Under the pieces are notes generated by a model. It worked only from the letters and a program-made list of their open reading frames with translations, did not search any database and was not told where the DNA came from. Source: Henricia sp. BOLD:AAB3569 (lineage: Eukaryota; Echinodermata; Asteroidea; Spinulosida; Echinasteridae). Taken from it: a stretch of 64,000 nucleotides of DNA. Of this stretch, positions 1 through 64,000 are shown piece by piece (the stretch's first letter is position 1; each line of letters starts with the position of its first letter). The DNA is taken from contig JBBELK010000298.1 of assembly GCA_037783545.1 (NCBI GenBank), positions 4,464,001-4,528,000 of the forward strand. Reading direction: 5' to 3'. Made by a program: the position numbers and the translations under genes.

Positions 1-751
1 CATGGCAGTGTGGTTTTCCTATTACGCGTAGGGTTTATGTCAGAGACGGAACTTTTTGCCCAATCAACGTTTCGCACAGGTGATATATTTTTATAGTGGA
101 CCCCGACCGAATCAGTAGTTAAAACTACTAAATTTGACGTGGTGTCAAAATGGTACAGAAAAAAACGGTCGTTGCCTATAGTAGACTTGATGTCAAGTCG
201 GTAACTAGACCGGTTGGTTCGTAAACCGCAGCAGCGTAGTCGCGAATGGACTGAGAACAAGTCTAGTCGGGCAAACCCTAATTAACCAGTCTAGTCGACC
301 TCTAGTTACCGACAAAACACGACCGTATTACTGAATTGGTTTCAAGTCTTAAGCTAGGTTCATACTTCTCCGCCGAACTCACTCGCCGCACACTCGCCGA
401 GTGTAGTCGCCGCAGAGATTTCACGCGATCATAAAAATCCGCTTTGCGCAAAGTAGTCGCCGAGGTATAAACGGGCTCTGCGGCGCACTTTGTATGCGCG
501 TTTTAATTCAGAGCGCGCGCATAGAAACGGGTGGAAACGACCCGTCCGCTCAGATACGGACTGACCGCGCACTGTTGAGATTGTTTGACCCTACTCGCCG
601 GAACTGCGGCGGACAAAATATCCGTTCCGCAAGTAGGTCGCCGAGCGAGTATGAATTGGGCTTTATGGTTAAGCTGCTATCTGAGGTCCCCGGAAGTCGA
701 CGAGTCTCGCAGAGTCACGCTCGTTCTCGGGGTCAACTTACACGGTCTATT
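1..751. mobile_element. Truncated copy of 700-bp AATAGACC-ended DNA element
   Basis: Shares blocks with the copy at 30500-31191: a tgtggtttt…gtagggtt block, tttgacgtggtgt, gcagcgtagtcgcg, and the right end gaggtccccggaag…cttacac(g)gtctatt. The left end is outside the window. Confidence 0.6.
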
Positions 752-889
752 ATCTCGGGGCGACGCAGGGAAGCTAGACGAACGCACCTAAATTGTGAAA
801 AGAGGGCGCTGTAAATGAAAACCAAACGTGTGCGCGCAATCTTGAAATTTGCGCACGCAAACTTAAAGATGTGTGCATGACACGGACGT

Positions 890-1107
890 ATGGCCCTTTT
901 CCAAATCTCGACTTAGGCTCAGGCTCAGGCTCAGTCCGGCTCCATGTAAACAACATGGACCCGGAGACGGAGACGAAGTCGATATTTGGAAAAAGGCCCA
1001 CCATAGAGTTGTATAAGCCGTACCAACTTCGTCCCCAGGGTGGTCGAGCATCCTGGTTCCTAATGGGGCCGAGGTCGAAGCCGTACGGTTTATACAACTC
1101 TATGGTG
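890..1107. repeat. Two adjacent hairpin elements
   Basis: About 890-998 folds on itself (tggcccttttccaaat… against atttggaaaaaggccca). Directly after it, 999-1107 folds again (ccaccatagagttgtataa against ttatacaactctatggtgg). Both are MITE-like. Confidence 0.7.
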
Positions 1108-1590
1108 GTCACTGATCGATTTCCCTCATGCCTCAATTTCGCCCCAAAATTAAGTGCCTATAACTTAGTTACTGCAGGGCGAAGCAGTCGCAACTCGTAC
1201 CCGCACACAAAATACACTAGTCAGTGCAGTGACAGTAGTGTGGTATGGTATGCGAGTGGTAAAGCAGTGTGTCAGACTGTCAGCACAGTAACTTGCATGA
1301 CTTGAGAGCGAGGCCAAGGAAACGGCACGACTTTAAATAATCTGTGAGATTTGTTTGTAAAAAGGTAAGCTACATCATACTGCACGAGATAGCCCAGCTG
1401 ATGGCGGTTGTGCAGTAGCTGATACAGATACAGATAACCATTGATTGTAACATGTGTAAGCATAAATCATGGGCTAATTTGTCGGTCCCCATGGTCCCCG
1501 TTTCCACTTTGCATGCTTCGCCCCGTTTCCACTTCGCCCCGTTTCTAGCACCATACTAGGGCGCTTTCGATTACATGACGACAACGTCGT

Positions 1591-1637
1591 CTGCGCATGC
1601 GACGACCTTATCTACTGCGCATGCGACGACCTTATCT
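1591..1637. repeat. 23-bp direct repeat, two copies
   Basis: ctgcgcatgcgacgaccttatc occurs twice back to back; the core tgcgcatgcg is palindromic. Confidence 0.7.
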
Positions 1638-1810
1638 TTTTATTCTCTTTCAAATTTCACAATGTGCCTTGCCCTTGGGGTATTTTGGCGTTGTGTAGAG
1701 AAAGGCGACAGGGGTTGGTCCAACAATTGCATTTTCGGGTCACGTGGCTGATTACGCGTCATTGTGAAAGTCGAAATTAGGCACATACCAAAGCATATGA
1801 TATCACAGCC

Positions 1811-1896
1811 TTTAAGGCACAGGCTCGTCAGCAATGCGCACACGCCAAGTTCATGAATTTGGCGCGCACGCATTGCTGACGAGCCTGTGCCTTTAA
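1811..1896. mobile_element. TTAA-flanked palindromic MITE (copy A)
   Basis: Near-perfect hairpin with ends TTTAAGGCACAGGCTCGTC and its complement, and TTAA at the boundaries. A second copy is at 63072-63213. TTAA duplication is typical of piggyBac-type transposition. Confidence 0.75.
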
Positions 1897-2011
1897 CTGT
1901 GCCAAATAAAATTTGACCTTTCCTGGTTTTGCAAATTGTAGTGTTTTCAGAAACTCCCTCAAAAGGGCATTTAAATAGGTTAAAAAGTGTCCTTATGGCC
2001 CTTAAAAGAAT

Positions 2012-2524
2012 GACATAGTTCCAAGCTATCAAGCCGAACCCGCGTAACCGTCTACATTGTACATGTATGACCAATCACAACAGAGCTACACAGACAGTGC
2101 ATTACCATATCATTCTCAACAGCTACGCACGTGCTTGTAGCCGTACGCGGTAGCGTGTAGTTGTATGCAGCAAACCCCGAGTGAATTTCGGTTTCAACGT
2201 CGTGTCATTTGCTGTTCAAAGGTAAGAAAGTGCGTATTTTATGAATATACGACATCCCTGTATTACTGGTCCTTTACTCAGTGTGTGCTAAGATAACTGT
2301 CGACCCTAAAACATGAAAACCTTTGTGCCTTCCATGCTGATCTCATTTATTTATTTATTTATTTATTTTATATATTTACCCAGGGTAAGTCAGAACAGCA
2401 ATATGCTGGTTTCCACCGACGCCCTTTGTTCGTGCATTGTCACTATTTTTGCGATAGCGTGTGAGGCATACTAGCAACAATGTCCAATGGGTCAGGGTTA
2501 ATTGGGCAATCTCAGAACTATGCA
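2012..2524. mobile_element. TGCATAGTTCCGA element, diverged copy
   Basis: Left end gacatagttcca and right end tctcagaactatgca; the internal sequence matches 49093-49534 and the two copies at 19-20.5 kb. An ATTT microsatellite (about 2344-2370) sits inside. Confidence 0.65.
2344..2370. repeat. (ATTT)n microsatellite
   Basis: About six tandem atttatttattt units. Confidence 0.9.
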
Positions 2525-3041
2525 ATGTCTAATCATATACAAAATCATTCAAGCGGGAATGCATACCCTCGATAAAATATCTGCGTACACTCCACAATAT
2601 CCCTAACTTGTTATGAGTAGTGTAAGTTGAGTCTATGTACACGTATGTATGCGGACTTATAACGCCTGTTAAAAATGTGTTGGTTTTTAAGCTCTCCAAT
2701 AAGTGTTGGTACCAGCATGTACGGATGTATGCATGGTAGTACGTTGCGTGTGATAAGAGCCCAGCATTTTTTCTTGAGTTGTATTTCTTTAGCTCCTACT
2801 GGGTGCAAATTGTTCCGGAGATAATGCTACGATTGTTGGTTTGTTTTACTGGCTGTTGTAAAGGTACAGTGTATATACTGTATGTATTGTATTGAGTCAT
2901 GGAGGAAGGAATGATTGAGTCAATGCATTTAAAACGCCACTTCAGTGCGTCAAATTGTTGTGATATTCAGCAAGTCTGCACATACTTGTATGTCATGCTT
3001 GTGTACCGGTAATTTTCTATGAAGCTGTAAACATACATGTA

Positions 3042-3700
3042 CACTCGGCAAAAGAAGTTCTTGGACACTTGTAAAAGTTCAAATAATTTTTAAAAATAAT
3101 TCATAAAAAGCACATTATTGTATATCAATATGACCACACAATAGTTCTCTACCAGCATGATATGGAGTTAACGCGTGAGCAATCATGCATGGCTGGTTAC
3201 ACGCATTAAACAATAGCAAGTACAGTAACAGAAAATTGCAAGAAATGGAGCATTCAGTTATTCAATTGTGAAACAGTTTATGTGGCATAATGATCCATTG
3301 AAAGAAAAAAGCAGTATGTTTCTTTGCTGGGGGTTCATTATTGAACAAATCCCGTGCACATTGTCAAGTCAAAATTAAATGCCATTTTGAAAAGAAGAGG
3401 AAATTATCCATCTTGGATGCATCATTATTCCACTGGAATTGTTAACAAAATTTAGGCCTGCAGGATGGACATGATTATTAGCATTTGAATGCTCCATTTC
3501 TTGCAATTTTCTGTTACTGTACTTGCTATTGTTCAATGCGTGTAACCAGCCATGCATGATTGCTCACGCGTTAACTCCATATCATGCTGGTAGAGAACTA
3601 TTGTGTGGTCATATTGATATACAATAATGTGCTTTTTATGAATTATTTTTTAAAATTATTTGAACTTTTACCAGTGTCCAAGAACTTCTTTTGCCGAGTG
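3042..3700. mobile_element. Tc1/mariner-type non-autonomous element with 215-bp inverted arms
   Basis: The arms 3042-3256 and 3486-3700 are near-perfect reverse complements (ends CACTCGGCAAAAGAAGTTCT). TA lies at both boundaries and the ~230-bp spacer has no coding capacity. Confidence 0.85.
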
Positions 3701-4102
3701 TATATGGTACAATTTTAGCTGTGCATTGACTGCATTCGACTCCAGCACATGTTTATGGTAGGTTTGTTAGTTTGTAAAACTGGTAAGTTTTAAACTGTGC
3801 AGAGTAATGTATTGTAGGATCTATGGTTGGAGATAAAGAGAGATAACGTTGGACAAGTTTTGTTACTGTTTAGAAGAGTCTGGTGGGGAAAACCGAATTC
3901 TTGAGAGTTGAACAACCTCCATGGTATATTTTTCAAAGTTTGATTTTTATTATTTTTATTACTTCTGACACATATAAACTAACGACAGTACAATTTATGT
4001 AAACACAGTTTTACACCTTGCGATGGCCCGCCATGTTTTTGTTGTTGTTTTTTTGGCAAATTGCTTAATAAAGTGATTTTTTCCTGTCCAAAAGTATATA
4101 AT

Positions 4103-4271
4103 AGGCTGTGTTCGGGCGTGTACTCGTGTTAACATGAGTATACTCCTGCGCGTGCGAACGGCAAGATTAACGACACTTGGGTCAATGAAAGTATGCTCTC
4201 GCTACTCCCCAACAAATTGGGTGTGTGCTCTTACTCCTGATGAGTGCCATGTGATTTGTACGAAGATGGAT
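4103..4271. repeat. Dispersed repeat shared with 13990-14183
   Basis: ttcgggcgtgtactc, gtatactcctgc and ctctcgctactcccc recur in inverted orientation in POR intron 4. Confidence 0.65.
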
Positions 4272-4432
4272 ATAAAAAAACAGTTTCTTTTGTAGACAAT
4301 AAATCCGGTATGTATTTAAGCAGTACAGTACATGTACATTGATTACACCAACCTTTTTACTTCCACATCCAAATTTGAGATTGCAAATTTCCTGTTTGTT
4401 TTCCCCATTGATAGTACATTTTGGGGAGGTTA

Positions 4433-4797
4433 CCGGTAGGCAGTGTTTTAGTACTCGAGTCCAGGACTCGGACTTAAGTCGGACTCGAGTCACAATTTTC
4501 TTTTCTTGGACTCGACTCGTGTCACATTAGAAAATGACTCGGACTCGGACTCGACCATGAGGACTCGGACTCGAACATGGTGACTCGTGACTCACAAGTC
4601 ACATATTTCAAAAAAAGAAAAAAGACATTTGCCTGCTTAATGCAGGATTATTGGGAAAGAAACAGTCCGATGCGTGAATATGTACAATGCCCCACCAGGC
4701 CGGCCCCACCGTGACTCGGACTCAGACTTGAGAAAAGTGACTCGAGACTTGGACTCGGACTCGATATTGGTGACTCGACTACAACACTGCCGGTAGG
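4433..4797. mobile_element. hAT-type non-autonomous element with 8-bp target duplication
   Basis: Element 4441-4789 starts CAGTGTT and ends AACACTG. It is flanked on both sides by the exact octamer CCGGTAGG (4433-4440 and 4790-4797), as expected for hAT transposition. The interior is a degenerate array of GGACTC/GACTCG words. Confidence 0.85.
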
Positions 4798-4935
4798 CCT
4801 ATTTAACATGATTACCCCCGGTATTAGGTTAGAACAAAATTCGTTTTCTGAAAAAAAATATCTGTACAAGCTCTTTTAAAACCCTCTTTTTTTTTAAATA
4901 ACACACTTTTGGACACCCTAATTCTAAGAATTGGG

Positions 4936-5926
4936 GTGTTTCAAAATATGGTGAAATATCTGTCAACCAGAATTTTAAAAATTAAGTGACTTTAAATAAC
5001 CATATATCTCTACGGATTTTAAACCAATTTACACCAAATCTTCTGAGAAGTTGTAATGTTAATCGAAGCCATTATTGTTTTCATATAATAGGTACATGTA
5101 CTAGAGTGACAAATCAGCAAAATTGTTGTTATGCATGGGACATTCTCTGTTTGACGCGAAAAGTGTTACGCATGGGACACATTTATTTCCAAAACAAAAT
5201 TTCTAGAATGAAATTTGTGGGTACACATACAATGGATTGTAGGTCAAGTCGCCCCCGACCGACTCACCCCCTGACCGACTCGCCCCCTTACTAAGTCGCC
5301 CCCTGACCAACTCGCCCGGCCCAGTTTTCGTTTGCGCGGTAGGCGAATGTCGGCTGCATTTTCCCCAATAGTAACAAACGTTAAAAGACGAAGGTAACGG
5401 GAATGTGTTCACATCGCAGGATCCGCGTGTGGCATAAGGCTTTATTTTATTTATCGGAAAATGTTTATGCAATAAGGAAATACGGCAGTCAAGAACCTAC
5501 ATTGTATTCAGCCGTGTGTGTACTATTTGCCAGTAACATATCGCAAAAAGGATCATGCACAATCACTATCCGCGGCCCGGCGCCACTTCGCCAAACACTT
5601 TATAATCCGCGATTGGCCACTTTACATAATTGGGTCAAGGGGGCGAGTAGGCTAAGGGGCGAGTCGGTCAGGTTGCGAGTCTGTCAGGGGAAGAGCCGGT
5701 GAGGGAGCGAGTCGGTCAGGGGGGCGACTTGGAAAGGGGCGAGTAGGTAAGGGACGACTCAGCCAGGGGGCGACTTTACCTGATTCCATACAATGTATGT
5801 AAGCTTGGCAAAGCCCAACATATAAAATATTCAACTGGTGAATTAACTGACAGTTATTGCTAGTACCTGTTATTGTTAAAGGGCATAAACTTGAAATTTC
5901 ACTTTATTTTGAAACACCCCATTTTC
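4936..5926. mobile_element. GGGGTGTTTCAAAAT-ended element split by a foldback insertion
   Basis: Ends are GGGGTGTTTCAAAATAtgg and its complement at about 5910-5926. Interior words (acgcatgggacacat, aactgacagttattgct) match a second copy at 26330-27200. Confidence 0.65.
5235..5786. mobile_element. Foldback element with arrayed inverted repeats
   Basis: Both ends are arrays of 16-17-bp units (left CGCCCCCTGACCGACT-like, right its complement) around a single-copy core. A 9-bp duplication CATACAATG flanks it (5226-5234 and 5787-5795). Foldback elements with arrayed termini are established in sea urchins (TU elements). Confidence 0.8.
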
Positions 5927-6446
5927 ATGTACATGCCTACAAAACTTGATTGCATTTTTTGGGTTAAATATTGATTGTGTGAACTTGTACAAATGTGACA
6001 TGTATACATGTACCTGTACCACAACAGTATTGTGGAAACATGGTAAAGTTAACTTTTTAGCAATTTTTGAAACCCGCACATACCAGTATTGTGTGACAAT
6101 TGTATAGTATCAGTTACACGTAGTCTGTAGAACAGGTTCACCTCGATGCTAGTGCACTTTGAACCAAATTTGTGCAAGTTCAAATTATTAATAATAGGAC
6201 GGAAAGATTGGCACAGGTCTTTTTATTGTGTAATGTGGTGAAGACTGCTGCACGTAGGCACAGACAAGTACTGGTACATGTACATGTACTGCATTCTGCA
6301 TTCTGCATACTGTATGGAGCCAACTTTGTTAGGTACTGTACATTCTGACCAGTCCAGCACTAAAATACAGGCTATATTATAAAATTATAATTTCCTCATC
6401 AAATGTACCTGTACAGGTACATACAATGTATGTATAGTATGTATAT

Positions 6447-6853
6447 GACCCCGTTCTCACTAGAGAAATTGCTTCGTTCGACGATAATTTGACGATAATT
6501 CGATGATAATTCGATGTGAACGCACGCCTCTTCATTCGACGAAGACATCGCTTCATTCGATGAAGCAAATTTGGCAGGCCTGTTGCATAAGCGAGTTGTG
6601 CGTCGAGCGCCTAGCAAGAGTTGTTTTTGACGCACCGCTGGAAACCACATACCGGTAGCGCGTCTAGACGCTTGAAGCTCAGCGCTTAATGCGCGACGCA
6701 CATGTACGACCTCGCACGGCTTAATTCGATCTTCGTTAGCGGTCGCTCATCGTTCGATCTTCGTTAAGTGATATGTGAACGCACGCTTCATTAACTAACG
6801 ATGATTAACTAATCTTCGTCGAACGAAGCGATTTCTCTAGTGAGAACGGGGTC
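6447..6853. mobile_element. GACCCCGTTCTCACTAG MITE upstream of POR exon 1
   Basis: Inverted ends GACCCCGTTCTCACTAGAGA and complement, with an AT-rich interior of cttcgttcgacga words. Further copies at 25030-25380 and 43309-43659, and a decayed one at about 46590-46780. It ends about 120 bp before the first POR coding exon. Confidence 0.8.
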
Positions 6854-6970
6854 TATGACATTGTATGAAGGACTCAAAATTTCATCTGGACACTATAGAC
6901 TGAGATATGGTATGTCACAAAGCGTGACCCAACTTAATGGACAATATTTTTGTCATTTCTTGGTCCACAG

Positions 6971-7148
6971 ACAGAATGGCGACTCCCGACTTGTCTGAAA
7001 TGGCTAGTAAGGAAGTGGCTGAACCCATGTTTGGTGTGTTGGACATTGTCTTAGTAACAGTCAGTCTGGGAATTGGAGTTTATTGGCTCTTCTTCAGAGT
7101 GAAAAAAACAGCCGAACAGCCTCCAGTAATCAAAAAGCTCTCCATGGC
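6971..7148 (+). CDS. POR: POR coding exon 1: start codon and membrane anchor
   Basis: Acceptor ttggtccacag precedes the exon and the ATG at 6976 sits 5 bases in, in a good context (cagaATGg). It encodes residues 1-57 plus two bases. An acidic lead is followed by a hydrophobic run ([20 protein letters not shown], residues 21-40) and a basic stop-transfer patch RVKK, the usual POR signal-anchor layout. Donor is GTAAGTA. An in-frame ATG at 6937 lies upstream of the acceptor and is probably intronic. Confidence 0.93.
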
Positions 7149-10100
7149 GTAAGTATATTATTGAGTGACAATGTGCTACTTAGGCCGGGGGGGTCACATG
7201 GGACAATTTTCATAATTACGCGATTGTGATATGACTATGATACGATCGCAATATTTCCAATGATGACCGGGGTCACACAACATACTTATTGTAATCAATT
7301 GTAATAAAGTGGGGTCACACGCACACACAACGAGGTCGTAATCGACTTGAGGTCTGGACAAACATGCACTCGAACGTCACTCGTCAAGTGTCCGACGTTC
7401 TGATTGCTTCATGAGGTTTGAGCAGTGCATCAAAAACGACACTTCATTTTCATGCAGGGGCTTAAGGGATGGATTGTAAGACAATGATGATAAAATTGGA
7501 TCATAAGCGTTTTTTGCCAATTTATTGTAATCCGATTACTGTTGGATTACAATCAAATGATGAGAATTCTCGCCGTTGACCGATTATGATACGATTACAA
7601 TAGATTTGGGGTCACACACAAAAAAATCTTGTAATTGTACTGTACAATAGTACCGTAATACTATAAATTATGAGGTTGTAATTTGTGTGACCCCAGCCTA
7701 AGGCCGGGGTCACACAGGAAATATCGTAATTACTCTATCATGAAACGATCATGATAGAATGAACGACGAGAGCGGTCACACTCAAATCTATCATGATAGT
7801 ATCACAATAGAAAACAACTAGATGATGAGAATTCTCTTCATGCACCTACATGTACATGTACATGTACATGTACACGTATCATGATACTATCATGATAGAT
7901 TTAGGGTCACACGGACAAAATCTCATAATGCTATAGTAATACTATGATAAAGTGGATTCTTGTAATTCGTGTGACCCCGGCCTAAGACATTATCTTTTTA
8001 TGGTCATTTCTGAACCACTGGGATGTGCACCACATTTTCTGAGAAAATGGTTAATACAGCAAAAAATGGAAATTATCACATAAATACCCAATACCCACAT
8101 GTTTATATTACAATAGTAAATGCATTTCATAAAGGAGAGACATGATTAATTTCTTATTTTTATTTTCAGCCCAACGTTAACCAGGGGCAGCAATGCGGGA
8201 TTCATCGACAAAATGAAATCATCAGTGAGTACTGAAATTTCCTTTTTGAAATAGGAAATAATGGGTTCAGTCCATAATCGAAGAAGAAAAAATAAAATGG
8301 ATTAGACAGGCCACATGTACTGTACACTGCGCATTACAAACCAAACACGGGAAGTCGGACTTGGGGGAAGTCTAGGCCTTACTGTGAGTTGAATTATTGG
8401 CTGATTGCCGATAATTCAAAATATTGACATTAATTGTTTGATAACTAAAGGTTCATCGATATTTTTATTTTTTCTCGTTGATGTCTCATTTGAAAGCGAA
8501 AAACTTTTACGTTTGTAGAAAATATCAATTCAAGAGAAGAAAAAAAAGGTGCCACACCCAAAACGCACGGACAAAACATCTTTAAAGCGAATTGGTGAAA
8601 TGGGCTAAGCAGCAAACTTACTCCTGGTTTGGTTTGTAGATAATGTCTGAGTGAATTTTTTTAATTGAAAAAAATGTAAGTGCAAGTTTAAAATAAATTA
8701 CAGGATTCGTGATATTTTTTTAAAAGGATACTTGGATTATGGTATGTTTTGTTATTGTTTTTATAAAATATTATTTAATTTCATTTTAGATTTCGTTTCG
8801 CTTCAGGCATGTGGCTGATTTGTTTCACATTGGAATTTGTTATTCCTCGTAGTACATGTATTTGGCTGTAAAAAATAAGTATTGTGCCCAAAATGGGTAT
8901 ACATCATTTGGTAAGGTCTGAAAAGTTGACCATTAGTTTTTTTCCGTAAAATGACTTAACAAGTTCACGTATCAGTGTGTGCAGATTTGATAGAAAAACC
9001 TAAATTTAGAAGTGGACAATTTAAGATTTTCTTAGAAAATGCTCAGCCAGTCTCACATGTTTTGTACACAAATTCTAAAGCCATGGTCAACTACTAATTC
9101 TTTTAAATGAAACTCTTCACGTACTTATTCTCAGTTAGCCTTCATTGTGCCCGAAATTGCTGTACGTTACAGAGGCTTTAAGTGCTAATGGGTTAACATG
9201 TCTTTGTCATTACTCAATTCCATTTTCCAAAAATGGCCATGATGCAAGTCCGTGATAGCAAACACGAACATCGCAAAAGCCACCCAATATATTTTTGGCA
9301 TTGTAACCTTCATACATGTATGTTGGGACAAATTAATCGTGATAAGCAATCTTGACTTGTGCTCTGTAGCCGGGCACAAGGTACTTCAACTTTGCCCCAT
9401 AGGACTACATGTGCACGGTGTCCACAGTTGCTGACTAAGGTACAAGTTAATGTACTTTTAAAATGCAATCAAACTTTTGCAAACTTTTTTCAAACATTAG
9501 AAAAAAATGCATCATGTTTTGCACCAGTACTAGATGGGTCTTTCCATGCTAATGGGCCTATTTGAAAAATAAGTCAATAATTCCTTTCAGATGTCTTCAG
9601 TTTATCTCAAACGTAAAGAAATTCCATTGTACTGTTCCCAGGAGATAACTTTTGCCAAAAAATGTAAGAAAATGCTGCCACAACATACATTTCTGTAAAG
9701 CTTGTGTACAAATTGTCCATATACGTATGTAACGGTGGACAGACAAAATTGTGACTTAAAAAAGACGAATCAGACCCGGGTCTGATGCGCCTTTTTCAAT
9801 GAACTCCCCTTTTTGAAGATTGCGGAGTTCGATTCGGCAAAGGCAAATCGAGTGTAAACGGGCCTTAATGCGCACATATTCACCCTGCTGTGTGTTTAAG
9901 GCCCAGCAAACCAAAAACAAACAAAATATTGTATTTGTTAATTTTATTTACGTCAAATTAACTTTCGTCTTCATTTGGGTTTTTTTTTACAGGGAAGAAA
10001 TGTTGTTGTATTTTACGGCTCTCAAACGGGCACAGCGGAGGAGTTTGCAACACGGTTATCCAAAGATTCGCAACGGTACGGAATGAAAGGGCTAATAGCT

Positions 10101-13100
10101 GACCCAGAGGAATGCGAAATGGTGAGTGTCTGTGTTGTGAGGTGTGCTTAAACAGAACTTTCTCATGATTGCTGTATTGTATGTACATGTATGTAAGAGC
10201 ATGTCTTGCAAGTAGATGTACAGTAAAGTATCGTCTTTAATAGACTGCCGAAGTGAATACGTCACCTTTTGTTGGTTGCCTAGGCAATTGGATCTAAACT
10301 AAAAATCACTCAACCGTGTCCCAGTGCTTATCCAATGGTACTTTTCCCGACGGCCATGATAGTTTAGATCCAATTGCCATGGCAACGCACGTCACACTTT
10401 GGCTGTCTATATGCAAGCATGGTTCTTGGATGGATAGTCTGTGTTAACATACATGTACCTCATACCATAAACGAAAGTCTCGTTCTCAATGACCCATTCA
10501 CTGTCACATGCTAGTGGTTATTTTTGCTATTTATTTTGTGGTTATTTTTTGCTGCTTATGCGCAAGCGTAGTAAACTACCCGGGAAACAGTTTACTATGC
10601 ATGCGCTTTATCATGTTTATTACAAAATAACTCTTTCTTGGCTACCCGGGAATAGTTTACTAGTACGCACGCACTTCACGAAGAAGCCGGGTTCAGTGCA
10701 TACCGGGTTTGGTATGTACATCAAGGTTCCTAAATCATCATCATTACCCCTGATCATAGGGCTCCATTAAATCACTTCAATATACCATCTCAGCTTCCTG
10801 GGGAGTAGACACACCTGCTTCGGAAGGAATGTAAAGCAATTGGTCCAGTGTGTTAATAGGTAATGCACTTTAAAGATGCCAGAGCATTCTTCCGTGAAGA
10901 GCAAGGGGACTCGCCGGTGTCTCTGGCTGTTTATAATTCATCATCTCCTCAAGGGTTTCCTTATGCTTGTGAGTGACAGTGCAGTGTTCTCCACTGCCGG
11001 TTTTGTACGGGCGCGCTGTACATGTACATGTTCATGTGAATCCAGTTATGTCTTCAGTAACCATGGTAACTCTTCATTTTGAAACTGGTTACACGTACAT
11101 GTACATACATATGTACATCTACATCTTCACAAAATGTGCATATTAGCACATTTTCTCTTCACTAACTACAAGGTACATGTACATGTACATCATGAAATGT
11201 GCACCTGACGAGGTTACCTCATGAATGCTACATGTAGTACCCGGTATCTGTTGTATTCCCATGTCCACCTGTCCATTAAAAAAAAGTATGCATTTCCTGT
11301 CTGTGATTTTGAAGTTGTGATTTTGAAGTTAAAATTTATACATATTTCCGGTTCTAAATACATGTAATAATGCTCGCAGTATACAAGTATGTAAAATACA
11401 TGTACTTACTGAGTACTTGTTAAATATTTTTTACATCCTGACCGTCTGATTATTCCTACATGTAGGTCAAAATGAATCTTCAGACGAAATTTACCACTTT
11501 TTACGTGTACTTTAGAAAAAAATCCAGATTCTGTGGACTTTAGCTCGTCGCTGGGACAGGCTAATTTGTTTGCGCACTTATTGGTCAATTTTTTACGACA
11601 CGTGGCCACGAGGTCACGTCTCTTTCTTGTAAACGGACGTAAAATTTTTCCCAGCAGACACGGCATGTCTTGCACACAGTACACTAATTTTATTCGTTAA
11701 CATACTATTTATTAATTATTCGTCTGGCAGCAAGCAACCCACATTGCTCCATGGGTCTGTACAGTGTACCGTATATGTTACCTTTGCGTCACGTGTTTCG
11801 ATCACAGAAATCTGCGATGGCACATCAGCCTGTAAGGGTGCTGGGTACAAGCGAATCATGGACTTTGCTATCTAAAACTGGGGTTTTTCTGTTTTTCATT
11901 TTGCAGTGAACGATATACATACAGTATGTACATGTATATTTTGGGATGAATTGAATTTGTGTCTCATGAGACGAAAAATAATTGTTTTACTCATTTCTCA
12001 AAGACTATAACACTTTAGACAAAACCATTTCAGGGGAAGTTATGTGTAAATCTGTGATCATTTCTGATTTTCGAGATACCAATCATGTATACTGCCTTGA
12101 AAGCGTGTGTGCATGAATGTTGTGAGCAAAGGAATAAAAACAAATTGAAATGGAAGTCATAAATATGCCTTATCATGACATTTCATTTCTTGTTAAATAT
12201 GTTGAATGCAGGAGGACCTATCACAACTGCCAGAAATAGAGAACTCAATGGTTATATTCTGCATGGCCACATACGGCGAGGGTGACCCAACTGACAATGC
12301 ACAGGAGTTCTATGATTGGCTACAAGATGGCGCTGTGGGACTGGCTGGCCTCAGATACGCTGTGAGTATAGACCGTATCGAATAGCTGCCACCTACAAGA
12401 CTACTTGGGCAACTTTTATTATTTAATTTGGTCATCAATGTGAGCACAAAATGCGCAACCATGTATGTCCTTACGGAACAAGGGAAACTGCAATTCGATA
12501 CGGTCTATTTTTTTATATTAAGTATATTTTGCCCAAAATGCTCTGTACATGTACATCTAGGCCATTAACATCACAATATCACAATGAAACGAGATAATAA
12601 TAAAAAATAATAATAACACAAGCATTTGTAAAGCGCCATCTATCTATGTAGACATATTCCGAGGCGGCTGTTGCCATTATTACCGCTGCCATCAGGGAAT
12701 CACCAGAACCATTTTGCTTCAACTAGGTGGCTGCTGGTCAGGCGCACAACCCTATCAGCAGTTAGATTGTGGCATTCCCCTTAACAGCTTCCCATATATC
12801 GCTTGGGTTGACGAGGCAACTGGGATTAAGTGCCTTGCCCAGGGACACAGACACGTTGGTCGAAGTGGGGCTCGAACCCCCAACCTCTGATTGGGAGTCC
12901 CGCTTCATACCCACTAGACCACACGCGCACCACAATAGACCGTATTGAATAGCTGCCACGTCTACAAGACTACTTGGGCAACTTTTATTATTTAATTTGG
13001 TCATCAATGTGAACACAAAATGCGCAACCATGTTTGTCCTTATGGAACAAAGAAACTGCAATTCGATACGGTCTATTTTATACGGTCTTTTTTATATTAA

Positions 13101-16100
13101 GTACATTTTGCCCAAAATGCTCTGTACATACATGTACATATCTAGGCCATTGACATCACAATATCACAATGAAACGAGATAAGTCGCGATTTAGATTATA
13201 ATGGATTCATGTATTCGACAAGGCACTGATGTAACAGTCACTTTGGAATTGCTTTCAAGACTGTTTCGCTTCAGTGATTTCATCCAGGTCCAAGCGGACC
13301 TATTTGAGCAAAGTAATCCTCACACCAATGAAATGACATTGACTGTTTCTGGGAGAAAGGGTTTTCTAAGGGTGACTAGAAAACAAATTTTGTTGGATTT
13401 TCAACCTGATGGAACCTGCATGGGATGAGCTAACCTCCGGAGCCGCATGTTTCAAAAACAGCTCTAGAAGTACAGGTTCTCAGGGAGGCACTTCAGGCAG
13501 AGTGGTGTACCCTGCCTCAGTGGCTCTCATGGAGGCTGGTTCAATATCAGCCTTGCCACAAGAGTTGTTTGTACATGTACATGTATGTATGTAACTGACT
13601 GATACAAAAATGTAAACTTCATCTATCAAGCTCTTCGATCTTTCAGTCACAATATGTGCATTTTATTTTTCATGCAACCATCAATTTGGAAATATACATG
13701 TACCAGGATCATGTGTTTTTTTTTTAAATGATAGGGAAACTACCAGTAACTTTGCCAATGTCCTTAGCTAAAAAGATAATCTGTGTCATGGAGTGCTCAC
13801 TGCACTCGGGTCACATCGCGTAAACGGCAAACTTGCAGTCTGCATGCGCGACAAAAGAATAGAGACATGCATCACAGAAAACCCTGAGAACTTTTGTGGG
13901 ATCTTTGATGTTGTCTGGAACAAACCTTAGAACCTTAGTGAGTTGTTGTTTCAGTTGTCGAGCAAATTCACATACATGTAAATTCCACCCATGTTCTGCC
14001 ATCTTCGTGCAAATCACATAACGCTCGTCGGTAGTAAGAGCACACTCCCCATTTGACAGGGGTAGCGAGAGCAAACACTAACCAGAGTGTCATTATACTT
14101 GCCATTCGTGCGTGCAGGAGTATTACTGACTTAGTACTGAGTACTTGTGTTAGAATGAGTACACGCCCGAATGCAGCCATGAGGTCGAAATTGATTCGGA
14201 TGTAACAGACACAATGACACAGCTTCAAGGAGTGATTAGGCAAATTCCTGACAAAAGGTGCAAGTGATCACCTTTTCCCTTTACCAACAGGTTTTTGGGT
14301 TGGGCAATAAAACCTACGAGCACTACAATGCAATGGGTATCTACGTTGACAAGAGACTGGAGGAACTGGGAGCAGAGAGGATCTATGATCTGGGTCTCGG
14401 TGATGACGATGGAAAGTGAGTTACAGGTCTCGGGTTCGAATCCTGATGAGGACCGTATGATTTTTATCTCATCCCATGTACATGTACGGTCATTTCATTT
14501 ATGTGTAGAATAGGCACCATACCAAAGATTGTGTTTGCTACTTTGCTCAGTTGTGCAACACCGAGTATCTGGCCGAATTGTCGTAGGTCTTAGGTTCGAA
14601 TCCTGATGAGGATCATATGATTTTTATATGTTTTTTGTTATTTGGTTATTTTGTTTTTGTGGAGAATAGGCACCGTACTAAAGACTGTGTTTGTTACTTT
14701 GCCATTCCGCGCATCCATGCAACATTGACTACGTGTACATGTATCTGCCTAGAGTGTCGAATGTCTCGGGTTCGAACTTGGATGAGGACCATATGAATTT
14801 TTTTCTTTTTCTTTGTCTCAATTACAGCATGGAAGAAGACTTTGTCACATGGCGTGAGCAGTTTTGGCCAGCCGTCTGCCTGCGGTTTGGAGTGCAAGCG
14901 ACTGGAGACGAGTCTAGGTATGGACAATGGGCTCGCTTCTATTACATTACCACAATTTGCAAGCCTCTCTTCTCTCTTCCCTCACTCCTTGCCCCTTTCG
15001 CCTTCCCTCTTCTCCTCCCCAAAAAAAATACAGATTAGAGCTGTGCACGGAATGTAAATCAGACATTCAAAAGTGCATATGATTTAATCATAATAATATC
15101 TAGGCATTTTTACATACATTGCCCACCAACTGTCGGGTTGCATTATGTAGCAATTTTTTTTCGGCAAAAAATTGCATAATATCGCGTTAATTGCAAATTT
15201 TGCAATTTGTTGCGATTTCTAATGACCTCTGCCGCAACATGCGCAAAAACATTTTTTAAAAATTGTGCTATTTTGTATTACCATACCTCAAACATATTCA
15301 TAAATGAAAGTTGCGTTCTTACTGGTCCATTCACTGTCACATGCCAGTAGTTATTTTTGCTGTTTATCCGCGTGCATGCCAAACGTGAAAGCGTAGTAAA
15401 CTACTGCCAGGGAAATAGTACGAAACAGCTGGGCGTAGCGCGCAGTACGTGCAACAGCACCACGCAGGTACAACAAGCGTGCACACACACAAGCTGAATG
15501 AAAAGATGGCTACACAAGCGAAATTTTACTTTCCGTTTTCTTGCGGTACCGGTAGGTGATTCCAAACTAGGGAAGAATATGTATGAGGTATGGTAAAACA
15601 AATATCACATGGTTCATTTCGCGTGGCTAGTCGATATTAGCTCCCCTCGGTATTTGAAGTTGACACTCTAGTTCCCTCGGCCTTCGGACTCGGGATCTAG
15701 CGTGTCAACTTCCAATCCCTGGGGGAGCTAATATCGACTATCCATGTGATATTTGTATACTTTTTTGGGGCAGGTTCAAAAGTAGCGCAACTGCTTGCGA
15801 AGCCATTTCGCAAGTTTCAGTTGATTTATATTATTTTGTTGTGAGCAGTTTTCATTACAGCAGTAAACATACCAGTACATTTCGATCTTACCTTTTAGCA
15901 TTCGCCAGTACTCCCTCAGAATAGAAGAGTTCCTTCCAGAGAAAGTCTTCACTGGTGAGGTGGCTCGCCTGGGCTCCTTCAGAACACAGAAAAGGTAAGA
16001 GAATTCTGAGTCACTTTTTGTAAATTTTGTAATATTTTGTAATGCATTCAAATTATATAGCTATATATCTTGAAATTACTCACAAGAAGTTGTTGCTAGG

Positions 16101-19100
16101 TCGACGGCTTGATCATTTTCCATACCGTCTTGTATGGTTTAAAGCCTGTAAACAGGATTTTTAATGTCCTAAAATTTTAATCGACTATTCTTTGGTTTCA
16201 AGTTCTTGACAACCGGTTGCTATCTTCCATTACTGTGTCCATACTATGGCACACCAAAGCGAAAATAACACTGTTAATTTAACGTCGACCCTAAAAAACA
16301 AGTCAACATAAAAAAGGTTGGCATGACTTTTAAATGTTGATAGACTGTTTGAAACCGGCATACCGTGCTTTTGTTGGCAAGTTTTTAAAAATGTATCCTT
16401 AACCACGCGTGAAAATAACGCCATTTTTAACAGTTCTCAAATCATGTAATCTGTTTTTAATTTTGAATAAAATTTGACATGTTATTGATAAGTTTCCGCA
16501 AATCCATTTTTGTGATCCATTTTTCTCAACAGACCATTTGACTCCAAGAACCCCTTCCTAGCTCCAGTCAAGGTCAACAGAGAACTGCACAAAGGCGGGG
16601 AGAGATCCTGCATGCACATTGAGTTTGACATCTCCGATTCCAAAATCAGGTCAGGAGATAAGGGTCTTAACATAAACAAACGGGAGCCAAAGTTTGACAT
16701 GTTGATGCTTTGTGCATGACATGCGCGCAGCGCAATCAAGAAAACGATCAGCGCGGACAGTGATTCTCTCAAAACAACAACGGAAGATTGCACGCACTAT
16801 CGCGTGGTCGAGCACACGCACTGATATCGTGCCCAACACATATTATGGGGATCCAGTGATAAAGGTGTATAGGACTCATCAGGGACTCGATTGAATAGGG
16901 TGTAGGGTCTACTGTTGTTTAAGTCTTTGTCACAGCGAACCCACGACGCATTTGTGCCACGACACGACAGAAAATTTGGGCAAATCGTGGGTCATCGGGG
17001 GTCGTCGCAAGACAGTCCTATGAAATTCTAAGCATCGTGGCATCGACTTGCTGTCGTGAGGCAAAATTGGACATGCATCTTTTTTGCTCGACGATTTTTT
17101 TTTGTGGTATCTATGTCTTGTGGCTGTCGTGAGTCTGTCCTACGACAGTCTTACGAAAAAACAGACCAGGCCTTGTTATATAGTCGGGAGACAGACGCGC
17201 GAGCGTCCCACGAGTGACCCACGACTGTTGTGCGACAGTCTTGCGACAGTCGCACGCGCATCCTACGAGTGAACCACGACCTAATCACGTGAAAAACAGC
17301 CCCTGACAATGCCCGACAACTTACGATGCTCCCACGAATGTCGCACGACTGACTTGCGACACACCCACGACATAACCACGACATATTTTTTTTTCTGTCG
17401 CGTCCCCATCGCCAAACCATCTTTAATGTGTCTTAGCCCTTGTGACCACTCGAAATAGATTTCAGGCATGTTGCAGGATCTGGCCACAACAAATATTTTA
17501 TGGGTCTACCACGACAAAATTTCGTACGATACGTTGTGCCCGGGGCTTTATGGCCGGCTGGGATCATGAAATTGAGTCTTTTTACCGAATTTGTTGGCTT
17601 GTTCAGGTACGAAGCCGGAGACCACGTGGCTGTATATCCCATCAATGATGAGGCTCTCGTTAACAGGATAGGAGAGCTCCTGGAGGCTGACTTGGATGTG
17701 GTTATAAGCTTGGACAATGTGGATGGTAAAACTCAAAATTGCTTGCTTATTTGTTAATTCAAATGTTATTTGTAGTTGCACTGGTAGAGCATCTGCCCGG
17801 TGAGTCGGAGGTCTCGGGTTTGAATCTCGATAAGGCCCTTACAATTTTTCTCTCATCCCAAGTTTGGTTGTTTCATTTCAATGGTGATCGGGCACCATAC
17901 CAGAAGTTGCATTTGTTACTTTGCACAGTTGCGCTACCATGTAACACCGACAGGAAAATTGCGTCTTTAGGAAAAACCTGAGGAAGTATGGGTCATTCTA
18001 TAAATTTGGGGTCCAATTTTTCTGTCCCCTTTTACGTCTGACATCTTGTAAAATGTTGTAGTTTGTAAATTCAGGACATATTCTTTAAATGCCTTCTATT
18101 TCATGGAGTGATTACATAAACTACAATTCATAAAAATATGTTTTGAAGGCATTTTTAATAATACTTGTATGGCAAATGGCAGTACATTGTATGTCATGTG
18201 TAACAAGGACAGGAAAATGTCACACGTTGGACCCCAAATTTATAGAATGACCCGTATACCAAATGTGCCTTATAGCTCAGCTGGTAGAGCATCCGCCCGG
18301 TGAGTCAGACGTTCGAATCCTAATAAGGCCCTTACGATTTTTCTCTCATCCCAAGTTTGGTTGTTTCATTTCAATGGTGATTAGGTACCATACCAGATGT
18401 TGCGTTAGTTTCACTGTAAAATTAGCAGGGTTTCCTTCAAAGGCAAAATGACAATGACATGTAGAAACAGCACATTCAAACATGATGTTGGGAGGAACAC
18501 AGTGAGAAGCAGTCAGACAGAAAGATGGGTTGGAGTGGAAAGCCAATTATGGGGAAAAAAAAGGGCAGGTCTGGGGCTGGAGGGTGAACAAAATTGGGTT
18601 GAAAAATTTGGATTTTTCAACCACGTGTTTTTGTACATTTCTCTACAGAGGACGCCAGTAAGAAACACCCATTCCCCTGCCCGTGCACCTACCGCACGGT
18701 ATTCTCACACTACTTAGACATCACGTCACCTCCCCGAACCAACGTACTCAAGGATATATCAGAGTATGCCACTGATCCCAAACACAAAGAGTTCCTGCAG
18801 TTGCTCAGCTCGGCTACTCCAGAAGGAAAGGTGAGCTAGCTTTCTTATTCATAAATACCTAAGACAGTTTATCCATTTGTATTGGTTGAGAACATGTCAT
18901 GTGGTCAGTTTTGATTGGACGATGAAAACTGATTGGCCTAGTTTTAAACACTTTGTAGTCGATAGTCAGTTTTAGTGCATATGGAATGCACATTCACACC
19001 TAATGCATAGTTCCGAGATTGCCCAGTTAACCCCCGCCCCTTAGATATTGTTGCTATGTGCTCACAAGCCATCGCAAAAAAATGGCGACACAACGTACAA

Positions 19101-22100
19101 AGCAACGGGACTCGGCATGGAAAGTACAGATTCATTGGAGAAAACTCAAAAGGTATTTATGTTTTAGGGTCGACAGTTACCGTAGCACACACTGAGCGAA
19201 GGGCTAGTAATGCAGGGATGACATATACATGTATTCATAAAAATGCGCTTTCCTACCTTTGAAAAGCAAATCACCCGACATTGAAACCAAAATTCACCCG
19301 GTCACTGGCGCATACAACATACAAACTGTATGGGCAGAAAATCGCGTGATTGTGTGATGATTGCATCACTTTGACCTATGTGGGCGCCGTCTGCTAGCTC
19401 TGTTGTGATTGGTCGGTGGGTTTGGCTTAATTGACAGGCCGGAACTATGCATTGGGCACAGTGTGACAAAAATTAGCCATGTTCACAGGTATACTGTGCG
19501 TAATATGTGTGATCGAAGACAAAACATTAAACTACAAGATGTACAGCACTTTGAACAACCTACAACAAGACCTGTAGGAAAGCACACAAGATTAAACAGC
19601 GAAACTTACTGTCATGGAATGGCAGGCAGTTTTACTTGAATATCTTGGACTCTGGCCGTTATCAGTGTCGGGGCCAATTTAATGGCGCCGTTTAGCACAC
19701 AAATTTGATTAGCACAGAATTTCTTTTCCTTGTAAAATGTGTTACAAACCAAATGTGTATGTCAAATTGTGTTTTTAGAAACAGTAGCAAAATATTAGTA
19801 AATACACATCACATACGATTTTGGCTGGCAACCCATTTTTGCAATACAAGACACCTTTATTCCCTCATTGAAAGCCATGCAATTTGTAACACACCTCTTA
19901 TGATTTACTTAGTATTACACCTGCAATTTTTTTACCACCCCCCCCCCCCCCCCCCCACCCCCGCCACCCCCTCCCCCCTGCTCTCCTGCATGCAAGCCAT
20001 ACACATCTGTCTAGACTACCCTCCCCCACCCAGAGTATGATAAAATACCAGGGCTTGAAATGCATAGTTCCGAGATTGCCCAGTTAACCCCGCCCCTTAT
20101 ATACTGTTGCTATGTGCTCACAAGCCATCGAAAAAAAATGGCGACACTACGTACAAAGCAACGGGACTCGGCATGGAAAGCACAGATTCATTGGAGAAAA
20201 CTCAAAGGTATTTATGTTTTAGGGTCGACAGTTACCGTAGCACACACTGAGCGAAGGGCTAGTAATGCAGGGATGACATACATGTATATTCATAAAAATG
20301 CGCTTTCCTACCTTTGAACAGCGAATCGCCCGACATTGAAACAAAAATTCACCCGGTCACTGGCGCATACAACATACAAACTGTATGGGCAGAAAATCGC
20401 GTGATTGTTTTTGATGATTGCATCACTTTGACCTATGTGGGCGCCGTCTGCTAGCTCTGTTGTGATTGGTCGGTGGGTTTGGCTTAATTGACAGGTCGGA
20501 ACTATGCATTGGGCACAGTGTGACAAAAATTAGCCATGTGCACAGGTATACTGTGCGTAATATGTGTGATCGAAGACAAAACATTAAACTACAAGATGTA
20601 CAGCACTTTGAACAACCTACAACAAGACCTGTAGGAAAGCACACAAGATTAAACAGCGAAACTTACTGTCATGGAATGGCAGGCAGTTTTACTTGAATAT
20701 CTTGGACTCAGGCCGTTACCAGTGTCGGGGCCAATTTAATGGCGCCGTTTAGCACAAAAATTTGATTAGCACAGAATTTCTTTTCCTTGTAAAATGTGTA
20801 TGTCAAATTGTGTTTTTAGAAACAGTAGCAAAATATTAGTAAATACACATCACATACGATTTTGGCTGGCAACCCATTTTTGCAATACAAGACACCTTTA
20901 TTCCCTCATTGAAAGCCATGCAATTTGTAACACACCTCATAAGATTTACTTAGTATTACACCTGCAATTTGTTTTACCCGCCCCCTTCTCTCCTGCATGC
21001 AAGCCATACACATCTGTCGAGACTACCCTCCCCCACCCAGAGTATGATAAAATACCAGGACTTCAAATACCCACACCATGTTTGATTTGCAGAAAGAGTA
21101 CAGCGAGTGGGTTATCCTGCCATTGTAGCTATCCTAGAGGAACTGCCCTCACTCAAACCACTCCTGGACTGGTGGCTTCCCCCTGGGAAAGCTAAACGAA
21201 CAAACCTAATACTGACTTGAAGCAATTGTGTTTGATTTGCAGAAAGAGTACAGCGAATAGGTAATCCATGACCATTGTTGTAGCTATCCTAGAGGATGTG
21301 CCCTCACTCAAACCAACCCTGGACAGGTGGCTTCCCCATCAGGGTAACATCCCGGGGAAGCTAAACAAATGCATCTAATACTGACTTGAAGCAATTGTGT
21401 TTGATTTGCAGAAAGAGTACAGCGAGTGGGTAATCCATGACCATTGTTGTAGCTATCCTAGAGGATGTGCCCTCACTCAAACCACCCCTGGACAGGTGGC
21501 TTCCCCATCAGGGTAACATTCCGGGGAAGCTAAACAAATGCATCTAATACTGACTTGAAGCAATTGTGTTTGATTTGCAGAAAGAGTACAGCGAGTGGGT
21601 GATCCATGACCATCGTAGCATTGTAACTATCCTAGAGGACTTGCCCTCGCTCAAACCCCCCCTGGATCATCTGTGTGAGCTGTTGCCCCGCCTGCACGCT
21701 CGCTATTACTCCATATCATCATCGCCAAAGGTGGGTCCTGGGCTGCTTTTCGAGCGCGGCACCAGGGATCCCTGGTGTTCCCTGGTGCTCGCCCGAAAGC
21801 GCGTTGGTGCACCAGATAGTGGCACCAACTGCTCCCGACCTCCGAGTCGTCGGTACAACTAGGAGACATGCGCAGTTGCGCGTACTCACGCATGACTCGG
21901 CGAAAATGGCTGGCGCGTTGTAGAATGATTCTGGAAATTTGGGTTGATATTTTGAATGTTCAAGCTTCCACATCGAAACCAAAAGTTGTAAATATTTTCA
22001 TGAATTATTTTCATCAGATATCTGTGATTTATTTTGTGGAAAACAAAGATTTTATTAGCAGGGATGTAATTTCTAATGACCGTGGTGCACCAGGGATCAC

Positions 22101-25100
22101 GATAACGCTTTTGAGCGCGTTTGTGTGTACGCATGTGTGTGACGTAACGTTCCCAACGCCTGGGAGCACCAGGGACAAGCGCTCGAAAGCAGCCCTAGAT
22201 GAGCATTTACATGTGATGGGGTCATTTTGTTACTGTGTCATCCTTATAAGATGCTTTTAAAAAACTGGGGTTTTGAACTCGTGTAGCCGACGACCGTTTT
22301 ATTAAAAACATAATTCAGCACAGCAAACAGCCTTAGAGCAAATATGCAAATGTCCCCTAATTGATAATAGAACGCATCATGCTCATGATAGGTTTGGTGA
22401 AATCCACCGCAGCATCCATCGTAGCCACGATCCATCGCAGCCCTTGAATCTATCGCAAGTCTTATTATGGACCTTAATTTTAATACAAAGAGTTGGGTGA
22501 AATCGACTCCTGGACTGTTAATATACTAATTTTTCACCTTGTAGTTCAATAAGGCCCTTACGATTTTTCTCTCATCCCAAGTTGGTCGTTTCATTTCAAT
22601 GGTGATTAGGCACCATACCAGATGTTATGTTCCTTGCTTGTAGTTCTTGAGATTACACCCAAATGCAATGCCCAGACAGTACTCGAGAGTAGCAAGAATG
22701 ACGGGTTCGATTGCAGCCATAAAGAATCTTACAGGACAAAATTGTTCCAAAATGTGAAACTTAGGTCACACGAATAACAACATCCCAATTTATTGTAGTA
22801 TTACTATTGTACAAATACAAGATTTTGTGCATGACCCCCTAAATTTATCGTAATTGATCAACGCCGTGAATTCTCATCGTCAATTGAGTTCAGACAGTAC
22901 TCGAGAGTAGCAAGAATGACGGGTTCGATTGCAGCCATAAAGAATCTTACAGGACAAAATTGTTCCAAAATGTGAAACTTAGGTCACATGAATAACAACA
23001 TCCCAATTTATTGTAGTATTACTATTGTACAAATACAAGATTTTGTGCATGACCCCCTAAATTTATCGTAATTGATCAACGCCGTGAATTCTCATCGTCA
23101 ATTGTATCCCGATTGTAATCGATTACAATAAATTGGCAAAAACCCTGTAAGCCCCAGCTTTAAAGTGATGCCTGGAATGCTTTGTGTGGCAAGTGATGTC
23201 TTTAATGCACTGCTCAAATTACACAGAGCATTCAGAGCGTAAGACGCTTAGAAAGTACCATGTTGGACAGAAATACATTCATGTGGTATTCATTGACATT
23301 GCTATCAGTACATTTTTTTAATGTCTACTTGTGAAGTAACATTTTGGATCAATGCAAATGGTACAATGAGCCTGTCACTATATTATTGTTATTCACTGCC
23401 CACAGCTGCACCCAACGAGCATCCACATCACAGCAGTACTCACCCGATACACCACCCGCGTGGGCCGCCAAGTCAACGGCGTGGCTACCTCATGGCTCAA
23501 ATGCAAGGTGCCCAACGGTCCCCAGAACCTGCCCACCGTGCCAATCTACGTGCGCAAGTCGCAATTCCGTCTGCCGTTCAAGCCTTCAACGCCGGTCATC
23601 ATGATCGGTCCTGGTACAGGACTGGCTCCCTTCAGGGGGTTCATCCAGGAGAGATACCACGCTAAGAAGGAAGGTAAGAAAAGTTGAATTTCAGAATGGA
23701 CGTATACAAAATTATCGCAAAACGGTGTATATCCATTTTAGGCATCTTGATAAAATAGTCTTTTTAAAATTCTCCTAAATACTGTTTAGTGTAATGTGCA
23801 AATAGCCGTTGAACGTCTTTGTAGATAGCATTTTTACGTGGACGCATTTTCCGTAAAACACACATGAAATACATTAGTTGGATTCGGTGATTGTCGTAAT
23901 GCGAGGGGTGTCGGTGACGAGGGCCGCAAGTTCTTTTTCTTATTCTTAGACATCCCCCACTCAAGAAACATCTTCTTGGGCATTATGAAAACAAATAATG
24001 TTTTTCATTCGTTTAGTGTTACGTATAGTTTCATTCGTTGAAAGATGGAATTATTTCATTCAGCTCAGATTCGCCTCATTAAATGGAACATTCCATCTTT
24101 TAAAGACATTACATGATTAGACAACTTTTAAAAACAGGAACAGCATTACACAAGTAAAGAATAATGTTGATAAACTGCCTTGTAGAACTTTCAGCAAAGA
24201 TGCAGTAATACTTCAGAAAACCTTGCATGGTAATTGTGTTGAATGAATGGTAAAAACAAATTGTCTGCAGACAAAATGTTCTTTAAAAAAAAAACCTTCA
24301 GTTGGCAATTTATCCGTTATCAGTTGGCAATTTATCCCACAAAAAAATCATGTGGTGTTTGTTACCTTTGCTATAAACACTTTATAGTAGGGTTTTTCTC
24401 GTCAACTTGTGAAGTAAAATTTTGGGTAACTGCAAATAATGTAATGGGGCTTTATCTCTTGAAAATACAGTAAACTCCAGCTATTAGCTGGTAACTTGGG
24501 AGTGGAAAAACCGCGGCCAATGCACTCAGACCGCGGTATGACCTTTTCTCAAAGGCGCCTTTTAGACGAAATGACGACTTACAAATGCCGACTTAGAAAC
24601 AAACATTTCAATGGAAATGCATTGTAGACGATCTGGACTTTCGTCGGACGGCCGACTTAGGCGATTTGCTGACTTGTACGATGTCGACTTGGCCGGAGTG
24701 TACTGTATTTGTATCACTGAATTCAGAAATATTCCTTAATTTGTATACTGCAACCCACAGGCAAACCCCTGGGAGAGACCATCTTGTTCTTTGGCTGTCG
24801 TAAGCGAGACCATGACTACATATATGAGGAGGAGCTGAAGGATTACGTGGACAACCAGACGCTGTCGGAAGTCCTCGTGGCCTTCTCCAGGGAGCAAGAT
24901 GAGAAACAGTACGTGCAGCATCTCATGCTCAATCACAAGGAGAAGATCTGGCAGTTACTGGATCAGGGAGGGCACATCTACGTCTGCGGGTGAGTGCACA
25001 GTTTTTGTTTAACAGTATTGCGTGTCAAAGGCTCCGTTCTCACAAGAGAAATCGCTTCTTTCGACGATTAGTTAATCATTGTAGGTTAATAAAGCGTCCG

Positions 25101-26240
25101 TTCCCATCTCACTTAACAAAGATCGAACGAAGATTAATTGAAGAGCGGTATCGTTCACAATAGGTGACCCCTAACGAAGATCGAATGAAGCTGTGCAACG
25201 CTCCCATTTTGGTACGTGTTAAATTGCTTCGTCAAAGTGTTCGGATTACAAATTTGCTTCGTCAAATGAAGCAATCCCTTTGTCGAATAAAGAAGCATGC
25301 GTTCACATAAGGAAATTTCTTCATTGAATTGTCCTTAAATCTTCATCAAACGAAGCGATTTCTCTAGTGAGAACATGGTCAATCTCGGGACCTTGGTTAA
25401 AGACCTAGTCACACGTGCGCATCAAGCATGAGTGCAATGCGTTGAATGCCAGGTGTCTTAGCCTGCGTCAAAACGCCTTGTCATCGGTCAAATGATTGTG
25501 TTTGTCTAGCGACAACACGTTTCTTTCACTCCACCCTCCCATCATCGCATCACTGCCAGCAGCAGAGGACTGTTTTTATGTCTAGTACCCTGGTCCTGTA
25601 TGTTTGTCTGTCCATAGGTTAGGGTACAAAAGCTAATCGCTTCACCTTATACCTAGATGTTGTCCATTGTATTTAATTTTCTTGCTCAAATTACATGTAC
25701 ACTATTGCTACTGCTTTGTACACATTATTTGGGTTCAACACATCAATATTATGCAATATGTATTGTTTGTATTTATTGTGATAAATGACAACATTGAATT
25801 AAATGTTCCTGAACTGAACTGTCTTGGAAGAAGAAAAAAATTCCCAAAATGAACAATTTTTTTCGTTCACAAAAATCTCCACTGGTATTCAGCCCCAACT
25901 GCAGACTGATCATCCAACTTGGCGTCCTTAGCTTTAGTGGGTGCGGGCTCTCAGGCTGTAATTTCAAAATCACGAAAAGACCTGTACCCTCGCTTAAATG
26001 CCAGGAGTTGGAGTTTCGCTTTCATGCAAATCACAGCCCAAACCAGTATACATGTGTGCTTATTTTCGAATGCCTAAAATGTATTCGTATTCCAGAGATG
26101 CCCGAAACATGGCGCCTGACGTGCAGAAGGTAATCCGAACCATCATCAGTGAGCACGGCGACCAGACACATCAAGAAGCTGAAGATTTCATCAAGAAACT
26201 CCAGTCCAAGGGACGCTATGCATGCGATGTATGGAGTTAA
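6971..26240 (+). CDS. POR: NADPH-cytochrome P450 reductase, complete 14-coding-exon gene
   Basis: Transfers electrons NADPH to FAD to FMN to microsomal cytochrome P450s, haem oxygenase and similar acceptors; anchored in the ER membrane with the catalytic part cytosolic. Joined coding exons are 6976-7148, 8170-8224, 9993-10121, 12212-12361, 14291-14415, 14828-14917, 15899-15994, 16533-16649, 17607-17725, 18649-18830, 21581-21730, 23406-23673, 24761-24989 and 26096-26240. All sites are GT-AG and all phases join, giving 2028 nt or 675 aa; vertebrate POR is about 677-680. Visible: one membrane segment (about 20-40), FMN loop [10 protein letters not shown] (84-93), [11 protein letters not shown] (139-149), LGLGDDDGN (203-211), FAD motif RYYSISSS (453-460), GVATSWL (487-493), NADPH loop [13 protein letters not shown] (529-541), HIYVCGDARNMA (623-634), and penultimate Trp 674, which in the family stacks on FAD. 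The start at 6976 follows a splice acceptor, so a 5' untranslated exon lies upstream and was not found. Identity is near certain. Confidence 0.97.
7178..7699. mobile_element. TTAGGCCGGGGTCACA MITE, first of an adjacent pair
   Basis: Starts ttaggccggggggtcacat and ends tgtgaccccagcctaa; the interior carries gattacaat/atgata words. It abuts the related element at 7700-7986 in POR intron 1. Confidence 0.75.
7700..7986. mobile_element. TTAGGCCGGGGTCACA MITE, second of the pair
   Basis: Starts aaggccggggtcacacagg and ends tgtgaccccggcctaag. An internal TACATG microsatellite lies at about 7850-7875. Confidence 0.78.
8170..8224 (+). CDS. POR: POR coding exon 2: hinge after the anchor
   Basis: A 55-bp exon with acceptor tattttcag and donor GTGAGT, residues 58-76 (…GFIDKMKSS). 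It corresponds to the flexible tether joining the anchor to the FMN domain in vertebrate POR (…SFVEKMKKT). Too short to be seen as an ORF; found by phase and similarity. Confidence 0.93.
8225..9992 (+). other. POR intron 2
   Basis: AT-rich, with no gene and no clear repeat family recognised apart from scattered TACATGTA words and a short palindrome (cagacccgggtctg) at about 9771-9784. Confidence 0.6.
9993..10121 (+). CDS. POR: POR coding exon 3: FMN-phosphate loop
   Basis: In-phase 129-bp exon after a poly-T/acag acceptor, donor GTGAGT. It encodes residues 77-119 starting [18 protein letters not shown], the flavodoxin-fold first strand and FMN phosphate-binding loop, then [13 protein letters not shown]. 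Nearly identical to vertebrate POR. Confidence 0.97.
10239..10410. mobile_element. ATAGAC-ended palindromic MITE in POR intron 3
   Basis: The ends atagactgccgaagtg and cactttggctgtctat face each other, and inner arms tggatctaaacta and tagtttagatcca pair. Confidence 0.65.
10795..10990. mobile_element. SINE 3' part (family shared with 53313-53575)
   Basis: ttcggaaggaatgtaaagc…ttggtccagtgtgtt…aagatgccagagcattctt…ggtgtctctggctgt matches the fuller copy at 53.3 kb. Confidence 0.65.
12212..12361 (+). CDS. POR: POR coding exon 4: FMN domain, [11 protein letters not shown]
   Basis: A 150-bp phase-0 exon, residues 120-169. It contains [19 protein letters not shown], in which the Tyr stacks on the FMN ring in the family, followed by EFYDWLQ. 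Donor GTGAGT. An AGACCGTATCGAAT-ended repeat begins a few bases after the donor. Confidence 0.97.
12369..12597. repeat. AGACCGTATCGAAT MITE plus flank, copy 1
   Basis: The inverted ends agaccgtatcgaat and attcgatacggtct bound about 140 bp; a further 85 bp after it is also shared with copy 2 at 12937-13182. The first end begins just after the exon 4 donor. Confidence 0.75.
12598..12935 (-). mobile_element. tRNA-derived SINE, minus orientation
   Basis: On the minus strand: A box-like tggtctagtgggtatg, B box ggttcgagccc, then gggcaaggcacttaatccc, a body, and a tail ending in ATT/ATA repeats. Same family as 61503-61785. Confidence 0.75.
12937..13182. repeat. AGACCGTATCGAAT MITE plus flank, copy 2
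   Basis: About 90% identical to 12369-12597 by eye over the whole length, including the non-transposon flank down to aatgaaacgagataa. Confidence 0.75.
13990..14183. repeat. Dispersed repeat, inverted copy of 4103-4271
   Basis: The reverse complement shares ttcgggcgtgtactc and ctctcgctac blocks with the 4.1-kb copy. Confidence 0.6.
14291..14415 (+). CDS. POR: POR coding exon 5: FMN domain, GLGNKTYEH and GLGDDDGN
   Basis: Acceptor ccctttaccaacag, donor GTGAGT, 125 bp, residues 170-210 plus two bases. It shows [16 protein letters not shown] (second FMN-ring contact) and [10 protein letters not shown] (third FMN loop). Confidence 0.97.
14422..14800 (+). mobile_element. Run of three partial tRNA-SINE copies in POR intron 5
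   Basis: Three occurrences of ggttcgaa(t/c)…gatgaggaccatatgatttt (about 14435, 14590, 14768), each a B-box half followed by SINE body (aataggcaccatacc). The A-box halves are degraded. Confidence 0.65.
14828..14917 (+). CDS. POR: POR coding exon 6: end of FMN domain
   Basis: A 90-bp exon, residues 211-240 plus two bases ([17 protein letters not shown]…), matching the last helix of the FMN domain. Acceptor ctcaattacag, donor GTATGG. Confidence 0.95.
15280..15760. repeat. Dispersed repeat with inner palindrome in POR intron 6
   Basis: attcactgtcacatgcyag…ttttgctgttta and tatgaggtatggta are shared with 10470-10660 and 42840-43310. The segment about 15630-15740 is a hairpin (gtcgatattagctcccc against gggggagctaatatcgac). 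Confidence 0.6.
15899..15994 (+). CDS. POR: POR coding exon 7: FMN/FAD linker
   Basis: A 96-bp exon, residues 241-272 ([20 protein letters not shown]…). It covers the linker between FMN domain and FAD/connecting domain, the least conserved part of the protein. Acceptor ccttttag, donor GTAAGA. Confidence 0.92.
16533..16649 (+). CDS. POR: POR coding exon 8: start of FAD/connecting domain
   Basis: A 117-bp exon, residues 273-311: [19 protein letters not shown] then [15 protein letters not shown]. These align with vertebrate PFDAKNPFLAAVTTNRKL and [14 protein letters not shown]. Donor is the less usual GTCAGG. Confidence 0.95.
16915..17425. repeat. GTCGTG/CACGAC-rich block in POR intron 8
   Basis: About 500 bp packed with cacgac, gtcgtg, gcgacagtc and cccacga words on both strands, with no frame conserved. 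A degenerate palindromic element is likely. Confidence 0.6.
17607..17725 (+). CDS. POR: POR coding exon 9: [11 protein letters not shown]
   Basis: A 119-bp exon, residues 312-351 plus one base. It contains [14 protein letters not shown], the conserved FAD-domain barrel strand, then a helix ([15 protein letters not shown]). Acceptor ggcttgttcag, donor GTAAAA. Confidence 0.96.
17768..17985 (+). mobile_element. tRNA-headed SINE in POR intron 9
   Basis: Degraded A box (ttgcactggtagagcat), B box (cgggtttgaatctcg), then the family body acaatttttctctcatccca…ttcaatggtgat…gggcaccatacc and a 3' part through aaaacctgagg. Confidence 0.75.
17990..18252. mobile_element. TGGGTCATTCTATAAATTTG palindromic MITE
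   Basis: Inverted ends TGGGTCATTCTATAAATTTG and complement; interior ggacatattctttaaatgcc. Copies at 43711-43966 and 47638-47884. Confidence 0.85.
18268..18405 (+). mobile_element. tRNA-headed SINE with paired acceptor stem
   Basis: gccttatagctcagctggta (A box) … ttcgaatcctaataaggc (B box). The first seven bases GCCTTAT pair with ATAAGGC, so the tRNA ancestry is plain. Not a tRNA gene: body sequence follows and the anticodon arm is not normal. Confidence 0.78.
18649..18830 (+). CDS. POR: POR coding exon 10: connecting domain
   Basis: A 182-bp exon, residues 352-412: [39 protein letters not shown], ending SSATPEGK. It matches the vertebrate connecting-domain helices. Donor GTGAGC. The following intron carries the tandem duplications described separately. 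Confidence 0.96.
19004..20060. repeat. ~1.06-kb tandem duplication, unit 1 (POR intron 10)
   Basis: Contains a TGCATAGTTCCGA element (19004-19452), a SINE/MITE-like stretch, a partial GGGGCCAATTT MITE (19670-19855) and a poly-C tract. It is repeated almost base for base in unit 2. Confidence 0.88.
19936..19957. repeat. Poly-C tract, about 20 C
   Basis: An uninterrupted run of C present in unit 1 only; unit 2 has a short C-rich stretch at the same place, so the tract expanded after, or collapsed since, the duplication. Confidence 0.85.
20061..21068. repeat. ~1.0-kb tandem duplication, unit 2
   Basis: Begins tgcatagttccgagattgcc like unit 1 and ends agtatgataaaataccaggactt. Differs by small indels and the shorter C tract. 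Confidence 0.88.
21079..21227 (+). pseudogene. Broken partial copy A of POR exon 11
   Basis: Acceptor tgtttgatttgcag then KEYSEWVI from 21093. About 10 bp are missing relative to the real exon, and the frame stops after two more residues (TAG). Only the 5' half of the exon plus intron flank was copied. Confidence 0.85.
21228..21396 (+). pseudogene. Broken partial copy B of POR exon 11
   Basis: Same acceptor, KEYSE then TAG at the Trp codon (pseudo-exon starts 21243). A 5-bp deletion further shifts the frame. Downstream tail …ggtggcttccccatcagggtaac is shared with copy C. Confidence 0.85.
21397..21566 (+). pseudogene. Broken partial copy C of POR exon 11
   Basis: Same acceptor, [11 protein letters not shown] then frameshift by the same 5-bp deletion (pseudo-exon starts 21412). 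169 bp from copy B and 169 bp from the functional exon. Confidence 0.85.
21581..21730 (+). CDS. POR: POR coding exon 11 (functional copy): FAD-binding RYYSISSS
   Basis: Acceptor tttgatttgcag, phase-0 150-bp exon, residues 413-462 from [20 protein letters not shown] to [17 protein letters not shown]. The Arg-Tyr-Tyr-Ser motif binds the FAD phosphate and ring. This is the only intact copy: three broken copies of its 5' half and acceptor lie just upstream. Donor GTGGGT is followed within 10 bases by the end of a DNA element. Confidence 0.97.
21739..22195. mobile_element. GGGCTGCTTTCGAGCGC element abutting the POR exon 11 donor
   Basis: The ends gggctgcttttcgagcgc and gcgctcgaaagcagccc bound 457 bp. 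The related copy at 40033-40470 lies in opposite orientation. It starts 9 bases after the exon 11 boundary, just beyond the donor consensus. Confidence 0.85.
22270..22513. mobile_element. Partial copy of the 905-bp element at 45661-46565
   Basis: gaactcgtgtagccgacgac … gaaatccaccgcagc … aaatcgactcctgg matches the right third of the 45.7-kb element. Confidence 0.75.
22545..22632 (+). mobile_element. SINE body fragment (tRNA head missing)
   Basis: aataaggcccttacgatttttctctc … ttcaatggtgattaggcaccataccag: only the body of the tRNA-headed SINE family. Confidence 0.7.
22673..23104. repeat. 218-bp tandem duplication (POR intron 11)
   Basis: Two nearly identical units, 22673-22890 and 22891-23104, starting cagacagtactcgagagtag. 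The second half of each is a fragment of the gtcacac/gaccccc MITE type seen at 7.2-8.0 kb. Confidence 0.88.
23406..23673 (+). CDS. POR: POR coding exon 12: FAD GVATSWL and NADPH loop
   Basis: A 268-bp exon, residues 463-551 plus one base. Order: [17 protein letters not shown] (FAD pyrophosphate), [10 protein letters not shown] (NADPH-side Arg/Ser/Lys region), [17 protein letters not shown] (NADPH-binding Rossmann loop). GC-rich, codon-biased and very close to vertebrate POR. Confidence 0.97.
24761..24989 (+). CDS. POR: POR coding exon 13: NADPH domain
   Basis: A 229-bp exon, residues 552-627 plus two bases. It contains [31 protein letters not shown] (2'-phosphate recognition Ser-Arg and Tyr region) and HIYVCG. 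Acceptor aacccacag, donor GTGAGT. Confidence 0.97.
25030..25380. mobile_element. CCGTTCTCACTAG-family MITE in POR intron 13
   Basis: ctccgttctcacaagagaaatcgc at the left and gcgatttctctagtgagaac at the right; same family as 6447-6853. Confidence 0.78.
26096..26240 (+). CDS. POR: POR coding exon 14: C-terminus and stop
   Basis: Acceptor cgtattccag, residues 628-675: [11 protein letters not shown], a helical stretch, and terminal GRYACDVWS followed by TAA at 26238-26240. The Trp before the final Ser is the aromatic residue that shields FAD until NADPH binds. Possible AATAAA signals occur near 27119 and 27410; the 3' end is unmapped. Confidence 0.96.
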
Positions 26241-26329
26241 TCAATCCACAAAAACCAATAATGTACGCCTCAAATTTGATGATAAACCAGCTCCATGTAG
26301 AAACTATTTCACATTCTAGAAGTAGAATA

Positions 26330-27200
26330 CCCTATGGGGTTTTTGAAAATAACATGTCAACCAGAGTGTCAAAATTTCAGGTGACCTAAAATAACCATGG
26401 TCGTGTTCGATAGCACAATACGTACGCTGGTATTCCCAATTTGTATTGCATCCCAACTCGAACGTGGTATGCTTTCCATACCAAGATGGCGGATGGATAA
26501 GTTGTGACTACGGCCTCAAAGTCAATATTTTGCTTCATAAGAATTCAACATTTGGCGTGTCGAGAAGAATTGCGAGGTGTTTAGTTATCAGTTTTGATTT
26601 GCAATTTAATTGTCGGAATCTTTGCGTTAAGCGTACAGTCATAGTGCTTTGCAAACCGCGTTGCCTACAGTAGCCATGTTTGATCGTACGTTTTGAGATG
26701 CAGTTGTTCAACAAGCCGTTTCGGTTGCAGCATACCGTCACTGCCAAACGTATTTCGGTATTGTGCTGTTGAACACGCCTCTGATCTCTACAGATTTCGA
26801 ACAAGTGTATACCATACCTTTTGGGAAGTGACTATGTTATAAAGTTCTATTCAACAGGGTCATTTGTTTCGGTTAATCAAAGTGAAAATGTCGGCAAAAA
26901 TGGTGTTACGCAGTTGACGCAAAGAACATTACGCATGGGACACATATGTGCATTTTGCTAATTAACAATCATTCCAAAACGAAATTTGGGGGTGCACATA
27001 AGCTTGGTAACACACAAGACATTTCATGAAACATTGATTGATTGGTTGGTTTATTCATACTCATTGTGGCCAACTCAGCCAAATTGCGAGTTAAAACATT
27101 AAAATCACGTTAAGACAAAATAAAAAAAGACAAACATGTGAAATAACTGATAGTTATTCTCAGTAGCATGTTACAGGGCATGAACTTGAAACACCCTGTA
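26330..27200. mobile_element. GGGTGTTTCAA-type element with nested insertion(s), 3' of POR
   Basis: Shares accctatggggtttttgaaa-like left sequence, acgcatgggacacat, gtgcacataagcttgg and gcatgaacttgaaacaccc with the 4.9-5.9 kb element. It is interrupted by the element at 26402-26777 and by about 110 bp near 27030-27140. Confidence 0.65.
26402..26777. mobile_element. CGTGTTCGATAGCACAATAC MITE
   Basis: Inverted ends CGTGTTCGATAGCACAATAC and gtattgtgctgttgaacacg bound 376 bp; it lies inside the older element above, 160 bp after the POR stop. Confidence 0.78.
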
Positions 27201-27598
27201 TCCAGCTGCTGTTATAAATGCAGAGTTGATGTGAAAGTTCCGCAAAGCACCCAAAATTGTCTGACCGTAATTGGTACATCAATTGATCGTACACAATCGA
27301 TACTATATGTATGCGCACGTAGCGATTCAACTTTTAACCTATAAGATTATAGATGTGAAATATTTCCATGTGGAGCTTTACAAATTTTATTTTTGAAGGT
27401 TTAGGCCTTAATAAAAGAAATAAATTAATGTGGTGTTTGCACTTTTAAATTTTACGCCGTATCACACATGTCAGTTTCAGTATTTTTTATTTGTTTAAAC
27501 AGTCATTCATTTACTAATTGATTGCTGCTGTAGCTGTCTACTGCAGCAAAGACGTTAAGAATTGTCAGTTCACTCGAAAAAAAAAAATACATTGAGTA

Positions 27599-27908
27599 AA
27601 GGGGCGTTCACACTATCCCGGAAAATCCACGCTTGTACAATGTATGCGGCGCTTTAGCTCCGAAACACCGATCTTTCCAAAATAAAAAAAATCCACTCCG
27701 GTGACTTGAAGCTTCTGCGGTACCTCATTGCGCGTTGGAAAGATCAGCGCACTGGGGTCGAATTTAAACAAAATTGAACCCTGATCCAGCTCAAAACGTT
27801 TTGCGAGTCGCGATAGGTTGCGCACAATGGGCAAACCATTTCCTGAACGAACCAATGGAACAGGTGCACGTAAAGCCATTTTTCCGCGATAGTGTGAACG
27901 CCCCTTTA
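27599..27908. mobile_element. AAGGGGCGTTCACACTATC MITE, TA-flanked
   Basis: Ends aaaggggcgttcacactatc and gatagtgtgaacgcccctt with TA outside both. Confidence 0.8.
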
Positions 27909-27923
27909 GTATCGCAATCCATA

Positions 27924-28084
27924 GTTAAGCGGGCCTCTCACTGTGCAATTTTTGCCACGAATTTACAACAATTAGGTACGATTGTGTTATGGAGTCTATA
28001 GACAGTCTCTGGTAATCTCACCAAATCGTACCTAATCGTTGGAAATTCGTGGCAACAATCGCACAGTGGGAGGCCCGCTTTAGA
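27924..28084. mobile_element. AGCGGGCCTCTCACTGTGC palindromic MITE
   Basis: Ends agcgggcctctcactgtgc and gcacagtgggaggcccgct; inner arms …aattaggtacgatt / aaatcgtacctaat also pair. Confidence 0.8.
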
Positions 28085-29124
28085 TATTCTTGTTTGTGTA
28101 TTTTACTGTAAATGCAAGGATAAATGGAATTTAATAGCACATGTAACTTGCACAGGTAGTTTAACTTAAACAGTTGATTTTTGTGACATAGTTTTATACA
28201 TAGATTTGTTAATGTTATAACAAAAATGAATAAAAATGAATATGCCAATCCTTTAACATCCTTGAATTATTAGGATTTTTACACAGAAATGCCAATCTTG
28301 AGAATTGTTTTTATAACACTTAAACCTGAATTGCAATCTCAACACGGTCTGTGTGCGACGACACAGAACAGTCGGCGACTAGCTTTTTAACACCAAGCTG
28401 CACCTGAGCTACATGTATGCCCGTCGGCATCAAATTAGTCGGCGATTGATTTAAGACCGTGCGCAGTTCCGACGACATTACATGTACAACAATCGGCATT
28501 AGGCAGCGCTCAAAATAATCAACAATCGCAAGAGTAGAACATGTAAACTTTTGCGACTTGATGCCGATTGTCACAGGCAAGTTTTGCAGGTAGACTCGAG
28601 GGCAAGGAAAATTAGGTCTACGTCATTTAATTATAATGGAAATTTGTATTATAGCTTTGTATTTAAATGAATTGTATGTATGACGGCGTCAGAATTTACC
28701 AAAAATCTTTGCATTTTTATTTCTATGTAGATTTCTTGCTTTAATATTGTAAGCACAAGTTTTGTTTGGAACCCATCAATTTTTTTGGGATTTTCGTTGA
28801 GTTTAGGATGGTTGAAGGGCTTCAAGATTATTTTTTTAAATTATGGTGATTGGGATTATTAACTTTCTGCTATTCATGAATTGATTATGACTTTTTTGGT
28901 ATCAAATATGTGTACATTTACTCATGCCTTGTATCAAATTTATCTGTGATGGACCAATCAAAAATACTGTGGTACTGCCATATAACAGTGGATTTCTGGT
29001 TCATTTATTTAGGGTATAATACATGTAGTGGCACGACTACTTTTTAATGCTTTTGGGAAACCCTGTTGCATTGCTTTTTCTAAATGCTTGTAATTTGCAT
29101 CATGTATGTAAACATTCCTGTCCT

Positions 29125-29264
29125 ATAGACCCTTTGCATGTGCGGCCATGACAGGGGGCAGTCACCGTGCGTCATGCATGAGTAGGCACTTTGTGGATAG
29201 TTGTCAGATTATTTAAATATGAAAACCTGCCACCCGTCATGGCCACTGGTGAAAAAGCTCTACT
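29125..29264. mobile_element. ATAGACCC-ended MITE (copy 1)
   Basis: atagaccctttgcatg … gccatgacagggggcagtca … cccgtcatggccactggtg; same family as 58448-58587 and 63439-63580. Confidence 0.7.
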
Positions 29265-29446
29265 CCTTAACAATTTGTAAAACCAGTATACAGAGTTTGT
29301 AAGCATAAAAAATGCAATTGCTTCTTTAATGAGTAAATATCCATACCATCTGTGACAATTATGGTGTGCTGTACTTTTCAAGAAAAGTGAAATTTGTGTA
29401 TTGTTTTTTAGGTTCTTACTGCATAGCGGACATTATGCAATGAATA

Positions 29447-29935
29447 ATAATAATAGGCCGTTCTTATATAGCGCATTTCAGAACCGGCAGAACTCTCAAT
29501 GTGCTTTCTGCATTATTACCCGTGGTCATTGGGCTCAGTAGTATCATTCCTTAGTCCTTCCCAACTCCCTTATGCACACAGGGACTAATCAGACACATCA
29601 GCTTTCACTACCCTCACAGGTACCCATTTCATCCTGGGTGGAAAGAGGCAATTCGTGGCAAGGTGCCTTCCCAAGGGCACACGCACCAGGGAGAGGCTAT
29701 AAGCCAGGCACTCGGGGCATGACGTAAGCTTTCCCGTGCACAGCCCGTGTACAAACCATCATGGTATGGAAGGAAATGTACCTAATTGATGTTTACGTCA
29801 TGCACGGAGTGCCTGGCTTATAGCCTCTCCCACACGCACCATGGACGAGCCAGGGTGGGATTCAAACCCACGATCTGTAGATTTACATGTACCACAATCT
29901 TGGATTCAAGACGCGCCACCGCTTGGCTACTAAAT
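29447..29935 (-). mobile_element. SINE, minus orientation, with inner inverted segment
   Basis: Begins with the tail aataataataataggccg then ttatatagcgcat, carries tgccttcccaagggcac, and ends in a tRNA-like reverse B box (gggattcaaacccac). ctataagccaggcactcggg and cggagtgcctggcttatag form an internal inverted repeat. Confidence 0.6.
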
Positions 29936-30049
29936 TACCAAATTTAAATAGTCCGCTTGAATTGGTTTAATTATTATGGTGATCCCTCCCTAATCTGACA
30001 ATATCCCAATGTCTGTAGATTTCTAGTTTCATCTGGAGTAGTTTGGGAA

Positions 30050-30235
30050 ATACACTGCTCACAAATGATGGTTTTTTTTGTGGCGATTGTTGCTTTTTTA
30101 GTGTCAAAATCCCAACCAAGTGGTTAAAACATACCGTTTTGCGCCTATACATACATGCTGATAATCTGATTTCTGTGTCAAAGTCCCCACCTAAGGGATG
30201 GGGCGGGTTGGGAATTATTTTTATGAGCAGTGTAC
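30050..30235. mobile_element. TACACTGCTCA Tc1-like MITE
   Basis: Ends tacactgctcacaaa and ttatgagcagtgta, with TA at the boundaries. Related to 47982-48195 and a fragment near 2550-2630. Confidence 0.65.
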
Positions 30236-30499
30236 ACAAGGAAAAACACTTTCCAACAATATAGTTGAACATATCAGTTGTATAACCCCCAAAATGACAG
30301 TACAAGCTAATCTAAAGAATTACATTAGAGTATATTTTGGATGTTTTGCTAATTTTTATGCATTTTGTTTAGTTTTTGTTTACTTTGCATTGCTGAAACC
30401 AAATATTCTGCATATTCTCAACATATTTAAAAGCAACTGAATACTGAGATGCATGTTCTATGAACAGAAAATCTATATATAACTACTGTATATTTTTAA

Positions 30500-31191
30500 T
30501 AGACCGTGTAAGTCTCGCGGCGGGTCACACTACCGGGGACCAGTCAGGGAATGGCAATGAGGTTTTAACATTGCAACGATCTTCTTTGAATTATCACTTT
30601 ACCTTACCGCATTTGTGCCAAGATGCAAATGGAAAAGGCACCTTAAAATTTATTGATTCAATAAATACAAGGAAGAAAATGTTGCATGAGTTTGTCGCAA
30701 ACAAATAAAAACAATTTGACCTTTTATTTACGGTTTGAAAGTACCTTTACGAATGGCAGGCTCACTGGTTTGGTGCATCTAAGAAATATTAGCGTTTCTA
30801 AATCAATTATCTGTTTGAACGTCAACTTGAACGTTCACTTCTGTTAAGAGTACATTGTAAATAAAACCACAAAAAATCGCAAACAAATAAAGTATACATG
30901 GACAGCTATACTGCAGCGTAGTCGCGCCAACTACACGGTGCAAAAATATTAGCCCCACTTGTGGACTACCAGCGACACGCTGTCATGCATGTGTGGTTTT
31001 TCTATGACGTGTAGGGTTACCAGTTTATCTCAAACGGTGATAAATGGGATTTTAAGGTTTTTTTTTACAGTGGACCCCGAATCGGTAGGTGAAACTGCTA
31101 ATTTTGACGTGGTGTGTTAAAACTTACATACGAGGTCCCCGGAAGTTGCGGAGTCCCGCACGCTCTCGAGGTCAACTTACACAGTCTATTG
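30500..31191. mobile_element. AATAGACCGTGTAAG DNA element, 692 bp
   Basis: Ends aatagaccgtgtaag and cttacacagtctatt. The body matches the truncated copy at the window start. No long open frame, so non-autonomous. Confidence 0.75.
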
Positions 31192-31904
31192 GCATTAACA
31201 CTGGTATTAAAATGTAAATCTAAAATTTTGAAATAGTTTACTTGTACATCATGTATATAAATAGACGATTTTGCATTGAGATAAAGAGTACAAAATTCTG
31301 TATGTAATGGTGGTGGAAATTTAATTTTTTGCTATTTTCGTACAGGTGGATATTGACAATGCGTACACATGCGTACAGGGAGGAAGGGGGAGTCCAAGCC
31401 AATGCGTATGTACGCAAACGGAAAATTTGCTTTATAGTAAATCGGGAGAGGATGGACAAGTTGACCATGGCTTCAGACCTTGTCCAAACATATTATTAGG
31501 CCACATATTTTTCTCACTCCTCAATTTAGGTTATTTTTCATTAAAACCATAAAAATGCATCGCATTGGAACACGCACACGCAGTACACGGCGCCCATGCA
31601 TTTTGGACCGCGTAGATGCGAACCAAAAATAAGTAAATCGTTTGCAAACGATCTAAATAATTTCATCTTTACGGATTATTTTCTGGTAAAATTATATCAT
31701 TTTGAGCGAAAACCTTTCATTGGGTAGTTGCTATTCAATCTTTACTTTCAGAACTTTTCCCCTGTAAACTCGTCGATTACTTTTGAGGTCATTGCAAATG
31801 ATACACTGGGCCTTTAAATGCGTACGTACTTTATGGACGGAACCTTATCCATGCAACACCATGAGAAAAGTTGGGGTGGTTTCTTTTTGATAATTTGAGG
31901 GAGT

Positions 31905-32200
31905 TCACCACTGTGCCTCATAGCTCAATTGGTAGAGCATCTCGGGTTTGAATCCTGATCAGGACAATATGATTTTTCTTATTGCTTGCTTGGTTTCATT
32001 GCAATGGTGATTAGGTACCATACCTATACTTTGCAATACCAAGGGAAAACCTGAGGGAGAATACCACTGTGCCTCATAGTTCAGCTGGAAGAGCACCTGC
32101 CTGTCAGAGGTCTTGTGAAAACCTAAGGGACTATACTATTGAGCCTCATTGCTCATCTGGTAGAGCATCTGCCGGGTGTGTATAAAGGAGTGTACCACTG
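31905..32200 (+). mobile_element. Cluster of degraded tRNA-headed SINEs
   Basis: Three A-box-like stretches (gcctcatagctcaattggtaga, tcatagttcagctggaagag, cattgctcatctggtagag) within 300 bp; only the first keeps a B box and body. Confidence 0.65.
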
Positions 32201-32617
32201 TGCTTAACAGGTAGAGCAAACAAAAAATGGAAGTTGTTTTCTTTGTTGGGGAGCTGTCGTGACTCGGACGTAGCTTATGGTTTTGCTCATTATCTCGTTC
32301 ACCGATTTTTTAGGTGCATTTCATGATGCCGAGTCCAACTTGACAGACATAAATTATTTTAGGACCCAAAATTGTTTCCAGCGTGTGAAAAAAATGACTT
32401 TCCCAAATGACGTATTACGAACACTCAAAATAATCGCTCGTGGCTTTCGCCACGCTTCCATGACGAGATGCCGCTATACATGCAGAACTCAGCTGCCTTA
32501 TCATAATGAGCCGGCAGTGTACGGCCCGCCCCGGGCACATGTGTAGGCTAGGCCTACACGAAAACACTGGCGCGACCGCGTAAGCGCAGCATAGGACTGT
32601 CTGAGAGTTTACAAAAC

Positions 32618-33311
32618 TAAACTCCTCAAAAAAAGTTCGGAAAATCAAGTTTGACTGACAATTTCTCTATTGTTGCAAAATAATTTTTCTTGAATTTTAT
32701 ATCATATTGGAAAGCCCTGATGTGTCATTTGTTATGATTTTAGCAATTGGGAGATGTGCAGCACAGCTGAATACGGGGGCGGGTGTAAAGTGAAATGTCA
32801 CAAAATGCATTGCTATTGTCAAAAAGTGCATTGACACATTCCCATTCTCCAAGCAAAAGGGGCATATGCAGCACATATGTGGCAGAGGGCATCCCCCTAC
32901 CATTGTTCCCTTATTGTGTCTCAAACATCCAAGGAATTTCCAAGGAATTCCTTTCAGTTTTTAGGGGGGATTGGTGCGTTAACAAAAGGGAAGAATGTGT
33001 TGAGGTATAGGGGCCACATATCGTGCTGGGTATTTAAAAAAAGGGGAATGCACTGCATGACAATACTCAATAGCAGTGAGTTTTGTGACATTTCACTTTC
33101 CACACACCCCTGTATTCCGCTATACTGCACATCCCCCAATTGATTAATCATAACAAATGACACATCACTGTAAAGAGAAATAACAGGGCTTTCCAATGAT
33201 ACAAAATTCAAGGGAAATTATTTAGTATTAAACAAGAGAGAAATCGTCAGTCAAACCATGGAGGAAGAAACGGTCAAACCTGACTTTCCGAACTTTTTTT
33301 GAGGAGTTTAT
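32618..33311. mobile_element. AACTCCTCAAAAAAAGTTCGG element, long imperfect palindrome
   Basis: The ends aaactcctcaaaaaaagttc and gaactttttttgaggagttt are TA-flanked, and much of the 690-bp interior is self-complementary (for example atgtgtcatttgttatgatt against its complement near 33140-33165). Confidence 0.8.
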
Positions 33312-33378
33312 TTTCATTAAAATTTTAGGACCGGATCCTACCTTATTCATCAGATTCAGAAGACGCCAAGTCTTATAT

Positions 33379-33717
33379 TCACTCCCGTTCTGACTGGGGC
33401 ATGGGGTGAGTAGGAGTTTTCAGAATGGTGGTTGATAACATGGTGCATGTAGGCCTATCCTTGATCAGGTTGATATTTGAGTGAGGCAGTCGCGCGCCTC
33501 CAACGTACCCTTGTCGTCTGACACGTCGAAGCACCACTTTCGGGATTTGTTGTCTTTCATGTGACGGTAATTTTACTGCAGTACCACAAGTTTTTGTTTT
33601 CTCGGAAAGAGCAGGGATTTTTACACGAATAACATCGACTGGAAGTACACAATGGGAACGCAAAAACTCAACAGCTTCATCGTTTTTATCTTGAAAACCA
33701 GAACGGTTGTCCCACAC
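33379..33717 (-). CDS. Possible coding fragment, unknown family
   Basis: An open frame whose first part (WDNRSGFQDKNDEAVEFLRS then VDVIRVKIPALSEKTK) has a protein-like composition; the C-terminal third looks like chance. No convincing acceptor joins it to neighbouring exons. It could be an old retroelement or gene remnant. Confidence 0.15.
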   Translation of the reverse strand: MWDNRSGFQDKNDEAVEFLRSHCVLPVDVIRVKIPALSEKTKTCGTAVKLPSHERQQIPKVVLRRVRRQGYVGGARLPHSNINLIKDRPTCTMLSTTILKTPTHPMPQSERE

Positions 33718-34839
33718 GAAGACGCCATTACTGAACTACACACCTGCAGATCCTACACGTATATATGGGACACTGCTGATGAAAAACTCTCCGCCAATCA
33801 AAAAGCACGAGAGTATTTTTAGCTTGCTTAATATGCAAATGTCCACCTGGCCACGCGCCAACCAATGAAAGTCAAATAATTACAGACTTGGTGTTTTTGG
33901 CGCGTGGGGACGTGTGGCGCAAGATTGTCGTCTGCTAGTGCCTCCAGAAAAATCACCATTTGTTGCAATCGTTTTCCGCGATTTTTCTCGAAAACTTTCA
34001 CTTGCGACGGTTATTCTAGAATCATCAAAGCTATCGATTCCATAATTAAATCCAGGTGTGACCTCGGGCCCTTTATAAAAAATAATTCCACGTACAAAGA
34101 CGAGGCAACATTAAACACAGCCAAAGTTACAGGTATTTCTACATCACCTCCATAATAACATTAACAGTACAGCCCATTTGTAATTAGTTTTATTTCTTTT
34201 TTCTTTCAAACATCAATAGGCCTACAGTAACATTATACATGGATTTCTGCTGTTAAGAAATAAAATGGTTTTCCCGCTTTCTTTCTCTTCGATTAACACA
34301 ATTTTTAGACTGAAAAATAAATTCTGAACAGATTATAAAGTGTATCTACATAGCAAAAACAATTTAGTTCTAAAGTAAAACCAGCACTTCATCAAAATAG
34401 ACCAAATATCGCAGTAATCATGATCGGTGGTTAGTCTTTAAAAAAAATTCTAAAATAGGTTTACTCAATTTAGTTTAATAATAAATTAATTTTTTTTAAA
34501 GTTAAATTTTTAACATAAAAATCAAGTGGAATACCGAAAAAACCTTACTCAAATGGAAGATAAAAGTGGTTTCAACTACTGTCCAGGGCAATGGTTATGC
34601 CCGAAATTATATTTTAAGAAAACAGAAGATGAATACATTGTATATTTACAAATACACATTTGTTTTTTACACATGCAACCTCTTAGACTACTCAAATAAA
34701 AACCTGACCCTTTTTTTCTTTGTTGCCAAGTGGAAACTAAAACCAGTGAGCAGTTTCTCTACGCTTTACCAATGGACGTTTCAGATTACCAGCCAATGTT
34801 TAGACACATTTACCCACGCAACTGATGCCACACTCATAG

Positions 34840-35310
34840 GCCCTTATGATTTTTCTCTCATCCGAAGTTTGGTTGTTTCATTTCAATGGTGATCAGGCAC
34901 CATACCACATATTGTGTTCATTACTTTGCCCAGTGGCGCTACCATGCAACACGGAGAGAAAACAAATTGGGTCCATGGGGAAAACCTGAGTATACCAACT
35001 GTGCCTCATAGCTCAGCTGGTAGAGCGTCTGCCTAGTGAGTCAGAGGCCCTTATGATTTTTCTCTCATCCCAAGTTTGGTTGTTTCATTTCAACGATGAT
35101 CAGGTACCATACCAGATGTTGTGTGCATTACCTTGCCCAGTTGCGCTACCATGCAACACCGAGAGAAAAATTGGGTCCATAGGGAAAACCTGAGGGAGTA
35201 TACCAACTGTGCCTTATAGCTCAGCTGGTAGAGTGTCCTTGTGAGTCAGAGGTCTCGGGTTCGAATCCTGATAAGGCCCTTACGATTTCTCTCTCATCCC
35301 AAGTTTGATA
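34840..35310 (+). mobile_element. Three tandem tRNA-headed SINE copies
   Basis: A boxes at about 35005 and 35215 and body blocks (ttttctctcatcc…ttcaa…caccatacc…tgcaacac…aaaacctga) at 34850, 35055 and 35285. The copy at 35212-35279 keeps A box, B box and a 7-bp acceptor stem (GCCTTAT/ATAAGGC). Confidence 0.78.
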
Positions 35311-35640
35311 GTAGGTCGGGTAAAAGGTAAAGTCGTTTCATGAGCCAAGCTGGCTCATACGGCCGGTACTCATCCCCAGTTTCCATGGCATGGAGTGACT
35401 AGGAGTATTGGTACTCCCTCTGAATGGGATGCCAGTCCATTGCAGGTTTACCCCCAGCAGTTAGTTGGTGGTACCAATTTGCTGGTACCAATTTATACAC
35501 CTGGGTGGAGAGAGACAATGTGGAGTAAAGTGTCTTGTCTAAGGACACAACGTGATAGCAGTGACCAGGCCTCGAACCATGGACCTATCGCCTGAAAGTA
35601 TGACGCGCTACCTACCAGACCACCACTTAGTCTATTGTAA
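35311..35640. mobile_element. Non-LTR/SINE-like repeat ending in reverse tRNA-like sequence
   Basis: gggatgccagtccattgcagg, acctgggtggagagagacaa and gtgtcttgtctaaggacaca, ending cctcgaaccatggac. This layout is common in dispersed retroelement tails of marine invertebrates; the exact family is not identified. Confidence 0.6.
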
Positions 35641-36155
35641 AATAAAGTAGAACCCCGACTTCCGTGGTATTATGGCTCCATTTTCTGTGCAGTACAGCCA
35701 AGGAACCAGCCTAAAAAGGACAGTGGCTTTACAGACAAGTCTAAAAGCATGGGCACAGAGTTTCATTGTTCTCTTGCAACGTAGATAAGGTACTGAGCTG
35801 ACTTATACACAGGTGAGTTGTTATCATACAGAGCCTCATTCACACATGGAGATTTAACGCTGTGACTGCTGCAGCAGCATAAGTCTGCATACTGTTCAAT
35901 GAAAAAAAATTTGCTAAAATTATTTTTTACCTGGAAGTTTTTTGAATATTCTACAGTATCTGAAATAAAAAAGGATATAATTTGTGTGGACCATTTAGCA
36001 ATTTGTTCCCACAACTTAAAAGTTGGTCATTCATGCACACAAATTGGCAAATCATGCGCACAAATTGGTGGCGGCCAAAAATAAAAGTTGCCCTATGCCC
36101 CTTCTAAGGCTTCATATCTCAACATGTCCACCTAATAAACAGCTTAGAAAGACCA

Positions 36156-36396
36156 GGGGCCAATTTCATAAAACTGTTTAGCAGAAATGTTTGCTTAATC
36201 AAAAATTTGTTTGCTGTATAAAAATGGGTCAGTAGTCACAATTGCGCGCCAATTTGTGTTTTTCACAAGAATATCTGCTATTCTTGCTAAGAACACAAGT
36301 TGACATAAAATTTGGACTATTAACCTATTTTTATAAAGCAAACAAATTTTTGATTAAGCAAATATTTTTGCTAAACAGCTTTATGAAATTGGCCCC
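36156..36396. mobile_element. GGGGCCAATTTCAT palindromic MITE
   Basis: Ends ggggccaatttcataaaact and tttatgaaattggcccc. Further members: 19670-19855, 20726-20896 (partial), 50644-50884, 57129-57364, 59467-59697. Confidence 0.82.
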
Positions 36397-36869
36397 AGGC
36401 TCAGTTAGTCCACTATGTGCTGGTTTCCACTGTTGTAAAACATTGACGTTGTGAAACGCGAGAGCAGCAAGGTGAAGAAAACTCAGATATTCAATCCTGT
36501 TGATTTTCGGCTCCTTTTGACACCTGAAGGCAACAAAATGAAAATCAGTAAGGTGCCGGCTAAGTTCATAAATATGGGGTGAATGGCGTTTGTATTTGAA
36601 ACGGCAAAATTTATGAATGTCTAGGTATAATATCCACCTTTAAAGGCCCTATAGATGATCTGTTTTTAAGCGATTCTGGGAACAAAACCATTGTAAATAA
36701 AAAAAAATCATCAAACAACTATCTGAAGACATTTCAGCTCCGTCAAATGTACCATATTTTTTCAAAACATGAAAATCCATGTGCGTTTTGCCGGTCTTAA
36801 GGAGGAGTTTCAAAATTACTGTTTGTGACTTATTCTAAATTCGTCTCTTCATTCTCAGTCGGTCTCGTA

Positions 36870-37090
36870 CGTACGTATGCGCTCTGTGGCTCGTGTCATA
36901 CTAGTTGTGTTGCGTGACCAGTCTAGTGCACATGTACAGTGTAACCTACCTACAGAAAGTGTGCGAAGCCTGAATCGTGCAGCCTGGATCGCGTCATACT
37001 GGCTGTGTTGCGTGACCAGTCTAATGCACATGTACAGTGTAACCTACCTACGGAAAGCGTGCAAAGCCTGAATCGTGCAGCCTGTACACA
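36870..37090. repeat. Imperfect tandem duplication of about 110 bp
   Basis: tcgtgtcatactagttgtgttgcgtgaccagtctagtgcac recurs as tcgcgtcatactggctgtgttgcgtgaccagtctaatgcac; each is followed by gtacagtgtaacctacc. Confidence 0.75.
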
Positions 37091-37382
37091 GCACCCATTT
37101 CGAACCGACTAGATACGAGCCAACTAAGTAATTTAAATCTTATGAGAGCAGGCTTCAAAGTCAATCGTTTGCAAACGATCTAAATAAATTTCATCTTCAT
37201 GGATTCTTTTCTGGTAAAATTATATCATCTCGGGTGGGAACATTTCATTGGATAGTTGCTACCCATTCAATCTTTACTTTGAGGAAGGTTTCCCTGTCAA
37301 CTCGTTGATTAACATTTTGGGTGACATTGCATATGATACAGTGGGCCTTTATATTAGTGGGGATTTTTATACATGTACTCAC

Positions 37383-37459
37383 TTTTAGGTGTTGTTGCAG
37401 ATTGGGACATAGATACTCTTCTCTTAGGGGATGTCTTTTGAGAACTTGGGCCAGGTGAC
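37383..37459 (-). CDS. PIP-box gene exon 17, Ser/Lys-rich
   Basis: A 77-bp exon, acceptor tttttgtttag, perfect donor GTGAGT. Encodes SPGPSSQKTSPKRRVSMSQS then ATTPK. Further exon(s) probably follow; read-through would stop at 37354. Confidence 0.65.
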
Positions 37460-40400
37460 CTAAACAAAAACGTGACACATAAAAACCTTACATGTACAAA
37501 GCTAAGGGGCGAACTTATGAAAATCTGTGCCAGACAAAAATTCCTTTTTTTATTGTTGGGTAAACACGACAAAATGATGGAAATGCTCTCAAAATTTGTG
37601 ACCATTATAATCACCTGGTACTGGTGTTGCGTCCTTTTTTGTTTGACTGCGATAGTGATGCATCACTATCCCGAGGAGGCAGGGAACCAGCCCTAGCTGG
37701 TGTCCTGCTTTTGCAGCTTGGTGAACTGCCTTCAGAATAATTCACACTTATGCTGGTGCCCTCTGCCATTTTGGTGCTTCGCTACGAAACAAAATTTCAT
37801 TAAAAAATCTTGAGAATGTACTCAAATTCTGCAGTCGGGCTTCTCCAGTTCTCAGTAAAATTTTATACAGCAGGGTCATTCCATGAAGTTGCAGAATGGT
37901 TTCCCTTACATCCGACACATTTTTTCCTTTTTTTTTGCCCTCGATAACACCATGAATCAACAGTACTCCGAAATTTCAACTGCTGAATGAGCAATTTTAA
38001 AACTTTCATTACTTGTAATAAAATCCACCATCAGACGTCAACAAAGTAAAGTTTTGAGCAAATGCAGGTGTGGCATTTGGTGTTTTTCCCCAGATTTTTC
38101 ATGAACCACAAAGAAATTCAATATAGAATCCTCCAAATTCAAATTAAATAGGATTGTCTAGTTTGAGAACCGTTTGTTAATTCAAATTCCACATGAAGCA
38201 ATTTGGAGTTGGAGTGAAAAAAGTTAAATGGACATCGTGTCCAACCACCACATGAAAAAGGTTCAGTGTGAAAGCACCATTATTTACCTGGGATGAATCA
38301 GATACTGGCTGGATAACAGCTGTCTGTTTTTTAGTGGTTCTCCTTTGGCTGCTATCTAATGAATCCTCCTCCAACGATTCCTCAAGATCTTTGGGTTTCA
38401 TCCTTGGCCTCTTGGGCAAAGGTGGCTCCTGAGCCTTGGAAACTGTAAGAGACTCTAGGCCTTTCTGGCTCTTCGAGGAAATACCAGCTGGTGTGCAGTT
38501 GGTGTTTCCGAAGGCGGCTGCTTTTTGGAACTTAGAGGGGCTTCGCGGCGATACCCCTTGTTGCATCAAGTCCGAATTCAAGCTCGCCTTGTCTGCTGGA
38601 TTGGAGTGTTCCACTGACCTAGCCACTGGCATAACCGGGGTCACCGTTTTCGATACCTTGCCCTTTACACCACCTGTGATGGTCAACGATTTACGCTTGG
38701 CCGACATGGACTTTGATGAAGGTTCTTGGGGTAACTCTGGGGTGGTTCCTTGGCACTCTTGTCTAATCCGCCTGATGCCCTCTGAGACTACATCATTAAT
38801 AGAGAAGGTCCTACGCTCCGAAGTCTTGGTCGACTGCAATTTACTTTTAGAAGAGTTTGGGACGGGTTGGAGATGCTTGAAAGAAGAAGCTTCAACATAC
38901 ACATCACTGTCGCTTGATTCTTGCGGTTTCCAGGGGATCCTAGTCATCTGAGCTGACCGAGAGAGCTTCTTTTGTTTCTTAGCACCGGAGGTGTTAACAG
39001 GAGTGCTTGTGAGTTGTTTGGCATCAACAGTCCTGAGGAATGAGACCCTTGAATCTTTTGGGCCTCTATTCAATTCAGACAAGGACTTTAAAGTCCGCTT
39101 CTTTTGGGGAAAAGCACGTCTTAATCCTTCCGACTTGTCATTTTCATCTGCTGAAATGCAGGAATCGGAGACAACCTCGACTTCATCATTGGCTTGTTCT
39201 TTGTCTTGGGATGGTTTGTGGCTTTCAATGCTCTCCTTGTTGCTGCGCCTGACTGGAGTGAAGAACGTTAGGATGCTGGACTGGTTATGGTCCTTAGATC
39301 GGAGGTGCATGCAATACCCACTTTGGCTGGTTTCTTCCGAAAGCGGCTGCTGCATTTTGGGAGCCACGGAGGATTTCGTCAGGCTCTTTGTGCCAGGCCT
39401 CTTGGGTGAAGGGTCAACAGCTCCCTCTGCCTTCAAGTCTTTGGCATCATCTTTCTCAAGAGCTTGCTTAACTTTCTTCCTTCCCCTATTTTTAGCTCCA
39501 ATCTGTTTTCTCTTGTCAATTTCCTGCATGGAGGGTTTTGTTGTGAACGAAATCTCATCATCAACCACAATCCAAGATTTGGACTCATCCTTGGCCTGTT
39601 TAGAGTTCTCTCCCTCCGTATCTATTCCATGTCTACAAATTTGGGTTTCGGGAATGACTAGGGCATTATCATCGCTTTCTTGAATCTTTGAAGCTGGCCA
39701 AAGGGCCTTCTCTGCAACAACAGGATCATCTCTTGGTTCCGCCATCTTCTGTGCCTTTAACAAGTTGTATCTCTGCTCCTCAAAGCTCTTTATCTCCTGA
39801 ATGTCAACATCGGAGGATGGACTTGTGTCCATGTCAGATTCACTGTCAAACCTGCTGTCTTGTGAAGGTTGAGGTTCCTCGTCAAGTGAGCTGGGAATGG
39901 CTTCTTCAATCTCGGGATTTTCCACATCACTGAAATTGTCATCGTCTTCCTCCTCACTAGATTCCTATCAACAAAGACAAAAAGGTATGATCAATTAATT
40001 GACATTTATGGAGTACCAAGAGTGAGAAATTGGGGCTGCTTTCGAGCGCTCGTCCCTGGTGCTCCCAGGCATTGGGAACGTTGCATCACACACATGCGTA
40101 CATACGATCGCGCTCAAAAGCGTTATCGGGATCCCTGGTGCACCACGGTCATTAGAAACTACATCCCCACTAATAAAATCTTGGTCTTCCACAAAATAAA
40201 TCACAGATATCTGATGAAAATAAATCATGAAAATATTTACATTTTGTTTCGATGTGGAAGCTTGAACATTCAAAATATCAACCCAAATTTCCAGAATTAT
40301 TCTCGACGCGCCAGCCATTTCCGCCGAGTCATGCGTGAGTACGCGCAACTGCGCATGTCTTCCATTGTCCCGACGACTCGGAGGTCGGGAGCAGTTGGTG

Positions 40401-43400
40401 CCACCATCTGGTGCACCAACACTCTTTCGGGTGAGCACCAGGGAACATCGGGAATCCCTGGTGCCAAATCGTCGGCATTACCACGAACTGACATACAGTG
40501 GCACATCAGTGTTCGTCTCGGGAACAAAATGACGTCAGCACGTAAATTGTGGCACCCACCATTTTTGTTTTCACGAAGTGACACCTATCCTAAATTAACA
40601 CATTAGGGAGTGTTTCGGTTATATTTTAACTATATTCAGTGGATAATATGGATGATACTATTTGTGTCAAGCATTTTCAAATTTTTTTTTCCAAATAAAT
40701 TTGCCGTTTTCTTGGGTGTCAGTTCACGTAAACAAAAATTCATGCGTTTTGAGTCCAGTGCTCGTGCATACTTGGGTGGCAGTTCGTGAAAACTTGTGTC
40801 CCCCACTGTGCGGTTTTCACAAACTGTAACTGAACTGCACTTGGGTATCACTTCGTGGTGACAGGGACGAAATGTTGGGCGGAAATTCCCTGACGCTATG
40901 GATACAAAATTACTCGTTCATGGGTCAAATTTTATAAACCCATGAGGAAACTTTTTTTTTTTTTTGCTTTAGCGACTTATTTTTTATTTTGTGCTAACTC
41001 GACACCACTTTTTTTTCCACCATACTCAAGAAATATATGGTTCAATTTTCCAAGAGAACACACATTTTTAAGGGTCAGAGAAATGACATAACGGTATAAA
41101 GCAAGATTTTTCAGTAGCAGTGATGATAAGCAAACTAAAATAGATGATGATGATGATGATGATGATGATTTGTTAAAATTTTAACAAAGCTTTGTGCTTT
41201 ACCAGTGCACTAAAAGGTTGGCGTAGTGGTACTTTCCTCGCCTTCCACCTCTGTGGCCCTGGTTCGCATCCAATCTGGGTCAGTATGTGGATTGGGTTCT
41301 TAGTCCCTGCTTGATTCCATGGGGTTTCCCTATACCGAATTGTGTAGGGGTTTTTCTCCCCCAGCTAAAACTTAACATGTTTTTATCGTCTTCTCTTAAC
41401 AGTTTTTTTTAGAGGCTTACGAGCTATAGTGCCTCGAGCACCTTTAAAGGCCCATTGTATAATAAATTAGTTTTTTATGAGTAGACAAGAAAAACCTTAC
41501 TCAAAGTGTTGATAGCAATGGTAACAAACACCACCGATGAAATGACTTTATTTCCGTAAAAAAATGGTATTTCATGTTAAAAATTGACAACCGAAGGTGG
41601 TTTCTAAAAAAAGTCCAGTGCACAACCACCACTTTGTTAAATACATGTAATTCAAAATGGCGGCACTTTGTCAACACTGAAGACTCCCAAATTACCCTCA
41701 AACAGTGTAAGCTACAACATCATGCAACATCGTTATACAAATGATTCATTGCTCCCTTGTTGACCATTTTTGTGGAAATGAAGAAATTTCACACTTTGTT
41801 CCTTAACTTTAATAATGGAATGACCCATATGGCATTATATTTGCCCAGGTTATGATTACACAAAGTGAGTAACAAACTGTTGGAGATGCTCACCTTTGTA
41901 TCTAAGCCTTCCATAAATCCGTCAACTTCGTCAATTATCGCATCCAGACTACTGTTTAAGACATCGGCTTCATTCTGTAAGAAATCCATGCATATTTTTT
42001 GTGTGTGAATAAATGGTAACAAAATTTTTCGCAAACAACTTAAAGGAGCGTGACCAGATTTTTTTCAAAAATGGATTTCGTTCTAACCTAACATTTTATA
42101 TAAAATACGTTCCCAAAATACTATCAATATCAATGTAGTATCTACAATACTGTAATATCTACAAGAAAACAGGAAATTTGCAATCCCCAAATTGAATGTG
42201 GAAGCAAAAAGGTTGGTGTAAATCACTGCACTGCTCTATGTAACCAGATAAATTAGTTTACTAAATATTAATGGATTTTTGACGATATCCCTGGAAATAT
42301 ACAGATTGAGAGCGTGAAATTTTAGAATGCCAATGAGAAGAATATGACACATGATATGGTATAAAAAAATCTCAATACCCATGGGGAAAATGGGGAGCTC
42401 AAAAATGTAATCTGGTCACGCTCCTTTAAAAGAAAAAAGAAAACCTTCAGCTGGCAATTTCTCCCACAAAGGTACCGTGAAAAAAAAATCATGAGGTGTT
42501 TGTTACCATCAACACTTTTAGTTGTTTTTTCTTGTGAACTTGTAAAGTAAAATTGTTGATAACTGCAAATGTTGTATTGGGCTTTAAGAGGAACATGAAA
42601 ATGGCCACTACTTACATCAACTAGCTGTGCTAAGTCTTTGTCCCTGCTCGTGTCTGTGAAGAAAACAAGACCCTGGGATGACGTCGCGTTTTCTTCATTC
42701 TCTGGACTTCTGACGCTTGGCTGACTGACTCCACCTTGGCTGTCCTCATTTGGTAGGTCTTGACTCGCATTGTCTTGATCTGACAAAATCTACACACATC
42801 AAGTGATACAAACGTTATAGAAATATAACATGGTTTGAGGAATGATATAGTCAATATTAGCTCCCCGAAGTACACGTATTGGAAATTGACAAACTAGTTT
42901 CCGAGGTAAAAGCCAAGGGAAGCTATTATCGTTTAGCCACCCATGTTATATTTGTTTTACCATACCTCATATATAACTTATTCTTCACCAGTTCAGAAAC
43001 ACTGAGCGCAGGAAAACGCTAAGTAAAATTTTGCGTGTGCAGCCATCTTTTCATTCAACTTGTGTGCATGTTGTTCCTGTGCGGTGCTGTCGTGTATTCT
43101 GCGCGCTGTACACACTACACCTGGATTCTTCCTGAGGCACATGTGTAGTTAGTAAACTATTCATGGGTAGCCGAGAAAACGTTACGTTGTATAGCGCATT
43201 CGTGCTCTGGTAAACAGCAAAAATATCCAATGGCACTTGATGGTGAATGGGACAATGAGAATGGCACTATCGTTTATGAATATGTATGAGGTATGGTAAT
43301 CAAAGTGTGACCCCGTTCTCACTAGAGAAATCACTTCGTTTGACGAAGATTAGTTAATCATCGTTAGTTAATGAAGCATGCATTCACATCTCACTTAACG

Positions 43401-46400
43401 AAGATCGAATGAAGATCGAATGAAGATCGGTACTGTTCACGATAGACAACCGCTAACGAAGATCGAATGAAGCTGTGTGACATCCCATCTCATTACGTGT
43501 CAAACCGCTTCACTGAACGAAGGAAGCATTCACATTAGAATCCTGCTTCGTCGAATGAAGCAATTCTAATCTTCGTCGAATGAAGCGGCGTACGTTTACA
43601 TTAGGAAATCACTACCGAATCTTTGTCGAATGAAGCGATTTCTCTGGTAAGAACGAGGTAATAGTGACAGCAGTGGTCATCACAAACTTGTCACAATGAT
43701 AAAATACATATGGGTCATTCTGTAAATTTGGGGTCAATTTTTTCTGTCCCCGGTATCTGACATCTTGTAAAATGTTGTAGTTTGTAAATTCAGGACATAT
43801 TCTTTAAATACCTTCTATCTCAAAGAGTGATTACATAAAGTACAATTCACAAAAATATGTTTTGAAGGCATTTTTAATGATACTTGTATGGCAAATAGCA
43901 GTATGTCAGGTGTAACGGGGACAGAAAAATGTCACACTTTGGACCCCAAATTTATAGAATGACCCACATCCCATGGAAAGCTTACAAATTTATGAATGTG
44001 TTGACATGAATAAACTCAGAGACTTGCAATCGACTTGTTTCTATTTTCTGATTATGCAGTTCAATTAATTTTGATGTGTGGGAGACAAATGTTTTGGCAC
44101 CAACAACAGGTGAATATTTTGGTGAGCCTCAGAAACGAGGAATTCATACCATCGTCAGCACCAAGTTCCCTGCACGAGGGACTGGTATCGGATGGGAATT
44201 AATCATCATTGGCTATTCAACTGTTGATATCTAATGCTTGGATTTAGAGCAAATATACTGCAAAGTACGAAGCTCTGGAAGTACCATCCGACTTGTTGAG
44301 ATCCTAAAAAACATTTTTGCAAATTTTCGTCATCCAGTGATAATTATCTGAGTAAGACAACATCCAAAATGTAGGATGACAGAATCTTGAGACAATTTTC
44401 TCGGGATGTTGTCATCCTACTTTTTGGATGCTGTAATTCTGTGATAAATTATCTTAGGATGTCATCGTCCTACGTTCTTTATGTCGTCGTCCTACATTCT
44501 GGATGTCGTCATCCCATGTTATTATATCTCAGGATGTTGTCATCCTGCGATAAATTATTACGGGATCTCAACAAGTCATGATCATCAATTATTATACAAA
44601 ATAAAGAATTTGCGGATACCGTGCGTTTATGATACTGTGCAGCACAGAGCCCCAATCCGATGTGCGTCCACGCTGGGCAGACCAAAGCACACGCGTACGC
44701 GTGCATCATGCATTAGGGACCATTAGAAATGATACGCGTACGGGAAACGTGTGCGGCTCGGAAAAACTGGATGGTTGTATCAACAGTTTGCGTGGTTATT
44801 TTGTCTGCACAGCATAGGTAATGTGACTTTCACATCAATATAGCCATACACATCCACACATTTTTTAAACAGCCACGCCGAATATTGTGATATAACAACC
44901 CAGTTTTTGCGAGCCGCACACGTTTCCCGTACGCGTACCATTTCTAATGGTCCCTATTAAGTAAATGCATTGTGCGTGTGTGCAACGTGCGCATAAGTAC
45001 CATAAGTATCAGTAACAACAGCGAATGCAGTTGTAAACGTTGCAAATGATAAAAACCAAACAGATAAAAATCTTTAGGAAATCTTTATAGAACAATAATA
45101 ATATTGGATATCATTTCGGGTGATATAAGAATATACTACACTCATCATGAAAATACCGAACTAGCCTTCGGCTCGTTCAGTATTTTCAGGACTCGTGCAG
45201 TATATTCTCATATCACCCTCAATAACATCCAATATTATATAAAAACCGCACGAAATGGCGTAAGGCCCGACATCTAATAATTTTATCTATTTGTCTGATC
45301 TTACATCCAGGAGTTTCTCCAAGTAGTCTCTGGGTGCTTCCTCCATCAGGTACTTGACTATTGAGAGTTTCTTGCACTTGACTGTGTCAGGCAAACTGCT
45401 GTAGGCTTCGGGGGCCACGCCATACAACCACAGGAAGAATTTGGGAGGTATTTCGATTGTCATGACGGCCTGTGGTGGAAAAAAAAGAGAAAATATATGG
45501 TTTAATAAGAATTGTTATGCTCATTTTTACTGTAGTGTTGGGCTGTGTTGACAACAGACCTGCCAACCCTCCCCTGATTTTGGAGACGACACCCAGAAAA
45601 TAGGTTGATTTCCTGACTTCAGACACATCTAAAAATCTCTGACGTTGTTCATTGACAATCCTGGGGTCGATTTCACTAATGTTTACGATCCCTCGTAACT
45701 CGAGATGCGATGGGTTAACGCTCCGTAACTTGCGATGCACCCCAAGAACTATTTCAAGAAACTTGCGATGAGTGTAACGATGCATATCTGCCATGGCAAC
45801 GCACTGTAAACTACGCTGAAGCAATGGGTCATCGTAGCGTACATTTTTACCAACAATGGTCGTTGTTTTTTGCCCTTTTCAGAAGACGAGACAAACTCTG
45901 GCTCCCCCCAAAAAAACTGATTGCCACTCTTGATAGATTCTATGCTAAGCTATATAAACAAAAGAAAATGTAAAATTTTGTACATACGATTTTAGCAGGT
46001 GACAAAAAGTGTCGCTTCAAAACTGTTCAATGTACGATGTTTTTGCTGCACGCAAAAACACGGAATCTATGCTGCAGTTGGCCATCCATTGTCTACATCG
46101 GCCATAACATCGTATACGTGTACGTGTATGCGTGGGGAAAAATTTGAAAGATGCCCTGTTCTACACGCGTCCTACACACAACTTAATAATGCGCAAAACA
46201 AAAAGCGATCATGCATTTGATGACTTTACGAAATGTATGGTACGTGTCCCGTAAGCTGCGCGCCATATTTATTACGCGCACGCTTGCACTACGCATAACG
46301 TACACAGAGATTTTTTGAACTCGTGTAGCCGACGACCGTTTTATTAAAAACATAATTCAGCACAGCAAACAGCCTTGGAGTAATTATGCCAATATCCCTA

Positions 46401-49400
46401 ATCGATAATCAAACGCATCACGCTTACGATAGGTCACGCTTACAATAGGTTTGGTGAAATCCACCGCAGCACCCATCGTAGCCACGATCCATCGCAGCTC
46501 TAGGATCCATCGCAAGCCTTATTATGGACCTTAACGTACGAAGAGTTTAGTGAAATCGACCCCAGGGCAGCATATGTGACTAGGCCTGCCAAATCGCTTG
46601 TTAAACGAAGGAAGTGTTCAAATTTCAAATTTGCTTTGTCAAATTGGTCAAATGAAACTATTTGCCTTTATCGATTAAAGTGATTCAAATTGTTGTCAAA
46701 TGACGAGGTGTGTTTAAATTAGTTAATCTCTCTGTCGAATCATTGTTGAATCTTTATCGAACCAAGTGATTTCCCTAATGTGGGGTTTTTTGGCCTAGTG
46801 GTCTAGTTCATCGAACTCAAGTTCCTATGCCAGATGGATGGAATGTGGGTTCGAATCCTGGGAATGACAGGGTGTGACCCTTGAGCGAGGCACTTTACTA
46901 TGCATGCATATGGGGGCAAAGGCAACTCCGTTGTCTTGATGTGGACTGGTTACTCCTTCCAGCCCCACTTATAAGGAGACTGGTAAATCCGGTTTTCTTT
47001 CGGTGTAAGAGGCTGGTTTTTCAGCACTTGTTTTAGGCCGTCCCGGTTACGAGCGTATATTGGAAATTTGTACACAGGGTTTTTAGAAAGCCATGTTGTC
47101 ACACTATTTATCTCTTCAGAACAACTGAAAATTATTTCTTTTATTTTGAGACCAGACAAAGGTATTTTCTGGAAAATATGGTCCATGTTGCCAAAATGCC
47201 CCCTGTACCGTGGAAAGACTCAAATGTAAACTAAGTTTTTGTCACTGTAAGAAAAAAAATGATGATATGAGGTGGTCTTACATGGGTGATGTCCCGCACA
47301 GCTTCCTGATGATCTTGGAGCAAATCCCGACTGAAAGATGCAGCATAGACGTATTTGATGAACAGCTCGTTTGTTAGCAGGTTGGGTTTGTTATTCATCA
47401 CATGCCTGCAAGACAACCAGGACACATGTAATAAAATCAGCACAATGGATGTTGGCCTATACCAAGGTATATGGGACGCAGACGCAATACAATATGCCGT
47501 ATTCCACGAGCGCGAGTGGGATAAAGAATTTATCTTCAAGCAATCTTGACTTATAAACACGCGAGTGAGAATCATGTGCATAACAAGTCTCATCGAACGC
47601 ACACGCGTCACGTTTGATTTTGCAGTCATGTAGTATATGGGTCTTTCTATAAATTAGGGGTCCAATGTTGGTGTCCCCCGTTACATTTTACATCTTGTTT
47701 TTGTAAATTCAGGACACATTCTTTAAATACTTTCCATCTCAAAGAGTGAGTACATAAAGTACAATTCATACAAAATGGTTTAAAAGCCATTTTAAAGATT
47801 TTTGTACGAAAAATAACACATGTAACGGGGGGCGGGGGGGACTAAATGTCACACTTTTGGACCCCTAATTTATAGAAAGACCCATATGCAGCTCTGTGTA
47901 GGGGACACAGTGCGTTTGGAATACCAGGGTGCATCATGCAGAGTACAACATAAAATTTTGTTTGAAGATAATATAATATACACTACTCACAATAAGTTAG
48001 TGATATTAGTATGTTGTGTTTTGAATTTTTTGTTTTTTCTTCAATTGACTGTTTTCACCTATTCCTGTGACAAGGTGTGCCTGTCATGCAGATACAATGG
48101 TCTAATCATATACAAAATCATTCAAGTGGAATGCATACCCTCAATAAAATATCTGCGTGCACCCAACAATATACAACTTTTTGTAAGTAGTGTATAATCA
48201 TTGTCTGAAAATAGAAACGGTCTGTATACTGGTAAACGATTCGAGTAAATTCCTCTTTAAATAGTTTCTCTGTTGACAGAAAACTGTGTGCCCGTTTGAA
48301 GGGAACTGTTTCCAACTTGGGTTGGTCGATGATTGACTGGTTTACAACTAGCCGCCTGCACAAAGGGAACAAAAGGCTGCTCCTTTAAAGGGAGCTGCCC
48401 GACCCTCCAGCCGGGCGCACCCCGGGGCATGAATGGGTTGTGGTTAAACACCCTTGTTCAGGTGGTCACGTAATAAACAGTGGCAGGGAGTCAGCCAGGA
48501 GTAGTCGCAAAAATAATCCGATAAGCTCTCTATTGTTCAGCAAACGTGGGCCGGGTTGAACATTGCTAATTATCTATCATCTGGCCAGACAAGTTGAATG
48601 GTTTCCTTGTTCACTGAAAACCCTGCAGCAGTGTATCGTTTATGTACCGTTTCCTGGTATACAGACCGTTTCTATTTTGACCTCGCACCTAAACAAGTCC
48701 AAAGTGAACGTGGCTTTAATTAACCAATGTGAGAGCAGACCTGCAGATAGGCAGCATGAAGGAGCTATCTTGGGCTGTAGCTTGAGTGACTTGTAGCAGC
48801 ATATTGAGCTGATGTGATGAGGAGTGGCCGATCACTTGCAGAATCCTTGACAAGGTTTTCTTGCCATCAGCCTCCCGACTCTCTTGGACATCTCTGCAAT
48901 AAAGAGTGAGGAAAATTTAATTCCTCAGGGCTAAACTGTCATATCTCAAGTACAGTGTAATCTGAATAACATTTAGTGGGCCCTGGAAATTGTAAGGGAA
49001 ATACCCAGTGTCTCTCCCCGTCGGGTGCCAACGGCGCCACTTACCTGTGTATCTCAATTTTTAGGTGGAAGACACTTGTAAGCTAGATGCAATGCATAGT
49101 TCCGACCTGTCAATCAAGCCTAACCCGCGACCAATCACAACAGAGCTAGCAGACGGCGCCCACAAAGGTCAAAGTGATGCAATCATCACAAACAATCACG
49201 CGATTTTCTGCCCATACAGTTTGTATGTTGTATGCGCCAGTGACCAGGTGAATTTTGGTTTTAATGTCGGGCGATTCGCTGTTCAAAGGTAGAAAAGCGC
49301 ATTTTTATGAAATATATGTCATCCCTGCATTACTTGCCCTTCGCTCAGTGTGTGCTACGGTAACTGTCTACCTCAAAACATAAATACCTTTGGGTTTTCT

Positions 49401-52400
49401 CCAATGAATCTGTGCTTTCCATGCCGAGTCCCGTTACTTTGTACGTAGTCTCGCCATTTTTTTGCGATGGCTTGTGAGCACATAGCAACAATATCTAGGG
49501 GGCGGGGTTAATTGGGCAATCTCGGAACTATGCATTCAGCCTATGGACTGCGAATAAAAGTTTTATATACCCATTAAATTAAAAAAATAATATTTTTTAA
49601 AAACCTAATTTAGTGGGGTACCATGGCTGAGCGGTTTAGGTCACTGACTCGCAACACTCGGGTGAAAACTTGGGGTTGCTGGTTCGATATCTGGCATAGG
49701 TCAGTCGGAATTTCCTCGTCCGTGTAACACCCAAAATACTTAACCAGAGCTACACAGTAAGAATCCTTATTGATTGGTAAAAACATATATCGATGTTAAA
49801 AAGAAAATGTAAGGGTCTTTTTTACGTTTTTTCTGGTTTTGTATCTTTAAACTACTTTCTTCTTATCGGATTAACAATTGAGTGCTTCGCCGCGCGCCCA
49901 GTTGACAAGGCTCTCGAGTGTCATTGCGCGACGGATCGTACCATTATTTGTAGGGTATGCAGTTTATGAAAGTTCAAGTACGCCGCCAATAAATGCACGA
50001 TATACCCATTGAAACTGCATTTGAATGTTTTAAAACCGTGTTGGGAGAGAAATAAATTCTTTCCGTTTGAAAATATTAATATTTGTTGCGTTTGTTCGTA
50101 GTGTGTAATTCCTGCTAAAATCGGCCGCCCCCGTCCATATATTACGTGATCCGTCCTTTCGAATACGGCGCTAGACTGGTTTCCGATCCACATCTAAAAA
50201 TCGGAACGGACGTGCCACTGAATGGGAAAGCCATCTTCGTAGGAAGAAATGCGACTGCGTATTAAACGCTATCAAGTACGCGCACGCACACGCTGTAACA
50301 TGTTCCAAACACGCGCGCGTGTTGCTCGAAATTTGTTCGAAATACGGCGCAGCCGATGCGCGTCATAAAAAAACTACGCTCAAAATTCTGATGCACGTGG
50401 CGATTTGTAGAAAGTGACGTCATTTGAACGTGATCAATTGATTTTCTTGCTTTATTTCCACAAACCGAAAATTAAGATCAGTAAATCAAAACATTCTGAA
50501 CCTCAAAATTTACAAAACAATTTGGGACGTTTTGTGAGGTTAAAGTACCTGGATACAAGTCAATCGTAATACAAAATCACACATAGATTTGGCTGGAAAC
50601 AATTTTGAAAAGTAAATAAACTTTGTGTTGAGCACATTTCTGTACTGGACAGCTCCATGAACTTTGTACCTGGCGCTGTTTAGCACAAATTTGAATTACT
50701 TTGTAAGATGAGGGACCAGCTAAATTTGTATTTTCAAATTGTGCTTAAAAACAGTATCAACATTTTAGTGCACATGTAAATACATATCACAATATTTTGT
50801 CAGGCAATCAACTTTTGCAATATAAAGCAGATAAATTATGTGCTAAGTAATGTTTCGTGCCAATAGCGCCATGAAATTGGCCCCTGGAGTTCAGAAAGTT
50901 TTCCCCTTTTTTTGAATACTTCATTGCACCATCACTGCTGTTCTCATCTTTTGCAATGTCAGTCGTCATCAAATTCTTTCATTATCTTTAAAGCCCCAAA
51001 ATTTTACTTCACGAGCAGACAAGAAAAAGAAAACTAAAAGTGTTGAAAGCAAGGTAACAATCACATGATATGGTATCTTTGTGAAAGAAAACTGCTAACT
51101 GAAGGTGTTTTAAGTTTTGAATATTTTTTGTTTACCTTTCATGCATTGGCTTAAATTTCTACAAGGCTCTTTATCAACATATTACTACGACTGTAATTGT
51201 GGGGAAATAAAACATGTTCCAAATTATTTAACACTTTATTAAACAGCTTCAACCCGCAAAGCATTATTATGACAATTCGGTGATTTCTTTAGAACGTATT
51301 GTACCTGTAGGTGATTGCACAACACATACAATGGAGAAATGAACTGATTGCATAATACACACAATGAGGGAATGGAATGACAAGAATGCGAGTCAAGTAG
51401 TGTAGATAACAAGGAAATACAATTAATTACTTGTACTGTAACACTTATGTAATGCTGCTGTTCCTAATTTTAAAAGTTTTCCAGTCACGTAAACAATGTC
51501 TTGAAGTTGCTGCTGGTGGGTATCACCTTCATGCCATTTGGGAACGACTTTCACCTTCGCGGGTCCATCTCCTATTGGGAATGAGTGGACATGGGTTGGC
51601 TGCTCTCTTCCAAATGCCAAATACACCTCTTCGGGAGAATGATCTAGGGAAAAAAAACAATTAGCTAATTTTTAAAAAATTGTTTAATATCCATATCTAC
51701 ATTATTCCATATCTACATTCTTCAAAATCGATGCTTAGAATACAGACGTTAAAAAAATTTAAGACGTTAAAACAATTTTAGACTTTAAAACAAGTGTAAT
51801 ACAATTGTAGATCACTTGATGAATACCTGGTTGGCATTTGACGCTTGCTCATATGTTTGGGTTCACCGGCGATGTCATCCTGTTTATCCTCGAGCCTCAA
51901 ATGTAGGTACAGGTGTGGACAATATGTGCTGCATCTGAAGTCTTCGCTCATTGACAGTTTTGATCCAATCACTGTTCAGGTAAGTGAAATCTTCACTCCC
52001 TGACCCCTAATGCACCTGGTGGTTGGTGCCTTGTCCCCTTCACTGTTGAACTGAAAAATGAATAACAAGTTAACATTACTAATAAATGGCACTGAGGGTT
52101 AAGAAGTTGATCAGAATGTTTTTCTTTTTTTTAAATGACTCAAGCATCGGTAAGTGCAAATTTGATGGAGATACCCACATTTTTGAGTTAGAAAAAAAAT
52201 GTTTGTGAGGAAACACTTAGTCTCATATGTTTTGTGCAAAAGGTCGTGATCGTAAGACATGATGAACGGTATAAATATCGTACACGTTCGCCACTAATTC
52301 TTCCTAATAAAAGTAACAATGTCATGATCATAAATGCCCCAGAAAGTGTAAAATTTGGTTTGGAAACACGATAAGAAAATATCAAGTTTTTCTTTGAAAA

Positions 52401-55400
52401 CACTTAGGATTTTTGTTGTCATGCTCCATAGACTTAGTGCATGGAGTTTCAACTCGCGAACGTGCATGATAGTTTTTCCATGATCAACCACCAAATTCTC
52501 TCCGAATTTTTCGACCGTGACCGGTCGAGATGTCTTAAAACGGGACGACTGTCGCTGTCACTTGTTCACTGTACCGGCCGTGTACACTGCGCTGGTGCCT
52601 GGAGTGTGTTTTTCAGTTGTGAATTTATGCCACTAAAACCACGAATTAGCAAACACGGACCGCTAGCAACATAAAGCTTACTATACTATTTTTACCTTCA
52701 TTACTTACTCTATTTTTACGAGTAATTTGTTGCTCATATACACAGCAATCTTTCGCGATCCATCCATGAAAATCATGATTGTTGCTGGCCAGCCGGCGCC
52801 GCGCCATACACGAAAAGGACATTTCAGTCTGGCTCTCTGACATGACGTTAAAATGCCGTATATTTAGATTTCACTGGCATGGATCCCAGACTTAGGTGCC
52901 AATCATCAGAGTGGTCGATTTTATAGCAGGAAATGCACAAGAAAAAAAAACACATCAACGATTTAAATTTTGAAACTAGAATAATTTATTCTACTACAGC
53001 ATACTGTTAAAACATTTTAAATGTTATGAGCTACAATTCTGATGGTTGCATAATGTATACATTGACAATGTGCTTCAATTTTCTAAAAACCACACACCCC
53101 ACAAATAATGGTATGGTCTGTCGCGAAGTAACAATCGGTTTCCTGTTTAATGGCGACGCACTCGCTGTGAATCCGGGAAAAACAAAGTAGTTCCAGCGTC
53201 AAAAACCGACAAAAACGCGAAAAAGACCCTCAGAATTTCTTTTTAACATCGATTTCTACTTTCAACAATAAATAAGGACCCAACTTGTTTAGGTCTGGTT
53301 AAGTATTAAAGTCCTACACGGACGACGAAATTCCGACTGACCTAGCAGTGGTACCTGTGCCCTTGAGCAAGGCACTTAACCAGAGTTGCTCCATCCTTCG
53401 GAAGGGATGTAAAGCCATTGGTTCAGTGTGTTGTGTAACGCACGTAAAAGATCCCAGGGCACTCTTTTTTGAAGAGTAAGGGGATTCCCCGGTGTCTCTG
53501 GCTGTTGGCTGTGAATGGCACCACCCACCTATGTATCTCAATGTTTAGGTAGCCAACACTTGCAAGCTTCATGCAATTCAGACTACAGGCAGTGATTTTA
53601 AGTTTATTAAACCCATTAAATTAAAACATTTCACTTACCTCGACAAGACGATGCTGACATCAACAAATATTGACAAAATGGCGGCCACCAGATCATCAAA
53701 TGAAGCAAGTGAAGAAGCCTGATGGTCAATCAAATAATATAAAATAATATAAAACGAAGCAGTTTAGACAGGGGTCCAACTACATGTAGGGAGTTAACTG
53801 GTGGGTATACAAGGGGTGCAAGGACAAATTTTGGGGTGCAAAGGACGGAGGGATGGACGAGAAATTGCACCAGAGAAGTGTTATGCTTGTTAATAATATT
53901 ACCTCATCAAACTTTTTGATCAACATATTTAACAATGATTTTTAACAGCTACCAGTTTTTTCCCCTTTCTCGTGACAGATGATAGGGGAATTTATTGCAT
54001 GAAAGGTTTTTAAATTGTTCAACTGGTAGAGATATATGTGACCTGTCACCACAAAAGTCGGAATTTTCAAAAAATTGGATATTAGTAGAACTATTCCCCC
54101 AATGCAACACAGATGGGGAGAAGTGGTAGTGTTCAAACAAAATTTCTTACGAGGCACGAAGAAATCTATTGTCAAAATTGGTTGGAAAATTATGTTTTTA
54201 ACTGTTGGATGACGCTACAAATTTGGAATCAAATAGAATAAGAGTTACTCTTTCCAAATATTACAAAACTCTAAAATTTACCTCCCCTTAAATTTTTGAC
54301 TTCAGACCATCGTTATAGGAAATAGCAGAGTGCGACGTGACAGATCACATATTAATAATTTCATAGACTTAGCACCCCGAGCAACTCTCAGACTGAAACC
54401 CTGCAACCATCGATCTTTGTTAAGTTCGTATCCACGTTTTAGTGATTCATACTTCTCTTCACGATAGGCCATCAGTGTAGCCAATTGGTTGGCATGTATT
54501 TGCCACACTGCATTGTTGGAAAAAGAGAGGCAAACACGAGATGCGGGATAGCTCAGTTGGTAGAGCAATAGACCGATCCGATAAGCTCCGCCCATTTTGG
54601 AATTGACCAATCACAGCCTCAGGTTCAGGTAACCAAAATGTTTGGTTACCCGAGTCCTCAAAATCTTGTGCACAGAGCTACGGCAAATGCAGCACGAGTG
54701 ACGCAAAAACACCATAAACATCATTTTTATCAGCGCAGAGGAGGCTAGCGGGTTTAAAACGGATTGTATAAGACTATCCTAACCTACTTTTAATCCCTTC
54801 ATAAATGTGTTTTTCTGTAAACGTGAAAAACGTACCAAAATTAGCTTGTCGTTTTGCTAAGTTTTGCATTCACTTCGTTCTAGATGTGTGTCCAGATGTT
54901 TTTGTTCGATGGCGCGCGTTACGCGTATTGCAGGCGTGTTGTACATGCACGCACACGACCGGATACTTAAGTGCACATTTTGCTTTCGAGCGTGCAGTTT
55001 CTGTGTGCGTGTGCGTGTTTCAATACGCGTTGACCAGGGCGCGGACGCTGACGCACGGCACGGCCACGCGACTCTACTGCACACGTGCATGGCACGTGTG
55101 GCATGTTGCTAGGCAATTTCTAAATGGGTGGAGCTTACTGGATCGGTCTATTGGCCATGAAAGCCAAGGACCTGGGTTCGAATCCCAGTCAGGGCACTGC
55201 AATTTTCTCGTGTTTCTAAATTCATCTTTCAATTATCAATCCTTCAATAATGTACTGGTTGCACAATGTTTGCTGTTTCTCAGATAAACTTCTCTTTTAA
55301 AGAAACAGGACGCTAGATCCAAAAGAATTGTTGCAATCACCAGCAATTTTACAAAATGTGTATCTAAACCTCTCTCTACTCGGTAACATTTTCTGTACCT

Positions 55401-58400
55401 GCACATTTTCTTGTTTGTGGTTGCCGTGGTGAATCCTCGCCCACAGTAGAATGTGAAGGATGAAATCTTGTAACTCCTTCAGCCTGTGCACAGAAGCAAT
55501 ACAACATGTACTCAAGATCTTGATACAAATGGCAACATAATGTTATAGCCTGTATAGAGTGGTTTCACAGCTGTTACGAGTCACTAAACATCTCCCGCGT
55601 TTGTCCTCCAGATCGGAAGAGAAAAATAGAGCCCGCGTCTCTTCTGCTAGCAGCCACGTGCGTTTTACTACGTGGCTTTATTGTTCTCTCCCCATCTAGA
55701 GGACAGACACGGGAGGGTCGTGACCTTTTGACCCCATGTGAAAGCGATGTTCCAACCATTTGACAGGAAAAACATTTTTGAAATAGAGGATAGTTTTTCA
55801 AAATGTCCAATGCAATGATTCTGTCCAAGAATCTAGGCAACATCGATTGTTGAAGACTGTGAACCGAAAACCGAGGGTAATCGGTTCGTTGCCCACTGGT
55901 TGCCGCATTGCGCCAGCAGCGTACTGCACACGTGCATGCATCACACACCACATGCAACGCACGACTGTTGCCAGTTTACGATGCAGGATGGCGCTTGCTT
56001 CGGGATTCTTAGGGATTAGACTTGTACACGTCTGCTTCGCTACTCGTTGCAATCTCAGTCTGCTCGCTGAGCGGCACAGTACATACATGTACATGGTACA
56101 GCGCTGTATGTCATGGCACTTGCGTGGCGACTAGACTTGCACAAGTTTGCTTCGCAAAATTACTGAATCAATAGAGGGCGCTCGTTAAAAAAATATGGCC
56201 CGCTGGAAGGGCAAAAAAGTGGAAAATAAAATGTGGATTGCGGAGCACACAACAAAAAAGGGGAGATTTCACAATGAAAAACAGAAAAGTCTCAAATCCG
56301 GACGTGTCGGTAAAATTATGGAAATCCGGAAAAATTCAGACAAATCTCATCCCTGAGTTTTGTTATTGTCGGTAAAATTATGGAAATCCGGAAAAATTCA
56401 GACAAATCTCATCCCTGAGTTTTGTTATTGTTTTCTCCGAGCATTGATGAGGTACTAAACTGACTTACACACAGATTAGTTTTTATCATACACATCCTCG
56501 GTCACAAATGAAGATAATATCATTTGTAGCAGTTTTTTATAATTCTATAATTTATCTTCAAATTGTGAGATAATACTTTGTAGAGAAACAAAACATACTC
56601 ATACCGTTCGGTGTTTGTTGTGGCAAAACACGCGTCAGTCTCTGCAATTATCACACTGCCACAAATGAAAACAATAAAAAAATAAAAATAAGATTAGATG
56701 GAGAAATCCAATCTGGAGAAATCATGATACAAAAGTCAAGATGGGGAATACAGAGTGTGCATAGTGTGCCTTACAATTTAACGGAAATATAAACGACTGG
56801 CTTTAGATAAATGGAATTTGTGAAATGGAATCTTGAGGGAAAAAAAAGTCACACAATTTCTGGATCGTGCGATTGGTGGTGATTTGGCCGAGGTATGACC
56901 AATCAGCAATGTTTGCTACGATCTCTATTTGCGGTCACTGTGATTGCTCTTACGACTGGTAGTATAGGTCATCTACGATTAGTGGTACGCTTGGTCGTGT
57001 GATCACCAACGATTGGAGAAGACTGATCCCAAGATCAATCGTAGGTAATCATACGACTTGTGGTGGGGATCACGATCAACGACTGATCGTTCGATCAATC
57101 GTGGCGACCTGCTACTGCTTACACAACAGGGGCCAATTGCATAGAGATACTTAAGCATAAAAAATTGCTTAAGCATGAAAAACTTTGCTTGATAAAATTA
57201 GGTTACCAGCAAAAATTTCATGAGATTTTTATGGTAATGAAACAGTCCTCTAACACTGGTCATACTATCACATGAGGATTTCACTGGTAACATTCCCTAC
57301 TAAGCAAGAGTTATTTGTGCTTAAGCAAATATTTGTGCTGAAACACATCTATGAAATTGGCCCCAGGTGGCACCACCGATCGTCAGGTGCCATGACCAGT
57401 TGCACGACCAGTCATGTGACTGCTTGACCAGAAATCATGTACGACTTGTGGTGCAACCATGCGCGAGCATGTAAGACATGTCTGCGATTTGAAATCGCAG
57501 GTCATAAGTTTTGAACATGACCATCGACACGACTGATTTTGCTCTGGCGATCACTCACGACCTCTACGACCAGCCGTGTGCTCATTTAGGTCATAACCTG
57601 GTCGCAGGTCCGGTGTGAATGGGGCTTAAACAAACCCATTTCTGGTATTATTTATTATTATATAAAATGAAGCTTTTGCGGATACCATGCGTTTCTGATA
57701 CTGTGTGGCACAAAGACCTAATCAGATGTGCGTCCACGCTGGGCACACCAAAGCACACGCGCACGTCATGCATTGAGTGAATGCTTTTATGCGTGTGCGC
57801 AACGCGCGCATGAGTACAATAACAAAAATACTATACAACAGTAACAAAAGCTCATGCAGTTGTAAACATTGGAAATTAAAGGAATGAAGTTTTCAACACC
57901 AAACGGACAAAAATCTTGTGGAAATTATTTTATAAAACAATAATAATATTGGATGCCTTTGAGGGTGATATAAGAATATACTGCACTCGTCATGAAAAAA
58001 ATCGAACTCGCCTTCGACTCGTTTTGTATTTTCATGACTCGTGCGGTATATTCTCATATCACCCTCAAAGCCATCCAATGTTATAATTAAAGCTAAGTTA
58101 CCCAATTTCTATGAAAATATCGTGGGAGAAAGGGGAAGGACGCACAAGGTTCAACTTCCTGAACTTTCAGTAAGCCAGAACATTAACAAAATAATTAAAC
58201 AAATAAAGAATACCCTAACCTGAGACAGTCAGCCAAGCACCGAATGAAGACTTTGGAGTCCACAACATCAAACCCAGCCAGGATTTCTTGTTTCAAAAGT
58301 CTTATCGACCCGGACACATGGGCTTGCTGTCAAGAAAGATTGTCCAAACATATTTACGACAAAAATAAAACAGGTAAAAGTATTTGGGCTTTATCAAAGT

Positions 58401-61400
58401 TTGAACCCGAACGTGGGAGTGTATTTTGACTTTTGAGTGCAGTAATAGAGCCTTTGCATGGCAGCCATGACAGGGGGCAGTCACATTGTCACCGTGAGTC
58501 ATGCATGAGTAGGTGCTTTGTGGTTCTATTGTTACATCATTTAAATAAGAAAACCTGCCCCTGTCATGGCCGCTGGTGCAGAAACTCTATTGCAGTAGAA
58601 AAAACCCCTTTCAGATTTCTTGGCACCCTCTCGAATACGCTCTGCCATTGTTTTATACAGAAATGTATGACAGAAATACTTACTGGAATGTCATCATTAG
58701 GATGCAAGGACTTCAGAAATTCACTGAAACTGCTTGGACTACGTAGGGCTGCATAAGCATGGGGAGCTGCAGTTAAAACCAATAAGTCATGGAAAATAAT
58801 GGCCGAGTTTAGGCAGTCTATTCTTGACACACGTTATTTTGTTCTCGCGCCCGAACGACGGGACACGACCTGAGCACACTGCACTCTATCTATCGAGAAG
58901 AAGTTACCTGTGTCAAGAACAGTCTGCCTAAACTCGACTAATACATTAATTTCTGCTACTCTGGGGGGAAAAAGGTCAACTTTTAACCAAATATTCTGTC
59001 AAAATCTAAAGGTTAGGCAGTATAAAATAGACCTTATTTCTGATTTCTGCAGAAAAGCAGATATCCACTTTTGAACCTCCATACAGCCTCTGTAAGAGCC
59101 TCTAAAGCAGGGTGTGCCTCCCTGAGCTCATGCACGAGAGAAAAGCAGATGCAGTGGTCACCTCATACAACACCGTTTCAATCAGGTTGACAACCAAACA
59201 TAAGCCGGCCCACAGTCCTAGTTAGGCTGGTTTAATGGCTATACTGCACCATGGAGGTTCCTTCCTCCATGACTGCACAGAGTATAGGGGCCAGGTTTTG
59301 ATCACACGGGGACACTCTTGTAAACAAATGCGTGCATACAGTATTACATGCATTTTATATTAATTCATCCTTAATTATCATTACCCAGTTAACGCCCGGA
59401 CTATTTTTGACAAAAAAAAAATTCAATTTTTAAAAAGGCACGTTGGTTGGCCAAAACTGAATAACAGGGGCGAATTTCATGGCGCTAAAAAATTGTTCAG
59501 CACAGAATTTCTTTGCTCTTTAAAACGGGTTACCAGCCAAAATTGTGTGTCAAATTGTATTTTTAGGAACAGGAGCAAAATATCAGTAAATACACATCAC
59601 ATACGACTTTGGCTGGCAACCCAGTTTTGCAAAATAAAGCAAAGAAATGATGTGCTAAGCAAATTTTTGTGCTAAACATCGCCATGAAATTGGCCCCAGG
59701 TCAAGCACCATAAATACAGACTCTTAAGAGTCACTTCTACCTGTACATTCATTGTATAAATCTTCTCACCAAAAGATTATAGTTTGCAACACTCTGAGGC
59801 GGCCGTCACAGAGCGATATTTGCTACACTGACAGGCCATCCACAGCCTTCAAGTTCAAAACACTGTGTGTACAAATGAATAGTGGACAATTAACACGTTT
59901 ACACGTCAACCGTATCAGACAGCGGGAAAGCCGTTTTAAATCGTCAACCACTCCTTTGCTAGAATGTGTTTACATGTCTTCTAGTGTCAAGAAGTTAAAA
60001 ACAAATCTGAAATTTATTTAAATGCATACCCAGCCTCGGTTTCTCTTCAACGGAGAGTTTTCTGAGCGAATCCACGACTTTGCTCTGAGCATCATCTGCG
60101 TACATGTTGTAGACAAACGGACGTTTGTCTTTTGCAGAGGTCCTCTGCTCCTGCGTCCGTGCCTCATCTACGTCTTCAAACCCATCTTCAAGGCTGTGGT
60201 TTGTGTCCTTGGCAATATGTTTGGAGTCTTCTGTTAAAGATGCACGTTGCTTGCGATGGGCTGCTTTTTTCATCTTTGATGCTATATCATAAGAACAGAC
60301 TTTGTTAGCCAGATTCACCAACAATTCAAAATGCTGTAATCGCATGCATTTTTATATAATTTTTAAGTGTTCTCGCCAGGCTCGGAAGTAAACAGGGCAC
60401 TGCTGACTGATTGCAAAATCCCATTACTCATCCGCGGCGGGGGTTTCAGTGGACCTTCCCCAGGAAATTTTGGAATCTAGATGCGATGAGACGCGATTTC
60501 ACGCTCATGTTGGACCCTAAAAAGAAAGATGAAAAGCCGTATTTTCGCACGCAAATGTCTGCTGATAGGATTTTTCGTGTCTCCTTCGTGTCCGCAATGT
60601 TCGACAACAAAGGAAAAACACCGCCGTGCCGGGCTTCGAAACACTAAAAGAAGAGCGATAAGTCTTATTTTCTGCGCGCAAATCATGTCTGCAGATCAGA
60701 TTTTCGAACACGAATGACATACATTTTTTAGGAGACAAAAACGCCACCGTGCCAGGTGGATGAAAAGCCATATTCTATGCGCGCAAATCATGTCTGCCGA
60801 TCGAATTTTCCGCAACTAGCGTCTCCGGTGTTCGAACACGAAGGACATGGGAGACAAAAACACCATTCATGTTGGATATGAATGACCAATTTTATCGGGG
60901 GACTCCAGATTTTTTAGCGGGCAGCAGGTTTTTAAAGGCGGTGCAGTATTTCAAAACCGGGCGCTGTGCATGTGCTTCTGTGGAAAATATAACGAGGCGG
61001 TACTGGCCTGTGATATTGGCCTGGCGTGAACACTGTCTTGAAGGTCTTGGAAACCCCTCATTGCAAGAGTGATTGTGGATTTTCTTCGGTCAAATTTGAC
61101 CTGTTTTGTTAAACAAAAGAGAAGTAAATTGTTGTAACCATTTAAATGACCCTTCAAGTTTTGAGGGCATCTAAAGCAACACTTGGCATCTACTTACACT
61201 GATGTAATTAATTTATTTGGACAATTTTAATGATATCTCTTTTAGACGATCTGTTCTACACCAAACATTCCTTGATACTGTTTATGTTTTCCAAAGATAT
61301 GGCAAGTTTAGGAACTGGTCACATTTTGGACCAAGTTCGATTGAGCGACTACAGTTAACTAAAGTCTCTCCTACGTACGACGGAAATTGCCTGTCATTCT

Positions 61401-63755
61401 TGGACTCTTGTCGACTCCAGTAGCTCTATTAAATGGAGTGCGCCCTCAATATTGCAGCTTGTTAATCTACCCAACATTAACCCAATGCACTTATTGACCC
61501 GGACAGGATACGAACCCGGGCCATAATACCGCTGCCATCAGGAGATCACCAGAACCGTTTTGCTTCAACTAGATGGCTACCTTGCCAAGGCACAGAACCC
61601 TATCAGCACTCGGATTGTGGTATTCCCCCTAACAGTTCACCAAATATAGCTTGGGTTAATGAAGCAATTGAGATTAAGTGTCTTGCCCACGGACACAAAC
61701 ACATTGGCACAAGTGGGGCTCAAACCCGTAACCCTTCGATCACGAGCACGGCTGTATACCCACTAAACCACATGTGCTGCCACGTGTGGTCAGACTTACT
61801 AGGTCTGCTTGTGGTTGCTTCGTGGGGACCCGGCTGTTCTTTTTCTGGCTCCACATGTTCCTCCGGGTTTTGGTCGTTGACCTTCCTCTTTTCGTGACTA
61901 GTTTCTTTGATTAACCTACAGTAAAAGAATCAATTTACATTATCTTTGAAAACACAGATTGAGAGTGTGAAATTTCGGAGTGGTTATAATGAGAAAAATA
62001 GAACACATATCAAAATCTCATCAACCATGAAGTGGGAGGGGTAATCAAAAACGTCATCTGGTCATGCTCCTTTAATCAAATTGTGACAATTCAAATTTTT
62101 GAAAGATGACAACAATAGCTAGGGACTTGGAGATCTGTGACGTCGTCGCCCGCGCATTGGGTACACTAATACCATTCAGTTTCACAACGCATTCTTGCCG
62201 TGTCTAATGTTGCGCATCATGAAAAATAAGCTCTAAAACATCACAGCATTGTTTAAATTTGTTTAACCTTTTAAATAGATACTCAAAATAAAGCATACTT
62301 TCCGATGACACGCATTTAAAAAAAACAAATTATATTGGGGCGCAGCAAGATGTTTGTTTAATAGTGAGATTTTTGGTCCAAAAAAGGCAGTTCGTGTTGC
62401 ATGACAGACTTGTGAAACCGCCGACAGTTTAGGGAGATTGTTGTTTGTGTTTGTGCCAAAATTGTGCCAATGTTTGTGCCAAGAAAACATTTAATTTGGT
62501 TTTTGTTTTTAGCCCACAAAAATAATAAATGGCTCGTTTTTGCAAACGTCATCAAGTGCGTAGTCTTCATTTTGGCGTGACAAAGCTTTAGTTTAGAGCA
62601 AAATGAGACAGCGTATTGAACTGATCAGACTTAGATAATTCTTTGCTGGCGCTGTGGGGGCGCTTCATACTGCATCGCTTTAAACAAATTTATTTTGAGG
62701 TTTTTCAGAGCTGCAGAAGACGTTACTTTTGAAGGCTTCTTGCGTAGGTTGCCGCATTCCTCTGAAGTTCCGTCTTGAGGTCACCCTTTGGCAAGTTGTC
62801 CAAGGCCTCCCTAAATGTTTGCTTGACTTGTCCAATGTCTTGGTGTCTGCCTGCAGAAGCTGCAGATTATTACAAAAAGGAACAAATGAAAAGTACAGGT
62901 AGATACGGTTGGAAAAGGAGGTTGGGGGAGGAGGAAGGGGGAGAGATGGTGTAGTAAGAGAGAGTGTGGCTTTGTACTACTGTGTCAGTGTTGATCAGTA
63001 AACTGTTATTAAATGTTACAGGCTAGCTATGCCAACGATCCTATTCTAAAGGCTTTCCAAACAATATTAACTTAAAGGCACAGGCTCGTCAGCAATGCGT
63101 GCGCGCCAAATTCGTGCCACGAAATACGCAGCTCCATTGCCTTTGCTATGGAGCTGCGTATTTCGTGGCACGAATTTGGCACGCGCTCATTGTTGACGAG
63201 CCTGTGTCTTTAACTTAAGACTACCCTAGCAATAACTTGGGGTAAATAACAGATAAATCTGTTACGTCCCAACTAACAATCACGCCCGTGAACACATTTA
63301 CAAATACCACAACTAAATTGAGATTCCTAGTTACGGCGTAACAAATTTGTAAATTTGGAGATTCCTAATCGCGTTGCAACAGCGACGCATGCGTTTGTAA
63401 CATGAGGTAACGTATAAAGACCATGCCCATAGGCCATAGACCCCTTGCACGGCGGCCATGACTGAGGGCAGGTTTTCATATTTAAATGATGTGACAATGT
63501 AGATCCACAAAGTGCCTACCAGTGCATCACGCACTGTGACAATGTGACTGCCCCCTGTCATGGCTGCCGTGCAAGGGGTCTATTGGATTGCATTTTTTTA
63601 CACATCAGACATCACATTCACAAACGTTTAACCCGACTTGTCATGCTTGTGCATGATCCATCAGCATGATCAGGCCTACCCGGTGATTGTTCTTTTTCAT
63701 TGTTGCTGAGCTTTCTAGCCAGCAAATGAACAAAGCGTTGTGCTTTCTTTTCCAT
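37383..63755 (-). CDS. Unrecognised large nuclear-type protein with PIP box (at least 17 exons)
   Basis: Seventeen GT-AG exons on the minus strand join in phase from ATG at 63755: 63755-63680, 62859-62727, 61915-61800, 60281-60030, 58766-58684, 58326-58220, 56655-56605, 55483-55399, 53718-53639, 48893-48741, 47405-47282, 45469-45305, 42789-42616, 41974-41894, 39964-38288, 37781-37615 and 37459-37383. That gives about 1200 aa. Residues 1-220 are charged; about 200-475 look like amphipathic helices (for example LKELQDFILHILLWAR, ASFDDLVAAILSIFVDVSIV, NMLLQVTQATAQD). From about 476 the chain is acidic then Ser/Lys-rich and probably disordered, with several NLS-like clusters. QSSILTFF at 788-795 fits the PCNA-interacting consensus Q-x-x-I-x-x-F-F. 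I do not recognise the family; nuclear DNA-replication or repair work is inference. A last exon may be 35710-35670 (phase fits, ends in TAA), or the protein may stop by read-through at 37354. Confidence 0.8.
37615..37781 (-). CDS. PIP-box gene exon 16, Ser-rich
   Basis: A 167-bp exon, acceptor tttgtttcgtag, donor GTGATT. Encodes NYSEGSSPSCKSRTPARAGS then LPPRDSDASLSQSNKKGRNT; low-complexity, basic and Ser-rich like exon 15. Confidence 0.65.
38288..39964 (-). CDS. PIP-box gene exon 15, large exon with PIP box
   Basis: A 1677-bp phase-0 open exon encoding residues 561-1119. It opens with an acidic block (ESSEEEDDDNFSDVENPEIE), then alternates Ser/Pro/Lys stretches. NLS-like clusters include KNRGRKKVKQ, PQKKRTLK, AKKQKK and KRPRMKPK. 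The PIP box lies at 39260-39283, within HNQSSILTFFTPVRR. SP and TP sites are frequent, suggesting phosphorylation. Long antisense open frames here are shadows of its codon bias. Confidence 0.88.
39260..39283 (-). other. PCNA-interacting protein (PIP) box, QSSILTFF
   Basis: The eight codons read Gln-Ser-Ser-Ile-Leu-Thr-Phe-Phe, matching all four key positions of the consensus (Q1, I4, F7, F8), with TPVRR behind it; basic residues after the box are common in strong PIP motifs. It sits in a predicted disordered region, as is usual. Binding is inferred. Confidence 0.7.
40033..40470. mobile_element. GGGCTGCTTTCGAGCGC element next to PIP-box gene exon 15
   Basis: Inverse-orientation relative of 21739-22195; its left end lies about 70 bp upstream (in gene sense) of the exon 15 acceptor. 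The right terminal repeat is eroded. Confidence 0.82.
41141..41169. repeat. (GAT)n microsatellite
   Basis: Nine tandem gat units. Confidence 0.9.
41894..41974 (-). CDS. PIP-box gene exon 14
   Basis: An 81-bp phase-0 exon, acceptor gatttcttacag, donor GTGAGC. Encodes NEADVLNSSLDAIIDEVDGF then MEGLDTK (residues 534-560), a short acidic helix. Confidence 0.8.
42040..42429. mobile_element. TTAA-flanked AGGAGCGTGACCAGAT element
   Basis: TTAA at 42040-42043 and 42426-42429 flank inverted ends aggagcgtgaccagat and complement. A right-half fragment is at about 61960-62080. Lies between exons 13 and 14 of the PIP-box gene. Confidence 0.82.
42616..42789 (-). CDS. PIP-box gene exon 13, start of disordered half
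   Basis: A 174-bp phase-0 exon, acceptor tgatgtgtgtag, donor GTAAGT. Encodes ILSDQDNASQDLPNEDSQGG… then GLVFFTDTSRDKDLAQLVD (residues 476-533); Asp/Asn/Ser-rich. Confidence 0.8.
42840..43308. repeat. Dispersed repeat shared with 15280-15760
   Basis: atattagctccc, taccatacctcatata and gccatcttttcattcaactt match the 15-kb copy in reverse order. Confidence 0.55.
43309..43659. mobile_element. GACCCCGTTCTCACTAG MITE
   Basis: Left end gaccccgttctcactagag, right end tctctggtaagaacgagg; same family as 6447-6853. Confidence 0.8.
43711..43966. mobile_element. TGGGTCATTCT palindromic MITE
   Basis: Very close to 17990-18252, including the interior ggacatattctttaaa block. Confidence 0.85.
44291..44576. 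mobile_element. ACTTGTTGAGATCC MITE with GGATGTCGTCATCC words
   Basis: Ends acttgttgagatcc and ggatctcaacaagt; the interior repeats ggatgtygtcatcc-like palindromes five or six times. Confidence 0.78.
44604..45240. mobile_element. Element shared with 57664-58084, carrying a nested MITE
   Basis: gcggataccrtgcgttt … gtgcgtccacgctgggca … gtgatataagaatatact … matches 57.7-58.1 kb, where the nested piece is absent. Confidence 0.78.
44716..44954. mobile_element. Nested GGGACCATTAGAAATG MITE, TA-flanked
   Basis: Ends gggaccattagaaatgatac and gtaccatttctaatggtccc with TA outside both; absent from the sister element at 57.7 kb, so it is a later insertion. Confidence 0.85.
45305..45469 (-). CDS. PIP-box gene exon 12
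   Basis: A 165-bp phase-0 exon, acceptor ccaccacag, donor GTAAGA. Encodes MTIEIPPKFFLWLYGVAPEA then KLSIVKYLMEEAPRDYLEKL; the last clearly folded segment (to residue 475). Confidence 0.83.
45661..46565. mobile_element. CTGGGGTCGATTTCACTAA DNA element, 905 bp
   Basis: Ends ctggggtcgatttcactaa and ttagtgaaatcgaccccag. The interior has cgatgcaaatcgcaagt-type words and short open frames of no recognisable protein. A partial copy is at 22270-22513. Confidence 0.75.
46785..46935 (+). mobile_element. tRNA-derived SINE head
   Basis: ggcctagtggtctagttca (A box), gtgggttcgaatcctggg (B box) then gtgtgacccttgagcgaggcac, the body joint seen in the other tRNA-SINE family. Confidence 0.65.
47282..47405 (-). 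CDS. PIP-box gene exon 11
   Basis: A 124-bp exon, acceptor ttgtcttgcag, donor GTAAGA, ending in phase 0. Encodes HVMNNKPNLLTNELFIKYVY then SFSRDLLQDHQEAVRDITH. Confidence 0.82.
47638..47884. mobile_element. TGGGTCTTTCTATAAATTAG palindromic MITE
   Basis: Diverged third member of the 17990-18252 family, with both ends intact. Confidence 0.8.
47982..48195. mobile_element. TACACTACTCACAA Tc1-like MITE
   Basis: Ends tatacactactcacaataag and gtaagtagtgtata; the interior atacaaaatcattcaagtgg…aataaaatatctgcg is shared with 2535-2625. Confidence 0.7.
48741..48893 (-). CDS. PIP-box gene exon 10
   Basis: A 153-bp exon, acceptor ctctttattgcag, donor GTCTGC. Encodes DVQESREADGKKTLSRILQV and SSHQLNMLLQVTQATAQDSS; the other two frames are closed. 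Confidence 0.8.
49093..49534. mobile_element. TGCATAGTTCCGA element, best-preserved copy
   Basis: Left end tgcatagttccgacctgtcaa, right end ttgggcaatctcggaactatgca; 442 bp. Same family as 2012-2524, 19004-19452 and 20061-20508. Confidence 0.82.
49612..49765 (+). mobile_element. Ser/Leu-type tRNA-derived SINE head
   Basis: taccatggctgagcggttta (A box), long variable arm, gctggttcgatatctggca (B box), then tcggaatttcctcgtccg and aatacttaaccagagct, which is the junction to the body seen at 53313-53575. Confidence 0.7.
50644..50884. mobile_element. GGGGCCAATTTCAT MITE, diverged
   Basis: Right end gcgccatgaaattggcccc is clear; the left end is eroded (cagctccatgaactttg). Confidence 0.65.
51976..52843 (-). 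CDS. Possible small two-exon gene inside intron 9 of the PIP-box gene
   Basis: Exon 52843-52709 opens with ATG and encodes 45 residues (MSESQTEMSFSCMARRRLAS…) to a perfect GTAAGT donor in phase 0. A good acceptor (attcatttttcag) at 52050 continues in phase (FNSEGDKAPTTRCIRGQGVK…) to TGA at 51978-51976, giving 69 aa. Beyond the TGA the same frame stays open for about 65 codons. Other frames here are also protein-like, and a separate open stretch (51653-51425, containing EEVYLAFGREQPTHVHSFPI) could be a further exon. No family recognised. Confidence 0.28.
53313..53575 (+). mobile_element. SINE body and 3' part
   Basis: ccgactgacctagcagt … gagcaaggcacttaaccagag … ggatgtaaagccattggttc … ggtgtctctggctgt … atgtatctcaatgtttaggt. 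Fragments of the same family are at 10795-10990 and 48990-49085. Confidence 0.7.
53639..53718 (-). CDS. PIP-box gene exon 9
   Basis: An 80-bp exon, acceptor tgattgaccatcag, perfect donor GTAAGT. Encodes ASSLASFDDLVAAILSIFVD then VSIVLS. Phase joins exon 8 upstream and the distant exon 10 downstream, across a 4.7-kb intron. Confidence 0.78.
54540..55260 (+). mobile_element. tRNA-derived SINE split between A and B boxes by a DNA element
   Basis: Left piece: gcgggatagctcagttggta…gagc (to 54566). Right piece from 55153: ggccatgaaagccaaggacc tgggttcgaatcccagt. Joined, they give a complete tRNA-like head. Confidence 0.75.
54567..55152. mobile_element. AATAGACCGATCC DNA element inserted in a SINE
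   Basis: Ends aatagaccgatccgataagc and its near complement gcttactggatcggtctatt; 586 bp, very rich in CACGTG/GCGTG words in the right half. Confidence 0.78.
55399..55483 (-). CDS. PIP-box gene exon 8
   Basis: An 85-bp exon, acceptor cttctgtgcacag, donor GTACAG, ends in phase 0. Encodes LKELQDFILHILLWARIHHG then NHKQENVQ, a strongly amphipathic helix. Confidence 0.78.
56307..56430. repeat. 62-bp perfect tandem duplication
   Basis: tcggtaaaattatggaaatc … ctgagttttgttattg occurs twice in exact succession, suggesting a recent slip or an assembly artefact. Confidence 0.9.
56605..56655 (-). CDS. PIP-box gene exon 7 (51 bp)
   Basis: A very short exon, acceptor tcatttgtggcag, donor GTATGA, phase 2 in and out. 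Encodes SVIIAETDACFATTNTER. Supported by its phase fit on both sides rather than by length. Confidence 0.7.
56860..57625. repeat. GATCGT/ACGATC-rich element interrupted by a MITE
   Basis: Dense tacgattag, gatcgt, cgaccag words before and after the GGGGCCAATT MITE at 57129-57364. Confidence 0.65.
57129..57364. mobile_element. GGGGCCAATTTCAT MITE nested in GATCGT-rich element
   Basis: Ends ggggccaattgcatagaga and catctatgaaattggcccc. Confidence 0.8.
57664..58084. mobile_element. Uninterrupted sister of the element at 44604-45240
   Basis: gcggataccatgcgtttctg … gtgcgtccacgctgggca …; its right part is a hairpin (gagggtgatataagaatata against tatattctcatatcaccctc). Confidence 0.78.
58220..58326 (-). 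CDS. PIP-box gene exon 6
   Basis: A 107-bp exon, acceptor ctttcttgacag, donor GTTAGG. It encodes QAHVSGSIRLLKQEILAGFD then VVDSKVFIRCLADCL (residues 221-255), two predicted helices. Confidence 0.8.
58448..58587. mobile_element. ATAGACCC-family MITE (copy 2)
   Basis: atagagcctttgcatggcagc … gtcatggccgctggtgcag…ctctat; same family as 29125 and 63439. Confidence 0.75.
58684..58766 (-). CDS. PIP-box gene exon 5
   Basis: An 83-bp exon, acceptor gttttaactgcag, donor GTAAGT, ending in phase 0. It encodes PHAYAALRSPSSFSEFLKSL then HPNDDIP (residues 193-220). Confidence 0.8.
58803..58940. mobile_element. CGAGTTTAGGCAG palindromic MITE
   Basis: Ends cgagtttaggcagtctattc…gacac and gtgtcaagaacagtctgcct…actcg; lies just upstream, in gene sense, of exon 5 of the PIP-box gene. 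Confidence 0.78.
59467..59697. mobile_element. GGGGCCAATTTCAT MITE, well preserved
   Basis: Ends ggggcgaatttcatggcgct and gcgccatgaaattggcccc-like; the interior aatacacatcacatacga is shared with 19.8 and 20.8 kb. Confidence 0.82.
60030..60281 (-). CDS. PIP-box gene exon 4
   Basis: Acceptor tgttcttatgatatag, donor GTATGC, 252 bp, residues about 109-192. It starts with a basic NLS-like cluster (SKMKKAAHRKQR), then an acidic stretch, then PFVYNMYADDAQSKVVDSLR and KLSVEEKPRLG. Confidence 0.8.
60525..60870. repeat. Degenerate 105-130-bp tandem repeat
   Basis: Three imperfect repeats around (g/c)cgcaaatcatgtctgc(a/c)gat…atttt…, at about 60550, 60680 and 60780, each with gacaaaaacrccaccgtgcc nearby. 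Confidence 0.65.
61503..61785 (-). mobile_element. tRNA-derived SINE, minus orientation
   Basis: Same family as 12598-12935: reverse B box gtggggctcaaacccg, cttaatctcaattgcttc, …atggcagcggtat in minus sense; adjoins exon 3 of the PIP-box gene. Confidence 0.72.
61800..61915 (-). CDS. PIP-box gene exon 3, charged linker
   Basis: Acceptor ttttactgtag and a perfect donor GTAAGT. Encodes about residues 70-108, rich in Glu/Lys/Pro (KETSHEKRKVNDQNPEEHVE), probably disordered. Confidence 0.75.
62727..62859 (-). CDS. PIP-box gene exon 2
   Basis: Acceptor ataatctgcag, residues 26-69: ASAGRHQDIGQVKQTFREAL then DNLPKGDLKTELQRNAATYA, predicted helical. Donor GTAACG is non-optimal; without splicing the frame hits TAA at once, and the phase fits exon 3. 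Confidence 0.7.
63072..63213. mobile_element. TTAA-flanked palindromic MITE (copy B)
   Basis: TTAAAGGCACAGGCTCGTC at both ends facing inward. The longer loop contains a second perfect hairpin (cgtgccacgaaatacgcagc and complement) absent from copy A. Confidence 0.82.
63439..63580. mobile_element. TA-flanked GACCCCTTGCACGGC palindromic MITE (copy 3)
   Basis: Ends gaccccttgcacggcggcca and tggctgccgtgcaaggggtc with TA immediately outside both. Confidence 0.82.
63680..63755 (-). CDS. PIP-box gene exon 1 (start codon)
   Basis: ATG at 63755 begins MEKKAQRFVHLLARKLSNN, an amphipathic basic helix, and ends in phase 1 at donor GTAGGC. The phase and sense join cleanly to exon 2. Upstream sequence to the window end should hold the promoter; no TATA box is evident. 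Confidence 0.7.
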
Positions 63756-64000
63756 TTTAACATTTCCCATTTAGCAAGTTCAACAACACATTCTCGTTGA
63801 CCACGTGCACTTTATCGCTAGGTTTTAAATGCGCACAATACACATATGTCCTACACCTAGACGTAGTGTACGCATCCAGAAACGTATTTCGTTTCGGTGT
63901 TGTCGCCCGTCTAAGTAACATTTTATTGTACAAGTGAAAGACCTCTTCCTATTGGTTGCGCGTTTATCCATCCGATCGTACCTTATGCATACGAGTCGAA

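Follow-up and report, generated by a model that had tools for sequence, protein, structure and literature searches.

Why does an intact exon of the POR gene stand at the end of a row of damaged copies of its own beginning, and which of the acceptors in this row would splicing use? We addressed these questions in a window of 64,000 nucleotides, the whole stretch of genomic DNA that was analysed, and by searches of the genome to which it belongs (740.7 Mb in 2104 contigs).

Layout of the array and its gene

Repeat finders and self-comparison showed that a single 3' splice-site region is present four times, in register, at positions 21079–21730. Three broken copies (A, B and C, 21079–21580), each made of the terminal part of intron 10 followed by as many as 86 nt from POR exon 11, start at 21079, 21229 and 21398, with spacings of 150, 169 and 169 bp, and lie upstream of the working copy (D). 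TRF reported a 169-bp tandem array (score 807), and the repeat finders placed a 39-nt acceptor block at 21079, 21229, 21398 and 21567. The sequence-only reading, that the end of intron 10, the acceptor and the start of exon 11 are repeated three times in tandem at 150–169-bp spacing, was borne out by both approaches. The acceptor motif TTTGATTTGCAG occurs four times, ending at 21092, 21242, 21411 and 21580, and the working acceptor of exon 11 (21567–21580, plus strand), TGTTTGATTTGCAG, is common to copies A, B, C and the working copy.

Copy A (21079–21228, plus strand), whose AG ends at 21092, has a 76-nt exon-like part (21093–21168) and a 60-nt spacer; it reads KEYSEWVI and then LPL before a stop, and it lacks the GTAAC donor stretch (14-nt gap). 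Copies B (21229–21397) and C (21398–21566), also on the plus strand, have AGs ending at 21242 and 21411, exon-like parts of 81 nt (21243–21323 and 21412–21492) and 74-nt spacers, that of copy C being the intron sequence directly upstream of the working acceptor. Copy B stops after KEYSE, while a 5-nt indel relative to the working exon shifts the frame of copy C, which runs through 34 out-of-frame codons before it reaches a stop; possible donors follow 21343 in B and 21512 in C. The lesions of B and C are as first read. In copy A the reported stop is present, but three residues rather than two separate it from KEYSEWVI. The start of the exon is indeed repeated, but for somewhat more than the 75 bp or so first suggested, as homology reaches exon nucleotide 86 and 76, 81 and 81 nt of this stretch of the working copy are kept in A, B and C, respectively.

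Exon 11 itself (21581–21730, plus strand) is intact, 150 nt long and in phase 0, and ends at the donor AAG/GTGGGT. Its peptide (50 residues) matches solved POR structures (best E 1.1e-16). Thirteen POR coding exons were located, from about 6988 to 26240; the stretch for about residues 58–76 of human POR was not located between the first and second of them, and 21581–21730 is the tenth located and probably the eleventh coding exon. When 11 of the 13 located exons, exon 11 included, were joined by script, they read in frame. A tandem boundary copy at most 2 kb away was found for 1 of the 13 (blastn, plus strand, E 0.01). When the whole genome was searched at the DNA level, with 40 of 481 first-look candidates scored, the exon part (query 1–88) matched at least four places, all of them in the POR array.

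Directly left of the array, a 1057-bp tandem duplication (19002–21068, plus strand; two units, 92% identical) fills most of intron 10, and parts of its unit match other places in the window. Further repeats were observed in the vicinity. TRF found a 218-bp unit twice (99% alike) at 22673–23104 in intron 11, and a dispersed repeat at 21737–21780 begins a few bases past the exon 11 donor; this repeat was the target of 39 of the 43 matches listed in the genome search (40 of 481 candidates scored). In the 10 kb that adjoin the window on its left, there is a tandem array with a 1364-bp offset (L009:1–9437, 99.4% alike). On the minus strand of the window, a 595-codon open stretch (38177–39964) had no Pfam match at E 0.001.

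In amphioxus, intron-exon boundaries that are duplicated in tandem in the manner of a minisatellite have been termed mirages (PMC3087553). The same anatomy was found at POR, where tandem repeats span the exon-intron boundary and the working boundary is intact at one edge of the array. We assign a probability of about 0.85 to the reading that the POR array is a mirage, produced by repeated local tandem duplication of the 3' splice-site region. The duplicated block would have held roughly 90 nt from the end of the intron and 80 nt from the start of the exon, and its copies may have been generated by unequal exchange or replication slippage. When such a duplication spans the boundary, the remainder of the exon would stay attached to the rightmost copy and the gene would survive, and the copies to its left would become intron and then decay or drift. 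The stops, frameshifts and deletions in the copies count in favour of the mirage reading.

Splice signals of the copies

Each duplication would be harmless if splicing keeps to the last acceptor. Splice sites were ranked with matrices built from 11 other POR acceptors and from 11 POR donors; these are small and weak and serve for ranking only, as the leave-one-out scores of real sites spread from -4.5 to 12.4 for acceptors (n=11) and from 0.8 to 10.4 for donors (n=11). Identity to the working acceptor extends 60 nt upstream and 20 nt downstream in C, 37 and 14 nt in B, and 14 and 20 nt in A. Among the 145 AGs of intron 10, D, C and B take the first three places with equal scores, with A in eleventh place. 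The decoy acceptors of B and C score 8.0, and real acceptors fell below this value in 9 of 11 leave-one-out cases. The earlier statement that the broken copies keep good acceptors is supported; those of B and C are identical to the real one near the splice site and top-ranked.

The donor that B and C had been said to share was recovered as a consensus match, AGG/GTAACA, with last exon bases 21343 and 21512. It ranks fourth and fifth of 158 GTs, and the real exon 11 donor ranks second. Acceptor and donor occur together in B and C only, where by consensus match they would delimit an exon of 101 nt, which is not a multiple of three and would break the frame. On these predicted sites, B or C could in principle give rise to a 101-nt poison exon, in line with the poison-exon transcripts that the sequence-only reading thought possible. 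Under a regulatory explanation, B or C would be spliced in as 101 nt, or as part of a longer exon that runs on into exon 11, and would introduce a premature stop, the share of such transcripts tuning the level of POR. The decoy acceptors match the real one and score above every other AG in intron 10, and the common donor ranks high among the GTs, both by the weak matrices; on paper, B and C would be out-of-frame cassettes with a premature stop, as poison exons are. The donor of B and C, however, has C at +5, which is found neither in any of the 11 POR donors of the matrix nor in the real exon 11 donor. Copy A is without this donor, and B and C are a close and recent pair. Furthermore, amphioxus mirages are reported not to give aberrant mRNA (PMC3087553, PMC3902484). 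We consider a regulatory poison exon improbable.

The copies are most likely neutral by-products of local tandem duplication, with splicing at the last acceptor. Through exon definition that acceptor would normally be taken, because no other acceptor of the array is followed by a complete exon and a strong donor.

Divergence of the copies and two arrays in EDC4

Copies B and C are separated by 4 differences in 169 positions, whereas in the acceptor-exon part copy C differs from the working copy by 7 differences and the 5-nt indel. In the same part, A and the working copy are separated by 9 differences and a 10-nt gap. Across the four copies, 3–11% of aligned positions differ in the exon parts and 1–13% in the spacers, with distinct indels. 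The interior units B and C are more alike than the edge units A and D, and the closeness of B to C against the larger divergence of C from the working copy suggests that B and C are the youngest pair and that the edges, A and the working copy, are older. Turnover of interior units beside a stable edge would produce such a pattern. The copies keep the Ala of mammalian POR (AIL) at a position where the working exon has Thr, which indicates that they descend from exon 11 itself.

Arrays of similar construction were found in EDC4 of the same genome. The sample consisted of twenty 10-kb stretches, 18 at dispersed-repeat places and two flanking the window, chosen regardless of genes, with four more added. 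The array counts are not a rate, since POR was the starting locus and EDC4 was found through its arrays. Array i (L028:1037–1463, minus strand) consists of three units at 161-bp intervals that precede one exon, and array ii (L028:2349–2619, minus strand) has two units 158 bp apart before another exon; both are of the intron-end plus exon-start type. Their like design (161 and 158 bp) counts in favour of the mirage reading. EDC4 was identified by Pfam matches of four exons to Ge1_WD40, of which three passed the curated cut-off and the fourth fell slightly short of it (28.1 vs 29.5 bits). A decayed copy gave a weak match (E 0.008), and another EDC4 peptide had no PDB match. The array i exon had no Pfam match and matched designed SAKe proteins in PDB weakly (E 7.4e-7); we presume this exon to belong to EDC4 from its place in the gene and from the human protein.

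Array i recurs on contig C151 (1043346–1043849) with the same layout and three units on both contigs. Its real exon is 99% identical between C151 and C168, and the identity of the copies to the real exon is 89 and 89% on C151 and 93 and 91% on C168. C151 represents either a second haplotype or a recently duplicated region. The globin mirage described in amphioxus differs in unit number between haplotypes (PMC3087553); no such difference was seen at this array, the one present on two contigs, and this may count against the mirage reading. In the 304-kb sample, 13 other tandem arrays were viewed by eye for coding sequence, and only EDC4 was recognised. An eye count gave 29 near-tandem arrays (25 sources, 303,999 bases), 10 of them with offsets of 139–187 bp, near nucleosome length. 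Satellites of 77–78 bp were seen in L011, L019 and L031.

An assembly artefact at POR, in which the assembler had piled up heterozygous or repetitive sequence, would also yield tandem copies. POR exon 11 lies on one contig among the matches listed (40 of 481 candidates scored), and an additional-file legend of PMC3087553 records the misassembly of a mirage in a draft genome. The divergence and the distinct indels of the copies are nevertheless too great for repeated reads of one locus, and the presence of array i on two contigs in equal layout argues against assembly error at that EDC4 array. An artefact is very unlikely to explain the POR copies.

All three copies end at the same point of the exon and then enter a shared spacer. 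When positions 15000–25000 were compared with themselves (E 1e-5), this spacer matched neither the 3' half of exon 11 nor intron 11. On this ground copied intron 11 and the 3' part of the exon were rejected as sources of the spacer. Complete open copies with donors, a feature of mutually exclusive exons, are absent, all three copies being stopped or frameshifted and the 3' part of the exon missing from them. Degenerate tandem exon duplication, in which once-full, mutually exclusive copies of exon 11 would have lost their 3' halves, agrees with the retained exon start and ancestral residue but not with a common end point leading into one unmatched spacer, and is scarcely tenable.

The spacer itself fits the mirage reading imperfectly. 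Upstream of copy A it was not recognisable (242 of 500 shuffles reached the score), and the same was true upstream of EDC4 array ii (229 of 500); upstream of array i it is traceable (3 of 500). At copy A and array ii the missing spacer is at odds with plain duplication of an intron-plus-exon block and counts against it. The 1057-bp duplication beside copy A may have replaced its upstream spacer. More generally, insertion of other repeats or divergence at the edge may account for missing upstream spacers.

Probable mirages beyond amphioxus

The mitochondrial genome bears on the identity of the host. When cox1 codons were compared with one mammalian COX1 chain, AAA faced Asn at 9 of 13 positions and Lys at 0 of 13, ATA faced Ile at 15 of 26 and Met at 1 of 26, and TGA faced Trp at 14 of 14. 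As read from these codons, the mitochondrial code is that of an echinoderm, and the host is not a cephalochordate, which places it outside the known range of mirages, a range that is no part of their definition. An amphioxus host, suggested at first by the likeness to published mirages, was rejected on this code. In agreement, the mitochondrial contig that carries cox1 measures 16,221 bp, compared with about 15 kb in amphioxus, and a search for the fluorescent-protein family gave no match, although this second point is weak, as the control for it gave no match either. The mitochondrial order is 12S(+), 16S(-), nad2(-), nad1(-), cox1(+), nad4L, cox2, cox3, nad3, nad4, nad5, nad6(-), cytb, the names beyond cox1 and the rRNAs being a reading of open frames; we take this order to be that of a starfish. 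Contig C955 (48,576 bases) carries three cox1 genes at 16,221-bp spacing, with mitochondrial genomes head to tail, and this arrangement is probably an assembly concatemer.

The BflGb6 globin mirage has 150–160-bp units made of the 3' end of an intron and the 5' part of an exon, with six and three units in two haplotypes and 81–100% identity between units (PMC3087553). Its interior units are homogenised and its edges are not, and many units keep AG/GT signals, which according to the authors could act as cryptic sites; RT-PCR suggested normal splicing (PMC3087553). Further amphioxus mirages are those of Adh3, TnC and PGBD5 (PMC3902484), with units of 10–72 bp in Adh3 (PMC3087553) and of 60 and 108 bp in PGBD5 (PMC3902484). 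Either boundary can be repeated, and the Adh and TnC mirages are reported without aberrant mRNA (PMC3902484). Amphioxus mirages have also been proposed as a route of intron gain.

Among the papers listed in our literature searches, mirages were described from amphioxus only. The POR array is a mirage case new in an echinoderm, a phylum different from that of the amphioxus cases, and three mirages in two genes of one echinoderm suggest a process wider than amphioxus. The lengths of the units are near nucleosome size in both hosts: 158, 161 and 169 bp here and 150–160 bp in BflGb6 (PMC3087553). It is conceivable, though rather doubtful, that boundary duplication is genome-wide in starfish as in amphioxus, two deuterostome phyla, with a unit often of about one nucleosome, set by a nucleosome on the exon start, and that it continually supplies decoy splice sites and new introns. 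Such loci also offer tests of splice-site choice, with several near-identical 3' splice sites in a row of which the machinery must choose the last.

Among known systems, intron gain by tandem genomic duplication (for example PMC4974935, PMC3443670) likewise involves local intragenic duplication carrying splice signals; at POR, in contrast, no new intron is seen, and the extra units lie inside an existing one. The Adh3, TnC and PGBD5 mirages are like the POR array in having tandem repeats over splice boundaries of an ordinary gene. BflGb6 is the nearest published case. It differs in its amphioxus host, its two haplotypes and its RT-PCR, whereas the POR array is known from one contig of an echinoderm, but the two are closely similar in their intron-end and exon-start composition, their unit size and the likeness of their interior units.
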